A stretch of DNA of 64,000 bases, taken from the NCBI GenBank assembly GCA_021832305.1, contig JAKBLB010000003.1:59756-123755 (forward strand). Reading direction: 5' to 3'. The translations under genes were made by a program, and so were the position numbers. Each line of letters starts with the position of its first letter. The first letter of the stretch is position 1. Positions 1-64,000 of this stretch are shown in pieces. This stretch comes from Pseudomonadota bacterium. Its GTDB lineage: Bacteria > Pseudomonadota > Gammaproteobacteria > Burkholderiales > Ferrovaceae. The notes under the pieces are model-generated. The model worked only from the letters and a program-made list of their open reading frames with translations. It was not told where the DNA came from and ran no database searches.

Positions 1-1
1 T

Positions 2-544
2 GACCGCCCCTGGATCTCCACCAAGATTACCGCGCTCATGGAAATTCTGGAAGAATTGAAGGAGAGTGGGCACCGGGCCCTGGTCTTCAGTCAGTTCGTG
101 GATTATCTGTCCCTGATTCGACAATCGCTGGAAGAACATCGCATCACCTATCAGTATCTGGATGGTTCCACCCCATCCGCCGAACGGGCTAAACGTGTCA
201 AATCCTTTCAGGAAGGTACGGACGACATCTTCCTCATCAGTCTCAAGGCCGGCGGGGTAGGGCTCAACCTCACCGCAGCGGATTATGTCATTCATATGGA
301 TCCCTGGTGGAATCCTGCGGTAGAGGATCAAGCCTCGGATCGTGCCCATCGCATGGGGCAGACACGACCCGTGACAGTCTATCGGTTGATCATCAAGGAT
401 TCCATCGAGGAAAAGATCGTCGCCCTGCATGAACGCAAACGCAACCTGGCAGACAGTTTGCTGGAGGGCGCTGGAGAAACCACTACCCTCAGCACCGAGG
501 AATTGATCAGTCTCCTGCAGAATCAGCCGTGCAAGGGTTTATAG
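2..544 (+). CDS. SNF2/SWI2-family DEAD/DEAH helicase, C-terminal part (5' end outside window)
   Basis: Frame open from base 2; helicase-C motifs ALVFSQFVDYL, ISLKAGGVGLNLTAADYVIHMDPWWNPAVEDQASDRAHRMGQ. Confidence 0.93.
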   Translation, partial: DRPWISTKITALMEILEELKESGHRALVFSQFVDYLSLIRQSLEEHRITYQYLDGSTPSAERAKRVKSFQEGTDDIFLISLKAGGVGLNLTAADYVIHMDPWWNPAVEDQASDRAHRMGQTRPVTVYRLIIKDSIEEKIVALHERKRNLADSLLEGAGETTTLSTEELISLLQNQPCKGL

Positions 545-2190
545 CGTAAGCGACAGGGTCGCGCGCCATCCTCACCCAGACGTTTTTTCTTGTCCGCTTC
601 GTATTCCTGGTAGTTGCCCGTAAAGAAGGTCACTTGCGAATCTCCCTCGAAGGCCAGGATGTGGGTGGCAATCCGATCCAGAAACCAACGGTCGTGAGAG
701 ATGACCAACACGGCCCCGGCAAATTCCAGCAAGGCATCTTCAAGCGCGCGCAGGGTCTCTACATCGAGATCGTTGGAAGGTTCATCCAGAAGCAGGACAT
801 TCCCTCCCCGAATCAGGGTCTTGGCCAGATGCAGGCGACCGCGCTCCCCCCCCGACAGATTCCCTACGATCTTTTGCTGGTCTGCCCCCTTGAAATTGAA
901 GCGTCCGATATAAGCACGGGACGGAGTTTCGTACTTGCCCACGGTGAGCATATCCGAGCCACCGGAAATGAATTCCCAAACGGTTTTATCACTGTCCAGC
1001 GCTTCGCGTGACTGATCCACATAGGAAAGATTTACGGTAGAGCCTATTTTGATCGTACCGGAATCCGGGATTTCCTGACCGACGATCATGCGAAAGAGTG
1101 TGGATTTACCGGCTCCGTTGGGACCAATGATGCCGACGATGGCACCGGGCGGAATGGTCAGACTGACATTATCCAGAAGCAGACGGTCTCCAAAGGATTT
1201 TGTGACTCCGTCGAGTTCTATGACGGAATCTCCCAACCGATCGCCCACAGGGATAAAGATTTCCTGGGTTTCATTGCGCTTCTGGTACTCCTGAGAGTTG
1301 AGTTCCTCGAAGCGGGCCAAGCGGGCCTTGGATTTTGCCTGACGACCCTTGGGGTTCTGGCGAACCCATTCCAGTTCCTTGTGAATCGCTTTCTGACGCG
1401 CAGATTCCTGCGATTCTTCCTGTTTCAGACGATCCTCTTTCTGGCCAAGCCATGAACTGTAGTTACCCTTCCAGGGAATCCCGTGTCCCCGGTCCAACTC
1501 CAGAATCCATTCGGCAGCATTGTCCAGAAAATACCGATCATGGGTCACCGCCACCACCGTACCCGGAAAACGCTGCAAAAACTGCTCCAGCCAATCGACG
1601 CTTTCCGCATCCAGGTGGTTCGTGGGTTCATCCAGCAGCAGCATGTCAGGTTTGGAGATCAGTAACTGACACAGGGCCACACGGCGTTTTTCACCGCCGG
1701 ACAAATTACCGATCAGCGCTTCCCAGGGAGGAAGACGCAGGGCATCGGCCGCAATGTCCATCTGTAACTCGGCACTATGCCCATCAGCTGCGCTGAGAAT
1801 GGCTTCAAGACGGGCCTGTTCGGTCGCGAGATGATCAAAATCCGCATCAGGCTCGGCGTAAGCCGCATAGACGGCCTCCAGAGCCGCGCGCGCTTCGATA
1901 ATCGAACCCAGCCCCTGTTCCACCGCCTGACGGACGGTCAGTTCGGGATCCAGTTGGGGTTCTTGGGGGAGATAACCGATTTTCAGCCCGGGCTGGGGAG
2001 TGGCTTCACCTTCAATATCCCGGTCGATGCCGGCCATGATTCTGAGAATCGTGGATTTTCCCGAACCATTCAGTCCAAGCACCCCGATTTTCGCCCCCGG
2101 AAAAAAACTCAAAGAAATATCCTTGAGAATCTGCCGCTTGGGTGGGACAATCTTTCCCACACGGTTCATGCTGTAGACATACTGAGCCAT
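523..2190 (-). CDS. ettA: ABC-F energy-dependent translational throttle protein EttA
   Basis: Two ABC domains (GLNGSGKST, LSGGEKRRVALCQLL, GPNGAGKST, LSGGERGRLHLAKTL) and EttA-type C-terminus EADKKKRLGEDGARP. Confidence 0.95.
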   Translation of the reverse strand: MAQYVYSMNRVGKIVPPKRQILKDISLSFFPGAKIGVLGLNGSGKSTILRIMAGIDRDIEGEATPQPGLKIGYLPQEPQLDPELTVRQAVEQGLGSIIEARAALEAVYAAYAEPDADFDHLATEQARLEAILSAADGHSAELQMDIAADALRLPPWEALIGNLSGGEKRRVALCQLLISKPDMLLLDEPTNHLDAESVDWLEQFLQRFPGTVVAVTHDRYFLDNAAEWILELDRGHGIPWKGNYSSWLGQKEDRLKQEESQESARQKAIHKELEWVRQNPKGRQAKSKARLARFEELNSQEYQKRNETQEIFIPVGDRLGDSVIELDGVTKSFGDRLLLDNVSLTIPPGAIVGIIGPNGAGKSTLFRMIVGQEIPDSGTIKIGSTVNLSYVDQSREALDSDKTVWEFISGGSDMLTVGKYETPSRAYIGRFNFKGADQQKIVGNLSGGERGRLHLAKTLIRGGNVLLLDEPSNDLDVETLRALEDALLEFAGAVLVISHDRWFLDRIATHILAFEGDSQVTFFTGNYQEYEADKKKRLGEDGARPCRLRYKPLHG

Positions 2191-2337
2191 AGGATTGAGG
2201 TACCCCTTTCCGAAAAGAGTGACAGATTACCATATACAGGATGTATGGAACCATTTCTCATGGTTAAACTCCATATCGACGAGTTATAATGGCGGATGTG
2301 CGGCTTCAGATAAATTTCGTGAGAGAGATCACCCAAC

Positions 2338-2970
2338 ATGATGCACAAAAAATATTTGACGCTTACCCTGTGTTCCTTGACTCTGGCACTCATGTCAGGA
2401 TGTTCTTCACCCGGTGTGGGCGGCAGTGACTACACCAGCACGGAAGTGCGCGGGGAGCAATCAGTTCGTCTGGGGACGGTGGAGAGCGTGCGCAAGGTTC
2501 GCATCCAGAGCAGTGAACCCGGGATTCTGGGGGCCTTGGGCGGCGGGGTTGCGGGAGCGGCGCTGGGTAGCACCATCGGCGGTGGGAATGGCAATGCGGC
2601 AGCCACTGTTTTAGGTGCGCTGGCTGCGGGAGCGGCTGGAGATGCAGCCCAAAATGCCTTGTCCACTCAAAATGGAGTGGAAATTACGATTCGACTGGAC
2701 AGCGGTTATGTGATTGCCGTCACCCAGGGGGCCGATGAAGTATTTCATGTGGGTGATCGCGTTCAGGTGTTGGGAGGAGGGGGCGCCACTCGGGTGACCA
2801 AACTCGATCCCAACTCCAATCTCGGGCCTACCGGAAGGCATTCATCGGCTCCGAATGGCATGGCACCGAGCAATAATGGACAACAGATCCATTACTATTG
2901 TCCGGACAGCAACGCCTACTACCCCGCAGTTCCCGATTGCAAATCCCCCTGGATGAAAGTAGTGCGCTGA
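2338..2970 (+). CDS. Glycine-zipper outer-membrane lipoprotein (SlyB/Pcp-like)
   Basis: Lipobox LALMSGCSS; glycine-zipper GALGGGVAGAALGSTIGGGNG; C-terminal YYCPDSNAYYPAVPDC. Confidence 0.8.
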   Translation: MMHKKYLTLTLCSLTLALMSGCSSPGVGGSDYTSTEVRGEQSVRLGTVESVRKVRIQSSEPGILGALGGGVAGAALGSTIGGGNGNAAATVLGALAAGAAGDAAQNALSTQNGVEITIRLDSGYVIAVTQGADEVFHVGDRVQVLGGGGATRVTKLDPNSNLGPTGRHSSAPNGMAPSNNGQQIHYYCPDSNAYYPAVPDCKSPWMKVVR

Positions 2971-3005
2971 TCCTCGAGATTTTTCGGGAAACGGCTTCTC
3001 CCAAG

Positions 3006-3029
3006 CCCCATCTCTGATGGGGTTTTATT
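3006..3029 (+). terminator. Rho-independent terminator downstream of the lipoprotein gene
   Basis: CCCCATC-TCT-GATGGGG followed by TTTTATTAT. Confidence 0.8.
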
Positions 3030-3156
3030 ATACCTCATTATTTAACATAATATACATTATACGCAATCTCAACCCCTGCGGTTACGCAAACAAAACCGTT
3101 TGTCATTGATACAATGACCCTTGTGTGCGAGAATCCCACAAAATTAAGGAGCGGGT

Positions 3157-4227
3157 ATGATCTTTGTAACTGGAGGTGCAGGTTTTATTGGTGCTAATTT
3201 CGTTTTAGACTGGTTGAATCTCCAGGATGAACCTGTACTGACTCTCGACAAACTCACATACGCTGGAAATCGGGATAACCTGACCAGCCTCAATCAGGAT
3301 CCGCGCCATACGCTGGTAGTCGGCGATATTGGAGATGCGGCTCTGGTTCGTGCCCTGTTGAAATTGCACCGGCCCCGCGCCCTCATCAATTTTGCCGCCG
3401 AAAGTCATGTGGACCGCTCCATTTATGGTCCGGCGGATTTCATCCAAACCAATATCGTCGGCACCTTTCATCTGCTCGAATCGGTACGTGCGTACTGGAA
3501 TGAATTGGAAGGCGAAGAACGCAAGAAATTCCATTTCCTGCATGTCTCCACCGATGAAGTCTATGGTTCCCTGACTCCGCAGGACCCCCCTTTTACCGAA
3601 TCCACGCCCTATGCGCCGAATAGCCCCTACTCCGCATCCAAAGCCGCTTCCGACCATCTGGTGCGCGCATGGCACCATACCTATGGGTTGCCGGTCCTGA
3701 CCACCAACTGTTCCAACAACTATGGGCCCTACCAGTTTCCGGAAAAATTGATACCCCTCATGTTGTATCAAGCCCTGGCTGAAAAACCTCTGCCGGTCTA
3801 TGGAGATGGCCAGAACGTACGGGACTGGCTCCATGTCAGCGATCACGCCAGCGGAATTCGCCGGGTACTCGAAGCCGGACGGATGGGAGAAACCTACAAT
3901 ATCGGTGGAAATAGCGAATTAACCAATCTTGCGGTGGTCCAGGCCCTCTGTGATGCGCTGGACCGGCATCGTCCCTCGTCCCATGGTTCCCGACGTCGTC
4001 TCATTCAATTCGTCACTGATCGTCCGGGACATGATCGGCGCTACGCCATCGATGCCAGCAAAATTCGCAGGGAACTGGATTGGCAGCCTGCCCATACCTT
4101 CGATTCCGGTTTGGAACAGACCGTGCGCTGGTATCTGAGTCATCAGGAGTGGAATGAACGTGTACTGTCCGGCGCTTATCGTTCCTGGCTGGAACAAAAT
4201 TATGCGGAACGGAGGCAGGAAGCATGA
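3157..4227 (+). CDS. rfbB: dTDP-glucose 4,6-dehydratase
   Basis: [55 protein letters not shown]. Confidence 0.96.
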
Positions 4228-5102
4228 GAAAAGGTATCATTCTGGCTGGAGGTTCCGGGACCCGCCTCTACCCCGCCACGCAAGTCATTTCCAAACAACT
4301 GCTGCCTGTGTACGACAAGCCCATGATTTACTATCCGCTGGGTACCCTGATGCTGGCAGAGATCCGCGACATCCTGATCATTTCCACCCCTCAGGATACC
4401 CCTCGATTCCAGCAGTTACTGGGAGATGGCAGCCACTGGGGGATGAATCTCGAATATGCTGTTCAACCGGATCCCGGTGGATTGGCACAGGCTTTCCTGA
4501 TCGGACGAAACTTTATCGGGCATCAGCCCAGTGCCCTGGTACTAGGGGATAACCTTTTCTACGGTCATGATTTCTCCATAAAACTCAGACAAGCAGGTAG
4601 CCATCCCGAGGGTGCCACGGTCTTTGTTTATCCGGTCAGTGATCCAGAACGTTATGGGGTGGCCGAATTTGATGAAACCGGTCGTGTCATCGGGTTGGAA
4701 GAAAAACCCCTTCAACCTCGCTCCCGTTATGCAGTCACCGGTCTCTACTTCTATGATGCACAGGTTTGTGACCTGGCAAAGACCCTGACTCCCTCGGCGC
4801 GAGGCGAATTGGAAATCACAGATCTCAACCGTCTCTACCTCGAACAGAAACGATTGCGCGTGGAAGTGCTGGGACGGGGATTTGCCTGGCTGGATACCGG
4901 GACCCACGATTCCCTGCTGGAGGCCGCTCAATATATCCAGACCGTGGAAAAACGACAGGGACTCAAGGTGTCTTGTCCTGAAGAAATTGCCTATCGCCAA
5001 GGGTGGATCGATGCAGACCAACTGGAAAGACTGGCCCTCCCCTTGAGCAAAAATGGCTACGGTACCTATTTGCGTCAGATTCTGAACGAACGGGTTTTTT
5101 GA
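4224..5102 (+). CDS. rfbA: Glucose-1-phosphate thymidylyltransferase
   Basis: [39 protein letters not shown]; overlaps rfbB by 4 nt. Confidence 0.97.
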
Positions 5103-5807
5103 TTATTCATGACGAATGACCAGACTGTATCCCGTTCCTCGAATTGAACGGATCAGCGTGTCGGCGGGATTATGCTTGCGCAGTTTGCAGCGAATGCTCG
5201 AAATGGTGACATCCACCGAGCGGTCCTCGGCATGCCAGGATCGTCCGCAGACGACATGGGTCAACGTATTGCGTCCCACCACCCGGTTGGCGTTTTCCAG
5301 CAAACACAGCAACATATCGTATTCACGATTGGTGAAATGGATTTTTTCTCCCGAAGCAATCCATGTAACTTCCCGTTTTTGACGATCAAGACCAAAGCCG
5401 GAAAAATTTATCCCTTTATTCAGATGGAATGAAGAAATATTCAGACGCTCCAGTAAGCGCCGAACTCGCGCCAGGAGTTCACGCAGATCTACAGGCTTGA
5501 TCAGGTAATCATCAGCGCCCATTTCAATTCCCAGAATCCGATCCAGAGAAGAGGAATTATCGCTCAGCACGATAATTCCAAGATCCGGATAATGTTCGCG
5601 CATAAAGCGAATATATTCATAACCCTGACCGTTTATTCCATGATCCTGATTGAGGATCGCCAATTTAATGGGATACGCGCGCAACAGTGATTTCGCATCA
5701 TCCACATGGACGGCGCGCACGGTTTTAAAAGAAGCATGGACCAGACAGGATTCGAGTGCATTGAAGTGTCGGTAATCAGAATCAAGGATCATGATGTATG
5801 AGTTCAT
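5103..5807 (-). CDS. OmpR-family winged-helix response regulator with atypical receiver
   Basis: Receiver-like N-terminus (MGADDYLIKPVDLRELLARVRRLL) and Trans_reg_C (FTNREYDMLLCLLENANRVVGRNTL..RSVDVTISSIRCKLRK..IRSIRGTGYSL). Confidence 0.9.
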   Translation of the reverse strand: MNSYIMILDSDYRHFNALESCLVHASFKTVRAVHVDDAKSLLRAYPIKLAILNQDHGINGQGYEYIRFMREHYPDLGIIVLSDNSSSLDRILGIEMGADDYLIKPVDLRELLARVRRLLERLNISSFHLNKGINFSGFGLDRQKREVTWIASGEKIHFTNREYDMLLCLLENANRVVGRNTLTHVVCGRSWHAEDRSVDVTISSIRCKLRKHNPADTLIRSIRGTGYSLVIRHE

Positions 5808-5974
5808 TCCGGTCTCGTTTCTTGTAGATATGGGATAAAATACCTTGTCCTCATGCTCACGGCAATTCTAATGGATAAGATTTTGCATGACAACTTCTTC
5901 ATGATCCATCTGCCAGATCGCCAGGAGATTCTGCTATGCTTGTCCTCCACCTTACAACCGATCTATGGACCGTG

Positions 5975-7558
5975 ATGGAAGACGTAAAATCCTTTGAAGC
6001 AATTGTCGTGGGAAGCGGCCTGGCTGGGGGCGTCACTGCCCTCGAGTTGGCAGAGCGTGGCCTCCGGGTTGCCCTTATCACCAAACGTTCCCTGGAAGAT
6101 GGGGCCAGCCCACGCGCCCAGGGAGGCATTGCAGCAGCTTTGTCGAGTTTGGATAGCATCGATACCCACATGCAGGATACCTTGATTGCCGGTGCCGGAC
6201 TGTGCGATACCGAAGCCACTCACTTCATTCTCGAGCGGGGCAAAATGGCCATTCAATGGCTGATTCAGCGCGGGGTTTGCTTTACGCAGGAAAATGGTAC
6301 GCTACACCTTACGCGGGAAGGCGGACATAGCCAACGGCGGATAGCCCATGTAGCCGATGCTACCGGTGCCGCCATTCAGAATACGCTGCATCCTCAGTTG
6401 CGTGCGCACCCGCGTATCCATGTATTTGAACACCATATGCTGGTTGATCTGATCACCAGTGAACGGCTTGATCTGCCGGGACCACGGCGTTGCGTGGGTC
6501 TGTATGCGCTGGAAGAAAACAGTGGCGAGGTGCTCGCCTTCACCGCTCCCCACACCTTGTTGGCCACTGGTGGCGCGGGCAAGGTCTATCTTTACACTAC
6601 CAATCCGGATACAGCAACGGGAGACGGCATCGCTGCGGGATGGCGGGCCGGGTGTACCGTTGCCAATATGGAATTCATCCAGTTTCATCCTACCTGTCTG
6701 TATCACCCTCATGCCAAGTCCTTTCTCATTTCCGAAGCCGTACGTGGGGAAGGCGGAATTCTGCGCCTTCCCAACGGACATCGTTTCATGCCGGAACATG
6801 ATGCCCGGGCAGAGTTGGCCCCACGCGACATCGTGGCACGCACCATCGACTACGAAATGAAGCGCCATGGATTGGATTGCGTATATCTGGACATTACCCA
6901 TCTATCCCCTGAGTTCATTCGCGGCCATTTTCCTACCATCCATGAAAAATGCCTGTCTCTGGGTATCGACATGACCACTCAACCCATCCCGGTGGTTCCG
7001 GCAGCGCATTATACCTGCGGCGGATTACGCACCGATCTGCAAGGACGTACCGATCTGGCCGGGCTTTATGCGGTTGGTGAAACAGCCTACACGGGCTTGC
7101 ATGGCGCCAACCGCCTGGCCAGCAATTCACTGCTGGAATGCGTGGTGATGGCCCGCGAAGCCAGCGCAGCCATTCTTTCCTCCCCCCCTCCCGTACCCTC
7201 GCCCGTCATCCCGCCCTGGGACAGCAGTCAGGTCACCGACCCTGATGAGGAAGTGGTCATTTCCCATAATTGGGAGGAACTGCGCCGTTTCATGTGGGAT
7301 TACGTCGGAATCGTACGTACAGACAAACGGTTGGAGCGGGCAACGCATCGTCTGAAACTGTTGCATGAAGAAATTCTGGAGTTCTATACCAATTTTCATG
7401 TCAGTCGAGACTTGCTCGAATTACGCAACCTTGTCACGGTGTCTCAACTCATCGTCGACTCTGCGCGCCTCCGTAAGGAGAGCCGAGGGCTCCATTACAG
7501 CCGGGATTATCCGCTGAGTTCGGCGTCCTCTCGCCCCACCCTGCTCACTCCCCCCTGA
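5975..7558 (+). CDS. nadB: L-aspartate oxidase
   Basis: VVGSGLAGGVTALELAERG, SPRAQGGIAAAL, GLHGANRLASNSLLECVV; ORF opens at 5936. Confidence 0.95.
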   Translation: MEDVKSFEAIVVGSGLAGGVTALELAERGLRVALITKRSLEDGASPRAQGGIAAALSSLDSIDTHMQDTLIAGAGLCDTEATHFILERGKMAIQWLIQRGVCFTQENGTLHLTREGGHSQRRIAHVADATGAAIQNTLHPQLRAHPRIHVFEHHMLVDLITSERLDLPGPRRCVGLYALEENSGEVLAFTAPHTLLATGGAGKVYLYTTNPDTATGDGIAAGWRAGCTVANMEFIQFHPTCLYHPHAKSFLISEAVRGEGGILRLPNGHRFMPEHDARAELAPRDIVARTIDYEMKRHGLDCVYLDITHLSPEFIRGHFPTIHEKCLSLGIDMTTQPIPVVPAAHYTCGGLRTDLQGRTDLAGLYAVGETAYTGLHGANRLASNSLLECVVMAREASAAILSSPPPVPSPVIPPWDSSQVTDPDEEVVISHNWEELRRFMWDYVGIVRTDKRLERATHRLKLLHEEILEFYTNFHVSRDLLELRNLVTVSQLIVDSARLRKESRGLHYSRDYPLSSASSRPTLLTPP

Positions 7559-7565
7559 ATCTCGT

Positions 7566-8657
7566 TCAAGCAGCCCCCAAATGAGGCGCCAGCCCTGCCG
7601 TCCGTGGCGCACCGGCTCGCGTAAAATCCAGCATCCGCTCAATGGGTAAACGGGCGCGTTCGATGAGGTCAGGATCGATGGTGATCTCGGGCGTGCCAGT
7701 AGACAGGATGGTGCGCAGATTTTCCAATCCATTCATGGCCATCCAAGGACAATGGGCACAACTTTTGCAGGTAGCTCCCGCACCGGCGGTTGGAGCTTCG
7801 ATAAAAGTTTTATCCGGGTAGGTCTGGCGTAATTTATGGAACATGCCGTTGTCTGTCGCCACGATGAATGTCGTTACCCGCGGGGTGCCTGCGGCTTCCA
7901 GGATGCCGCGCGTGGAACCGACATAGTCTGCCAGGGCCAAAACTGCCCGGGGTGATTCGGGATGGACCAGTACCTTGGCCAAAGGTATTTTACTTTTCAA
8001 GTCGGCCAGTTCACTGGCCTTGAACTCGTCGTGGACGATGCAAGAGCCTTGCCAGGAAAGCAGATCAGCGCCCGTTTCCTGAGCCACATAGTCTCCCAGA
8101 TGGCGATCCGGCGCCCAAAGAATTTTTTGTCCCTGTTCGTGCAGGTGACGAACCACGGAGACCGCACAGCCCGAGGTCACCACCCAATCGGCACGCGCCT
8201 TGACTGCGGCACTGGTATTGGAATAGACCACCACGGTGCGGTCGGGATGGGTATCGCAAAACGCACGGAAGGCATCGCCGGGACAACCCAGATCAAGAGA
8301 GCATTCCGCTTCACGCTCGGGCATCAACACGGTTTTTTCTGGAGACAAGATCTTGGCTGTTTCTCCCATGAAACGTACCCCGGCCACCACCAGAGTCGTT
8401 CCTGGGTGTTGCTTGCCAAACCGGGCCATCTCGAGAGAATCGGCTACCAAGCCACCGCTCCTTTCGGCCAGATCCTGCAAATCGGGATGAACATAGTAAT
8501 GGGCCACCAATACGGCATTCCGCTGTGCCAGAAGCCCTTCCAGTTCACCCAGCAAAACCCGCCGCCGTTCCTGGGATGGCTCATCCGGGACACGAGCCCA
8601 AGCCGTGGCAAGTCCCTGCGGGTTTTCATAATCTATTTGAATGTTACACGTTGACAT
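7566..8657 (-). CDS. nadA: Quinolinate synthase A
   Basis: [57 protein letters not shown]. Confidence 0.96.
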
Positions 8658-9516
8658 CCTTGAACCTCATGGAAAAATCAATGGATTTGATGTCCTTGGT
8701 CAAACTTCCGATGGAAATTCGATCCACCCCCAATTCCGCAATCTGGCGCACCGATTCCAGGTTCACTCCTCCGGATACCTCGACTCGCGCCCGCCCGGCA
8801 ACCTGCATCACTGCCTGCCGTTGCATCTCGAGGGACATGTTATCCAGCATGACCATGTTCGCTCCGGCAATGAGTGCTTCCTCCAGTTGCTCCAGAGTTT
8901 CCACCTCTACCTGAATGAACTTGTAGGACCCCTTGATGCTCTGGGCCAAGGTGATCGCCTGGGTGATGGAGCCCGTGGCGGCAATATGATTTTCCTTGAT
9001 CAGAATGGCATCGTAGAGCCCCATACGATGATTGGTGCCTCCTCCAATCCGTACGGCGTACTTTTCTGCCAGACGCAGCCCCGGAATGGTTTTTCGGGTA
9101 TCGACGATCACCGCCTGGGTGCCTGCCACGGCACGCACGAAGAGTCGGGTTTGAGTAGCCACGCCCGACAGGGTTTGCAGAAAATTCAGGGCGGCTCGTT
9201 CACCGGTCAGCAATGCTCGTGCCGGACCCTTCAGTATAGCCACTTCCTGACCGGGCAATACTTCCGCGCCTTCGGCGGCCAGCCAATCCACCTGCAACCG
9301 GGAGTCCAATTGCCGAAAAACTTCATTCACCCAGGGTTGTCCGCACAGAACCGCACGTTCGCGAACCAGGATCAGTGCTTCGGAAACCACGGGTTCCGGA
9401 ATCAGGAATGCGGTCAGATCCCCCGCGCCCACGTCTTCAGCCAGGGTTCTTTGTACCTGTTTTTCGAGGTGCAAGCGTTGCACCGTACCCTCCTGTTGCG
9501 TTTGATGGGGTTCCAT
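8644..9516 (-). CDS. nadC: Nicotinate-nucleotide pyrophosphorylase
   Basis: [75 protein letters not shown]; start taken as MEPHQT inside a longer ORF. Confidence 0.94.
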
Positions 9517-9672
9517 CCATGCGCTTTCTTCCACCTCGCCTCCCGGATCAAGTGTGCCGTAAAAAGTTTCTATTGTCCCAAGGACTGCAGGGGCTTGCAA
9601 TATGAATTCAGAGAATTGGAGTAAAATGCGATTTTTATTGACTTGGGAAAGCCTGTCTGCTTGCCATTGCCT

Positions 9673-10053
9673 ATGTACCAAACCATGCTTAAGGCCAAAC
9701 TGCACCGTGTCACGGTGACCCAATCAGAACTGGGTTACGAAGGGTCCTGCGCCATCGACGAAACTTTGCTGGAAACGGCAGACATTCATGAATATCAGCA
9801 GATCGATATCTACAACATAAATAATGGAGAGCGCTTCACAACCTATGCCATTCGGGGTGCGCGCGACACCGGCATGATTTCCGTCAATGGCGCTGCTGCC
9901 CGCAAGGCTCAAGTGGGGGACCTGTTGATCATCGCCGCCTACGCCAGTTACGCTCCGGAGGAATTAAAAAACTTCGCGCCGCGCCTGGTCTATGTGGACG
10001 AACACAATCAAGTCAAGCGCCTGGAACACGAGATTCCTTCGCAAAGCGTCTGA
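9673..10053 (+). CDS. panD: Aspartate 1-decarboxylase
   Basis: [25 protein letters not shown] with GS self-cleavage site. Confidence 0.96.
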
Positions 10054-10063
10054 TCCAGAGTGC

Positions 10064-11017
10064 TTACTTCCGGAGTGCTGCAGTCAATTCGGGGACCAGT
10101 ATGTTCAGATCCCCCACCAATCCATAATCTGCCACGGCAAAGATAGGCGCATCCGGATCCTTGTTGATGGCCACGATGACACGGGAAGTCTGCATGCCCG
10201 CCAGATGCTGGATGGCGCCTGAAATACCGATCGCAATATACAGGTCCGGAGCGACCACCTTGCCTGTCTGACCCACCTGGACGTCATTGGAGGCATACCC
10301 CAGATCCACGGCGGCTCGGGAAGCCCCGAGCGCAGCGTTCAACTCATCCGCCAAAGGCCCCAACAAAGCCTCATAATGTTGGGCGCTCCCCAGCCCCCGT
10401 CCACCGGACACCACAACCCGGGCATTCTCCAGGGAAGGACGACCTTCCTGCGCATGCGCGTGCACGGCAATCCGGGTTGACTGCAACAGCGCTGCGGGAC
10501 AAGGCAAGTTTTCTACCGTCACAGGATCCATCCCCTCTCCTTCCAACCCCGGGAAAGCCGTGGTGCGCACCGTCATCAATTTGAGGAGTTCAGGGCAGCA
10601 CACCGTTGCCCAGATGCTCCCGGCGTAAATCGGTCGAATAAAGGTATCCGGGGATTCTACGCCCACGATGTCGCTGACCATGGCTACATCCTCCAACGCA
10701 GCCAGGCGCGGCATCCAGTTTTTGCCGATGGCCGTCGCAGCGGTCAGGATGTGCGTATATTGACGCGCCAGAGGCCGCACCAAGGCGCAGAGCATCTCCG
10801 CCAGTCCGTCTGCAAGGGCTGGTCCCGAGCCATTCAGAACCTGACGAATACCCGGCAAATGTTGAGCCTCTACCACAGCAGAGGTCGTATCGCCACCCCA
10901 GACCAGCACATCGATGTCCCCTTTCAGGGATTTGGCCGCCGTGAGCAGGGAACGAATGGAGGATTTCAAATGACCGTCAGGACCCAACTCAGCGACCAGT
11001 AAAATTCGGTTTTCCAT
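10064..11017 (-). CDS. etfA: Electron transfer flavoprotein alpha subunit
   Basis: [74 protein letters not shown]. Confidence 0.95.
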
Positions 11018-11020
11018 CGT

Positions 11021-11770
11021 TCAAATCACCTTGGCTTCATTTTTGAGACGAGCCAGCAACGTGGCGACAGAGTCCACCTTGACGCCGGCCGGACGTTGCG
11101 GCGGTTCCTGGACACGCAGGGTTTTCAGACGGGGTTCGACCATTACCCCCAATTCTTCGGGTGTCAGGATTTCGATCGGTTTTTTGCGGGCTTTCATGAT
11201 ATTGGGCAACGTGGCGTAGCGCGGTTCATTCAGACGCAAATCTGTCGTAATCACAGCAGGCAGGATCAGGCGCAGGGTTTCGGTTCCCCCGTCGGTTTCT
11301 CGCACCACGTCCACCCTTCCCTCCCCGACCTGTATTTCAGCGGCATTGGTCGCCTGTCCCCAATTCAGCAGGGCAGCCAACATTTGCCCAGTCTGGTTTG
11401 CATCATCATCGATGGCCTGTTTACCACAGATCACCAGGCCCGGTATTTCACGCAGGACCACGGCATGCAGTAATTTGGCCACGGACAAAGGTTGTAATTC
11501 CTCAGTCGAAGATACCCAGAGCGCCCGGTCAGCCCCCAGAGCAAGAGCTGTACGCAATCCTTCCTGAACCATCGCATCGCCACAGGAAAGAGCGGCCACT
11601 TCTGTGGCCTGCCCCGCTTCCTTCAGGCGAATCGCCGCTTCCAGAGCAATCTCGTCGAAGGGATTGAGGGACATCTTGAGCCCGGCCAACTCCACACCAC
11701 TGCCGTCTGCCTTGACCCTGGCCTTGATGTTATAGTCTAGAACACGCTTCACAGGGACCAGTATTTTCAT
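11021..11770 (-). CDS. etfB: Electron transfer flavoprotein beta subunit
   Basis: [57 protein letters not shown]. Confidence 0.95.
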
Positions 11771-11804
11771 AGGGCTTCCTTGTATAGGACAGGGCCGGAT
11801 TCTA

Positions 11805-12989
11805 TCATATTCGTTCGAACAGTCCGGCAATTCCCTGCCCCATGCCCACACATAGGGTCACCATGCCGTAGCGCCCGTTTGTGCGACGCAAACCGTGAAT
11901 CAACGTAGCCGTGCGAATGGCGCCACTCGCTCCCAGGGGATGACCCAGCGCGATCGCACCTCCGAGTGGGTTGAGTCGAACCGGGTCGAAGGCCAGATTC
12001 TTCTGGACTGCCAATACCTGCGCCGCAAAGGCTTCGTTGAGTTCGATCCAGTCCAGTTGGGCAAGACTGACCCCATGCCGTGACAAGAGAGGCGGAACGG
12101 CCTTGACCGGGCCAATCCCCATGATCTCCGGCGGCACACCTTTGACAGAAAAACCCATGACCCTTGCCAAAGGGGTCAAACCATGACGGTGTACTGCATC
12201 CTCGCTGGCCAGAATGAGGGCGGCAGCTCCGTCAGAGATCTGACTGCTGTTGCCGGCCGTGACACTCCCCTTGACGTGGAAGGCAGGCTTGAGCCGGGAC
12301 AGGACCTCCAAGCTGGTATCGGCGCGAGGTCCCTCGTCGTGGTGCCATGCTTTCTCCTGTGGAGTCGTCAGCCCTGTGCTCAGATCCAAAGTGTGCTGAA
12401 GTACCGTGACAGGGGTGATTTCTGCCTCAAAAAATCCCTGGCGCCGTGCTTCCAGCGCGCGCCGGTGCGATTCCAGAGCCACCGTATCCTGCTCCAGACG
12501 ACTGATATTCCACTGATGAGCCAGATTTTCTGCAGTCGCCCCCATTCCCCAAGCCAGGGGCGTGTGAAAAGGCGTTTCAAAAATCAGGGGGCTGGGCGCA
12601 GGATGCCGGCCCATCATGGGAATGCGACTCATGGATTCCACACCACCAGCAACCATGAGGTCCGCGCTGCCCGACTGAATGCGTTCTGCCGCCATCTGGA
12701 TGGCTGACAATCCGGAGGCACAGAACCGATTGACCGTCATCGCTCCTGCGGAGAGAGGCAATCCCGCCAGAAGAGCCGCGCTGCGCGCAATGTTGAGCCC
12801 CTGTTCTCCTTCCGGCATGGCGCACCCGATCACCACATCTTCGATCGCCTCCGGATCCAGCGTGGGGACCTGCGCCAAGGCACCCCGCAAGGCCGTAATG
12901 AGCAGGGTATCTGCCCGTACCTGAGCAAACTGCCCGCGCCCCTTCCCCACAGGGGTACGGGTAGCCGCCACGATATACGCTGTTTTCAT
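11805..12989 (-). CDS. Acetyl-CoA C-acyltransferase (thiolase)
   Basis: [68 protein letters not shown]. Confidence 0.95.
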
Positions 12990-13002
12990 GTCACTCTCCT
13001 GA

Positions 13003-15384
13003 CTAATTGCGCACAGCCTTGCCGGTTTCCAGGAAAGACTGAATGCGTTCCCGACTTTTTTGGGTGGCCAGCAAGGGACCGAAATGTGCCCGCTCCAGGC
13101 CGAGCAGGTAATCCACATTGACCAGGGTTCCTGCAGACAATTCTCCACCGCAGGCGACTGTGGCCAAAGTGCGCCCGATCTCGAAATCATGTGCCGAAAT
13201 CTGTCCTCCCTGTAGTGCATTGACCAACCCCGCAAGCATTTGGGCTCGCCCTTCCACCCCAGCCACCGGAAAGGCGCGGGGCAAAGCAGGTGCATGACCG
13301 GACTCGGCCAACACCAGGGCTTGCGTCAGAGCCACATGGAGCAATTCCTCACGGTGTGGAACGAGAACGTCGCCGTTTTCGAGCCAGCCCCAGGAACGGG
13401 CTTCCTGAGCGCTTTGACTGACTGTGCAGCGCAGGATACGCGTCAGATCCTCCTGCAGGTAGTCGGCCACCTGCAAGGGCGATTGGGCGGCCAAAGCGCG
13501 CAAGCCGGCGCGCCGGGCGACTTCCGTCAGCCCCCCGGCGCCGGGAAAGATTCCAACATTGACTTCCACCATGCCCAGGTTGGTTTCTGTAAAAGCGACC
13601 CGGCGAGTGCAGTGCAGCGTGACTTCACACCCACCGCCCAGTGCATAACCTTGCAAGGCTGCCACGGTGGGCACTGCACCGTAACGCAAACGCTGAACCA
13701 CGCGCTGAAACCGTTCCTGAGCCAGCGCCAATCCCGTCAAACCCTGGCGAGCATAGGTTTCGATGAACCCCTTGAGATCTCCGCCCGCTGAAAAGTGCGG
13801 GCCCGGACCCCACAAGACCAGGGCACGGTAATGGCTTTCGGCTTCGGTCAGCGCCTGATCCAGCGCTTCCAGGGCAACTTCGCTCAGGAGATTCATCTTG
13901 GTATGCAAGGTCAGGATCACTACCTCATCATCCAGTGTCCAGAGACGTGCGGCCCCGGATTCGGCCACCGTCCGCCCCGCGCTGGCTGCAGTGGCCCCCC
14001 CCTCGCCCAGCAAGCGCAAGGGAAAGTGCTGACGTTTCAGCCAGGGCTGGGAGGAACGGGGACTGAGGGTCGCACGAGCCGCCGACCAGGAGCCCTGCGG
14101 CGTATGAACGACCTGACGTTGTGGGTCCATGGCCCAATCGGGCAAAGGGAGGTCGATCAAGGTTTTTCCTGCCTGCCGGTCTTCCTCGATCCACGTCGCC
14201 ACCTCTGACCAACCCGACAGTTGCCACTGTTCGAAGGGGCCGAGGGCCCAACCAAACCCCAGACGCAGTGCCATATCCACCTCACGGGCCGAGGGCGCCA
14301 TGCCCGCCAGGTGAATGGCGCAGTAGTGAAAGAGATCGCGGTGAATGGCCCACAAGAACTGGGCCTGGGGATGGGTGCTGGCACGCAGACAGGCCAGCCT
14401 TTGGGACGGCGAGGCTTCCAGACAAGCCTTCACCCCGGCCTCCGCCTTGGCTCCGCTGGGCACATAGGAACGGGTCATGGGGTCCAGACGAAGAATCATC
14501 TTGCCTTCCTTGCGGTAAAAACCAGCGCCGGTCTTGGCACCCAGCGCCCCGGCAGAAATCAGCCCCTCGAGGAGAGGGAAAGGGGCAAACAGGGCACGAA
14601 AAGGATCATCCGGCGCCTGGGTATAGGTCGTACTGATGACATGAGACAGAATGTCCAACCCGACCACATCGGCCGTGCGATAAGTGGCAGAGCGGGGTCG
14701 CCCCAAAAGGGACCCTGTCAGGTCATCCACCAGATCGCAGGACAAGCCGAAATTCTGCGCCTGATGAAAGGTAAACACCGTGGCAGCAACCCCAATGCGA
14801 TTGGCTACAAAATTCGGCGTATCCAGCGCATGGATGACGGTCTTGCCCAGACGGGTGGTAATGAAGGATTCCAGCAGGGTGAGACGGTCCCGATCCGTCC
14901 GGGTCGTGGGAATCAATTCCACCAAGGCCATGTAACGCGGGGGATTAAAAAAATGCATGCCACAGAAGCGCGTTTGAAGATCCTCGGGCAAAACGGCGCC
15001 GAGTTCTTCCAGGGACAGACCAGAGGTATTGGACGCCAACCAGCTCCGGGGAGCCAAGTGAGGTAAAATGCGCGCATAGAGTGCCTGCTTCCAGGCCAAC
15101 TGTTCGCCGATGGCCTCGATCACCAGATCACAGGTAGAAAGTCGGTCCAGATGTTCGTCATAATTGGCCGCTTCGATCAAGTCCGCGCGTTCAAGTTCGA
15201 CCAGGGGGGGCGGGCTCATTTTTTTCAATCCATGAACGGCCTGCAGAACCCGTCCATTCGTGGGACCTGTGTCAGGTGGCAGATCATAGAGTAGAACAGG
15301 AATATCCAGATTGACGAAGTGCGCTGCCAGTTGCGCTCCCATGACTCCGGCCCCCAATACGGCCACGCGCTGAATCTGAGCCAT
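13003..15384 (-). CDS. 3-hydroxyacyl-CoA dehydrogenase / enoyl-CoA hydratase fusion (FadN-like domain order)
   Basis: N-terminal NAD fold VAVLGAGVMGAQLAAHF and HFFNPPRYMALVEL; C-terminal crotonase GPGPHFSAGGDLKGF. Confidence 0.92.
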   Translation of the reverse strand: MAQIQRVAVLGAGVMGAQLAAHFVNLDIPVLLYDLPPDTGPTNGRVLQAVHGLKKMSPPPLVELERADLIEAANYDEHLDRLSTCDLVIEAIGEQLAWKQALYARILPHLAPRSWLASNTSGLSLEELGAVLPEDLQTRFCGMHFFNPPRYMALVELIPTTRTDRDRLTLLESFITTRLGKTVIHALDTPNFVANRIGVAATVFTFHQAQNFGLSCDLVDDLTGSLLGRPRSATYRTADVVGLDILSHVISTTYTQAPDDPFRALFAPFPLLEGLISAGALGAKTGAGFYRKEGKMILRLDPMTRSYVPSGAKAEAGVKACLEASPSQRLACLRASTHPQAQFLWAIHRDLFHYCAIHLAGMAPSAREVDMALRLGFGWALGPFEQWQLSGWSEVATWIEEDRQAGKTLIDLPLPDWAMDPQRQVVHTPQGSWSAARATLSPRSSQPWLKRQHFPLRLLGEGGATAASAGRTVAESGAARLWTLDDEVVILTLHTKMNLLSEVALEALDQALTEAESHYRALVLWGPGPHFSAGGDLKGFIETYARQGLTGLALAQERFQRVVQRLRYGAVPTVAALQGYALGGGCEVTLHCTRRVAFTETNLGMVEVNVGIFPGAGGLTEVARRAGLRALAAQSPLQVADYLQEDLTRILRCTVSQSAQEARSWGWLENGDVLVPHREELLHVALTQALVLAESGHAPALPRAFPVAGVEGRAQMLAGLVNALQGGQISAHDFEIGRTLATVACGGELSAGTLVNVDYLLGLERAHFGPLLATQKSRERIQSFLETGKAVRN

Positions 15385-15468
15385 CTCTCCTCCCATGCGG
15401 ATCTAATGGTTTCATTCTAACCGAATCTTTCTTTCAGACTGTATCCCTTGAGTTTAAAATTCGAAAAC

Positions 15469-17202
15469 ATGAACATCATCCTCGACTTTGCCGAATGTTC
15501 GGGACTGCGTATCCGACGCGTATTTCGGGAACCCCGGCAATGTCTGGTCGCCCATTCGTTGGCGGAGGTGCGCCCCCTATTGCGTCAGGTCACCCAAGCC
15601 TGCCAGGCAGGCGCCCACGCTGCCGGCTTTGTGGCTTATGAAGCTGCAGCCGCTTTCGATGCAGCCGCCCTTACCCATCCTTCCCTGGAAAATTTTCCTC
15701 TGGTCTGCTTTGGAATATACGATGCCCCTCTCCCAGGGTGGGAAGAAGAAAATACCTCCATTCCGGAGGTATCCACCAGAGGCCCCTGGCAACTCAGCCT
15801 GACGCAGGCGGCTTATGGCCAGGCGGTGGATACCTTGCGTCAGGCCATTGCGCGTGGAGAAGCCTATCAGATGAATCTGACGCTCCGCCAGGAATGTTCA
15901 TTCTCTGGCTCATCCCTGCGGTTATACGAGCAACTGCGCCAAACTCAGGATGCTGATTTCAGTGCCTGGCTATCCTGGAGCGGAGGTGCCCTCCTCTCCC
16001 TTTCACCGGAACTGTTCTTTGAAACCCACGGCAATCGCATCCTGACTCGCCCCATGAAAGGCACCGCATCCCCGGAAGATGCCGGGAACTTGGCCCAATG
16101 CCCAAAAAATCGGTCTGAAAACATCATGATCGTCGATCTTCTGCGCAATGATCTGGCCCGCATTGCACTGCCCGGATCGGTTGCCGTCACCGATCTCTGC
16201 CGGGTGGAAGCCTACCCCACGGTGCACCAGATGACGTCCACGGTGACCGCCACCTTGAAACCCAACACCGACCTCGAAGCAATTTTCTCTGCCCTTTTTC
16301 CCTGCGGGTCCATCACCGGAGCCCCCAAATGGCAAGCCATGCGCTGGATCAAACAGTTGGAAGATGGTCCGCGCGGCGCCTATTGCGGGGCCATCGGCTG
16401 GATTCGTCCAGGTGGGGATGCGCAATTCAATGTGCCCATCCGTACCCTCTGGCACGACCTACCCCATGAACGCCTTGTCTGTGGCGTAGGTAGTGGCATC
16501 ACATGGGAGTCGCAGGCCCCCGCCGAATGGGCCGAAATTGCCACCAAGACCCGCTTTCTGGAGGCATCTGCATCCGTCGACCTGCTCGAAACCCTGCGTC
16601 TCGATCAAGGCCTCTGGGCACTTCCCCGCTATCACTGCCGCCGTCTGCTCCACTCTGTCCAGGCCCTGGGGTATCCTTCCCTGACGGAGCGGCGCTTCAC
16701 CGAGGCTCTGGACTATTTTGCCCAACAGCACCCCACCGGATCTTATCGGGTACGACTGCGTTACAACCGGCAGGGCAACTTTCATCTCGAAGGTTTTGCC
16801 CTGCCTGTTTCCCCTAGGGAAGCCCCTCAGCCCGTTTACCTGGCTTCCCATCCCTTTCCTTTCAATCCCCAAATGCGGCATAAGACCACCGAGCGCAGCC
16901 TTTATGACGCTGCCTTCGCTTCTCTGTCCGCCCCTTGCTTCGATGTATTGTTGTGGAACGAACGAGGTGAATTGACAGAATTCTCGCGCGGAAATCTGGT
17001 GCTCGAGAAAAATGGCCAGAAACTCACTCCCCCACTGTCCTGCGGGCTACTGGCCGGCACGCTCCGTCAGTTTCTCTGTGATCGCGGGGAACTCGAAGAA
17101 CACATCCTGACCCGGGACGATCTGGTTCACGCCGATCGACTATGGTTCATCAACAGCGTACGCGGCTGGGTTCAAGTGATCCTCAAGGCACCAGAGGAGT
17201 GA
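15469..17202 (+). CDS. pabB: Aminodeoxychorismate synthase component I fused to aminodeoxychorismate lyase
   Basis: Chorismate-binding motifs (YQMNLTLR, TRPMKGTASPEDAGN, FPCGSITGAPKWQAMRWI) followed by class IV aminotransferase/PabC-like domain (DVLLWNERGELTEFSRGNLVLEKNG). Confidence 0.93.
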   Translation: MNIILDFAECSGLRIRRVFREPRQCLVAHSLAEVRPLLRQVTQACQAGAHAAGFVAYEAAAAFDAAALTHPSLENFPLVCFGIYDAPLPGWEEENTSIPEVSTRGPWQLSLTQAAYGQAVDTLRQAIARGEAYQMNLTLRQECSFSGSSLRLYEQLRQTQDADFSAWLSWSGGALLSLSPELFFETHGNRILTRPMKGTASPEDAGNLAQCPKNRSENIMIVDLLRNDLARIALPGSVAVTDLCRVEAYPTVHQMTSTVTATLKPNTDLEAIFSALFPCGSITGAPKWQAMRWIKQLEDGPRGAYCGAIGWIRPGGDAQFNVPIRTLWHDLPHERLVCGVGSGITWESQAPAEWAEIATKTRFLEASASVDLLETLRLDQGLWALPRYHCRRLLHSVQALGYPSLTERRFTEALDYFAQQHPTGSYRVRLRYNRQGNFHLEGFALPVSPREAPQPVYLASHPFPFNPQMRHKTTERSLYDAAFASLSAPCFDVLLWNERGELTEFSRGNLVLEKNGQKLTPPLSCGLLAGTLRQFLCDRGELEEHILTRDDLVHADRLWFINSVRGWVQVILKAPEE

Positions 17203-18100
17203 TCGGCACATCCACATGCACGTCGGCACCGTGCTGGAAATGGAGATTCAGGGGCACGGTCTGACCGGCTACCAGAGGATGATCCAGGTCCTCCAGCATC
17301 AAGTGATGGCCTCCGGGCGCCAAGGTCGTCTGACCATGGGCGGGAATCACCAGATGATATTCATGTTCCATGTGTGCCATATTGCCTTCCATTTCCATGG
17401 TCTGATGCAGCATGACATGGTCAGAAACCGGACTGTCCGCGCCTTCCAGAGCCTCTTCATGGTCGCCCGGATTGACCAGGGTCAGATACACTACCCCCTC
17501 CTCTTGTCCAGGTGCCGTGGCGCGGGCCATCGGGTGCAGGACCTGAATGGTGGGGGGGCGCACCGCCTGCACGCCCGCTTGCGGGACGGGAGTGGATGAT
17601 CGACCGAGCAGAGGTTCAATGCCCGCCACCAGAACAGATTCAGGCAATCCCTGATCATCATCGGCAGCCCATGCATTCTGGCGCACGATGCCTTTCCGAT
17701 CCACCAGAATGGATAGAGGCATACGCCAGATCCTTCCAAATTCATCCACTTCGGCATGATTCTTCAGAACCCACGGAAAGTGGTAATGTTTCATCATGTC
17801 GCGCGCCATGGGCAGGTCCTCGTCACTGTCCATGTCGATGGCTACGATATCCAGACCCTGGGCATGGTATTTCTGATACAGATTTTCCAGACGAGGCATC
17901 TCTTTCCGGCAAGGAACGCACCAGGAGGCCCAGAAGTGTAACAGAGTGACATGACCCTGCTCGCTTTGTGCCGTCACCTTTCCCCCGCCCTCCAGGTTCA
18001 GGGTATAGGCCGGTATGGGGGCGCCTATCTCGAGGGCCTGAACCATAGGCGCAGAACCCAGCAGTGAAGCAACGATGATCCAAAACATAGAGCGCTGCAT
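17183..18100 (-). CDS. TlpA-type thiol-disulfide oxidoreductase fused to PCuAC copper chaperone domain
   Basis: Signal peptide; HFWASWCVPCRKEMP; C-terminal PCuAC motif VMLHQTMEMEGNMAHMEHEYHLVIPAHGQTTLAPGGHHLMLEDL. Confidence 0.88.
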   Translation of the reverse strand: MQRSMFWIIVASLLGSAPMVQALEIGAPIPAYTLNLEGGGKVTAQSEQGHVTLLHFWASWCVPCRKEMPRLENLYQKYHAQGLDIVAIDMDSDEDLPMARDMMKHYHFPWVLKNHAEVDEFGRIWRMPLSILVDRKGIVRQNAWAADDDQGLPESVLVAGIEPLLGRSSTPVPQAGVQAVRPPTIQVLHPMARATAPGQEEGVVYLTLVNPGDHEEALEGADSPVSDHVMLHQTMEMEGNMAHMEHEYHLVIPAHGQTTLAPGGHHLMLEDLDHPLVAGQTVPLNLHFQHGADVHVDVPITPLVP

Positions 18101-18136
18101 ACAACTTCTCCTTTTGTCAGAAATGTACGATACCCC

Positions 18137-18167
18137 AAAACCCGAAGAACGAGGAAGACTCTTCGGG
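18137..18167 (-). terminator. Hairpin between the OMP gene and the TlpA-PCuAC gene (possible terminator/attenuator)
   Basis: Minus strand CCCGAAGA-GTCTTCCTCGT-TCTTCGGG followed by TTTTGGGG. Confidence 0.45.
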
Positions 18168-18177
18168 TGGGGCAGGC

Positions 18178-19167
18178 TTAGAACAAGTAGGTAATGCCTG
18201 CGTTCACCATCCAGTGAGGCACCAGTTGATCCCCGTTGGCATAGCGGTACAAAGGCAGGTAAATCGATGTATTGGCCTGCCAGTGGCGAGACAGGTCGAT
18301 CAGCGCGCCGGGGGCCAGAAAAATATTGGTATAACCGCTGTTCAGGTTACCATACAAGGCATCGCCCCCCCCTTGATCCGGAGCTCGCCACAGGGCATTC
18401 ACCTGCATCATGGGAATGACATGAGTGCTTGCTTCGATGGCATTCCAGGTGACCCCCGCGACGGTATTGAGACTATCTCCCGGTTTGTATCCCTGATAAT
18501 GATTCAGGGCATGGCGCCAGGTTCCTTGAGAAAACCACCCCCAGTTGGCACTGAAATTTCCCATGCTGTAGTAACCCAGCAATAAATCGGTGGTGCCGGT
18601 TCCCGGTGCCGTATCCCGATCGATCAAAGGGGCCGGATTGATAGGGCCGGTGGGCAATTTCAGACCGAAGGTCAACCCACTGGATTTATCCTTGGAGAAT
18701 CCCGTATACATCCCCATCACGCGTAAATCAGACAGACTGCTGATGTTGGTCGAGCGGGGAGTGGGCGAAGGATTGATCTGCCCCGGTATCCCGCTCGTGT
18801 CCGTGGTAAACGTGCGCATCCAGTAGGGAAGCATGGCCTCGACCCCCCAATTGTCATTAAACATATGCTGACCATAGAGAGTGTAAAAGTTGGTCCCGAT
18901 CTGTTTGTCGGGGTTGAGTGCACCGACCTGTCCACTGGCCCCACTGTGGTTCCAGTTCTGATTCATGAAGGAATATTGAAGGCTCACCTGGTCATTCATG
19001 CCACTCACGGGCAACCCGGGCAGACCCACGTCGAAGACCCCACAACCACAGGCACAGGCCCACCCCTGAGTGGCGACTCCAAAACCCAGGACCAATCCGG
19101 CCAATTTTCTCCACCGTACCGGATTTAAGCGTAAACATTTTTTATAATAAAAAACAATACGATACAT
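18178..19167 (-). CDS. Exported outer-membrane beta-barrel-like protein with N-terminal CxCxC motif
   Basis: Hydrophobic leader then WACACGCGVFDVGLPG; alternating aromatic strands; terminal GITYLF. Confidence 0.7.
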   Translation of the reverse strand: MYRIVFYYKKCLRLNPVRWRKLAGLVLGFGVATQGWACACGCGVFDVGLPGLPVSGMNDQVSLQYSFMNQNWNHSGASGQVGALNPDKQIGTNFYTLYGQHMFNDNWGVEAMLPYWMRTFTTDTSGIPGQINPSPTPRSTNISSLSDLRVMGMYTGFSKDKSSGLTFGLKLPTGPINPAPLIDRDTAPGTGTTDLLLGYYSMGNFSANWGWFSQGTWRHALNHYQGYKPGDSLNTVAGVTWNAIEASTHVIPMMQVNALWRAPDQGGGDALYGNLNSGYTNIFLAPGALIDLSRHWQANTSIYLPLYRYANGDQLVPHWMVNAGITYLF

Positions 19168-19294
19168 CGCAAAGTTCTCCTGAAAAGGAAACTAATACTG
19201 GCGCATGGACTGCTCAGAAGATGAGCAGGCGCATCAGAAAGAAAATCATTTTCCGGCCCCTAAGTTAGGGGAAGATCATCCCGGAAAAAACGAT

Positions 19295-19708
19295 TCAAGC
19301 GTGAACGGGAGGCGCGTTGGGATAAGGGAGGAAGAAGTCGCGGAACGCGATGAAACGAAGAATTTCACGGGATGCCAGGGGCTGTCCATGAAACAGGGTG
19401 AGCCCCAATCCCGAATGGGACAGATCCATGGGCAGGGCCAGGGCCAGCGAACTGCAAAGGGAACAGTGACTATGCCCGGAATCGGAAGGAAAGGAGGGAA
19501 AATGGGCGGGATGTTGATGATCTGTGACGGACGTCGTCTCGACCCATTGTTGCCCTGAAACCGTACAGATTTGAAGTGCGGAGCCTGTCTCGCTGCCACG
19601 ATCAAGAAGCGGATCCAGTGCCCCAACCACCAGAAACATCTGAAACAACAGCGGCCATAAAAGCCAGCCAGCCAGCCGTTGAATCCGATGGGGGGACAAA
19701 AGATTCAT
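19295..19708 (-). CDS. DUF2946-like small membrane protein (copper-associated family)
   Basis: N-terminal TM; LQICTVSG ... HQHPAHFPSFPSDSGHSHCSLCSSLALAL cysteine/histidine pattern. Confidence 0.65.
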   Translation of the reverse strand: MNLLSPHRIQRLAGWLLWPLLFQMFLVVGALDPLLDRGSETGSALQICTVSGQQWVETTSVTDHQHPAHFPSFPSDSGHSHCSLCSSLALALPMDLSHSGLGLTLFHGQPLASREILRFIAFRDFFLPYPNAPPVHA

Positions 19709-19725
19709 GATCTCAGGTTACTGTC

Positions 19726-20607
19726 TCAAGGTTTGACCAAACCGGTGGAATACAGAACCCCCAGATTCTTCTGTGCTTCGGTATTCCCCTGTTCGGAAGC
19801 CTTGTGAAACCAATCGGCCGCTTTGGCGTAGTCCTGGGGCACCCCTTGGCCATTGTCATAGAGCATCCCCAGATTGTTCTGGGCACGGGCATAACCCTGT
19901 ATGGCTGCCTTTCGGTACCATTCGGCAGCCATGATGTAATCCCTGGGAACCCCCCGTCCATTCTCATAAAGTGCGCCCAAATTGTTCTGCGCCTTGGAAT
20001 TACCCTGCTCTGCAGAGCGTCGGTACCAGTCGGCGGCTTCTGCCGGATCCTGAGGAACACCACGCCCTGACTCGTAAAAAACGCCCATGTTGTTCTGCGC
20101 CATGGCATTGCCCTGATTTGCCGCTTTACGGAAGTAATCGACGGCAATGGCGTAATCGCGAGTCACTCCCGACCCATTGGCATACAGTAATCCCAACTGA
20201 AACTGGGCTTCAGCCACATTTTGATCAGCAGCCTTTTTCAACCACTCAGCCGCTTTGGCATAATCACGAGGTACACCTTGGCCGGAGATATACATCATCC
20301 CTAATTTGTACTGGGCCCAGGCGACATTTTGATTGGCCGCCTTGGTATACCAGTCTGCCGCCTGAGCGTGATCTCCGGTCATGTCCAGGTAGGCCCCCAG
20401 ATAGGTTTGGGCCTTGGGGTCGTTGTTGCGCGCTGAATCAAGCAACTTCTGCACGGCCACAGCGTCACCACTCTTGGCGTTGGAAGCCAGAGAGACCGCT
20501 TCCGACTCTGTCAAGGGCGGCGCAGATCCGGAACCCGTGGCGTATAAAGTCGTTGAAGTCCCAAGCATCATCAGAAAAAGCAATCTGGAACCGAGAAACT
20601 TATTCAT
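19726..20607 (-). CDS. Secreted Sel1-like (TPR) repeat protein
   Basis: Signal peptide MNKFLGSRLLFLMMLGTSTTLYA; about six 36-aa repeats A.(A/E)WY.KAA.QG.A.AQNNLG.LY..G.GVP.DY. Confidence 0.92.
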   Translation of the reverse strand: MNKFLGSRLLFLMMLGTSTTLYATGSGSAPPLTESEAVSLASNAKSGDAVAVQKLLDSARNNDPKAQTYLGAYLDMTGDHAQAADWYTKAANQNVAWAQYKLGMMYISGQGVPRDYAKAAEWLKKAADQNVAEAQFQLGLLYANGSGVTRDYAIAVDYFRKAANQGNAMAQNNMGVFYESGRGVPQDPAEAADWYRRSAEQGNSKAQNNLGALYENGRGVPRDYIMAAEWYRKAAIQGYARAQNNLGMLYDNGQGVPQDYAKAADWFHKASEQGNTEAQKNLGVLYSTGLVKP

Positions 20608-20814
20608 GTACACCTTCTCAATCGAGAGAGAAAAACGCCAAGTGGTGAGTATCACCGAACCCAATATCGAAAAACAACGCACGAGCCCGCGCGCTTGTCG
20701 GAATATACCAAAATATCATAAACTCGTAATCACTTTCGTGAGCAAAAATGAAATTATTTTGTCGAACGCCGTGACGCCCTGCCCCGCAATCCTCTCGCCA
20801 TCCTGAAAGTTTTC

Positions 20815-21999
20815 TCAGAAGGGCGAACCGTCTGTATCCAGTTCCACCGTCGGCGTCGCGGATAATCCTGGGGATAAATGTTGCAACTGATCCAAAGGTT
20901 CATCAAACACGATTTTGACGGGCAAGCGCTGTACGACTTTGACATAATTGCCGGTCGCATTCTCCGGAGGCAGCAGACTGAAGCGGGAACCCGTGCCATC
21001 CTGAAAACTGTCGATATGCCCATGCCATTCACGATCGGGAAAGGCATCCACACGAATTTTTACCTTTTGTCCACGGTGCATGCGGTGTAACTGGGTTTCC
21101 TTGAAATTCGCGACCACCCAGGGAGCGCCGGTCACCAGGGACAGAACTACCGTGCCCGGCTGAACCAGTTGCCCCAACAATAGTGTTTTATGGGTTACCT
21201 TTCCAGCAGAAGGAGCCTCCAGTCGTGTATAGGTGAGATCGAGTCGCGCCTGAGCCAGTGCGGCCTCAGCTTCAGCCACCGAAGCTTGGCCTCCGGCTTC
21301 CTGATCCCGTTTGAGGGCCACCTGACGAGGCCCCGACCCCGCTTCATCGAGGCGAGCCCGAGCCTCTCCGACTCGTGCAGCGGAGATCTCCACCGCACGT
21401 TGCGCCGATTCTCTCCGCGCTTGCGCGGCTCGATCTGCCGTCAGAGCCTGATCAAGCCGCTGGTGTGAAATTTCCTGTTTTTCGTAGAGTGCCTGGTAGC
21501 GCTGCACATCGTTGTGGGTGAGTTGAGCCTCCGCCGCGCTGCCGTCACTTTCCGCCACCGCCTGTTTCTGGGCAGCCAACGCCGAGGCCAGGGCACTCCG
21601 GGCTTCCCGCACCGCCGCAGAGGTGGTGGTGGTCACCACGGAAAGATCCTGGGAGGTGACCCCATGCTGAGCTTTGGCTGCAGCCAAAACGGCTTCTGCT
21701 TGCTGGACACGCAAAGCATAATCCCGGGGATCGATGAGCGCCATGAGTTGGCCTGCCTTGACCCACTGATTGTCTGTCACTCCGACCTGAGCGATATAGC
21801 CACTGATATGAGGGCTGATCTCCACGATGTCGGCCTCGATGAAAGCATCGTCTGTGCTTTCCTGGTTCCGTTGGACAAACCACAAGCCAAAAGCGCACAA
21901 CAGCACCACCCCTCCCCCCAGCATCAGCCAGCGCCGCCAGGATACCGTGACCGACTGGGCAGTGGGGGGCGAAGAGACGGAAACGTCGTCCTGAATCAT
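20815..21999 (-). CDS. HlyD/EmrA-family membrane fusion protein
   Basis: One TM; STDDAFIEADIVEISPHISGYIAQVGVTDNQWVKAGQLMALIDPRDY; coiled coil; LTYTRLEAPSAGKV. Confidence 0.93.
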   Translation of the reverse strand: MIQDDVSVSSPPTAQSVTVSWRRWLMLGGGVVLLCAFGLWFVQRNQESTDDAFIEADIVEISPHISGYIAQVGVTDNQWVKAGQLMALIDPRDYALRVQQAEAVLAAAKAQHGVTSQDLSVVTTTTSAAVREARSALASALAAQKQAVAESDGSAAEAQLTHNDVQRYQALYEKQEISHQRLDQALTADRAAQARRESAQRAVEISAARVGEARARLDEAGSGPRQVALKRDQEAGGQASVAEAEAALAQARLDLTYTRLEAPSAGKVTHKTLLLGQLVQPGTVVLSLVTGAPWVVANFKETQLHRMHRGQKVKIRVDAFPDREWHGHIDSFQDGTGSRFSLLPPENATGNYVKVVQRLPVKIVFDEPLDQLQHLSPGLSATPTVELDTDGSPF

Positions 22000-23351
22000 G
22001 GAAGAGACTCCGGTTGAGAGGGGGTTTCGTAGGTGATTTGACCCATTGCCAGATCATAATTTACCTGTGCCATACCCAGGCTTCCCAGGGCTCCGATCTG
22101 ATCGCTCCGAGCCTGTGCCAGACCAGCCTGGGCATCCACCAGTTCGAGATTATCAGCGACGCCGCTGACAAAGCGGTCCTGTGCCTGCTGCATCAAACGT
22201 TGGGCAAGATCCAGTCGCAACTGCGCTGCCTTCACCTGAGCACGACTGGTGTTCAAGGAGTCCTCAGCCAAACGGACATCCTCTTCCACTTGATGGCGCC
22301 CGTCTTTCAAGGACAGTTCGGCTTGGCGCCGACGGCTTTCGGCCTGATCCTGACGTGCGACCAATGCCCCTCCCTGATACAGGGGCACGCTCATCTGGAT
22401 GCCGTAACTGTAGGTACGATAGTCATACTGGGTGGGAAGTACCCCGCTGGGACCAATCGCACCGATCAATCCGATGGTGGGGTAGGAAGCCGCCACAGCA
22501 GCTTCTTTTTCCGTTACCCGTTGTTCCAGGGTTTTTTCCAGTGCCTGCAATTCTGGTCGTTGCTGCAGAGCACGGTCCACCGCATCCCCCCCGTCGGGAC
22601 TTGATGCGGGAATGATCCCCAGAGTATCCGTCAATTCAATGGGGAGGTCAAGCGGCAAACCGAGGGCGCGATGCAGGCGGGTCATGGCATCTTTGGCGGC
22701 ACCCAGCGCCTGTTGCAGTTGGTAGGCGACTTGCGCTTCTGACGCAGCGGCCCGCACCTCATCCACACCTGTGGCCAATCCGCTCTTCAACTGATCGCGC
22801 GTCAATTGCAGGAGATGTTGAGACAACGTTTCGTTGGCCTGTGCCGCCTCGACCGACTCCACGGTCTGTTGTACGGCCAGATAAGCCAAACCGGCAGCAC
22901 CGGCGATCTGTTGCGCCCGTGCCGTGGCTTCGAGACGCGCGACTTCGACCCCGGTTTGAGCCGAAGATGCCTCGTGTACATGGACCAGATCCAGAATTTG
23001 CTGGGTAAACTGTACACGCGCATCAAACGTATTGAAAGGGCCGATGAGCGTGGGAAACCCTGGCAATGCCAAACCCATGGCACGCAAGTTCTGGGTTTGA
23101 CGCATCTGATAGGAATTGAAACCCACCGCCGGACGCAAGGCGGCCCGCGCTTCCTCGGCACGGGCTGTGGCCTCCTGGGCCTGTTCGAGAGCCAGTTGCA
23201 CCTGAACATGGTGCGTCACGGCCATCCCCATGGCCTGACGCAAGGTCAGATGCAAACGCGTGTCCGGAGTATCCTGAGCCAGGGCGGCGGTACTGCCCAG
23301 CAGTAATAAAGCGGCACCTGCCCACACAGTTCGAGGGGGGTTATACCCCAT
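21996..23351 (-). CDS. TolC-family outer-membrane efflux protein
   Basis: Signal peptide; LTLRQAMGMAVTHHVQVQLALEQAQEA; YGIQMSVPLYQGGALVARQDQAESRRRQAEL. Confidence 0.92.
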   Translation of the reverse strand: MGYNPPRTVWAGAALLLLGSTAALAQDTPDTRLHLTLRQAMGMAVTHHVQVQLALEQAQEATARAEEARAALRPAVGFNSYQMRQTQNLRAMGLALPGFPTLIGPFNTFDARVQFTQQILDLVHVHEASSAQTGVEVARLEATARAQQIAGAAGLAYLAVQQTVESVEAAQANETLSQHLLQLTRDQLKSGLATGVDEVRAAASEAQVAYQLQQALGAAKDAMTRLHRALGLPLDLPIELTDTLGIIPASSPDGGDAVDRALQQRPELQALEKTLEQRVTEKEAAVAASYPTIGLIGAIGPSGVLPTQYDYRTYSYGIQMSVPLYQGGALVARQDQAESRRRQAELSLKDGRHQVEEDVRLAEDSLNTSRAQVKAAQLRLDLAQRLMQQAQDRFVSGVADNLELVDAQAGLAQARSDQIGALGSLGMAQVNYDLAMGQITYETPSQPESLP

Positions 23352-24138
23352 AGCAATGCTCCTCCCCAGGAAACTGACCCGCTTTGACTTCCCGCACATA
23401 AAGTTCCACGGCTTCTGCAATGGAGCCCGTTTCCCGAATGAAGGAACGGACGAAGCGGGGAGGAATATACGCCCCCAGCCCCAGCATGTCGTAAATCACC
23501 AGCACTTGCCCTGAGCAGTGAGGGCTGGCCCCGATACCGATGGTTGGAACCTGGACCTGGGCACAGATCTGGTCGGCCAGGGGGCGCGGCACGGCTTCTA
23601 TCAGAATCATGCTGGCACCGGCTCGTTCCAGTTCCTGCGCATCGGTCAGAATCTGTTGGGCCATGACAACGGTACGGCCTTGAACCTTGAATCCCCCCAG
23701 TTGATGCACGGACTGGGGGGTCAATCCGATGTGGGCACAGACGGGAATGCCCCGAGTCACCAGAAAGGAGACCGTTGGCACCATGCTGGCCCCCCCCTCG
23801 ATCTTGACCATCTGGGCCCCTGCACGCATCAATTCGGCCGCATTTCGAAAGGTGTCCTCGGGGCTGATTTGGGCCGTGGCAAAGGGCATGTCGGCCAGCA
23901 AGAAGGCCTTGGGTGCACCCCGCGCAACACAACGGGTATGGTAGGCAATGTCAGCGATGCTGACCGGCAAGGGAGAATCATGACCTTGCACGACCATCCC
24001 CAGAGAATCTCCAATCAACAAGGCATCCACCCCGGCCTGTTCCAGAACCCGTGCAAAACTCGAGTCATAACAGGTCAGCATGGCAATTTTTTCACCGCGT
24101 TCCTGCATGAGTTGCAGGTCCACGATCGAGGTGCGCAT
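23341..24138 (-). CDS. panB: 3-methyl-2-oxobutanoate hydroxymethyltransferase
   Basis: KIAMLTCYDSSFARVLEQAGVDALLIGDSLGMVVQGHDSPLPV, VKIEGGASMV, GIPVCAHIGLTPQSVHQLGGFKVQGR. Confidence 0.97.
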   Translation of the reverse strand: MRTSIVDLQLMQERGEKIAMLTCYDSSFARVLEQAGVDALLIGDSLGMVVQGHDSPLPVSIADIAYHTRCVARGAPKAFLLADMPFATAQISPEDTFRNAAELMRAGAQMVKIEGGASMVPTVSFLVTRGIPVCAHIGLTPQSVHQLGGFKVQGRTVVMAQQILTDAQELERAGASMILIEAVPRPLADQICAQVQVPTIGIGASPHCSGQVLVIYDMLGLGAYIPPRFVRSFIRETGSIAEAVELYVREVKAGQFPGEEHCYGV

Positions 24139-24149
24139 AGCACTCTCTC

Positions 24150-24698
24150 CTAGGGAACGAGGGTAAAATGATAATCGACCGTGACTTCATCGGCCACCGT
24201 ATCTGTCGCACTCCAGGTTCCATCCCCCACGCCGAAATCATTCCGTTTCAAGGTGAATCGCCCCTGCGCACTGCGCCCATTGCGATCATAGGACATCTTG
24301 AGGGGGATTCGCAAGGGTTTGCTTACCCCTTTCAGTTGAAACAAGCCCCACACGAGGTACTGATTCGGTCCCACGATCCGGATGTCCGAGGAGTCAAAAT
24401 GGGCTTGAGGAAATGATGGGATATTGAGCCAATGCTTGCCCTTGATCTCGTCTTCCGACTCTTCAGATGCCAAATCGATACTGCCCAGATCGATGGTGAT
24501 GTGGGCATAACTGTGCGGCAGATCCTGAGGGTCGAAATGCAGGTCAGCGGAAAATTTCCGGAAGTTTCCCTGTACCGATGCACCCATCTGGGTCCCCGTG
24601 AAGGTAATCTGTCCAGAACCGATCGTCTCGGCGCCGGACTGCGACATAAAAACAAATGAAGAACCCATTAGAACAATTGAGTACAATATACTTTTCAT
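24150..24698 (-). CDS. YceI family periplasmic protein
   Basis: ITFTGTQMGASVQGNFRKFSADLHFDPQDL, IDLGSIDL, FDSSDIRIVGPNQYLVWGLFQLKGVSKPL; start inside longer ORF. Confidence 0.9.
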   Translation of the reverse strand: MKSILYSIVLMGSSFVFMSQSGAETIGSGQITFTGTQMGASVQGNFRKFSADLHFDPQDLPHSYAHITIDLGSIDLASEESEDEIKGKHWLNIPSFPQAHFDSSDIRIVGPNQYLVWGLFQLKGVSKPLRIPLKMSYDRNGRSAQGRFTLKRNDFGVGDGTWSATDTVADEVTVDYHFTLVP

Positions 24699-24715
24699 AA
24701 TAATCCCGAATATTT

Positions 24716-25252
24716 TCAGGGGCGCATACGGGCCATCAACTGATCCCGGTCGACGAACTGGTGTTTGAAGGCCGCTGCTACATGCCCCAAAACTAAAACC
24801 AATAAAGTCCAGTTCAGGGCTTGATGAAGCGTCTCGAACAGATGGGAAAGCGCCTTGTCTTTGGGAACCAGATTGGGCAAGGGAAGGAGATTGAAATAAA
24901 CCACGGACACGCCCGCTGCTGAACTGTGCAGCCAACCCGTCAAAGGAATGAGCACCATCAATACATAGAGGGCCCGGTGGGCGATTTCCGTGAGTTTTTG
25001 GAGCCGCCGATTCATTGTCGCCGGTAAAGCAGGGGGGCGGTGTGTCGAGCGCCAGGCCATCCGCATCCACACCAGCAAAAACAGGGTGACACCCAACCAC
25101 TTGTGCCAAGTGTATATTTTTAACTTCCAGGGAGAAAGTTCCAGGCCGGACATATACTGTCCGACCCCGAAGGCGAGGGCCAATCCTGCGGCCATGATCC
25201 AGTGCAGACCGATCGCGACAGGGGTGAATTTTGCGGGAGAATGAGAACTCAT
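24716..25252 (-). CDS. Cytochrome b561
   Basis: FTPVAIGLHWIMAAGLALAFGVG, YTWHKWLGVTLF, four TM segments with His ligands. Confidence 0.92.
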   Translation of the reverse strand: MSSHSPAKFTPVAIGLHWIMAAGLALAFGVGQYMSGLELSPWKLKIYTWHKWLGVTLFLLVWMRMAWRSTHRPPALPATMNRRLQKLTEIAHRALYVLMVLIPLTGWLHSSAAGVSVVYFNLLPLPNLVPKDKALSHLFETLHQALNWTLLVLVLGHVAAAFKHQFVDRDQLMARMRP

Positions 25253-25319
25253 GGGTAACTCCTGATCATCAACCAAACGGTTTAATTGTACGCATACGAA
25301 CTAAATAGCGCAATTCCTT

Positions 25320-26084
25320 TTAACAGACCCGGAACAGGCGGCAGTAATTTTCTGTCGTACGTTCCCCCACTTCTTCGATGGAAATACCGCGCAGTCGCGC
25401 GATTTCTCCTGCCACATGGAGCACATAAGCCGGTTGATTGGCCTTCCCGCGCATGGGCTCCGGTGCCAGATAGGGGGAATCGGTTTCAATCAACAGACGA
25501 TCCAGTGGAATCTGACGGGCAACTTCTTTGAGGGCCTTGGCATTGCGGAACGTCACGATCCCGGAAAAGGACAGGTAAAAACCACGCTCCAGAGCCGCAT
25601 CGGCCACCGCCTGAGTTTCAGTAAAACAGTGCAATACTCCGCCCACGTCCTCTGCCCCCTCCTCATCCAGCAAGCGCAAGGTGTCTTCAGCCGCAGAGCG
25701 GGTATGAATCACGAGGGGTTTCCGTACTTGGCGAGCCGCGCGAATATGGGTTCGGAAACGTTCCCGTTGCCATTCCAGATCCCCTCCCAAACGATAATAA
25801 TCCAGGCCGGTTTCACCGATGGCCACCACCTTGGCATGCGCTGCCTCAGCCACCAAACGCGCCACGCTGGGTTCCTCGATGTCCTGGTAATCCGGATGAA
25901 CTCCCACCGTGGCATGCCATCCCTGATCGGTTTCCGCTACGGCAAGCACATCCGGAACAGTTTCCAGCCGCACCGAAATACAGAGTGCACGGGTAACTCC
26001 AGCCTGCACCATGGCGGCATGCACGTTTGACAACTGAGTCCGTAACTCAGGAAAATCCAAATGGCAGTGAGAATCGGCAAACAT
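25320..26084 (-). CDS. TatD family hydrolase (YcfH-like)
   Basis: MFADSHCHLDFPEL, AIGETGLDYYR, FSGIVTFRNAKAL, LLIETDSPYLAPEPMRGKANQPAYV. Confidence 0.95.
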   Translation of the reverse strand: MFADSHCHLDFPELRTQLSNVHAAMVQAGVTRALCISVRLETVPDVLAVAETDQGWHATVGVHPDYQDIEEPSVARLVAEAAHAKVVAIGETGLDYYRLGGDLEWQRERFRTHIRAARQVRKPLVIHTRSAAEDTLRLLDEEGAEDVGGVLHCFTETQAVADAALERGFYLSFSGIVTFRNAKALKEVARQIPLDRLLIETDSPYLAPEPMRGKANQPAYVLHVAGEIARLRGISIEEVGERTTENYCRLFRVC

Positions 26085-26099
26085 GGAACAACCTCGCTT

Positions 26100-27053
26100 T
26101 CAGGAAGATGGATGAAGCGGCGCCAGCAAGGATTCGGTCAGCAGACGCGCATTCAGGGGGTGGGCCATCCAGCGCCGGGCTTCACGCAGGCGTGTTTCCC
26201 AGGCCAGCAGGTCGTAAAGATCGAGACGAGGGGCCATACGGCTCAATGCCTCCTGGAAGTCCTGGTGATAATGGCCATGACCCAGAAGTTTTTGTCCGAT
26301 CAGATCCATGACCCAGAACTGGAGCCATTCCAGCCATTGATCCAGGCCCAGATTCAGGATCCGGTCCGCTTGTTGAGTCAAGGAAAGGCCATTATCCGTC
26401 AGGATCTGTAAAAATCCCAGGCGCCCTTCATGGTCACGGCGGAACTGTTCAAGGGCCCGCAAGGGAGCGCCCCCCGAACGACACAAATAGCCCGCAGGCT
26501 CCTGGACCCCCTCTCGCTGGAGCCACTGCATGGCCTGCTCCCCTGTGGGCAAAGGGACGGGCCAGAGTCGACAACGGCTGCGAACCGTGACGGGAATTCG
26601 GGCCGGATGGTCGCTGACCAGCAAAAACAAGGTGTTGGGTGGGGGTTCCTCGAGCGTTTTCAGCAAGGCGTTGGCGGCCGCCAGATTGAGTGCTTCGGCG
26701 GGTTCGATCAAAATGACCCGCCACCCCTGCCGATGACTGGTGGTCATCAGAAATTCGGCAAGGGCACGCACGGCATCCACGGTGATCCAGACACTCCCCT
26801 CCGAATCCCCGCCTTCTTCCTGGCGGGGCGGTGTCAACAACCGGAAATCAGGATGATGTCCGGCTTGAAACCAACCACAGGAAGGACATGTTCCACAGGG
26901 TTGCGGGGCGTTTCCTTCACAGAGGACGGCCTGGGCCAGATGGCGTGCCAGCGCGCCTTTTCCCAGTCCGGCAGGCCCCGTCAACAAGAGGCCCTGGGGT
27001 CGCTCTGCTGCCCATAGCCGCTCGAAAACCTTTTGATTCCAGGGATGAATCAT
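26100..27053 (-). CDS. holB: DNA polymerase III delta' subunit
   Basis: [59 protein letters not shown]. Confidence 0.92.
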
Positions 27054-27676
27054 GCGCCGCCCGCAAGCGACGGGAAGGCCTGCCGCAACACGTTCTCGAC
27101 CTGTTCTGCCAGAATTTTCGGGTCTGTCGCCGCATCCATCCTGCACACACGGGGCATGTGGCTGCGCGCCTCATACCCTGCACGCACCCGTTCAAAGAAA
27201 GTCCGCTCTTCCCGCTCAAAACGATCCCCTTCCTGACGTCCTCGTGCCAAACGTTGGGCGGCAATGTCGGGATCCAGATCGAACCATAGAGTCAAATCCG
27301 GTTGAAAGCCCGCACAAACCCAGGTTTCCAGGGTCTTCAAAATATCCTGGGACAATCCACGCCCACCGCCCTGATAGGCAAAACTGGCATCCACGAAACG
27401 GTCGCTCAGTACCCACTCTCCCCGTGCCAGGGCAGGCTCGATCACCTGGGTGACATGATCGTGACGCCCGGCAAAGACGAGCAGGGCCTCGCTCAGAGGC
27501 GACATGGACATGTTCAAAAGCAGGGGCCTCAAGGCTTCAGCCAGTACGGTCCCCCCCGGTTCGCGCGTACGTTTCACCACCACCCCACGGATTTCCAACC
27601 AGCGTTGAACCGTATCCAGTTGAGTGCTTTTCCCGGCACCATCGATTCCTTCCAGGGTAATGAACTTACCGCTCAT
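27050..27676 (-). CDS. tmk: Thymidylate kinase
   Basis: [52 protein letters not shown]. Confidence 0.95.
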
Positions 27677-28667
27677 GGTTGGTCGTCCGTTTGGTCTGAT
27701 ACTGTTGCACCGCCTGCTGGTGCGCTTCGAGGGTGGTGGAAAATTGATGGGTTCCATCTCCCCGCGCCACGAAAAACAAATCGGAAACCGCCAACGGGTG
27801 CACGGCCGCCCTGAGCGCCGCCGATCCAGGCAATGCAATGGGAGTCGGGGGGAGACCGTTTCGGGTATATGTATTATAGGCATTGTCCCGATGCAGGTCG
27901 CGGCGATGCAGATGACCATCATAGTCCGCCCCCAGACCGTAGATCACGGTAGGATCGGTTTGCAGGCGCATATCCAGACGCAAACGATTCAAAAAAACGG
28001 CGGCAATGCGCGCCCGTTCTTCTCGATTGGCCGTTTCTTTCTCGATCAGGGAAGCCAGGATCAGGGCCTGGTAAGGATCCGTCAAAGCCAGGTGAGGATC
28101 GCGGGTCGCCCAAACCTGGGCCAGTCGTTCGATCATGGCCCGATGCGCCCGCTCGAGAATATTCCAGTCACTCTCGCCCGGACTGTAGAAATAGGTGTCG
28201 GGGAAAAACCACCCCTCAGGGGCCTGCCCTGCCGCGCCCAGATGCGCCATCACGGCACCATCGGGCAATCCGGCGCTGTCATGACGCAAATTGGGTTGCT
28301 GTTCCAGCAGGGCACGCAACTGGGCAAAAGTGGTTCCTTCGATGATCTGCACCTGCCAGGCATCCCCCTCCCCCCGGGCCATCTGACGCAGTATCTGCCA
28401 ACCACTCAGAGGTTGGGTCCATTCATAACTGCCGGCTTTCAGGTGACTCTGTTCGCCCAGAACCCTCCCTACCCAGGTAAAGGTCCAGGGTTCCATAAGC
28501 ACGCCCTGCTGAACCAGTTGTTGTGCAACGGCACGCAACCCCAGTCCATTGGACAGTTCAAAGGCATAAGGCGTATGAGGCAGCGGCAGGGGGCGAATGA
28601 AAAACAGGGCGAGCCAGACAACCAACCCGCCCAGTCCACTCGCCAAAACCCAGAGCAGACGGCGCAT
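27666..28667 (-). CDS. mltG: Endolytic transglycosylase MltG
   Basis: [75 protein letters not shown]. Confidence 0.95.
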
Positions 28668-28681
28668 CAGAGGGATAAAAT

Positions 28682-29923
28682 CTATTCGAGACGGCGAAAA
28701 ATAATGCTCCCATTGGTACCGCCAAAACCAAAGGAATTGGAAAGAACCACATTCACGGGCATGGCACGCGCCTCATGAGGAACAAAATCGAGATCGCACT
28801 CAGGGCTAGGATCATCCAGATTGATGGTAGGCGGAACCACCTGGTGGTGAATGGCCAATACGGAAAATACGGCTTCTATCCCTCCCGCAGCCCCCAAGAG
28901 ATGCCCTGTCATGGACTTGGTGGAACTGATGGCCAGTTTATAGGCATGATCGCCAAAAGTACGTTTGACCGCAACCGTTTCTCCCAGATCCCCTAGGGGG
29001 GTAGAGGTCCCATGCGCATTGATGTAATCCACCTGATCCGGGTTGAGCCTGGCATTTTTCAAGGCATTGAGCATACTGCGGCGCGCGCCATCACCGTCCG
29101 CCGGGGGAGCGGTCATGTGATACGCATCCGCGCTCATGCCATAGCCGCACAGTTCGGCATAGATCTTCGCGCCTCGGGCCTTGGCATGGGACAACTCCTC
29201 CAGAACCAGAACACCGGCCCCTTCGCCCATGACGAAACCATCGCGCGCCTGATCCCAGGGACGACTGGCAATTTCCGGCGCATCGTTGCGCGTACTGAGT
29301 GCCCGGGCGGCACAAAATCCACCGATCCCCAATTCGTTGATGGCGGCTTCGGCCCCCCCTGCAACCATCATGTCAGCATCGCCATACTCGATCAGCCGAG
29401 CCGCTTCCCCAATGCTGTGATTCCCGGTGGTACAGGCGGTCACCAAGGCCAGATTGGGACCTTTCAGACCATACATGATCGACAGGTTGCCTGAAATCAT
29501 GTTGATGATACTGCCCGGGATGAAGAAAGGAGAAATCTTGCGCATCCCTCCTTCCAGATAAGCGCGGCCGGTGTCCGTAATCATGGGCAATCCGCCGATC
29601 CCGGACCCAATGCACACACCCACCCGTTCGGCATCGACCGGATGAGCTGTGACGCCGGCATCACGCAAGGCCTCCATCGCCGCAACCAGGCCATAATGGA
29701 TAAAAATATCCATGCGGCGCACTTCTTTGGGATTGAGATGCTGTGCAGGATCGAAATTTTTGACTTCGCCTGCAATCTGACAAGGCATCGGTGCAGGATC
29801 GAAGCGGGTGATTCGCCCGATTCCGGAACGCCCGGCACAGAGTTGCGCCCAAGCCTCGGGGACGGAATTCCCGACAGGGGATACGATCCCCAGACCAGTG
29901 ACGACGACGCGACGACGGGACAT
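28682..29923 (-). CDS. fabF: 3-oxoacyl-ACP synthase II
   Basis: MSRRRVVVTGLGIVSPVGN, LVTACTTGNHSIGEAARLI, NAHGTSTPLGD, SNSFGFGGTNGSIIF. Confidence 0.96.
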   Translation of the reverse strand: MSRRRVVVTGLGIVSPVGNSVPEAWAQLCAGRSGIGRITRFDPAPMPCQIAGEVKNFDPAQHLNPKEVRRMDIFIHYGLVAAMEALRDAGVTAHPVDAERVGVCIGSGIGGLPMITDTGRAYLEGGMRKISPFFIPGSIINMISGNLSIMYGLKGPNLALVTACTTGNHSIGEAARLIEYGDADMMVAGGAEAAINELGIGGFCAARALSTRNDAPEIASRPWDQARDGFVMGEGAGVLVLEELSHAKARGAKIYAELCGYGMSADAYHMTAPPADGDGARRSMLNALKNARLNPDQVDYINAHGTSTPLGDLGETVAVKRTFGDHAYKLAISSTKSMTGHLLGAAGGIEAVFSVLAIHHQVVPPTINLDDPSPECDLDFVPHEARAMPVNVVLSNSFGFGGTNGSIIFRRLE

Positions 29924-29992
29924 GTTCAGACCTCCATATTTCAAGGCAGCGCAGTGCTTGCCCTGATATTCCTGACTCGGGTATTGCCTTTC

Positions 29993-30232
29993 TCAGGCAG
30001 GCAAGTGGGAATTCACATAATCGATGGCTTGTTGCACCGTTGTGATCTTTTCGGCTTGTTCATCAGGAATCTCGCACTCAAACTCTTCTTCCAGAGCCAT
30101 CACCAATTCAACGGTGTCGAGAGAATCCGCCCCCAGATCTTCCACAAAGGAAGAGGATGTCTGAATATCCTCAAGTTTGACTCCCAGTTGCTCTGAAACG
30201 ATTTTCTTGACGCGCTCTTCAATAGTAGACAT
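29993..30232 (-). CDS. acpP: Acyl carrier protein
   Basis: [39 protein letters not shown]. Confidence 0.98.
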
Positions 30233-30318
30233 GTAATTAGGATCCTTGGCTGTTGTCTTTCAAAAAAACAGGCGTAGTGTACCAAAACCCGCCGACGAAT
30301 ACCATCCCGAAGGATGGG

Positions 30319-31059
30319 TCAATCCATGGCCATGCCCCCATTGACGTGCAGGGTGGCTCCCGTCACATAGGCCGCCCCCGACGATGCCAGATAAGCGACG
30401 GCATGAGCGACATCCTCGGGTTGACCGAGACGGCCCAATGGGATACTGGTTAACAGAGCCTGCTGCTGGGCAGTGTCCAATCCGCGTGTCATGTCGGTAT
30501 CGATAAATCCTGGGGCTACGCAGTTGACCGTGATGCCGCGACTCCCTAATTCCCTTGCCAGGGACTTGGTCAATCCCACCAACCCCGCCTTGGCAGCGGC
30601 ATAGTTGACTTGCCCTCCATTGCCGGTGCTCCCTACTACGGAACCAATGTTGATGATGCGTCCTTGACGAGCCTTCATCATATCCCGCAACACGGCACGA
30701 GATAACTGGAAAACCGCCTTCAAATTCGTATCCAGAACCGTGTCCCATTCTTCATCGCGCATCCGCACCGCCAACATGTCACGAGTCACCCCGGCATTGT
30801 TCACCAGAATGGAGATGGGACCCAAACGTTGTTTGACAACATCCACTGTCTGCAGAATGGCTTCAGGCATGCGCACATCCAGCATGAGTCCCAGGCATTC
30901 CGGGTGAATGGCGTGCAAGTCTTTCTCGATCTGTTCAGCGCCATGGGCAGTAGTCGCGGTAGCCGCTACCTTGGCCCCCTGACGTGCCAGTTCCCGCGCG
31001 ATCGCCTGGCCGATGCCTCGACTGGCCCCCGTCACCAAAACCACCTGTTCCTTGAGCAT
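30319..31059 (-). CDS. fabG: 3-oxoacyl-ACP reductase
   Basis: VTGASRGIGQAIARELA, NNAGVTRDMLAVRM, YAAAKAGLVGLTKSLA. Confidence 0.97.
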   Translation of the reverse strand: MLKEQVVLVTGASRGIGQAIARELARQGAKVAATATTAHGAEQIEKDLHAIHPECLGLMLDVRMPEAILQTVDVVKQRLGPISILVNNAGVTRDMLAVRMRDEEWDTVLDTNLKAVFQLSRAVLRDMMKARQGRIINIGSVVGSTGNGGQVNYAAAKAGLVGLTKSLARELGSRGITVNCVAPGFIDTDMTRGLDTAQQQALLTSIPLGRLGQPEDVAHAVAYLASSGAAYVTGATLHVNGGMAMD

Positions 31060-31087
31060 TCTCCTTCCCCCTATATATTTTTTAGTA

Positions 31088-32008
31088 TTATGACAACGCG
31101 CCCTGCAGGGCCTCTGCGCTGTTCAGCGCGATACCTTCCATCTCCGCATCGATACGACGAACCAGAGGGGCCAGCACCTTGCCGGGTCCACATTCTGCCA
31201 CGCGCTTACACCCATTCCGGGCAAAGGCGCGAATCGTATCGACCCAACGCACGGGATGATGCAATTGCCTTGTCAGCGCGGTCCGTATTTCCATCGGAGT
31301 GGTGGCCTGAACCACTTCGGCATTGTGCAACACGGGGATGCGGGGCGATATCAGGGTGACCCTTTCAAGGTAGTGTGCCAGACGTTCGGCAGCCGGCCTC
31401 ATGAGACTGCAGTGAGAAGGGACGCTGAGAGAAAGCATGACCGCGCGCTTGGCGCCACGGGCCTTGGCCGCCTCAGTAGCGCGCACCACCGCCGTCCGAT
31501 GTCCGGCAATGACCACCTGACCTGGGGAATTGAAATTAACGGCTTCTACCACCTCACCCTGGGCTGCCTCCTGACAGGCATCCAGCACTGCCCCATCCTC
31601 CAGGCCGAGGAGTGCCGCCATGGCGCCCATGCCTGCGGGCACCGCTTCCTGCATCACCTCAGCACGAAAACGAACCAGGCGCAACGCTTCTTCAAAAGAA
31701 AGGCTTTCTGCCACCACGAGAGCGGTATATTCTCCCAGGCTATGTCCCGCCAACCAGTTTGGCTCGGCACCGCCCTGTCCGCGCCAGGCGCGATAAACCC
31801 CTACCCCGGCCGCCAACATGACGGGTTGTGTGTTGACCGTAGCCATCAGGGACTCTTCCGGACCCTCCGCCACCAAACGCCAAAGATCCTGATCGAGTAC
31901 GGCAGAGGCCGTGTCGATGGCGCGCCGCACCTCTGGCAACCCCTCATAAGGGTGCAACATGCCGATACTTTGTGATCCCTGACCGGGAAAAACCATGGCC
32001 CATGTCAT
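31088..32008 (-). CDS. fabD: Malonyl CoA-ACP transacylase
   Basis: VFPGQGSQSIGM, LAGHSLGEYTALV, SVPSHCSLM. Confidence 0.96.
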   Translation of the reverse strand: MTWAMVFPGQGSQSIGMLHPYEGLPEVRRAIDTASAVLDQDLWRLVAEGPEESLMATVNTQPVMLAAGVGVYRAWRGQGGAEPNWLAGHSLGEYTALVVAESLSFEEALRLVRFRAEVMQEAVPAGMGAMAALLGLEDGAVLDACQEAAQGEVVEAVNFNSPGQVVIAGHRTAVVRATEAAKARGAKRAVMLSLSVPSHCSLMRPAAERLAHYLERVTLISPRIPVLHNAEVVQATTPMEIRTALTRQLHHPVRWVDTIRAFARNGCKRVAECGPGKVLAPLVRRIDAEMEGIALNSAEALQGALS

Positions 32009-32036
32009 TTGACTATTCCTCGTCGTTAGAAACCGG

Positions 32037-32999
32037 TCAGACCTGCAATAACCCGGCTCCCCAGGTGAAACCGCCACCCACGGCTGCCAGCAAACCCAAC
32101 TGTCCGGATTTGAATTGTCCGGAACGCCAGGCATGATCCAGCGCCAAGGGAACGGATGCCGCCGAGGTATTCCCCTGCTCAGCGACCGTGCGCACCACGC
32201 GCTCCGGCGCTATCCCCAGTTTATGAGCCGTGGCTTCGATGATGCGAATATTGGCTTGATGAGGGATGAAGCAATCTACCGCCGCAGGTGTCAGGCCATG
32301 CTCAGTCAGAATTTCACGACTGACCTGATCCAGTACCTTGACGGCAAATTTGAAGACAGCGCCGCCATCCATTTGCACGGTGGGCTTACCCAGCACCTGC
32401 CCCTCACTCATCGAACCGGGAGCTGAGAGCAAACCGGCATAGCGACCATCAGCATGTAAGCGTGTCCCCAGCAGTCCCGGGGTCTGTGATGCACCCAGAA
32501 CCACTGCACCGGCTCCATCGCCAAAAAGGACACAGGTATTGCGATCGTTCCAGTCGAGCAGATGGGTAAAAGTTTCTGCGCCGACCACCAAGGCCTGGCG
32601 CACCGAGCCTGAACGAATGTACTGATCCGCCACGGACAGCGCATAGAGAAATCCTGTACATACCGCCTGTACATCAAAAGCCGGTGCGCCGGTATTTGCA
32701 CCCAGTTTGGCTTGAAGCAAACAGGCCGTGCTGGGAAAGGCCATGTCCGGCGTGGTGGTCGCCACTACGATGAGATCCAGTTGATCCGGTCTCGACCCGG
32801 CCGCCTCGAGCGCGCGACGCGCAGCCTCCAGCGCCAGATCACTGGTGGTTTGTCCGGCCGCCCGAATATGGCGCTGATGAATTCCCGTTCGACTGCGAAT
32901 CCATTCATCATTGGTCTCGACCCGTTGCGCGAGATCGTCATTGGTGACGATCCGTTCCGGAAGATAACTGCCTGTTCCCAATAGTTTGGAATAAATCAT
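32037..32999 (-). CDS. fabH: 3-oxoacyl-ACP synthase III
   Basis: [65 protein letters not shown]. Confidence 0.97.
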
Positions 33000-34027
33000 G
33001 ACGCCAGATTCTCCCGTTCCCGTACAGCTTCACGGATGCGCCCCAGCACGTTGCTGCGCACCTCCGTCACGGCGTATTGCAATGCATGACGGAAGGCGTA
33101 GTCATCGGCCCCTCCATGACTTTTGACCACCAGCCCCCTGAGCCCCAACAGACTGGCTCCATTGTACTGACGATGATCCACTCTGCGCTTGAATCGATTC
33201 AGGACAGGCAGAGCCACCGCCCCCGCCAGCCGCGTCCAGAAAGATCGGTTAAACTCGGCACGAATCATCTGTCCCAACATCCAGGCCAGACCTTCCGAGG
33301 TCTTCAGGACGACATTGCCCACGAATCCATCACAAACCACGACATCTACCGTCCCTTTGTAAATATCATCCCCTTCCACATTACCATGAAAGCGAATAGG
33401 AGCTGAGCGTAACAATTCGGACGCGCGCTTGATGATTTCATTTCCCTTGATGGCCTCGTGCCCGATATTGAGCAACCCGACACTGGGCTGGGGACAGTCC
33501 GGACTGGTGGCCAGAATGGAACCCATGATCCCGAATTGAAGAAGATGTTCGGGAGCACAATCCACGTTGGCCCCCAGATCCAGCACATAGACTGGCCCGC
33601 GCATGGAAGGCATGGTGGTGGCAATGGCTGGGCGTTCGATACCCGGCATCATTTTCAGGACGAAACGTGCCGTTGCCATGAGAGCCCCGGTATTCCCCGC
33701 ACTGACACAACAATCCGCAGCACCGGACTTCACCAGATTGATCGAGACCCGCAGGGAAGAATCCTTCTTGTTCTTGAGGGACAGGGAAGGAGATTCCTCC
33801 ATGCTGACCAATTGGCTGGCTTCATGAATGGCGATGCGCGCGCGCACCGATCCATACACGGGCGAGGCAAGGAGAATGGATTCAATGGGCGCACGCAAGC
33901 CGACCAGAGTTACGGCGACTTCAGGGTCCTGCGCCAGAAAATCGAGGACGGCCGGAATGACCACAGCGGGACCGTGATCCCCCCCCATGGCATCGACCGC
34001 TATCGTCAGCAAACGAGTCACAGACAC
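32996..34027 (-). CDS. plsX: Phosphate acyltransferase PlsX
   Basis: [63 protein letters not shown]. Confidence 0.97.
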
Positions 34028-34048
34028 GCGGTAATGTTGAAATGGAAA

Positions 34049-34228
34049 TCAGTCGTTTTTGGACTGAATCACTTTACGGCCACGGTAAAAGCCATTCGGG
34101 CTGATATGGTGCCGCAAATGGGTTTCTCCCGTCGTCGGTTCCGTCGCCAGTGGCTTGGCCGTCAAAAAATCATGGGCACGATGCATGCCGCGCTTGGAAG
34201 GGGACTTTTTATTTTGTTGAACAGCCAT
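34049..34228 (-). CDS. rpmF: 50S ribosomal protein L32 (59 aa, below the ORF-track cutoff)
   Basis: Manual minus-strand translation [59 protein letters not shown]; canonical position between yceD and plsX. Confidence 0.95.
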
Positions 34229-34272
34229 GGTTCTGACTCCTAAATAATCAATAATGTAACGTCAAGCATCCA

Positions 34273-34782
34273 TCACTCGCGTGATGGGCCTTTCAAGGCC
34301 CCCAACACGGCAAATGGCCTTGTCTTGCCCGCCAAGGCTTTCCCGGCATTTCCAGCTTCGACACAGGTCTCTCCTGCGTGTGCTGGAGCAAACGGCAAAG
34401 CCAGCAATACTTCCTCTGCAACCCATTCGGCAATATCCAACGATGCCGGAATGACCAGAGTTTCCTCTTCAGGATCTTCGCTTTCAAGATCTGGCAGTGC
34501 TGCCTCGCTACCCACGAAGTGTATTCGCGAATGGGCCTCCAAATCAAATGAGAGCCCGGAAAGGCATCGTCGACATACCAACCAAAGCCGCCCGTCGACC
34601 TGAACGTCAAGAAGGCGCCGCCCTCTTTCATCCACCCATCCACGCACTACAAACCGAATCTTACCTTCGGGAGAAAACAGGTACTCCTGCAAGACGGGGA
34701 TCTGATCCGGGCAGCACTCCCCCTCGACCCGCTCTGCAAGGGTCGTAAAGCGATAGGGGTCGAGTACGGGCGCATCAAACAT
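34273..34782 (-). CDS. yceD: YceD/DUF177 family protein
   Basis: VQVDGRLWLVCRRCLSGLSFDLEAHSRIHFV; upstream of rpmF. Confidence 0.88.
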   Translation of the reverse strand: MFDAPVLDPYRFTTLAERVEGECCPDQIPVLQEYLFSPEGKIRFVVRGWVDERGRRLLDVQVDGRLWLVCRRCLSGLSFDLEAHSRIHFVGSEAALPDLESEDPEEETLVIPASLDIAEWVAEEVLLALPFAPAHAGETCVEAGNAGKALAGKTRPFAVLGALKGPSRE

Positions 34783-34904
34783 AAGCCCTCGATTCTACCG
34801 TGCAACCCGGCTTTCTGTCAAAGATTTGTCCGCTTCCGTCAAACCGCTGCGGCAACTTTGCTATACTCTCCCCCTCGCAATTCTCCCCGTATTGATCTCG
34901 CCCC

Positions 34905-35483
34905 ATGACCCCCCTGATTCTGGCTTCCAGTTCACCCTACCGCCGAGAATTGCTCGCCCGCCTCCAGATTCCTTTCATTTGGGAAGCCCCGGATATCGAC
35001 GAAACCCCGGCCAAAGGAGAGCATCCGGAAGAGACTTGCCTGCGCCTGTCGTTGGAAAAAGCCCGCGCCATCGGCCGCCTCCACCACCAGGGTCTGATCA
35101 TCGGCAGCGACCAAGTGGCAGAACGGGAGGGACAGGCCATCAGCAAACCCGTCAACCATGAAGCCGCTGTGGAACAGTTGACCTGGGCCAGTGGCCGCGC
35201 CTTGAAATTTCATACAGGGCTTTGCGTTCTGGATGCCGCTACCGGCCGCCATGAATCCCTCCGGGTGACCGTTACGGCCCATTATCGGGTGCTGAGCGCA
35301 GCGCAAATCGAACGCTACCTGCGCAATGACCAACCCTATGATTGTGCCGGTAGCGGACGCATCGAAACCCTGGGCATCACGTTGGTCGAAAAGGTGATCA
35401 GCGAAGATCCTACCGCCTTGATCGGGCTTCCGCTCATTGCGCTGACTACCCTGTTGGCGCATTTTGGAATCGTCCTTCCTTGA
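34905..35483 (+). CDS. maf: Maf/YceF-type nucleotide pyrophosphatase
   Basis: LILASSSPYRRELLARLQIPF, IIGSDQVAEREGQAISKP, YDCAGSGRIETLG. Confidence 0.95.
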   Translation: MTPLILASSSPYRRELLARLQIPFIWEAPDIDETPAKGEHPEETCLRLSLEKARAIGRLHHQGLIIGSDQVAEREGQAISKPVNHEAAVEQLTWASGRALKFHTGLCVLDAATGRHESLRVTVTAHYRVLSAAQIERYLRNDQPYDCAGSGRIETLGITLVEKVISEDPTALIGLPLIALTTLLAHFGIVLP

Positions 35484-36220
35484 TGATACCCCACGGCACG
35501 CTGTACCTGCTTCCCGTCCCTTTGAGCGAGGCGCCGGAAGCACTCCTGACACTGTCGCCCCGATTACTGGATCGTTTCAGACAACTTTCCTTCTTTGTCG
35601 TGGAAACCCCCAAGACGGCCCGCCGTCTGCTCAAACAGATCGACCATCCGCTTCCCATCGCCCAGTTGACCCTGTCCCCTCTGACCCGGGAGACCCCGAC
35701 GGCTCAACTCGAGTCTCTGCTGGCACCGCTACGTCAAGGACATGGCCTGGGACTTTTGTCAGATGCAGGCTGCCCTGCCATCGCCGATCCCGGGGCGCGT
35801 CTGGTCAATGCTGCCCATACCGCAGGATTTAGGGTCGTGCCCGAAACGGGTCCCTCATCGCTGCTGCTGGGTCTCATGGCCAGCGGGTTGGAGGGTCAGC
35901 GCTTCACCTTTCACGGCTACCTCCCCACACCAGAGATAGCCCGTAACGCGCGCCTAGTTGAGTTGGAAAAGCGTTCGCGAGCCGTTCAGGAAACCCAGGC
36001 GTTCATAGAAACCCCCTACCGCAATGAAGCCCTCTTCGCCAGCCTGTGCCGCACCCTGCACGCCACGACCCAACTCTGCGTCGCCCGGGATCTGACGGGG
36101 CCCCAGGAATGGGTCTGGACCGCTCCAGTATCCGAATGGCAGCGCCATCCTCACCCCGACCTGCACCACCTCCCCACCTTATTTCTGTTTCTGGCGCGCT
36201 CGTCCGGGCGCGGCGACTGA
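35480..36220 (+). CDS. SAM-dependent methyltransferase, RsmI-like (tetrapyrrole methylase fold)
   Basis: GTLYLLPVPLSE, GLLSDAGCPAIADPGARLVNAAHTAG, ETPYRNEALFASL. Confidence 0.88.
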   Translation: MMIPHGTLYLLPVPLSEAPEALLTLSPRLLDRFRQLSFFVVETPKTARRLLKQIDHPLPIAQLTLSPLTRETPTAQLESLLAPLRQGHGLGLLSDAGCPAIADPGARLVNAAHTAGFRVVPETGPSSLLLGLMASGLEGQRFTFHGYLPTPEIARNARLVELEKRSRAVQETQAFIETPYRNEALFASLCRTLHATTQLCVARDLTGPQEWVWTAPVSEWQRHPHPDLHHLPTLFLFLARSSGRGD

Positions 36221-37171
36221 CTCCTCTCCCGATCTCGCCAAACGGGTCAGGATCTGGACCAGAGGGGGCGGCAAGGGAGCCTCGAAGGCCAGCGGACGCT
36301 GGTCCAGGGGATGAACGAAGGATAAGCGGGCTGCGTGTAAAAACATGCGCTTGAGACCCAAACGGGTCAGTTGATGATTCCAGTCATAATTGCCATATTT
36401 GTCATCCCCGGCAATGGGAAACCCTAAATGCGCCAGATGTACCCGAATCTGGTGGGTCCGTCCCGAGAGCAGGCGCGCTTCCAGAAGGGTGGCTTCAGGC
36501 CAGGTCTGGAGCCGGGTGAACAGGGTTTCCGACGGCTTTCCTTCCGCCTGGACGACCACCCGTCGTTCACCACTGGCCGTCATGTATTTATGCAAAGGGA
36601 AATTGACGCGCTGCCGGGCTTGGGGAAACCGGCCTTGCACCAAGGCAAGGTAGGATTTTTCCATGCGGTTGTGGCGCAACAGTTCATGTAGCGCCACCAA
36701 GACGGCACGCTTCTTGGCCACCAGCAACAACCCCGAAGTATCTCGATCGAGGCGGTGCACCAACTCCAGGAAACGGGCCTCGGGCCGATCCTGACGCAAT
36801 TGCTCGATGACTCCCAGCCGGATGCCGCTCCCTCCATGGACGGCCACCCCGGCCGGCTTGTTCAGAACCAGTAACCCCTCGTCTTCATGCAGGATCTCCG
36901 AATGCAGGGAAACTGGCAGAGGAAGCACCATCTCCCCCTCCTCAGGCGTCGCCCGACGTACCGGAGGAATCCTCAGACGATCCTGATTTTGAAGCCGATA
37001 GGAAGGATCGACACGCTTGCTGTTGACCCGTACCTCGCCGTTGCGCAACAGACGATAGACATGACTTTTGGGGACCCCTTTGAGGTACCCCTGCAGAAAA
37101 TTGTCGAGACGCTGACCGACATGATCTTCATCCACTTCCAGCCATTCCACGAATGCTTTGCTTAATGTCAT
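36179..37171 (-). CDS. rluC: 23S rRNA pseudouridine synthase RluC-type
   Basis: S4 domain GQRLDNFLQGYLKGVPKSHVYRLLRNGEVRVNSKR; LVHRLDRDTSGLLLVAKKRAVL; LLSGRTHQIRVHLAHLGFPI. Confidence 0.94.
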   Translation of the reverse strand: MTLSKAFVEWLEVDEDHVGQRLDNFLQGYLKGVPKSHVYRLLRNGEVRVNSKRVDPSYRLQNQDRLRIPPVRRATPEEGEMVLPLPVSLHSEILHEDEGLLVLNKPAGVAVHGGSGIRLGVIEQLRQDRPEARFLELVHRLDRDTSGLLLVAKKRAVLVALHELLRHNRMEKSYLALVQGRFPQARQRVNFPLHKYMTASGERRVVVQAEGKPSETLFTRLQTWPEATLLEARLLSGRTHQIRVHLAHLGFPIAGDDKYGNYDWNHQLTRLGLKRMFLHAARLSFVHPLDQRPLAFEAPLPPPLVQILTRLARSGEESVAAPGRARQKQK

Positions 37172-37592
37172 TATTTGTTTTAGAATAAGTGTTTGTGGAA
37201 TCCATGCCCAGTTTAGTCCAGGTACGGCGGAGAACTTCTGCCCCATCCGGCAGGATATCTGCAACAAATGAATGATACGGATACTGACCATCGAGACTTC
37301 GCTCATTATCTCATCGAACCGATGATCAGTCTTCGACTCTGGTTAATCTCGCTCACCAAAAAGTAGCGATAGTTGTTGATTTGCGCGCTGACCGCTCCGT
37401 ATTTGATTGATCCGGCGTTTATAGATACACACGTCGTTGAAGGTAATTCCCATCGTGACCCACAAGAGGTTGTTCACCATTAAAACGGATTTCCAGACTC
37501 TTTGAAGGATCATTCGCGGACTTCCCCTTAATCCGGGAGATTCGCTGGAGGGTGTTTACCGCCCGGCAGCCCCAGCGCGCTGGAGCCTGAGC

Positions 37593-40313
37593 ATGAAAAG
37601 AATGTTGTTTAACGCCACACATACGGAAGAACTCCGGGTGGCTATCGTCGACGGTCAAAAACTGATCGACCTTGATATCGAATATTCCGGTAAGGAACAG
37701 AAAAAAAGCAATATTTACAAAGCAGTCGTCAGTCGTGTCGAGCCTTCGCTCGAAGCCGTCTTCGTGGACTACGGTGCAGAACGGCACGGTTTTCTGCCCT
37801 TCAAGGAAATTGCCCGTACTGCCTTGGGCGACGACGAAGGAGATTTTTCCCGCCAACGCATCGCCAGTTTACTCAAGGAAGGTCAGGAACTCATTGTCCA
37901 GGTCGACAAGGATGAGCGAGGAAACAAGGGTGCGGCCCTGACCTCTTTCATCAGTTTGGCAGGCAGATATCTGGTATTGATGCCCAACAACCCGCGCGGT
38001 GGCGGCGTTTCACGACGTGTGGAGGGAGAAGAGCGCGCCGAATTGCGGGATGTCCTCGCTCAACTCGAAGTCCCTGCCGGCATGTCCCTGATTGCCCGCA
38101 CTGCGGGCATTGGTCGCTCGGCTGAGGAGTTACAGTGGGACCTCAACTATCTCCTGCAATTATGGGCTGCCATTGAGGTTGCTGCCACAGGCCAGAAAGG
38201 CGCCTTCCTGATTTACCAGGAAGGAAGCTTGGTCATTCGGGCCATTCGCGACCTGTTCCAGCCCGATATTGGTGAAATCCTCATCGATACCGAACTCATT
38301 CACGAGCAAGCGCGCCAGTTCATGAGTCACGTCATGCCTGGGAACGTCAATAAGGTCAAATTGTACCATGATGACGTGCCACTTTTCTCGCGCTTTCAGA
38401 TCGAACACCAGATTGAAACGGCTTACCGCCGTGAAGTCAATCTACCCTCCGGCGGGGCCATCGTCATCGACCATACCGAGGCCCTGGTCTCTGTAGATGT
38501 CAACTCGGCCCGTGCCACACGAGGTTCGGATATCGAACATACAGCGCTCAACACCAATCTTGAAGCAGCCGATGAAATTGCTCGTCAATTACGTTTGCGC
38601 GACCTGGGAGGGCTCGTCGTCATCGATTTCATCGATATGGAAAACCCGCGCAACCAGCGCGAGGTGGAAAACCGCCTGCGTGATGCCCTGCGCTACGACC
38701 GGGCGCGCGTTCAAACCGGCAAGATTTCCCGCTTTGGTTTGCTCGAACTGTCCCGCCAACGGCTGCAGCCTTCCCTCGGAGAAACCAGTCATACTCCCTG
38801 CCCACGCTGTCATGGAACCGGAGTGATCCGCGATACGGAATCCTCTGCCCTGCATATTCTGCGCATCCTGCAGGAAGAAGCCATGAAGGACAATACAGCC
38901 ATCGTGCGCGCTCAGGTACCGGTAGATGTCGCCACATTCCTGCTCAATGAAAAGCGCCCGGACATCTATGGCATAGAGGCCCGTCTCAAGGTCCATGTCA
39001 TGCTGATCCCCAATATTCACATGGAAACGCCCCACTACTCCGTGGTACGCATTCGCCATGATGAAGCCAATCAAATGGACTTCACGGAAGCCAGTTACCA
39101 GTTGGTTGAAGTTCCTGCCGAGAATCAGGAACCCCGGGTCCATGCGGTCACTACGCCCAAACCTGACCGTCCCATTGCTGCGGTCCGCGGCATCACCCCT
39201 CAGCAACCCGCACCCATGCCCGTAGTCAGTGCCCCGGCACCTGCCTCCCCACCCGCGCATACCTATCGCGAACAAGAGCGCAAAGGTTTGTTCGGGACCA
39301 TCATGGGTTGGCTGAAAGGTAACTCTGAACCTGCGGGGACACCTTCCAAAACCGTTTCGACAGTTCTCCCTACCGAAGTCAGGACAGCACCCCCTGTTCC
39401 TGCTCGTTCCGAACGAGAGGATCGTCGCCCCCCGCGTCAACGACGGGAACGACGGGATCGTGGTCAGCAGAACCGTCCTCCAGCCCCTGGGACCACTATC
39501 CAGAGTGAGGTGGCAGTTCTGGATACCCAGGCAGAAACCAGGTCTGCCCCCAAACCCCCTCGCACACAAAGACGAATCCGCCCCACGGATGACTCCGCCT
39601 CCCCTCCCAGTATCATGACGGCAGAACTGCCCGTCGTAGAAGGAGAGGAAGTCAGCACCGTACCGGCAGAAAAAGAAGGTCGGCGCCGGGGACGACGGGG
39701 AGGACGACGTGAAAAGTCTCGCCGTTTCAATGGGGCCATTGCGCCATCTTTTCCCCGCTCTGAGCCGGACACACAGAAGGAAGGAGATGAGGAGGAGAGG
39801 GAAGAAGGGCTGCATGCGCCCGTTTCCGCCTTGCCCGGCACAGAAGAAGTTCATCAGGACGGTGCCACCCCTGCCGTGACCCTCGCACCCCCAGCCGAGT
39901 TGGAAATCCTGTTGCCCGAAGCAAAAAAAGAGAATCTCTTCCCCAGCGCAGAGCCCTTGATCATTTCCACCCTGGTGTCCTCTCCGGATACGATGGATGA
40001 ACGGAGTCCTGATGCAACTTCCCACACAGAACCCGTCCAGTCGCCATTGCCTGCGGAAACGGTGCTCCATGAACCTCCTGCTGCAGTGGTCTCGGCTCCT
40101 GCGACCTCCCTTCGGGAGGAAACGCTGACGGTTCCTCCCGAATCCGGTCTGGTGTTGGTACAGACTCGCATGGTTGCTCAGGAACCCGAGGAACTTCCCG
40201 CACCGGTACGGCGGCGACGCACCGCGCGCACGCGCTCCGCTCCTGTCCAGAGTGAACCTTTGATGCAGGTGGAAACACAAAATTCGTTGACGACTCCTGA
40301 CATCACCGAATAA
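37593..40313 (+). CDS. rne: Ribonuclease E
   Basis: [31 protein letters not shown]1 domain, [47 protein letters not shown]; long low-complexity C-terminus. Confidence 0.97.
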
Positions 40314-40317
40314 ACCT

Positions 40318-40359
40318 GCCCATCCCTCGCTCGGATGAAGTTCCGAACGGGAGATGGGC
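40318..40359. terminator. Bidirectional hairpin terminator between convergent rne and DUF2252 gene
   Basis: GCCCATC...TCGGA-tgaagt-TCCGA...GATGGGC inverted repeat. Confidence 0.65.
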
Positions 40360-40370
40360 GGATAGCATTA

Positions 40371-41576
40371 TTAGGGAAGTTCGCCAGCCTTCTCGATCCC
40401 TGCGTAGTAGTCGCGCCAGATTTTCCAGTCCGCACGGACCTGTTGGGCACAGATGAGTGCCCACTGCAACAGACCAGAATGCCAGTCCGTCCGTTGTCCA
40501 AAGGCGATCAGTTCGTCCGGGCCAGCCGCCCCTTGTCGCCCGCTTCCGCGCAGATGGGCCCAGGCCGTCACTTGGCCACAGGTTTCCATGAGGTATTGCC
40601 AATCCTGGAGAGAGGTCTTGGGAAGTAAACAGACCCGGTCCTCGCTTGGCTGCAGTCCACGCAACAAATAGGGCTTGCCACTCATTTGGACCGCCCGTAG
40701 AAACGCCATGGAACAGGCTTGCAGGCGAAACTGGATATTCACGACCCGCTCTGCCTCGCTGCCCCAGGCAGGTTGAGGGACCTCACTGCTCAAGGATAGG
40801 GCCGATGAAAGCGCCTCTTTGAGATCGAGCAGATAATTTCCATCCGGTGATCCTTTTCCCTCCACCAGCACAATGTAACGATCGACCCCCAGACTGCCCG
40901 TCCCGGCAATCCGCCGGGCTACGTCATGCATCGTAAACCAGGTCGGGTCATCAGACTGGCGCGCCAGATCCTCCATGAAATCGGTTACCTGGTGTCGTTG
41001 TTTCTCGGTCACCGGCAAAGCTTTCCCGATCGTCAGATTCAGGTGCCGGTGATGTCCTTTGAGGATCGTTCGGGAATTGAGATAATCCACCCGTTTACGC
41101 CCCTTCAACCCCTCCAGCAATGATCGCACTGGTCCGTTGGCCGTCTCCTTTTCCACCCAGCGCGACTTTCCTGCGGCCAAAGCCGCACCATAGGCCCGTA
41201 CGTAAATGCCACAGAGGGTATCGCCCAAGGAACCGTCTCCTGTCACTTCCCGACAACCCAGATGGACACTGGTCAAAAATCGCACCAGATCCCAGGTACA
41301 CGGGGCAAGGGCGGCTTCATCAAAATCATTGATATCAAAATAGACCAGTCGGTTATCCCCCTTGTAACTGCCAAAATTCTCCAGGTGCAAGTCCCCGCAG
41401 GACCAGGTCAGAGGAGCCGATGTCTTCAAAGCGTGGGCGGGTAACGTGGCATAGAACCAGTGGCAGGTCCCACGCAAAAAAATGAAGGGGTTCTCTGCCA
41501 TCTTTTGATATTTCAGGTTCAAACGTTCGGGATCGCGCCCCGCATTGAAGGTATTGATGGCTGCAATGCAATCCAT
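40371..41576 (-). CDS. DUF2252 family protein
   Basis: FLRGTCHWFYATL, TWSCGDLHLENFGSYKGDNRLVYFDINDFDEAALAPCTWDLVRFLTSV. Confidence 0.88.
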   Translation of the reverse strand: MDCIAAINTFNAGRDPERLNLKYQKMAENPFIFLRGTCHWFYATLPAHALKTSAPLTWSCGDLHLENFGSYKGDNRLVYFDINDFDEAALAPCTWDLVRFLTSVHLGCREVTGDGSLGDTLCGIYVRAYGAALAAGKSRWVEKETANGPVRSLLEGLKGRKRVDYLNSRTILKGHHRHLNLTIGKALPVTEKQRHQVTDFMEDLARQSDDPTWFTMHDVARRIAGTGSLGVDRYIVLVEGKGSPDGNYLLDLKEALSSALSLSSEVPQPAWGSEAERVVNIQFRLQACSMAFLRAVQMSGKPYLLRGLQPSEDRVCLLPKTSLQDWQYLMETCGQVTAWAHLRGSGRQGAAGPDELIAFGQRTDWHSGLLQWALICAQQVRADWKIWRDYYAGIEKAGELP

Positions 41577-41790
41577 GTCTTTCACTTGGTTGGATGGAGG
41601 AAATGAGGTATCATGCGCCACCGCTCCGGTTTTTGCCAAGATATCTCTTCCCCATGATCCAATCCCCGTCCACAGCCTGGATCAGCACACGATCATTATT
41701 ATGGCTCATTCTGCGCGAGATTCATGCGCTGCAGAGTCTGAATTTCCCGAATCCTCGCCTTTCGTTGCCCCAACAATGATGGTAAGGATC

Positions 41791-44130
41791 ATGAAGCGCA
41801 TCACCCGTGTCTTTTTTTTGAGCCAGGGACTTATCTGCCAGATTGCCCTGGCCAACCCGGGCAATGTCTTGCAGGGGCAAGTCGAAGATAGCCTGGGAAA
41901 CCCCATTGCCCAAGCCCGAATCCAGGTTCAGGATGATTCGGGGAAAATACAAGCCACACTGCGCAGTGATGCCCAAGGCCAGTTCCATCTTTCGCTTTCC
42001 CCTGGCACCTACAGTGTGCAAGCCCATCAGGATCCCTACCAGGACGCCATCGGCATCGTCACGATGGATGGCGCAGATCAGGCGACCCGGCTGACCCTCG
42101 GAAGTACCCAGGCTCTGGCCGTTCAAATCAGTAGCGCGCAAAAGAGAAGTTCCCGTACCCAGGTTTCCACCCAGAATGCCAGCAGTATCACGCGCTTCGA
42201 TGCCCAGGCCATCCAGGACTTGCCGCAAGGAGAAAACACCCCCCTCAATCAGGTTCTCCTGCAAGCCCCCGGCGTCGTCAATGATTCCTTTGGCCAACTG
42301 CATATCCGGGGCGATCATGCGAACATCCAATACCGCATCGACGGTATTCTGCTGCCTGAAGGCATGAACGGTTTCGGACAATTTTTTGACACTCGTTTCG
42401 CTCAACAGATCGATCTCATGACCGGCGCTTTGCCGGCCCTTTATGGAGATCATACAGCGGGGGTGGTCTCCATCACCACGAAACAGCAGTACGATGGAAC
42501 AGGACAATTCGACTTGTACGGTGGGAGTTTCAACACGCTCAACCCCAGTGTGGAATACGGTAATTCCATCGGTAATCTGTCCTATTTCTTCACTGGCTCG
42601 TACCTGAGTAATAGCCTGGGCATCCAACGTCCCAATCCCGGTTCGCCGATCAACGACAATACCCAGCAGTTTCGTGGTTTTGGGTATCTATCTTACTTGC
42701 TCGACCCTACCACCAAGGTCAGTCTCATGTTGGGCGGATATGATGGTCACTTCCAGATTCCTGCCAATCCGGGTCAAGTCCCTGACCCCAATCAAATCGG
42801 AATTTTGCCTCAGATGGGTTTGAAGGGATACAACTCTGCTACAGTCGCCGATCAACAGAACGAATCCAACCAGTTTGCCATCCTGGCTCTCCAGGGTTCC
42901 CTCAACGATCAACTGGATTACCAAAGTTCAATTTTCAGTCGCAATACGAGTCTCCAATATCTTTCTGACATTCCCGGAAACCTCGCCTTCAATGGAGTCG
43001 CTCCAGACGTCCTGCGCAGCAGTCTCAGCAATGGGGTGCAAAGCGATGCTACCTGGCGTCTCACGCCCACGCATACCGTGCGGTTCGGTTTCTATGGTCA
43101 GACAGAAAACATCGTCAGCAACAATACTTCCACCGTGTTCCCGGTCAACGGCAACGGGATGGTGGCAGGACCCGCCTATGCCATAACAGACAATCACACC
43201 TACAATGGCAATACCTTATGGGCCTTATACACTCAGGATGAATGGAAGGCAAGCGATCACCTGACGCTCAATTATGGGTTGCGTTTCGACCAGGTCAACG
43301 CTTTTGTCAATGAAAACCAATGGAGTCCGCGCATCGGTATGGTCTACACCCTGACTCCCCAAACGACCTGGCACATGGGGTACTCACGGTACTTCACCCC
43401 ACCGCCCAACGAGTTGGTCAGTACCAGCACACTGGCACTGTTCCAGAATACCACCTTGGCAGCCAACGGTCAGAACAGTCCGGTCAAATCGGAACGCACC
43501 GATTATTATGATGTCGGACTGTTACATCAACTCAACACCCAAACCAATGTAGGCGTGGATACTTATTACAGCCGAAGCACCAACCTGCTTGACGAAGGCC
43601 AGTTTGGTCCTGCCCTGATCATGACCCCCTTCAATTACAACGAGGGCCTCATCTATGGGATCGAATTCACGGCCAACTACAAGAATGAGAATTTTTCTTC
43701 CTATGCCAACCTGGCACGCACCATCAGTCAGGCACGCGGCATCAGTTCCAGCCAGTACCTGTTTTCTCCGGCCGTATTGAGTTATGCGGCCAACAATTGG
43801 GTTTATGTGGACCATCAACAGGCACTCACTGCATCCAGCGGCTTGGCTTATAATTGGAACGGTACCCACCTGTCCGCCGATCTCATCTACCAGAGCGGGT
43901 TGCGGAACGGTTTTGCCAATACCACCAGCCTGCCTGCCTATACGGTGGTCAATCTGGGAGTGCGTCGTACCATCGCTCTTGATTCCACCGGTCCTATGGA
44001 ATATCGTTTGGTCCTGCTCAATCTGTTCAATCAAACCTACCTGATCCGGGATGGTTCCGGGATTGGCGTAGGTGCCCCTCAATATGGCATGCCCCGAGGA
44101 ATTTTTCTGGGCATCACCAAACCCTTGTAA
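41791..44130 (+). CDS. TonB-dependent receptor with N-terminal carboxypeptidase-regulatory-like domain
   Basis: Signal peptide; LQGQVEDSLGNPIAQARIQVQDDSG; plug motifs IQDLPQGENTPLNQVLLQAPGVVNDSFGQLHIRGDHANIQYRIDGI; barrel TDYYDVGLLHQLNTQTNVGVDTYY. Confidence 0.92.
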   Translation: MKRITRVFFLSQGLICQIALANPGNVLQGQVEDSLGNPIAQARIQVQDDSGKIQATLRSDAQGQFHLSLSPGTYSVQAHQDPYQDAIGIVTMDGADQATRLTLGSTQALAVQISSAQKRSSRTQVSTQNASSITRFDAQAIQDLPQGENTPLNQVLLQAPGVVNDSFGQLHIRGDHANIQYRIDGILLPEGMNGFGQFFDTRFAQQIDLMTGALPALYGDHTAGVVSITTKQQYDGTGQFDLYGGSFNTLNPSVEYGNSIGNLSYFFTGSYLSNSLGIQRPNPGSPINDNTQQFRGFGYLSYLLDPTTKVSLMLGGYDGHFQIPANPGQVPDPNQIGILPQMGLKGYNSATVADQQNESNQFAILALQGSLNDQLDYQSSIFSRNTSLQYLSDIPGNLAFNGVAPDVLRSSLSNGVQSDATWRLTPTHTVRFGFYGQTENIVSNNTSTVFPVNGNGMVAGPAYAITDNHTYNGNTLWALYTQDEWKASDHLTLNYGLRFDQVNAFVNENQWSPRIGMVYTLTPQTTWHMGYSRYFTPPPNELVSTSTLALFQNTTLAANGQNSPVKSERTDYYDVGLLHQLNTQTNVGVDTYYSRSTNLLDEGQFGPALIMTPFNYNEGLIYGIEFTANYKNENFSSYANLARTISQARGISSSQYLFSPAVLSYAANNWVYVDHQQALTASSGLAYNWNGTHLSADLIYQSGLRNGFANTTSLPAYTVVNLGVRRTIALDSTGPMEYRLVLLNLFNQTYLIRDGSGIGVGAPQYGMPRGIFLGITKPL

Positions 44131-44152
44131 CGACCTGTGAGGCTATGGATTC

Positions 44153-44806
44153 ATGCAAGAACTGATCGAAAGTTGGCATGCCCTTCAACTTGGAGGGCCG
44201 ACACTGTATCCCCTGCTGGGCCTTGCGCTGGTGGCGTTGGTCATTCTCATCGACCGTACATGGGTATTTTTTCGCTTTATCCGTTTGCCCCGCTCCCTGG
44301 ACCAACTGGTCAGCACCTACGGGTTCACCTGGGAAAGTCTGGATGAAGAAATTCATCGCTCGGGAGAAAGCAATTACTACGGTCGCTTTTGCCGCAATAT
44401 CCTGGACCACCGAACACGCCCTCTCTGGTGGATCGAATCGCGCGCCCAGGACCAAGCGCAAATCCTGGAAAAGGGGATGGGAAGAGGGCTTTGGGTCCTG
44501 GAAACCATTGTCACGGCCGCGCCCCTACTGGGACTGCTGGGCACTATCACGGGCATGATGCATGCTTTCAACCTGATCGGAGGCAATGGCCTGGTTGATC
44601 CCAGTGGCGTGACAGGGGGCGTAGCACAAGCCTTGATTGCCACGGCAGTCGGGATATTCATTGCCCTGATCGCCCTGTTCGGATTCAATTATTTTTCTCG
44701 TCAGCAAACTCATGCCCTCGAGGAGATGGAACGACTGGGGACTCATCTTCTGGACAATCTTCGCCTGGGCTATGAATTCCCCGTCCACGAACAGGAATCT
44801 CCATGA
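44153..44806 (+). CDS. exbB: MotA/TolQ/ExbB proton channel family protein
   Basis: TAAPLLGLLGTITGMMHAFNLIGG, VTGGVAQALIATAVGIFIALIALFGFNYF. Confidence 0.94.
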   Translation: MQELIESWHALQLGGPTLYPLLGLALVALVILIDRTWVFFRFIRLPRSLDQLVSTYGFTWESLDEEIHRSGESNYYGRFCRNILDHRTRPLWWIESRAQDQAQILEKGMGRGLWVLETIVTAAPLLGLLGTITGMMHAFNLIGGNGLVDPSGVTGGVAQALIATAVGIFIALIALFGFNYFSRQQTHALEEMERLGTHLLDNLRLGYEFPVHEQESP

Positions 44807-45210
44807 AACTCCGTCCCACTCGCACCTATCGCCGGGGCCGCATCGAAATCATCCCCATGATCGATGTGATGTTCTTCCTGTTGGCCACGTTCATGCTGGC
44901 TTCGTTGTCCATGCAAAATCTCCACTCATTGCCGGTCAATTTGCCTCAGGGACACGCGTCTCCTCTCCAGGCCAAGCACCCCATCACTCTGACCATTACG
45001 GCCCAAAGCCAAATTCTGGTCGACAAAACCCCCGTCACCCTGGATACCTTGGGCAAGGTGCTGAAACAAAAAATGGGGAAATCGGACCAAACCGACCTCA
45101 TCGTGGCCGCCGACAGTCAGGCACCCAATGGGATTACCGTTCAGGCGATGTTGCGCGCCCGTGGAGTTGGCGTACAGCATTTTCTGATCGCTGTGAAACA
45201 TGCGGACTGA
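44803..45210 (+). CDS. exbD: ExbD/TolR family biopolymer transport protein
   Basis: IEIIPMIDVMFFLLATFMLASLSM. Confidence 0.94.
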   Translation: MKLRPTRTYRRGRIEIIPMIDVMFFLLATFMLASLSMQNLHSLPVNLPQGHASPLQAKHPITLTITAQSQILVDKTPVTLDTLGKVLKQKMGKSDQTDLIVAADSQAPNGITVQAMLRARGVGVQHFLIAVKHAD

Positions 45211-45931
45211 TCCCCCAGCCCTACTGACCTTGAACGATACCTTCTGGCCACGGTTGCCAGTCACCCTTCCCCTTGCCGTTATCCTCTGTCTTCTTGGTCT
45301 GCAACTGCTCACCCAATGGCTGGCACCTCCCGCCAAAAAAATCCCCCCCCCGATTCCTGTCGATGCACAGATCATTGAACTGCCTGCCGCCCATGAAGCC
45401 CACGCCGGCCCTCCCCCGGCGCCTGTGGCCAAACCCATCCCTGTCGTGCCTCGTACCCTGCGTCTGCCCGAGCCCAGCCCTCCCCCTCTTCCTCATTCGG
45501 AAACTCCTACCCCTGCCGCTCCCCCGTCCAGCACTCCGACGGCATCGTCTCCCCCGGTCAACGCACCGGCTTCAACCCCCGCGCCGCCCAGCGCCTCTCC
45601 CCCACTTCCACCTACCCCATCCAATGTGCCGCCCGCTGGTCCCCACGGACAAGGGGCCAGCGAAGTGCGGGCAGCCCGTGCATTGGTCCACCCTCTGCCG
45701 GTCATTCCTGATGAGTTACGCGCTTCAGCCCTGAAAGAAGTGGCCTTGGTACGTTTTCATATCAGTAAAGATGGCACCGTCACCGTAGAATTGCTGCATC
45801 CCACCCAAACTCCCCGGCTCAATCGCCTGCTTCTGGAAACCTTGCAACAATGGCGGTTTTTCCCTGCGATCAAGAATGGTCACCCGGTCGATTCAGTTCA
45901 GGATCTGAGCCTGAAAATATCCGTGCAGTGA
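45200..45931 (+). CDS. tonB: TonB-family energy transducer
   Basis: One TM, long Pro-rich linker, C-terminal TonB domain VALVRFHISKDGTVTVELLHPTQTPRLNRLLLETLQQWRFFPA. Confidence 0.93.
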   Translation: MRTDPPALLTLNDTFWPRLPVTLPLAVILCLLGLQLLTQWLAPPAKKIPPPIPVDAQIIELPAAHEAHAGPPPAPVAKPIPVVPRTLRLPEPSPPPLPHSETPTPAAPPSSTPTASSPPVNAPASTPAPPSASPPLPPTPSNVPPAGPHGQGASEVRAARALVHPLPVIPDELRASALKEVALVRFHISKDGTVTVELLHPTQTPRLNRLLLETLQQWRFFPAIKNGHPVDSVQDLSLKISVQ

Positions 45932-46003
45932 CCACTTCAGCACGGTCAAATTTTATCTTCACCTCCTCTCCCAATATCAATTTCTTTCAGTTATCATGGA
46001 GCC

Positions 46004-47134
46004 ATGCGCCTTCATACTTCACTCGTTTTTGAACCCTCAACTCAGATCAGCGCGTTGCAGAGGCACGTCGACCGGCTCAAGCAAAACCCTGAAGTGGCTG
46101 CCCTCCTGATTCTGGCATGCGATGCCAACGGCTATACCCCAGCCAATCTGGATCCCCTTCTGCACGCCTGCACCAAACCCGTTCTGGGTGGAATTTTTCC
46201 GCAAGTGTTACATGAAGGCAGGGCATGGTCTGAAGGCGTGGTGGTGGTCGGTTTATCCCGTGCTCCCGTTTTTGTCGCCCTGAAAAATCTTTCACAACAT
46301 TCCGGTTTCGAAGAAACTCTCGACCATTCCTTCAACCTATCTACCTTGCCTGCCCCTCACACCCTGCTGGTATTCGTCGATGGTCTCTCCGCACATATTT
46401 CCAGTTTGGTCGAGGGGCTGTTCAATACCTTTGGGCTGGAATTCAATTATCTGGGCGGGGGCTGTGGATCGCTGTCCCTCCAACCTAAACCTTGCGTCAT
46501 TACCCCCGCCGGACTGCTCCAGGATGGCGCCTTGTTGGTACTTCTAGACTACCCCAGTAGCATTGGCGTTGCTCATGGCTGGGTCTCCATTTCCAAACCT
46601 TTCAAGGTCACCTCTGCCCAGGGAAACACCATTCATTCCCTGGATTGGCGCCCCGCTTTCGAGGTGTATCAGGAAATTCTGAAAATGCATGGGGATCAGC
46701 ACATCACCCCGGACAACTTTTTCTCCATCGCCAAAGCCTACCCCTTTGGAATTACCCGTCTCGATGCGGAAATGGTGGTCCGCGACCCCCTGACGACCCG
46801 GGACCAGCACATCGTCTGTGCCGGTGAAGTACCTACGGGCACTTTTGTGCGCGTGTTGCACGGTAACCAGCATACTCTTCTCCAGGCCGCCCAACGAGCT
46901 CACGCCGTGGCTCGCCAGTCTTGGGCTGAAACTCAGTCGCATCCCCATGAACTTCAATTCGTGGTAGATTGCATTTCGCGCGCACTTTTTCTCGAACAGA
47001 ATTTCTGCCAGGAACTGGCGGCCATCCACACCTCCGGTCCGATGCTGGGTGCCCTGACCATCGGTGAAATTGCAAACAGCGGTCAAGACTATCTGGAGTT
47101 CTACAACAAAACAGCCGTGGTAGGTTTTTTCTGA
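46004..47134 (+). CDS. FIST domain (FIST_N + FIST_C) signal-binding protein
   Basis: [79 protein letters not shown]. Confidence 0.85.
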
Positions 47135-49155
47135 TGGAGAACATTGATTCCTGGCGTCTGGTCCAGCAGGAAGTTCTGCAGGAAATTGCAATGTCCATTG
47201 GCACCAGTTTGAATCTGGAACAAATGCTCAAGTCCACACTTCCGGTTTTCATGCGTCGTTTGGGGTGCACCTTGGCTTCCGTTGTCACGCGCCGTGGAGA
47301 AGAGGATCCCATCCAACTCATGACGCTCCCCCGCAATACCCGTCACGAACTACAGTTGGAATTCCTGTACCGGCTACTGAGCCAGTATGATCGACGGGAC
47401 ACCGAGATGCCGTCGATTTTTCACACCGCGTTGGACCAGTTCCACTGTTATCTCTGGCCGCTTCCTGAAATCGGTTTTCTATTATTGGCACGCAGCACTC
47501 CCCTGCCTCTCGATCTGGTTCAGGAAATCGGTCCTCTGGCGGGTAAACTGGGGGTGGCCATACAAGCCTGCCAGCAACATGCCCAATTGAATACTACCCG
47601 CCAAGCCTTGGCAGATAACGAGCGGCGTTGGAAACTGGCACTGGAGGGTGCAGGACATGGTGCCTGGGACTGGGATCCCATCACCAATACCGTATTCACG
47701 TCCTCATCCTGGAAGTCCCTGCTTGGTTTCAAGGAGGAAGAAATCGGGAATCGTTTCGAAGACTGGTCCAGTCGCATTCATCCCGATGACCTGCCCGCCT
47801 CTATGGAACGTCTGGAACATCATCTGGCAGGAAAACTTCCGGTCTATCGCAGTTTACATCGCATGCGGCATCGTCAGGGACACTATGTGTGGATGCTCGA
47901 CCAGGGGATGGTTTTTGGACGCGATGTTCAGGGTAATCCTCTGCGGGTCGTTGGCACCATCACCGATATGACGGAACGCAAGAAACTCGAAGAGGAATTG
48001 GTTAAGGCTTATGAGATTGCCGAACGAGCCAACCGTTTGAAAAGCGAATTTTTGGCCAGCATGAGTCATGAAATCCGGACCCCCATGAATGGCATCATGG
48101 GTATGACCGACCTGATACTGGATACTCAACTAGCCCTCGAACAACGCGAATATCTCAACCTCGTCAAGTTCTCAGCACGGCAATTGCTCACCCTCATCGA
48201 TGATATTCTGGACCATTCCAAGATTGAAGCCGGAAAATTTACGTTGTCACATGAGTTTTTTGATCTGCGTCACGTATTGGAAAACACTTTACGGCCACTT
48301 CAAATTCAGTCTGAAGACAAGGGGTTGAATTTCTTTCTTGAAGTTGAATCTGAGTTACCGATTTTGATCGGTTCAGATCCCGACCGACTCTGCCAGATTC
48401 TCGTCAATCTGGTGGGCAATGCCATCAAGTTCACTGCCCACGGCCATGTAAAGGTGCGGGTCACCCCTGAGGCCTCCCTACCGAACGCACTGCATTTCTG
48501 TGTCTCCGATAGTGGCATCGGTATTCCAAAAAATCAGCAGGAACAGATCTTTTGTGCTTTCACCCAAGGGGACGGAAGTATCACCCGACAGTTTGGAGGA
48601 ACCGGATTGGGATTGACAATCTCTTCCAGTTTAATCAAACTATTAGGCGGTTCTATTTATGTTGAGAGCGAACTTGGGAAAGGCGCAGCATTCCACTTTA
48701 TTTTGCCCTATCAACCCAAGGATACCACCGTTCCTCTCCCGCTCCCCCAACCGCCCTCTCAGGTCTTTCCCTCGCTGAATTGCGCGCGGGTCCTGATTGC
48801 CGAGGATAATCCCACCAATCGCCTGCTGGCCCAAAAAATTCTGGAGAAGGAAGGCTGTCAGGTCATTCTGGCAGAAAACGGTGAAGAGGCCCTCCTACAA
48901 TGGGAATCCAATCCCATCGACCTGATCCTGATGGATGGAATGATGCCCGTCATGGACGGGATCACAGCAACCCTTCAGATCAGAGCCAAGGAAAAACTCA
49001 AGGGATCCGCCCCCATTCCCATCATCGCCCTCACCGCCAATGCCATGGTAGAAGATCGCCAACGCTATCTTGATGCGGGCATGAGCGACTATCTGTCCAA
49101 ACCCTTCAAGCCGGATGAGTTGCGCAAGATCCTGGGAAACTGGCTGAAGCATTGA
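47134..49155 (+). CDS. Hybrid sensor histidine kinase (PAS-HisKA-HATPase-REC)
   Basis: [49 protein letters not shown]; HATPase [70 protein letters not shown]. Confidence 0.95.
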
Positions 49156-49198
49156 CCCCTTTCCACTGTAAAATGGGTTAGAATCCGCAGAATAGTTG

Positions 49199-49283
49199 GC
49201 CCAGGTGGCGAAATTGGTAGACGCAGCAGGTTTAGGTCCTGCCGCCGAGAGGTGTGGAGGTTCGAGTCCTCTCCTGGGCACCA
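49199..49283 (+). tRNA. tRNA-Leu(UAG), CCA encoded
   Basis: Acceptor GCCCAGG/CCTGGGC, anticodon arm GCAGG-TTTAGGT-CCTGC, T-arm GGAGGTTCGAGTCCTCT, 3' ACCA. Confidence 0.96.
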
Positions 49284-49544
49284 TTGGCATTTTTTGCCCT
49301 TTCCGGTATTTTCCGCTAGAACCAGAAAGACACTAAAATTTCAGTCGGTTACAGCAAATTTTCTGACCTCCGTCTAACGCCCCTTCCGGTTTTTTCCGTC
49401 CCAATACGAACTTTCTGCAAACTGTTACGCCAGATTTACGCCACGTCGCAAAGCGAGTTCGGAGCAGCCGTTCGTCATCAATCTTTCGCCATATCACCAA
49501 AACCCATCATAAAAAAACCAAAATCGAACCACGAACCAATCGAG

Positions 49545-49832
49545 TTACAGCATCACACCATTTTTCTTCGCCAGCCTGTAAATCGGTGCATCTTCGTCCG
49601 TCGGTGCCTTGACCAGCAAATCGATGTCGTTGTCGCACAGTAGGGAAAGTTCGTACTCGAGTAGCAACCTTTTCTGAAACTCGATTTTATACGACGACTC
49701 GACAAACAGGTCGATGTCCCCGCCTTTCAGTCTGTCGTTAACCATGGACCCGAAAAGATAGATCCTGCTTTCGGGGTCGATCGCCTCTATTGTCGACTTG
49801 ATGCTGGCAGCATCCTGTTCAGATATTCTCAT
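49545..49832 (-). CDS. Minimal nucleotidyltransferase-domain protein (MNT-like)
   Basis: RIYLFGSMVNDRLKGGDIDLFVE (GSx10GGDIDL signature) with NDIDLLV third acidic position. Confidence 0.82.
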   Translation of the reverse strand: MRISEQDAASIKSTIEAIDPESRIYLFGSMVNDRLKGGDIDLFVESSYKIEFQKRLLLEYELSLLCDNDIDLLVKAPTDEDAPIYRLAKKNGVML

Positions 49833-50343
49833 GGCCCTGGTGATTTCGTCTTGGGTTGATCGTCTGAATCTTCCGAAATTAGTTTATTTCTTTCGATATA
49901 TTCAATTATTGAATCAAAAACCTCAACCAAAAAATCAGATTCAGAAACGAGCAGGTTTAACTTTTCGATTTGTCCGGCGCTTTCTTCCGGGTGTTGATCA
50001 ATGATACCGACAAAGCATGAACATAACGATCAGCATCAGGATACTGATGAACCCTATTACCGAATTCATCTGGATGTTCGCAGTAACCATGGGGTAGATA
50101 TTCATCAAATACCTGCCCATCACATCCGTCAACTCCGACGCCACAATAAACCTGAAAACGAGCATAACCGGACGCATGAAACTTTGCAACAGAATGTGTA
50201 TCCGTAATTCGTTCTCTGACCCAAGCCTTCCTCGCCAAAGCGTCCATATGAGCAAAGGCCAGGAACGATACCAAGTAATCGTCGGATAGGACATAAACCC
50301 ACTCCTGGTCATCCGTGGATAAAATGTCTATCGGTAAGTCCGC
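49829..50343 (-). pseudogene. Unidentified gene remnant, 5'-truncated and apparently frameshifted, overlapping the nucleotidyltransferase start by 4 nt
   Basis: Coding-like frame ADLPIDILSTDDQEWVYVLSDDYLVSFLAFAHMDALARKAWVRERITDTHSVAKF...RYVHALS, then a second frame IDQHPEESAGQIEKLNLLVSESDFLVEVFDSIIEYIERNKLISED...SPGP* ending in ATGA overlap. Confidence 0.5.
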
Positions 50344-50447
50344 TCACGCGGCGTTATTCAGTAACGGACAGGTTAAGACGGGCATTTCTATTTGGAGTTG
50401 ACACGCCGACCTGGCACCATCGAGCAGTCCACAGACCTCTGAACAGT

Positions 50448-51530
50448 TCAAAAACCGGATGAGGGCGTTGCCATACATAGACACGAACAGTGACGGAGAG
50501 GTACTGCACGACACTCCCCCTGACACCGGGGGTGGTGGGCATCCGGGAAGTGCGGATGAACATGGGTCAGAGGTTCGTGGCGATGCAGATGGCGGTGTTG
50601 GGTTCCAGGGACCACCGGATCATCGTGTACATGCTGGTGATGTTCATCATGGATATGCTCATGGTCGTGTTCCATCTCATCGTGCCTGTGTCGGTGCTCA
50701 TGACGCTCGGTCAGATGTAGCCAGGTACCCAGTGCCATCAGCGCTCCAGCCACGAGCAATGGCATTGTGACCGATTCACCCAGTAGCACGATGGAGAAAT
50801 ATGCACCGGTACGTGCAGTGCCAAGTTGGCGCAGGCCAATAACAAACAAGGTGAGGCTCATGCCATAACTGGCGAATCCCAACAGCATTGCAGAGACCAT
50901 GATCCCAATGCCCGGCAATTGGGCACGAGTCAGGTGTGCCAGCACGAGATTGGTCATTCCTGCCACCAATCCTTTGACCATCGCAATGAATGACGCATCT
51001 GACAGGGATACTTTACGGGTGAGATTGTTATCGATGGCCCAGGCAAGGCAGGCTCCCAATACGGCCAGTGTCGACCATGCCCCTGAAAAACGCATCTCCT
51101 GCGGAAAGGTCAAGACGATGGTTCCAACGACGATGGCAAGCATGCCCAACGCGATGCGGCGGTCGAAGTTTTCCTTGAAGGCAAACCAGGCCAACAGTGT
51201 CGTAAATATTCCCTCTGCATTCAACAGGAGCGACACGTCCGACCCGGGCATCGCAGATAGGCCAACCATCAACGATACGGGCCCAATTATTCCGCCAGCC
51301 GCAATCGCCGCTGCCAGCCATCCCCAGTCTCCACTTCCCAGATGTGCTGCAGGCATGCGACGAATACGGCGCATGATCCACAAACCGATGCCCGATCCGA
51401 GATAGAGCAATGCAGCCAATGGCCAAGGGTCCATGTACCCCAGAAGCAATTTGGCCAGGGGAGTGCTCACGCCAAATAGCGTTGCTGCCGCCAGCACTGC
51501 GACAATTCCACTGTGCATGCCGAAATTCAT
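50448..51530 (-). CDS. DMT/EamA-family transporter with His-rich C-terminal tail
   Basis: Ten TM-like segments; tail HEHRHRHDEMEHDHEHIHDEHHQHVHDDP...HRHLHRHEPLTHVHPHFPDAHH. Confidence 0.88.
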   Translation of the reverse strand: MNFGMHSGIVAVLAAATLFGVSTPLAKLLLGYMDPWPLAALLYLGSGIGLWIMRRIRRMPAAHLGSGDWGWLAAAIAAGGIIGPVSLMVGLSAMPGSDVSLLLNAEGIFTTLLAWFAFKENFDRRIALGMLAIVVGTIVLTFPQEMRFSGAWSTLAVLGACLAWAIDNNLTRKVSLSDASFIAMVKGLVAGMTNLVLAHLTRAQLPGIGIMVSAMLLGFASYGMSLTLFVIGLRQLGTARTGAYFSIVLLGESVTMPLLVAGALMALGTWLHLTERHEHRHRHDEMEHDHEHIHDEHHQHVHDDPVVPGTQHRHLHRHEPLTHVHPHFPDAHHPRCQGECRAVPLRHCSCLCMATPSSGF

Positions 51531-51533
51531 TCT

Positions 51534-52016
51534 TCAATGTCTTTTGGCAGGAGATGGCTTAGGGATCACGGCATTTGGTACTTTCCGATGGCAGGCGCAG
51601 GTCTCTCCCTGCGCTGCAGCGACCAACTCATGGAGAATGCCGCATTCACTGGCGCTGTGATGGGTATCGCAACTACCATGCAAGGCGGTCAGTTGCTGCT
51701 CCAACGCCCGCATACTTTTCAGCCGCGCCCGAACCCGTGACAGTTGTGTACCAATCAGTTCGTCAATGCCGCCGCAGTCTGCGGCAGGGTTCTCCACGAA
51801 TTCCAGCAGCCGTTTGATATCCGCCAGAGGCATGTCAAGGGCCCGGCAATGGCGGATGAAGGACAGTCGTTCAAGGTGAACCGAACCATACGCACGGTAT
51901 CCGTTACTGCTTCGTTCCGGTTTGGGCAGTAAACCCGCTTTTTCATAGTAGCGGATCGTCTCGATATCGACGCCGGTGGATTGACCCAATTCGCCGATAC
52001 GCATGGTGGATTTCAT
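51534..52016 (-). CDS. MerR-family regulator, CadR/PbrR type (Cd(II)/Pb(II)-responsive)
   Basis: MRIGELGQSTGVDIETIRYYEKAGLLPKPERSSNGYRAYG; metal-site cysteines DCGGID and CDTHHSASECGIL. Confidence 0.9.
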   Translation of the reverse strand: MKSTMRIGELGQSTGVDIETIRYYEKAGLLPKPERSSNGYRAYGSVHLERLSFIRHCRALDMPLADIKRLLEFVENPAADCGGIDELIGTQLSRVRARLKSMRALEQQLTALHGSCDTHHSASECGILHELVAAAQGETCACHRKVPNAVIPKPSPAKRH

Positions 52017-52055
52017 CCTGTTCCCCTGACGGATAGAGAGTCTGATTCTACACGC

Positions 52056-52086
52056 TTGACCTTGGAGTGACTACAGGGTGTGTAAT
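52056..52086 (+). promoter_or_regulatory. MerR-type promoter/operator for the CDF transporter
   Basis: TTGACC - 19 nt - TGTAAT; imperfect dyad ACCTTGGAGT-g-ACTACAGGGT (52059-52079) inside the long spacer. Confidence 0.8.
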
Positions 52087-52116
52087 GCTTGAAAAGCCAT
52101 TCAAAGGGAGAAGAAC

Positions 52117-52740
52117 ATGTCGACGAATTGCTGCAACTCTGCCTGTGCACCGCAAACCACGCTTAGTCCGCGCTACCGCAAGGCACTGTGGATTGCGTTG
52201 ATCATCAATGTCACGATGTTCGCCGTCGAAATTGGCGGTGGTCTGAAATCAGGCTCGGTCTCACTCTTCGCTGATGCAGTGGACTTCGCTGGCGATGCCG
52301 CAAATTACGGAATTTCGCTGGCGGTTTTATCCATGGGACTGGCATGGAAATCACGCGCTGCTTTGGTGAAAGGCGCATCGATGGGGGCATTCGGACTTTT
52401 CATCCTCGGCAAAACGGGCTGGGCTGCCATCGGTGGCCTGCCCCCGGAGCCCTCCGTCATGGGGGCAATCGCAGTGTTGGCGCTCTTCGCCAATGGAGGG
52501 GTGGCACTGATGCTTTATGCCTTCCGGAATGGCGATGCCAATATGCGCTCGGTGTGGCTATGCAGCCGCAACGATGCCATCGGTAATATCGCCGTGATGG
52601 TGGCGGCAGCCGGTGTGTTTGGCACTGGGACCGGCTGGCCAGATCTCGCCGTCGCCCTGCTCATGGGCGGATTGGCATTGTCTTCCGGAATTTCCGTAAT
52701 AGGCCATGCCCGTCAGGAACTTGTGGGTGAAGTCGCATAA
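52117..52740 (+). CDS. Cation diffusion facilitator-like transporter (short, ~207 aa)
   Basis: LWIALIINVTMFAVEIGGGLKSGSVSLFADAVDFAGDAANYGISL; RNDAIGNIAVMVAAAGVF. Confidence 0.9.
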   Translation: MSTNCCNSACAPQTTLSPRYRKALWIALIINVTMFAVEIGGGLKSGSVSLFADAVDFAGDAANYGISLAVLSMGLAWKSRAALVKGASMGAFGLFILGKTGWAAIGGLPPEPSVMGAIAVLALFANGGVALMLYAFRNGDANMRSVWLCSRNDAIGNIAVMVAAAGVFGTGTGWPDLAVALLMGGLALSSGISVIGHARQELVGEVA

Positions 52741-52749
52741 CCCTATGGA

Positions 52750-53040
52750 TTGGTCAAGTTTCAATTGCTATTGGAAATAGGCTCAGCATTGCAATTTGAA
52801 CGATTCAAGGCCATTATGATGATGGAGGGGTTCGCGAATCCTTTCTGTCGGGGGGTAAATATAGTTGGGACAGGGATTGTTCTGGCCGTTTCCGGCTTGT
52901 TTGCTGTTACCGCTGCTCTCAACTTGGTTTATTTCGTGCTATCCAATTGTCTGGTATCGGTGTTCTTCATCTGGGCAGTAAAAATCCCGGGGGTCGATTC
53001 TGCTTTAGATGGAGATGCCTTACGGCCACCCAATTCCTAA
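52750..53040 (+). CDS. Hypothetical small membrane protein
   Basis: ORF with hydrophobic segment NIVGTGIVLAVSGLFAVTAALNLVYFVLSNCLVSVFFIWAV; no family recognised. Confidence 0.35.
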   Translation: MVKFQLLLEIGSALQFERFKAIMMMEGFANPFCRGVNIVGTGIVLAVSGLFAVTAALNLVYFVLSNCLVSVFFIWAVKIPGVDSALDGDALRPPNS

Positions 53041-53049
53041 CTATCTCGC

Positions 53050-54699
53050 ATGTTCAAATTTTTCATTAACGAGGTCAGCATAGTCAGGTGGCTGTCTGCG
53101 CTGCTACTCCTGCTGCCATTCATCTGGCTGCCCTGCAAGGCTCAGCCATTGAAGTTGGACGGGCAATGGCATGAAGTGCCACCATACTCGCATTGTGCCG
53201 AATCGGCAACGCCGCAATGCGCCGGAGTGGTGCCCGTCGACAAACTTGACAGAACTGGCGGGCACTTTTTCTGGCAAGGAACTTTCGCGATCGGACAGAC
53301 CACGCAATTGGTGGTGGATTTCAAGAATTCCAGCGTGATAGGCCGGTTCCATCACAGGATTTTCGACGACCATGGCCGGCTGGTTGCGGAAACTGAAGGG
53401 GGCATTCAAAGCCGGGAACCCAGTCCGTTTTTCCTGCGGCATGGCCGCGAGTTCACGCTGCAACCCGGGCATTACCAGTTGGTAACGGAGATTTCTTCCC
53501 CGTTCTTTCTGGCGCAACCCACGCCTTACCTGGATACGCTGGCGCATTATCAACTGGCGATCCAGACGGGCGACGCCCTGACGCTGCTATGCATGGGCGT
53601 TTTGCTCGGCCTAATGTTCTATTATGCCGTGCTGGCGGGCATCCGGCGCAACGCAACGGATGGATTCTACGCTCTGTTCATCCTCGGTAATCTGCTCTAC
53701 AACGGCACGGCACTGCTACTCTTCCCGAATTTGTTCGGATTGCACTGGTTCTACCTGATCAGTTTCCCCATCCTGCTCTCCAATGGCAGTTATGTGCTGT
53801 TTGTATTGCGGTTGCTGGACATCGCAAGCGAATCCAATCCCCGGCTGTACCGGTTGGGTATGGCGCTGCTCGGCCTGTTTGCGGTCTTCGTTCTGCTGGC
53901 GCTGTTCAAACCGAACTGGTCGCTGGAACTCGACCGCGCCGGGGTGGGGCTGTTTCTGGGTTATGGCTTGCTGTCAGGCATCGTGCGCAATCGTCAGGGG
54001 CATTTCTCCGCGCCGATGTACCTGGCTGCCGTGCTGGTGTTCTTCGTGTTGGGCGCATTGTCCATTTCCCTCGGTAGGCTGGGGGGGGTGTATACGATTT
54101 ATATCGAGCATCTCGGCCTGTTGGCAGTGACGGTGGAAGTCTTGCTGCTGGCGCTGGTTCTGGCGAGGCAGTTTTCACAACTGCGCATGCAGTACGAGCG
54201 GGCGCATTTGAACGCCACGCACGATGCTCTGACCGATCTGCAAAATCGGCGCGGCTTCATCGAAGCAGGCATTTCCGAAGTCGAGCGCTCGAAGCGTTAC
54301 GACCATCCCTTGTCATTGATCTATCTGGATCTGGACAATTTCAAGCAACTGAACGACATGTGGGGCCATAGCATTGGCGACGCGGCCCTGAGTGTGATTG
54401 CCAACGCTCTGCGCTCCACCCTGCGCTCAAATGATCTGATTGCCAGGATGGGCGGCGATGAATTCGCCATGTTGTTACCGGAAATCAGCCAGGAGGCCGC
54501 CACAGAAGTCGGGAACAAGATCTTCGCCGCAGTAAACAACGCACTGCGAGATTTCCCGCCCGTGACCGCAAGTATCGGCGCCATACATTTTACCAAGGTT
54601 ACCTGGACGTTCTCCGACATCATGGAAGTGGCTGACGAACTGATGTATGAAGTCAAAAAAAACGGCAAGAATAACGTGAACTTCAGACATTATGATTGA
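53050..54699 (+). CDS. 7TMR-DISM diguanylate cyclase
   Basis: Extracellular DISMED2-like domain, 7 TM, GGDEF domain HDALTDLQNRRGF ... ARMGGDEFAMLLPE. Confidence 0.93.
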   Translation: MFKFFINEVSIVRWLSALLLLLPFIWLPCKAQPLKLDGQWHEVPPYSHCAESATPQCAGVVPVDKLDRTGGHFFWQGTFAIGQTTQLVVDFKNSSVIGRFHHRIFDDHGRLVAETEGGIQSREPSPFFLRHGREFTLQPGHYQLVTEISSPFFLAQPTPYLDTLAHYQLAIQTGDALTLLCMGVLLGLMFYYAVLAGIRRNATDGFYALFILGNLLYNGTALLLFPNLFGLHWFYLISFPILLSNGSYVLFVLRLLDIASESNPRLYRLGMALLGLFAVFVLLALFKPNWSLELDRAGVGLFLGYGLLSGIVRNRQGHFSAPMYLAAVLVFFVLGALSISLGRLGGVYTIYIEHLGLLAVTVEVLLLALVLARQFSQLRMQYERAHLNATHDALTDLQNRRGFIEAGISEVERSKRYDHPLSLIYLDLDNFKQLNDMWGHSIGDAALSVIANALRSTLRSNDLIARMGGDEFAMLLPEISQEAATEVGNKIFAAVNNALRDFPPVTASIGAIHFTKVTWTFSDIMEVADELMYEVKKNGKNNVNFRHYD

Positions 54700-54810
54700 C
54701 CCAAGCGCCATTTCGAGACAAGTGGAATGGGCCACGGTGGCGTACCCTCCCCCTCATCACGGTGAGAATGGCGGCACCCGAAAAAGGAGGAGCCGCCGCG
54801 ATTGGGGCGG

Positions 54811-55158
54811 TTATTTCACTGCCGTAATGACATAAGCACCCCGTTGCCGAACAAAGTCAAAATGAATGGATTGTCCTGATTTTAAGGAACCTAGCCACGC
54901 AGGATTCTTGACCGAAAAATCCATGGTCATGGCAGACCATCCCAAACTTGGGATCGGTTCGTGGGATATGGTCATGGTGCCTTTGGCGCGATCTATCTGG
55001 CGAATCACGCCTTTCACCCTCTTGGCCGCTTCCATCGGCTGTTCAGAACCGGATCTCATGTCCCCCGACATGTCCATGTTCATGTCCTCTGCCCATAGGG
55101 AAGTGGGGGTTTGCAGGGTCATGAACCCCAGAAATAAAATCAATGAACAGTGTTTCAT
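54811..55158 (-). CDS. cusF: CusF-like periplasmic copper-binding protein
   Basis: Signal peptide; VKGVIRQIDRAKGTMTISHEPIPSLGWSAMTMDFSVKNP. Confidence 0.9.
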   Translation of the reverse strand: MKHCSLILFLGFMTLQTPTSLWAEDMNMDMSGDMRSGSEQPMEAAKRVKGVIRQIDRAKGTMTISHEPIPSLGWSAMTMDFSVKNPAWLGSLKSGQSIHFDFVRQRGAYVITAVK

Positions 55159-56726
55159 GAGTTTTCTCCTTTAAAAGTCAATTGTTGCCACCAGTAATAC
55201 AAGGTTGGAATCACCAAAAGGGACAGTAGAGGTGCCGTCGTCATGCCACCCACCAGGGAAAATGGCAAACAGAGAATAACCAGGACCACCTTGGGCCAGC
55301 ATCCAAATATCTGATAGAGCAACAGGGCGATCAATCCCAATGTCAGGGGTAAAATCAAAGCCAGACGCTGTTTGGCATGTTGAAGATTCTCGTATTGTCC
55401 AACCCATTTGATGGCATAACCCGGTGGCATGTGCAGGGATTGAACCATGAGTTGATTGGCCTCCCGGACAAAACGACTCATGTCATTGCCCTTCAGCGTG
55501 ATATAGACATAACCCGCCAGACGCGCGTTCTCGCTTCTGATTTCGGCAGGACCATCCATCAGTTTCAAGCGCGCCAGCATACGCAGGGGAACCTGCTGAC
55601 CCTGGGGCAGGGTTATCCGGCTATCCGACAACGCCTCCAGAGAGTGTCGCAGGTCCCGAGGATAACGCAAGTTGATGGGAAATCGTTCCCGTCCCGAAAT
55701 GACCGTATCCACGTCTGCCCCTCCCACGGCACCCTGAACAAAATCCGTAAGATCGGCGACGGTCACGCCATAACGTGCCGCCTGCTGACGATTTACCTGA
55801 ATATCCAGATAATGTCCTCCTGCGACTCGCTCGGCAAAGACGCTCCGCACTCCCTTGACAGACTTCAACAAAACTTCAAGGCGTTCCGTCAAATCGGCAA
55901 TTCCCCTGGAATCCGGCCCTGTAACCCGAATTCCCAAGGGGGTACGAATCCCGGTAGAGACCATATCGATCCGGGTTCGTGTGGGATAACCCCAGGCATT
56001 GCTCAAGCCGGGCAATTTCACTTCGCGATCCAGTTTGGCGATCAAATCTTCCACATGCTCTCCGGCGGGCCATTCGCTCTGCGGTTTGAGGGTAATGGTG
56101 GTTTCAAACATGGACAAGGGAGCCGGATCCGTGGCGGTATCTGCGCGCCCCGCCTTGCCAAAAACCTGGTCAACTTCCGGAAGCCTGCGGATGAGTCGGT
56201 CGGTCACTTGAAGCAGGTTGACGGCTTCATCCACCGATAGCCCTGGAAGAGTCGTCGGCATATAGAGCAAATCACCCTCATACAATGGGGGCATGAATTC
56301 ACTGCCCATCCTGGAGAGGGGAAACGCGATGGAAAGAAGAAGCAATATCGCGATGGATGAGGTCAGCAGAGGTCTGTCCAGCGCTGCTCCCAACATGGGT
56401 CGATAACAGGCCTGCAGGCCCCGGTTCAAGGGATTCCTGTTTTCTTCGAAAATACGCCCCCGAATGAAATACCCCATGAGAATGGGCAACAGGGTAATTC
56501 CCAACAATGCCGAGGCCGCCATGGCGTAGGTTTTGGTGTAGGCCAGGGGAGCAAACAGTTTGCCTTCCTGACCGGTCAACGCAAAAACGGGCAAAAAAGA
56601 TACCGTGATCACCATCAGGGAAAAGAATAGCGCCGGACCCACCTCCTGCGCGCTCTGCCGCGCGACTTGCCAATAGTTCCCTCCCCAGTCGGGACGCTCC
56701 AGATGTTTATGCATATTCTCGATCAT
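55155..56726 (-). pseudogene. cusA: CusA-type heavy-metal RND pump remnant (N-terminal half absent; internal C-terminal deletion)
   Basis: Begins MIENMHKHLERPDW (mid-protein in CusA); RIDMVSTGIRTPLGIRVTGPD, SLHMPPGYAIKWVGQYENLQHAKQRL; ends LPFSLVGG|MTTAPLLSLLVIP. Confidence 0.8.
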
Positions 56727-56863
56727 ACGGTCAATCTGCCAAAACCCTCAAAAATCGCGTTGTAGTGACAATTTTGAACATATGCATCGTTTAAATACAA
56801 TCAGTTACGCAAAAAAGTGTCGAACTCAGGGGCGCCAATTCATCTCTTTGAAATGAGGGGCAA

Positions 56864-58099
56864 ATGTCAACATTCGACATTAATCTGCATGAAACCATCT
56901 ATTCTTTGTCCAATGCACTGGATTTAGTCGGCATCACCCATATCCGGCATGGCAAACGTGTTGCATTCATCGCCACCGAGTGCGGCAAATATCTCAACTG
57001 GTCCGGGCAATGCAAGGATGATCTGTTCGAGGCCGCCATATTGCATGATATCGGGGTGGCGAAGACGGTCATTCACGCCCGGCTTGCCTAATTCGAATGG
57101 GAAGAGGAAGGCGAACACTGCAGGGTCGGTGCCGCTCTGTTGCAGTCCAGTCCCTTGCTCGAGAAACTGGCCCCGATGGTGCTCCATCATCATACCCATT
57201 GGTCCGAACTGAAGGACATGGCCTTGCCGATGGAAATCAAGTTGATCGCCAACTGCATTTATCTGGCGGATCGAGTCGATATGTTGTCCCTCTCCTCCCG
57301 GATCGACAACTCCAATCTTTTGCTTTTCAAGGACGAAATCAGGGAGAAAATTCTGGAGAAACGGGGCGACTTTTTTTGCGATGAATTGGTTGAGGCCTTC
57401 ATGTCCGTCTCCAGGCCCGAAGCATTCTGGTTTTCTCTGGAGAACGAACATGTGGATGGATATTCGGATACCTGGTTATCCGAAACACCCGTTCAGAAAA
57501 TTGATTTTCAGGATCTTCGCAGCATCATGCTGATCTTTTCCTGTGTCGTCGATGCCAAGAGCCCTTTCACAAAATCGCATTCTGATGGCGTAGCCAGGTT
57601 GGCAAGATTTATCGGAAGTTTGTGGAATCTGCCGCAAGAGCGCTGCGAAATGCTTGAATTGGCCGGATTGCTGCATGACATTGGTAAACTGAGGATGCCG
57701 GATGCGTTATTGGAAAAACCGGGCAAACTAACCCTGGAAGAGAAAGCGCAAATCAAAAGACATAGTTTTGACACCTATAACATCCTTAAAAATATCAAAG
57801 GGATGGAAAAAATCAGCGAATGGGCCGCGCAACACCATGAACGCATGGATGGATCGGGTTATCCCCATCATCTGGACCGGGACAGCATTTCCCTGGAGGC
57901 GCGCATCGTGGCTGTTTCCGACGTATTCCAGGCACTGGCGCAGAAGCGACCTTATCGTGACCCCCTCAGCCCGGACGAGATCATGAAAATATTGAAGGAG
58001 CAGGTCGAGGATGGGAAATTGGATCGGGATGTGGTGCACTGTGTCGATCTCCAGTTGCATGCATGCTGGAAGATAGCCATTTCAGCACAGCAGGCCTGA
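56864..58099 (+). pseudogene. HD-GYP-type phosphohydrolase gene interrupted by an in-frame TAA at 57089-57091
   Basis: 56864..57091 and 57140..58099 are the same frame; HD-GYP motifs LAGLLHDIGKLRMPDALLEKPGKLT, AQHHERMDGSGYPHHL, VSDVFQALAQKRPYRDPL. Confidence 0.85.
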
Positions 58100-58123
58100 G
58101 TCGGATACGAAGATCTGCAAAGA

Positions 58124-59011
58124 TTACCAAAACTTTTTCTGAAGGGCCTCATCGAAAGCCGGCTTTTCCTGTTCAATATCGATACCCGTCTTCAGAAATG
58201 CTTTAACCCGCTTGCGAGACAGCGCAACCGCTTTTTCGGAGATATCGCACCCCACGAAATGAGATCCCTGTCTCAAGGCGGCGATGGCGGCGCTCCCCGA
58301 CCCGACAAATGGGTCGCACACCACAAAATTCGCATCGCTTTTTGCCTTACTCGAGGCGATCATGGCTTCAAAAAGTTCAACCGGCTTTTGCGTTGGATAG
58401 GCCGCCCGGTGAAGTCTTTTGATTTTCCAGATATCGGGAATATCCCGCCGGGTGACCGGGCGCTTCCCCTTGGAGGCAAACAGGATGAACTCGGTTTGTC
58501 TGCGGAAATAATGCCCCATGCCGATGTTCACTTTATCCCAGGTGATGATATTCTTGACATTGAAGAAATCCCTGACCATAGCCCCGAGGGACAACATCGA
58601 AAACGAATCGAACATCAGAAACAGATGCCGGTCGTTTTTCAGCACCCGCTTGCACTCGGATAAAAACCGACCATAATTTTCCGAGGTGTCATGAAACTCT
58701 TCAAACCACCTGCTTTCCTCTTTTTCCTGATAGTTGCCGACAATCCGCCCCTTTCCCAACAATAAATGCTGATTCATCCCGCTGTAAGCCGGGTCGGTCA
58801 TGATCAAGTCAACGCTTTCCGCAGGCAACGTTCTCAAAAACATCAAAACATCCTGCTGTGTGATGGTGGCTTTCGGTATCGTCCTGACCTCGAGCGCTGG
58901 GTCTTGGAGTTTTTCGCCCATGGGGCTCTGACTTTCCTGATGGGGCACCGATTTGAAAGGGAGGCCGTGGTCCAATATGCCATCCAGAACTTTCAGTGAA
59001 TCCAAACTCAT
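58124..59011 (-). CDS. DNA methyltransferase (N4-C/N6-A class)
   Basis: VDLIMTDPAYSGMN catalytic motif IV; CDPFVGSGSAAIAALRQGSHFVGCDISEKAVALSRKRV motif I. Confidence 0.9.
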   Translation of the reverse strand: MSLDSLKVLDGILDHGLPFKSVPHQESQSPMGEKLQDPALEVRTIPKATITQQDVLMFLRTLPAESVDLIMTDPAYSGMNQHLLLGKGRIVGNYQEKEESRWFEEFHDTSENYGRFLSECKRVLKNDRHLFLMFDSFSMLSLGAMVRDFFNVKNIITWDKVNIGMGHYFRRQTEFILFASKGKRPVTRRDIPDIWKIKRLHRAAYPTQKPVELFEAMIASSKAKSDANFVVCDPFVGSGSAAIAALRQGSHFVGCDISEKAVALSRKRVKAFLKTGIDIEQEKPAFDEALQKKFW

Positions 59012-59051
59012 GTCATTGCTCCCACCTTCCTGGTTTTACAATTTTCAAAGC

Positions 59052-61067
59052 CTACTGTCGCACTACATGCATGAATGACGACAGATCACCCTTGCTCCGT
59101 GCGGGACGAAACATCCAGGAGGTCGGGGCTTTCCAGGTTGCTGCCCAGCCGGCAATTTTATCGACGGGCATGGGATGCGCGATGGCATACCCCTGTGCTC
59201 CTTCGCACCCCAGATCCAGCAACCGCTCCCCATGATCCAGTGTTTCCACCCCTTCCGCAATGACCTTCATTTGAAAAGCTTCGGCCAGACCCAGCACGCC
59301 CACCAGAATCGCCAGATCTTCCGGATTCTCCAACATGCCGCGTACGAAACTCTGATCGATTTTCAGGGTATGTACCGGCAAGCGTTTGAGATAGGCAAGC
59401 GAAGAATATCCAGTCCCAAAGTCATCGATCGAAAATTGAACCCCCAGGCTTATGCAGTCGTGGATGACCTTGGACACCAGAGAAATATCCTCCAGCGCGC
59501 TGGTTTCCAGAACTTCCAGTTCCAGGTATCGAGCCACATCCCTTTGACGATGCACCAAGGTATCTCGCAAATGTTGGGGAAACCCCGGAGACTGAAGTTG
59601 TTGACCACAGACGTTCACACTGACGACAAGAGGCAACCCCTGGGTCATCCAGACCTCGATTTGGTTCAGCGCCGTATCCATGACCCAGTTTCCCAGGGCT
59701 AGGGCCAGGGGGTGATTCTCGACTACTGGCAGAAACTGGGCTGGCAGCAATAGTCCCTTGTGCGGATGCTGCCAGCGAATCAACGCTTCCACCCCAAGAA
59801 TGGCCCCTGTCCTGAGATTGACCTTGGGTTGGTAATAAAGGACAAACTCCCGGCGTTCCAGACCTTGCCGAATATGTTCCAGATTTTCAAGATGATCTCG
59901 AACCTCATGATCGTGGGCCATGTCAAAGACATGATAACAATTCTTGCCCGCCTGTTTGGCCTGATACAAGGCCTGATCGGCCTGGCGAAACAATTGATCC
60001 GGGGTAATCTGTTCACTTTGGGGATAGAAAGTCACTCCCAGGCTGGCAGACAGATTCAGGGTACGCCCCTCATTCAGAGGAATGCTCTCCTCTGCTGCCG
60101 TCAAAAAACTCGCCAACCACGGAATACAGGCATCGAAGTCGGGAATATCACGGATCACCACGATGAAGTCATCGCCACCCAAACGCGACACGATATCCCG
60201 TTCTCTCACGATGCGCCGGATTCTTTCCGCCATGATGATCAGGACGCGGTCACCCACTTCGTGACCGTAGGTATCGTTGATGACTTTAAACCCATCCAGG
60301 TCTAGATGGATGATGGCCAGGATGTTCCGAGAGCGATCAAAAAGATCCATGATCTCCTGGACTTTTTCGGTCAACAGCGCGCGATTTGGCAACCCGGTCA
60401 GGGCATCAAAACGCGCCAGATGTTGCATGCGCCGCCTCTGCTTCCGATAAGCTTCTTCCATTTTTTGATGTTCATCCAGTTTTCGCATCAGATGCAGGGT
60501 ATTGGAGGAAAGTACGGAGTACAGCGACATGATGATATTAATCAGGGTTCGTGTCACGCCGTTCATCTGCTGATGGGCCTGGGCTTTGGCCTCCTCCAAA
60601 GTCAACCCCTCCTGCATGGCCAGGACGGTGTAGGCCATGAAACGGTCTTTTTCGAGTATGTGAGAGGCCAGCCAACGGGTCAGAAATTCCAGGACATCGT
60701 GGGTCACCTGATCGGATGATGTATTCTTCCGTGCTTCCTTGAGTCCAGTCAGAGTCTGTATGAAATGTTCATGGACCGCCAAATGCTCCGCCATCGACCG
60801 GTCTTCAGAAAAAGCTTTCGCCCAGATCGCTTCCTCGCTTTTAAAGTGATAGATCGTATAATCGGTCAGCGCATCAAACACTTCCGCCAGTGAAAGCGTT
60901 TCCGATCGAAAGGCCACATGACTGGCCAACTTGTTGAGCAGAGAGACCAAAACACGGTGTTGGTCATCGATCTGTGTCAGACCGGTCTTGAAATTGTCGT
61001 TCCACGGAAAGATGTCGATCGAATTCTTGAACGGCTTGGAAGATTGGCTGGCAGGTTCCATCAACAT
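59052..61067 (-). CDS. Bacteriohemerythrin-GGDEF-EAL protein
   Basis: Hemerythrin WNDNFKTGLTQIDDQHRVLVSLLNKL..HFKSEEAIW..HLAVHEHFI; GGDDF motif RLGGDDFIVVI; EAL GVEALIRWQHPHKGLLLPAQFLPVVE and FGTGYSSLAYLKRLPVHTLKIDQSFV. Confidence 0.94.
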   Translation of the reverse strand: MLMEPASQSSKPFKNSIDIFPWNDNFKTGLTQIDDQHRVLVSLLNKLASHVAFRSETLSLAEVFDALTDYTIYHFKSEEAIWAKAFSEDRSMAEHLAVHEHFIQTLTGLKEARKNTSSDQVTHDVLEFLTRWLASHILEKDRFMAYTVLAMQEGLTLEEAKAQAHQQMNGVTRTLINIIMSLYSVLSSNTLHLMRKLDEHQKMEEAYRKQRRRMQHLARFDALTGLPNRALLTEKVQEIMDLFDRSRNILAIIHLDLDGFKVINDTYGHEVGDRVLIIMAERIRRIVRERDIVSRLGGDDFIVVIRDIPDFDACIPWLASFLTAAEESIPLNEGRTLNLSASLGVTFYPQSEQITPDQLFRQADQALYQAKQAGKNCYHVFDMAHDHEVRDHLENLEHIRQGLERREFVLYYQPKVNLRTGAILGVEALIRWQHPHKGLLLPAQFLPVVENHPLALALGNWVMDTALNQIEVWMTQGLPLVVSVNVCGQQLQSPGFPQHLRDTLVHRQRDVARYLELEVLETSALEDISLVSKVIHDCISLGVQFSIDDFGTGYSSLAYLKRLPVHTLKIDQSFVRGMLENPEDLAILVGVLGLAEAFQMKVIAEGVETLDHGERLLDLGCEGAQGYAIAHPMPVDKIAGWAATWKAPTSWMFRPARSKGDLSSFMHVVRQ

Positions 61068-61420
61068 TCGTGTGAGTCTCCTTCCTCTGCAAAACCGGTC
61101 AGAGGCAAACCGCCCGAACCTCAGGGATCCCAGCAGAGAGCATCGACGGGTCTGATCGTAACCCCCCTTCAGGAGCGTCCATCTGGCTTACGCACTTCGT
61201 GCTCTGACCAGCGCAACGGAGAGTAGTTCCAGGAATCATGTAACAAGCATAAAAATCACAGGATTGAACCCTGATCCAGCCAGAATTTCGTGGAGGGTAT
61301 CTGATTGTGGTAATGTGGTTCAAGCGTTGATCCTCCCTACCCTATGTATCTTCATGCAGTTACATTCGATCGATCCGATCCCGGTCAAGATGCATGCATG
61401 ATATCCAATGGAGGTCCATC

Positions 61421-61480
61421 ATGGTCAACACCAAACTTTTCAGGAACGGCAACTCGCAGGTTAAAGAAGATGAGGTTTAA
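61421..61480 (+). pseudogene. VapB/VagC-type (AbrB-fold) antitoxin 5' remnant
   Basis: MVNTKLFRNGNSQ then VKEDEV*; the first 13 residues match the start typical of VapB-like antitoxins. Confidence 0.4.
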
Positions 61481-61515
61481 TGATCGATGAACTGACCATC
61501 TGGGTCTTTCGGTAA

Positions 61516-62220
61516 ATGGCCCGCAAACAGTACGTTCTGGGAAGTATTTTTGGAATTCCAGTGGGTCTGGATTCATCCTGGTTTCTGATTTTCGGCCTGC
61601 TTACCTGGATCCTGGCAGACGATTACTATCCCGCCGAATTTTTCAATTGGCCCCCCGTCAGGTATTGGACCATGGCGGGCGTGACCGCCCTGTTCTATTT
61701 TGCAAGCATTCTGCTGCATGAAATGGGACATTCTGTCGTGGCCCTGTGGTACAGGATTCGGGTACGCAGCATCACGCTGTTCATGTTTGGCGGGGTCGCC
61801 CAGATTGAAGGAGAGTCGCCCAATGCAGGCGCAGAGTTTCTGATAGCCATCGCAGGACCATTGGTGAGCTTTTTCCTGGCGTTCGTATGCAACGAACTTC
61901 TGCGCGTATTTTCAGACAATCCACCTTTGCTTGCCCTGTTCGAATACCTGGCCTACATCAATCTGGCCCTGGGACTGTTCAATCTCATTCCGGGATACCC
62001 TCTCGATGGCGGACGTGTATTTCGAGCCGTGGTTTGGGCCATGACGGGAGATCTGCAACGGGCCACCTTCATTGCCGCAAAAGTTGGACGGGGATTTGCT
62101 ATCATCTTCATCTTGATCGGTTTCTGGAAAATACTCTCCGGAGACCTCGGGGGAGGTTTGTGGATCATCTTCATGGGCTGGTTTCTCAAGAACGCGGCGA
62201 CGGTCCAATACCCCTCGTAA
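61516..62220 (+). CDS. Site-2 protease (M50) family membrane metalloprotease
   Basis: FYFASILLHEMGHSVVALWY (HExxH), ALGLFNLIPGYPLDGGRVFRAVVW. Confidence 0.92.
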   Translation: MARKQYVLGSIFGIPVGLDSSWFLIFGLLTWILADDYYPAEFFNWPPVRYWTMAGVTALFYFASILLHEMGHSVVALWYRIRVRSITLFMFGGVAQIEGESPNAGAEFLIAIAGPLVSFFLAFVCNELLRVFSDNPPLLALFEYLAYINLALGLFNLIPGYPLDGGRVFRAVVWAMTGDLQRATFIAAKVGRGFAIIFILIGFWKILSGDLGGGLWIIFMGWFLKNAATVQYPS

Positions 62221-62340
62221 GAAATCGCACGATATCGATCCCATCGCCGCCTGGCTTGCAGAGTCGGTCGGACAGTCCGGAGTTGGAAACGGGACCAACC
62301 TTGGACGAATTGAAAAAAATATTCCACCAAAGAGGTTGAT

Positions 62341-62475
62341 TTGGACAATAAACTTAGCGATGAAGAAATTTTTATTCTTCATAAAAAAAAGACCGAGAAA
62401 ATCATGAAGATCATGGTTGCAATTATGCTTTTGGGGCTGATTTTCACCCTATATTTTCTTTTGGAGAATGATTAG
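62341..62475 (+). CDS. Putative 44-aa single-TM small protein (TTG start)
   Basis: MDNKLSDEEIFILHKKKTEKIMKIMVAIMLLGLIFTLYFLLEND with AGAGG-like RBS upstream. Confidence 0.35.
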   Translation: MDNKLSDEEIFILHKKKTEKIMKIMVAIMLLGLIFTLYFLLEND

Positions 62476-62644
62476 ACCCTGACGCTTCGAGTTAGCCGTG
62501 AGTCACCTGAAAAACCACGGATTCCGATCCTGCCATGAGTCGTGACAACGCTCCTGGGCTGATATCGCCGGATGATCCTCATCGCAACGCCAATGGCAAG
62601 TCCGGAAGGCTCAGTGCTTGCTGGCCCGTGTGCAATTCAAACCC

Positions 62645-63135
62645 TCAGTTACGTTGATTCCGCTCACTCCCCAATGGATCAAACAATTGAGAATCGAATT
62701 CAAATGGTCGAACGATATTCATACGGACACTTGCAAAGGCTTTGTGATTTGGATTGAGAACGATGTTTCTTGCTTCAGACATCACGGCTGAAGGAACGAT
62801 CAACCCAAAAAATTTCTTTTCATAACGAATGAGTTTCCAATATTTTCTGCTGATGATGATCCCGGCAAAGCATCCCAACCTTTAGGCAAATCCTCAACTT
62901 CATAGGAACGATACAGGCTTTTTATATCTGGAAGATCAATTCTCACCAATACAAGTTCGGTTGGAAGAATATCTCCGGTATGCACCAGTTTTTCCATGGC
63001 GGCAATCTCTGGCGTCATACCGGCATATACGACGGCTACACCAGGATTATTCCAGCGTCCGCCAGCAAGTCTTGCACCGCTTCCTTGTCGATCAAGAGCA
63101 AACTGTTTTTTTGCAATACGCCACACATACATCAA
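62645..63135 (-). pseudogene. RES-domain toxin, split by a frameshift at an A6 (+ strand) run
   Basis: N-part MYVWRIAKKQFALDRQGSGARLAGGRWNNPGVAVVYAG..LPKGWDALPG; C-part in next frame FFGLIVPSAVMSEARNIVLNPNHKAFASVRMNIVRPFEFDSQLF. Confidence 0.8.
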
Positions 63136-63626
63136 ACAGCGCCACCATAAGCAATCGAGGCGAGCACTTTTTTTACCTCGCCTGCACCTGTTTCTGTATC
63201 CAGCATTGAAAGCGGCGTGTCATCGCCAAAAACAAGGTTTTTCCGCAACAACCACATTTTCGCCTGGTCTGCATTGCCAAAAACCTTTTCCGTTGTATCT
63301 TCAATAATTGCAAGCCGTTCCAATCGTTCGGACTCAACAGGCCCAAGTAACGAATGACTTTTTATTTTGCGTTCCGCAGTTGCAGGGGACATGCCTATTA
63401 TCTTGGCAAATTGCGCACGAGGCATATTGAAATACTCGCTCGCAGTAACCAAAACGTGAGAACTGATACCTTTACGGATCAAGTTAATCCTTGTCCCAGC
63501 ATCAGAATCAGCAACTGATGAACGCCATTTTCGAAAATCCTCTGTAGAGGCCGTAGTCATGTTTTTCCAATCATCAATTGATTGTAAAGTATCAGATTTT
63601 TTCTGTGACAAACTTGGCACTCTCAA
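63132..63626 (-). CDS. Xre/MbcA/ParS-type antitoxin (DUF2384 C-terminus)
   Basis: FNMPRAQFAKIIGMSPATAERKIKSHSLLGPVESERLERLAIIEDTTEKVFGNADQAKMWLLRKNLVFGDDTPLSMLDTETGAGEVKKVLASIAYGG; 4-nt overlap with RES gene. Confidence 0.92.
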   Translation of the reverse strand: MRVPSLSQKKSDTLQSIDDWKNMTTASTEDFRKWRSSVADSDAGTRINLIRKGISSHVLVTASEYFNMPRAQFAKIIGMSPATAERKIKSHSLLGPVESERLERLAIIEDTTEKVFGNADQAKMWLLRKNLVFGDDTPLSMLDTETGAGEVKKVLASIAYGGAV

Positions 63627-63954
63627 AGCCTTTCATCCGGATGGTCAACGCCATGGGGAACAGGGTGCTCCGTGAGCGGCTAACGGTTCTACTTCTGATT
63701 CTGACACCCCCTAAAAATGAGGGGATTACTGTCATATGTCAGCAAGATCAGGAGATGCTCGCTCAAAATAGGCACGGAACGCAGAAGTCAAATGAATGAA
63801 GTTTTTGATGAAGTTTACCGACCTGTGGGCACAGGTTAGGCACATTTTGGGCACAGACGGGCACAAAGCCCTTGATCAGCGAACCACTGATCAGGCAAAA
63901 GAACTCGCGATTCATTATTTATATAGTAAAATCATACTGTTACGATTTCACTCA

Positions 63955-64000
<46 letters not shown>

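Follow-up and report, generated by a model that had tools for sequence, protein, structure and literature searches.

Introduction

To our knowledge, the passage of scarce copper across the outer membrane has been described only for a few TonB-dependent receptors. The closest described system to the locus analyzed here is the copper-import operon cruR-crtA(bfrG)-bp2921 of Bordetella pertussis (PMC9426467, PMC12914433). It is headed by CruR, a DUF2946 protein encoded by an upstream ORF, the copper response of which needs its CxxC motif (Roy et al., PMC9426467). An RAPP motif 45 residues after the CxxC is required for expression, and copper leads to Rho-dependent termination ahead of the next gene (PMC9426467); the R139A substitution abolishes ribosome arrest of CruR in vitro (PMC12992588). 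DUF2946 proteins are exported-type nascent regulators and are not established as membrane copper components (PMC9426467). On the periplasmic side, the biogenesis of cbb3 oxidases in some bacteria is reported to depend, directly or indirectly, on Sco and PCuAC proteins (PMC9145763). Here we describe a cassette, found in a 64,000-nucleotide stretch of DNA (the window), that follows the plan of the Bordetella copper-import operon but has another outer-membrane component.

A three-gene cassette in Ferrovum

The cassette comprises three consecutive minus-strand genes: a DUF2946 ORF at 19295..19708 (137 aa), a cysteine-motif outer-membrane barrel at 18178..19167 (329 aa) and a TlpA/ResA-like thioredoxin fused to a PCuAC domain at 17183..18100 (305 aa), an arrangement that matches its description in a prior sequence-only reading. 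The host is a Ferrovum, an iron oxidizer of acid mine waters, the barrel being 93–94% identical to relatives in Ferrovum myxofaciens P3G and in a Ferrovum MAG. Since relatives throughout Ferrovum carry the same cassette and the two outer cysteines of the barrel are invariant in 66 aligned relatives, the cassette is more than a chance assemblage. Like the B. pertussis operon, it has a DUF2946 leader with a CxxC-45-xAPP layout, followed by a long gap and then an outer-membrane protein gene. However, the Bordetella operon encodes a 22-strand TonB-dependent receptor, PepSY_TM and a leader with RAPP, whereas the Ferrovum cassette has a 12-strand Cys-motif barrel, TlpA-PCuAC and NAPP in the corresponding places. 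The best reading is that the barrel occupies the position held in other CruR operons by TonB-dependent copper receptors.

The CruR-like leader ORF

The 137-aa ORF is recognized by the Pfam DUF2946 profile (PF11162) with 27.0 bits against a cut-off of 23.7. It contains a CxxC motif, CSLC, at residues 82–85 (19454..19465, minus strand, as are all cassette features below), which is predicted to sense copper as in B. pertussis CruR, where this role has been demonstrated (PMC9426467), then exactly 45 residues, and then NAPP at residues 131–134 (19307..19318), ending three residues short of the C-terminus. A gap of 127 bp (19168..19294) separates it from the barrel gene. The sequence-only reading had taken this gene for a membrane component; the CxxC/xAPP spacing as in Bordetella CruR and the 127-bp gap point instead to a regulatory upstream ORF, most likely a copper-responsive one of the CruR type. 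In keeping with a role of this kind, the 78-nucleotide stretch with the largest C-over-G anywhere in the three-gene region sits at the 3' end of the leader ORF (19307..19384), placed as a Rho site would need to be; as a possible Rho loading site it is suggestive only. A riboswitch or intrinsic terminator in the gap was rejected: the 127 bp gave no Rfam match, a terminator scan that listed 10 sites (4.0 expected) placed none within the gap, and the RNA fold of the gap has almost no covariation support.

The NAPP motif stands at the position of the RAPP arrest motif with its arginine replaced by asparagine, and we therefore term the leader CruR-like and not a proven CruR. By analogy with the R139A data (PMC12992588), this replacement would count against CruR-type stalling in the species of the window, and stalling by its leader is a prediction. 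The asparagine characterizes the F. myxofaciens group; in sister genomes the motif reads RAPP (L006, L009), HAPP (L005) or QAPP (L007), and QAPP is also found in leaders of other families. This natural variation before one and the same target gene offers a test of the weight of the arginine in stalling.

A family of predicted 12-strand barrels with invariant cysteines

The 329-aa protein has no match in Pfam or NCBIfam, and literature searches found no description of it. In a protein search of 300 genomes of the order, 67 yielded relatives. The earlier guess of a beta-barrel is borne out by structure prediction: an AlphaFold2 model built from the 66-member alignment has 12 strands (mean pLDDT 82.5, pTM 0.78), with the strands at high and the Cys-motif region at low confidence. 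The top Foldseek matches of this model are FapF (5o65) and the COG4313 channel (4rl8), with E-values of 1e-9 to 1e-11, and a profile search of PDB sequences likewise retrieved FapF (E 7e-8). The barrel is thus predicted to adopt the 12-strand FapF/COG4313 fold; the likeness, at about 13% identity, is one of fold, and we claim no FapF function. It differs from both in its N-terminal Cys motif, its short N-terminal segment and its copper-linked neighbors.

The peptide WACACGCGVF noticed near the N-terminus is present, with C38, C40 and C42 following a signal-like segment (CACGC, precursor residues 38–42; 19042..19056). C38 and C42, which closely follow the signal peptide, are conserved in 66/66 aligned members, all of which were picked for having a Cys motif; four loci were left out of the alignment, namely L070 and L085 (motif in a separate frame), L065 (no motif) and L106 (a weak relative). 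The motif comes in three types, CACGC (Ferrovum and some others), CxxCGC and CGSxxC. Hence, the CxCxC pattern emphasized in the sequence-only reading is not conserved as such, being confined to one clade of the three, and it is the two outer cysteines that persist. In weaker, class-level homologs the Cys motif is mostly absent. Lipidation at the N-terminal cysteine was also considered and rejected, as the preceding residues, judged by eye, misfit a lipobox in most members.

By comparison with the TonB-dependent copper receptors CrtA and OprC, the barrel has 12 strands and no plug or TonB-receptor Pfam domains, and it is not a TonB receptor. The genome encodes four TonB-dependent receptors, some of them partial at locus ends, none of which matches the copper-receptor model TIGR01778 at E 1e-5. 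Replacement of such a receptor by the Cys-motif barrel is consistent with these data but unproven. One of the four lies within the window at about 42175–42465 on the plus strand, with a weak siderophore-receptor match and no copper-receptor match.

The TlpA-PCuAC fusion and the destination of copper

The proposed fusion was recovered by Pfam searches, which place an AhpC-TSA/Redoxin domain and a PCuAC domain (113.6 bits) within the one 305-aa protein. The former has the thioredoxin active site WCVPC at residues 60–64 (17909..17923), in common with the TlpA/ResA oxidoreductases (4nmu, 1jfu, 4txo). Unlike these, it is fused to PCuAC and falls below the NCBIfam cut-offs for TlpA (65 bits, cut-off 230) and ResA, and so we name it TlpA/ResA-like only. 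The PCuAC domain (residues 189–296; 17213..17536) shares both domain type and ligand pattern, H(M)X10MX21HXM, here H232-X11-M-X21-HxM, with PCuAC copper chaperones (PF04314; 2k6w), from which the protein differs by its additional N-terminal thioredoxin domain and by residing in a genome with no detected CuA target. It is the only PCuAC protein of the genome; in one Ferrovum relative the fusion gene is followed immediately by another PCuAC gene, which stands alone (L006:1296-2776).

The two domains are fused in all Ferrovum loci where both are readable and in another Ferrovaceae genome (L086), and the other 298 genomes of the phylum sample gave no match spanning both domains at E 1e-20. Within the genomes sampled, the fusion is seen only in Ferrovaceae, and literature searches found no description of one. 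As the cruR, barrel, tlpA and PCuAC genes of a further Ferrovaceae locus, L048, are separate and follow one another in this sequence, the fusion probably arose by joining neighboring genes.

CuA of cytochrome oxidase had been proposed as the target of the cassette. In this genome CuA delivery is rejected: the sole COX2 is CyoA (TIGR01433, 321.8 bits), which by eye is without CuA ligands, and no CuA subunit was found in the genome, which is 99.4% complete. Alongside this bo3 oxidase there is a second heme-copper oxidase, which on the basis of published work on Ferrovum we read as cbb3-type (PMC4725956), with the one SCO of the genome encoded on the same contig. With no CuA subunit found, the copper is likelier to go to CuB, in either the bo3 or the cbb3-like oxidase.

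A candidate copper-limitation operon

Of the sequence-only reading as a whole, the link to copper and the notion of an under-described module are supported; the CuA target, CxCxC as the conserved feature and DUF2946 as a membrane component are not. Our preferred interpretation, to which we give about an even chance, is that the cassette is a CruR-headed copper-limitation operon, in which the Cys barrel and TlpA-PCuAC hand copper to a CuB oxidase. When copper is scarce, the C-terminal xAPP of the leader peptide would stall the ribosome and the downstream genes would be transcribed; copper at the CxxC would release the stall and Rho would then terminate transcription, both steps having been shown for Bordetella CruR and being suggested here by anatomy. 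The invariant cysteines at the mature N-terminus of the predicted channel would bind Cu(I) close to where the pore faces the periplasm. The TlpA-like domain would keep the barrel thiols, or a Sco/oxidase partner, reduced, and the PCuAC domain fused to it would accept the copper and deliver it to CuB in the bo3 or the cbb3-like oxidase. The genes themselves, the conservation of the cysteines and the fold prediction are as reported above; copper-repressed expression, copper binding, uptake and hand-over to PCuAC in Ferrovum are what we infer. Acid mine water is often copper-rich, and copper limitation there would be unusual, which counts against a copper-limitation operon.

Linkage across genomes and competing explanations

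We surveyed the neighborhoods of the barrel relatives, scoring all stop-to-stop ORFs of the fetched loci as CruR-like if they contained a CxxC followed after 42–47 residues by x[AG]PP near the C-terminus. Such ORFs made up 24 of 348 in the slot upstream of a barrel (same strand, up to 350 bp) as against 3 of 14,068 elsewhere, and one of these three, in L090, resembles a true CruR ahead of PCuAC and barrel genes. The 24 positives are not independent, since 12 come from Ferrovum, with some places represented twice. Outside Ferrovum, the motif test and profile matches together identified CruR-led barrels at 15 loci in 12 families. At one of these loci, a CruR-like ORF with RAPP precedes a barrel that is more distantly related and has a CSTCxxGDP motif (L167:4959-5906). 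Many barrel relatives are without an upstream CruR, which counts against a copper operon.

In the three-Cys (CACGC/CxxCGC) group, 34 of the 44 loci outside Ferrovum have a TlpA-like thioredoxin next to the barrel, across 15 families (32/41 if the count is restricted to loci with 700 bp of downstream sequence), and thioredoxin-type Pfam domains are the commonest among barrel neighbors, PCuAC occurring in 6 of 131 neighbor proteins. The linkage of the barrel to CruR-type leaders and to thioredoxins is therefore strong. Its repeated occurrence upholds the link to copper and, together with the lack in the genome of a TonB-dependent receptor matching the copper-receptor model, the view of the module as under-described.

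The prominence of thioredoxins as neighbors also raises the prospect that the barrel is a thiol-redox element, with its N-terminal cysteines serving the TlpA-like partner as substrate, be it for barrel assembly, for gating or for redox sensing in the envelope, and with copper only one regulated condition. This would fit a set of distant barrels whose signal peptide is followed by a CC(G/A)KCGG-NMP motif, which have an adjacent TlpA-like thioredoxin in 12/12 loci (L131, L133, L136, L138, L146–L152 and L154) and, in several, histidine-kinase/regulator genes nearby. It would also fit the histidine-kinase and response-regulator genes that are often adjacent in the CGSxxC group; there the TlpA-like thioredoxin is rare (2 of 26 loci). 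For the one such pair examined, that of L091, RegB and RegA are the best-matching models, with scores under the cut-offs. RegA of Rhodobacter capsulatus itself binds copper (PMC9147068). Nevertheless, the CruR leaders and PCuAC genes indicate copper specifically, and we regard such a thiol-redox role as unlikely. Some barrels are accompanied by export genes: CusA- and CusB-like genes directly precede that of L051, and a CopA-like ATPase lies upstream in L057. These, and the acid mine habitat, would suit an efflux or detoxification pore like PcoB/CopB, with the cassette limiting periplasmic copper. We think this quite improbable, however, as the PCuAC partner is a delivery chaperone and CruR represses its own operon at plentiful copper, the opposite of what efflux needs (PMC9426467). 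That the barrel is an ordinary small-molecule channel of the COG4313 type, incidentally placed in a copper operon, would accord with its fold matches and with its mostly motif-less class-level homologs, but is very unlikely given the invariant cysteines and the recurrence of CruR and TlpA linkage across many families.

Returning to the copper-acquisition interpretation, we tentatively extend it, though we think this less likely than not, to the family at large: 12-strand barrels with N-terminal cysteines might form a TonB-independent route of Cu(I) acquisition, commonly with a TlpA-like reductase and often CruR-led, which Ferrovum would have condensed to a three-gene TlpA-PCuAC cassette serving CuB-only oxidases. 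The recurrence of the leader-pore pairing in other bacteria suggests a route of copper acquisition that has so far gone undescribed. As an unannotated family with invariant cysteines, tied to a copper-sensing leader and to chaperones, these barrels are a concrete, testable candidate for copper uptake.

Flanking genes

Upstream of the cruR-like ORF, on the same strand and with its end 17 bp away, lies a Sel1-repeat gene with a secreted-looking product (19726–20682, minus strand), a position retained in other Ferrovum loci. The two may be cotranscribed, and thus the cruR-like ORF may not be the first in its transcript. At the other end of the cassette, the last 20 bases of the TlpA-PCuAC gene (17183–17202) overlap, 3' end to 3' end, with a convergent ORF on the plus strand (15448–17202).
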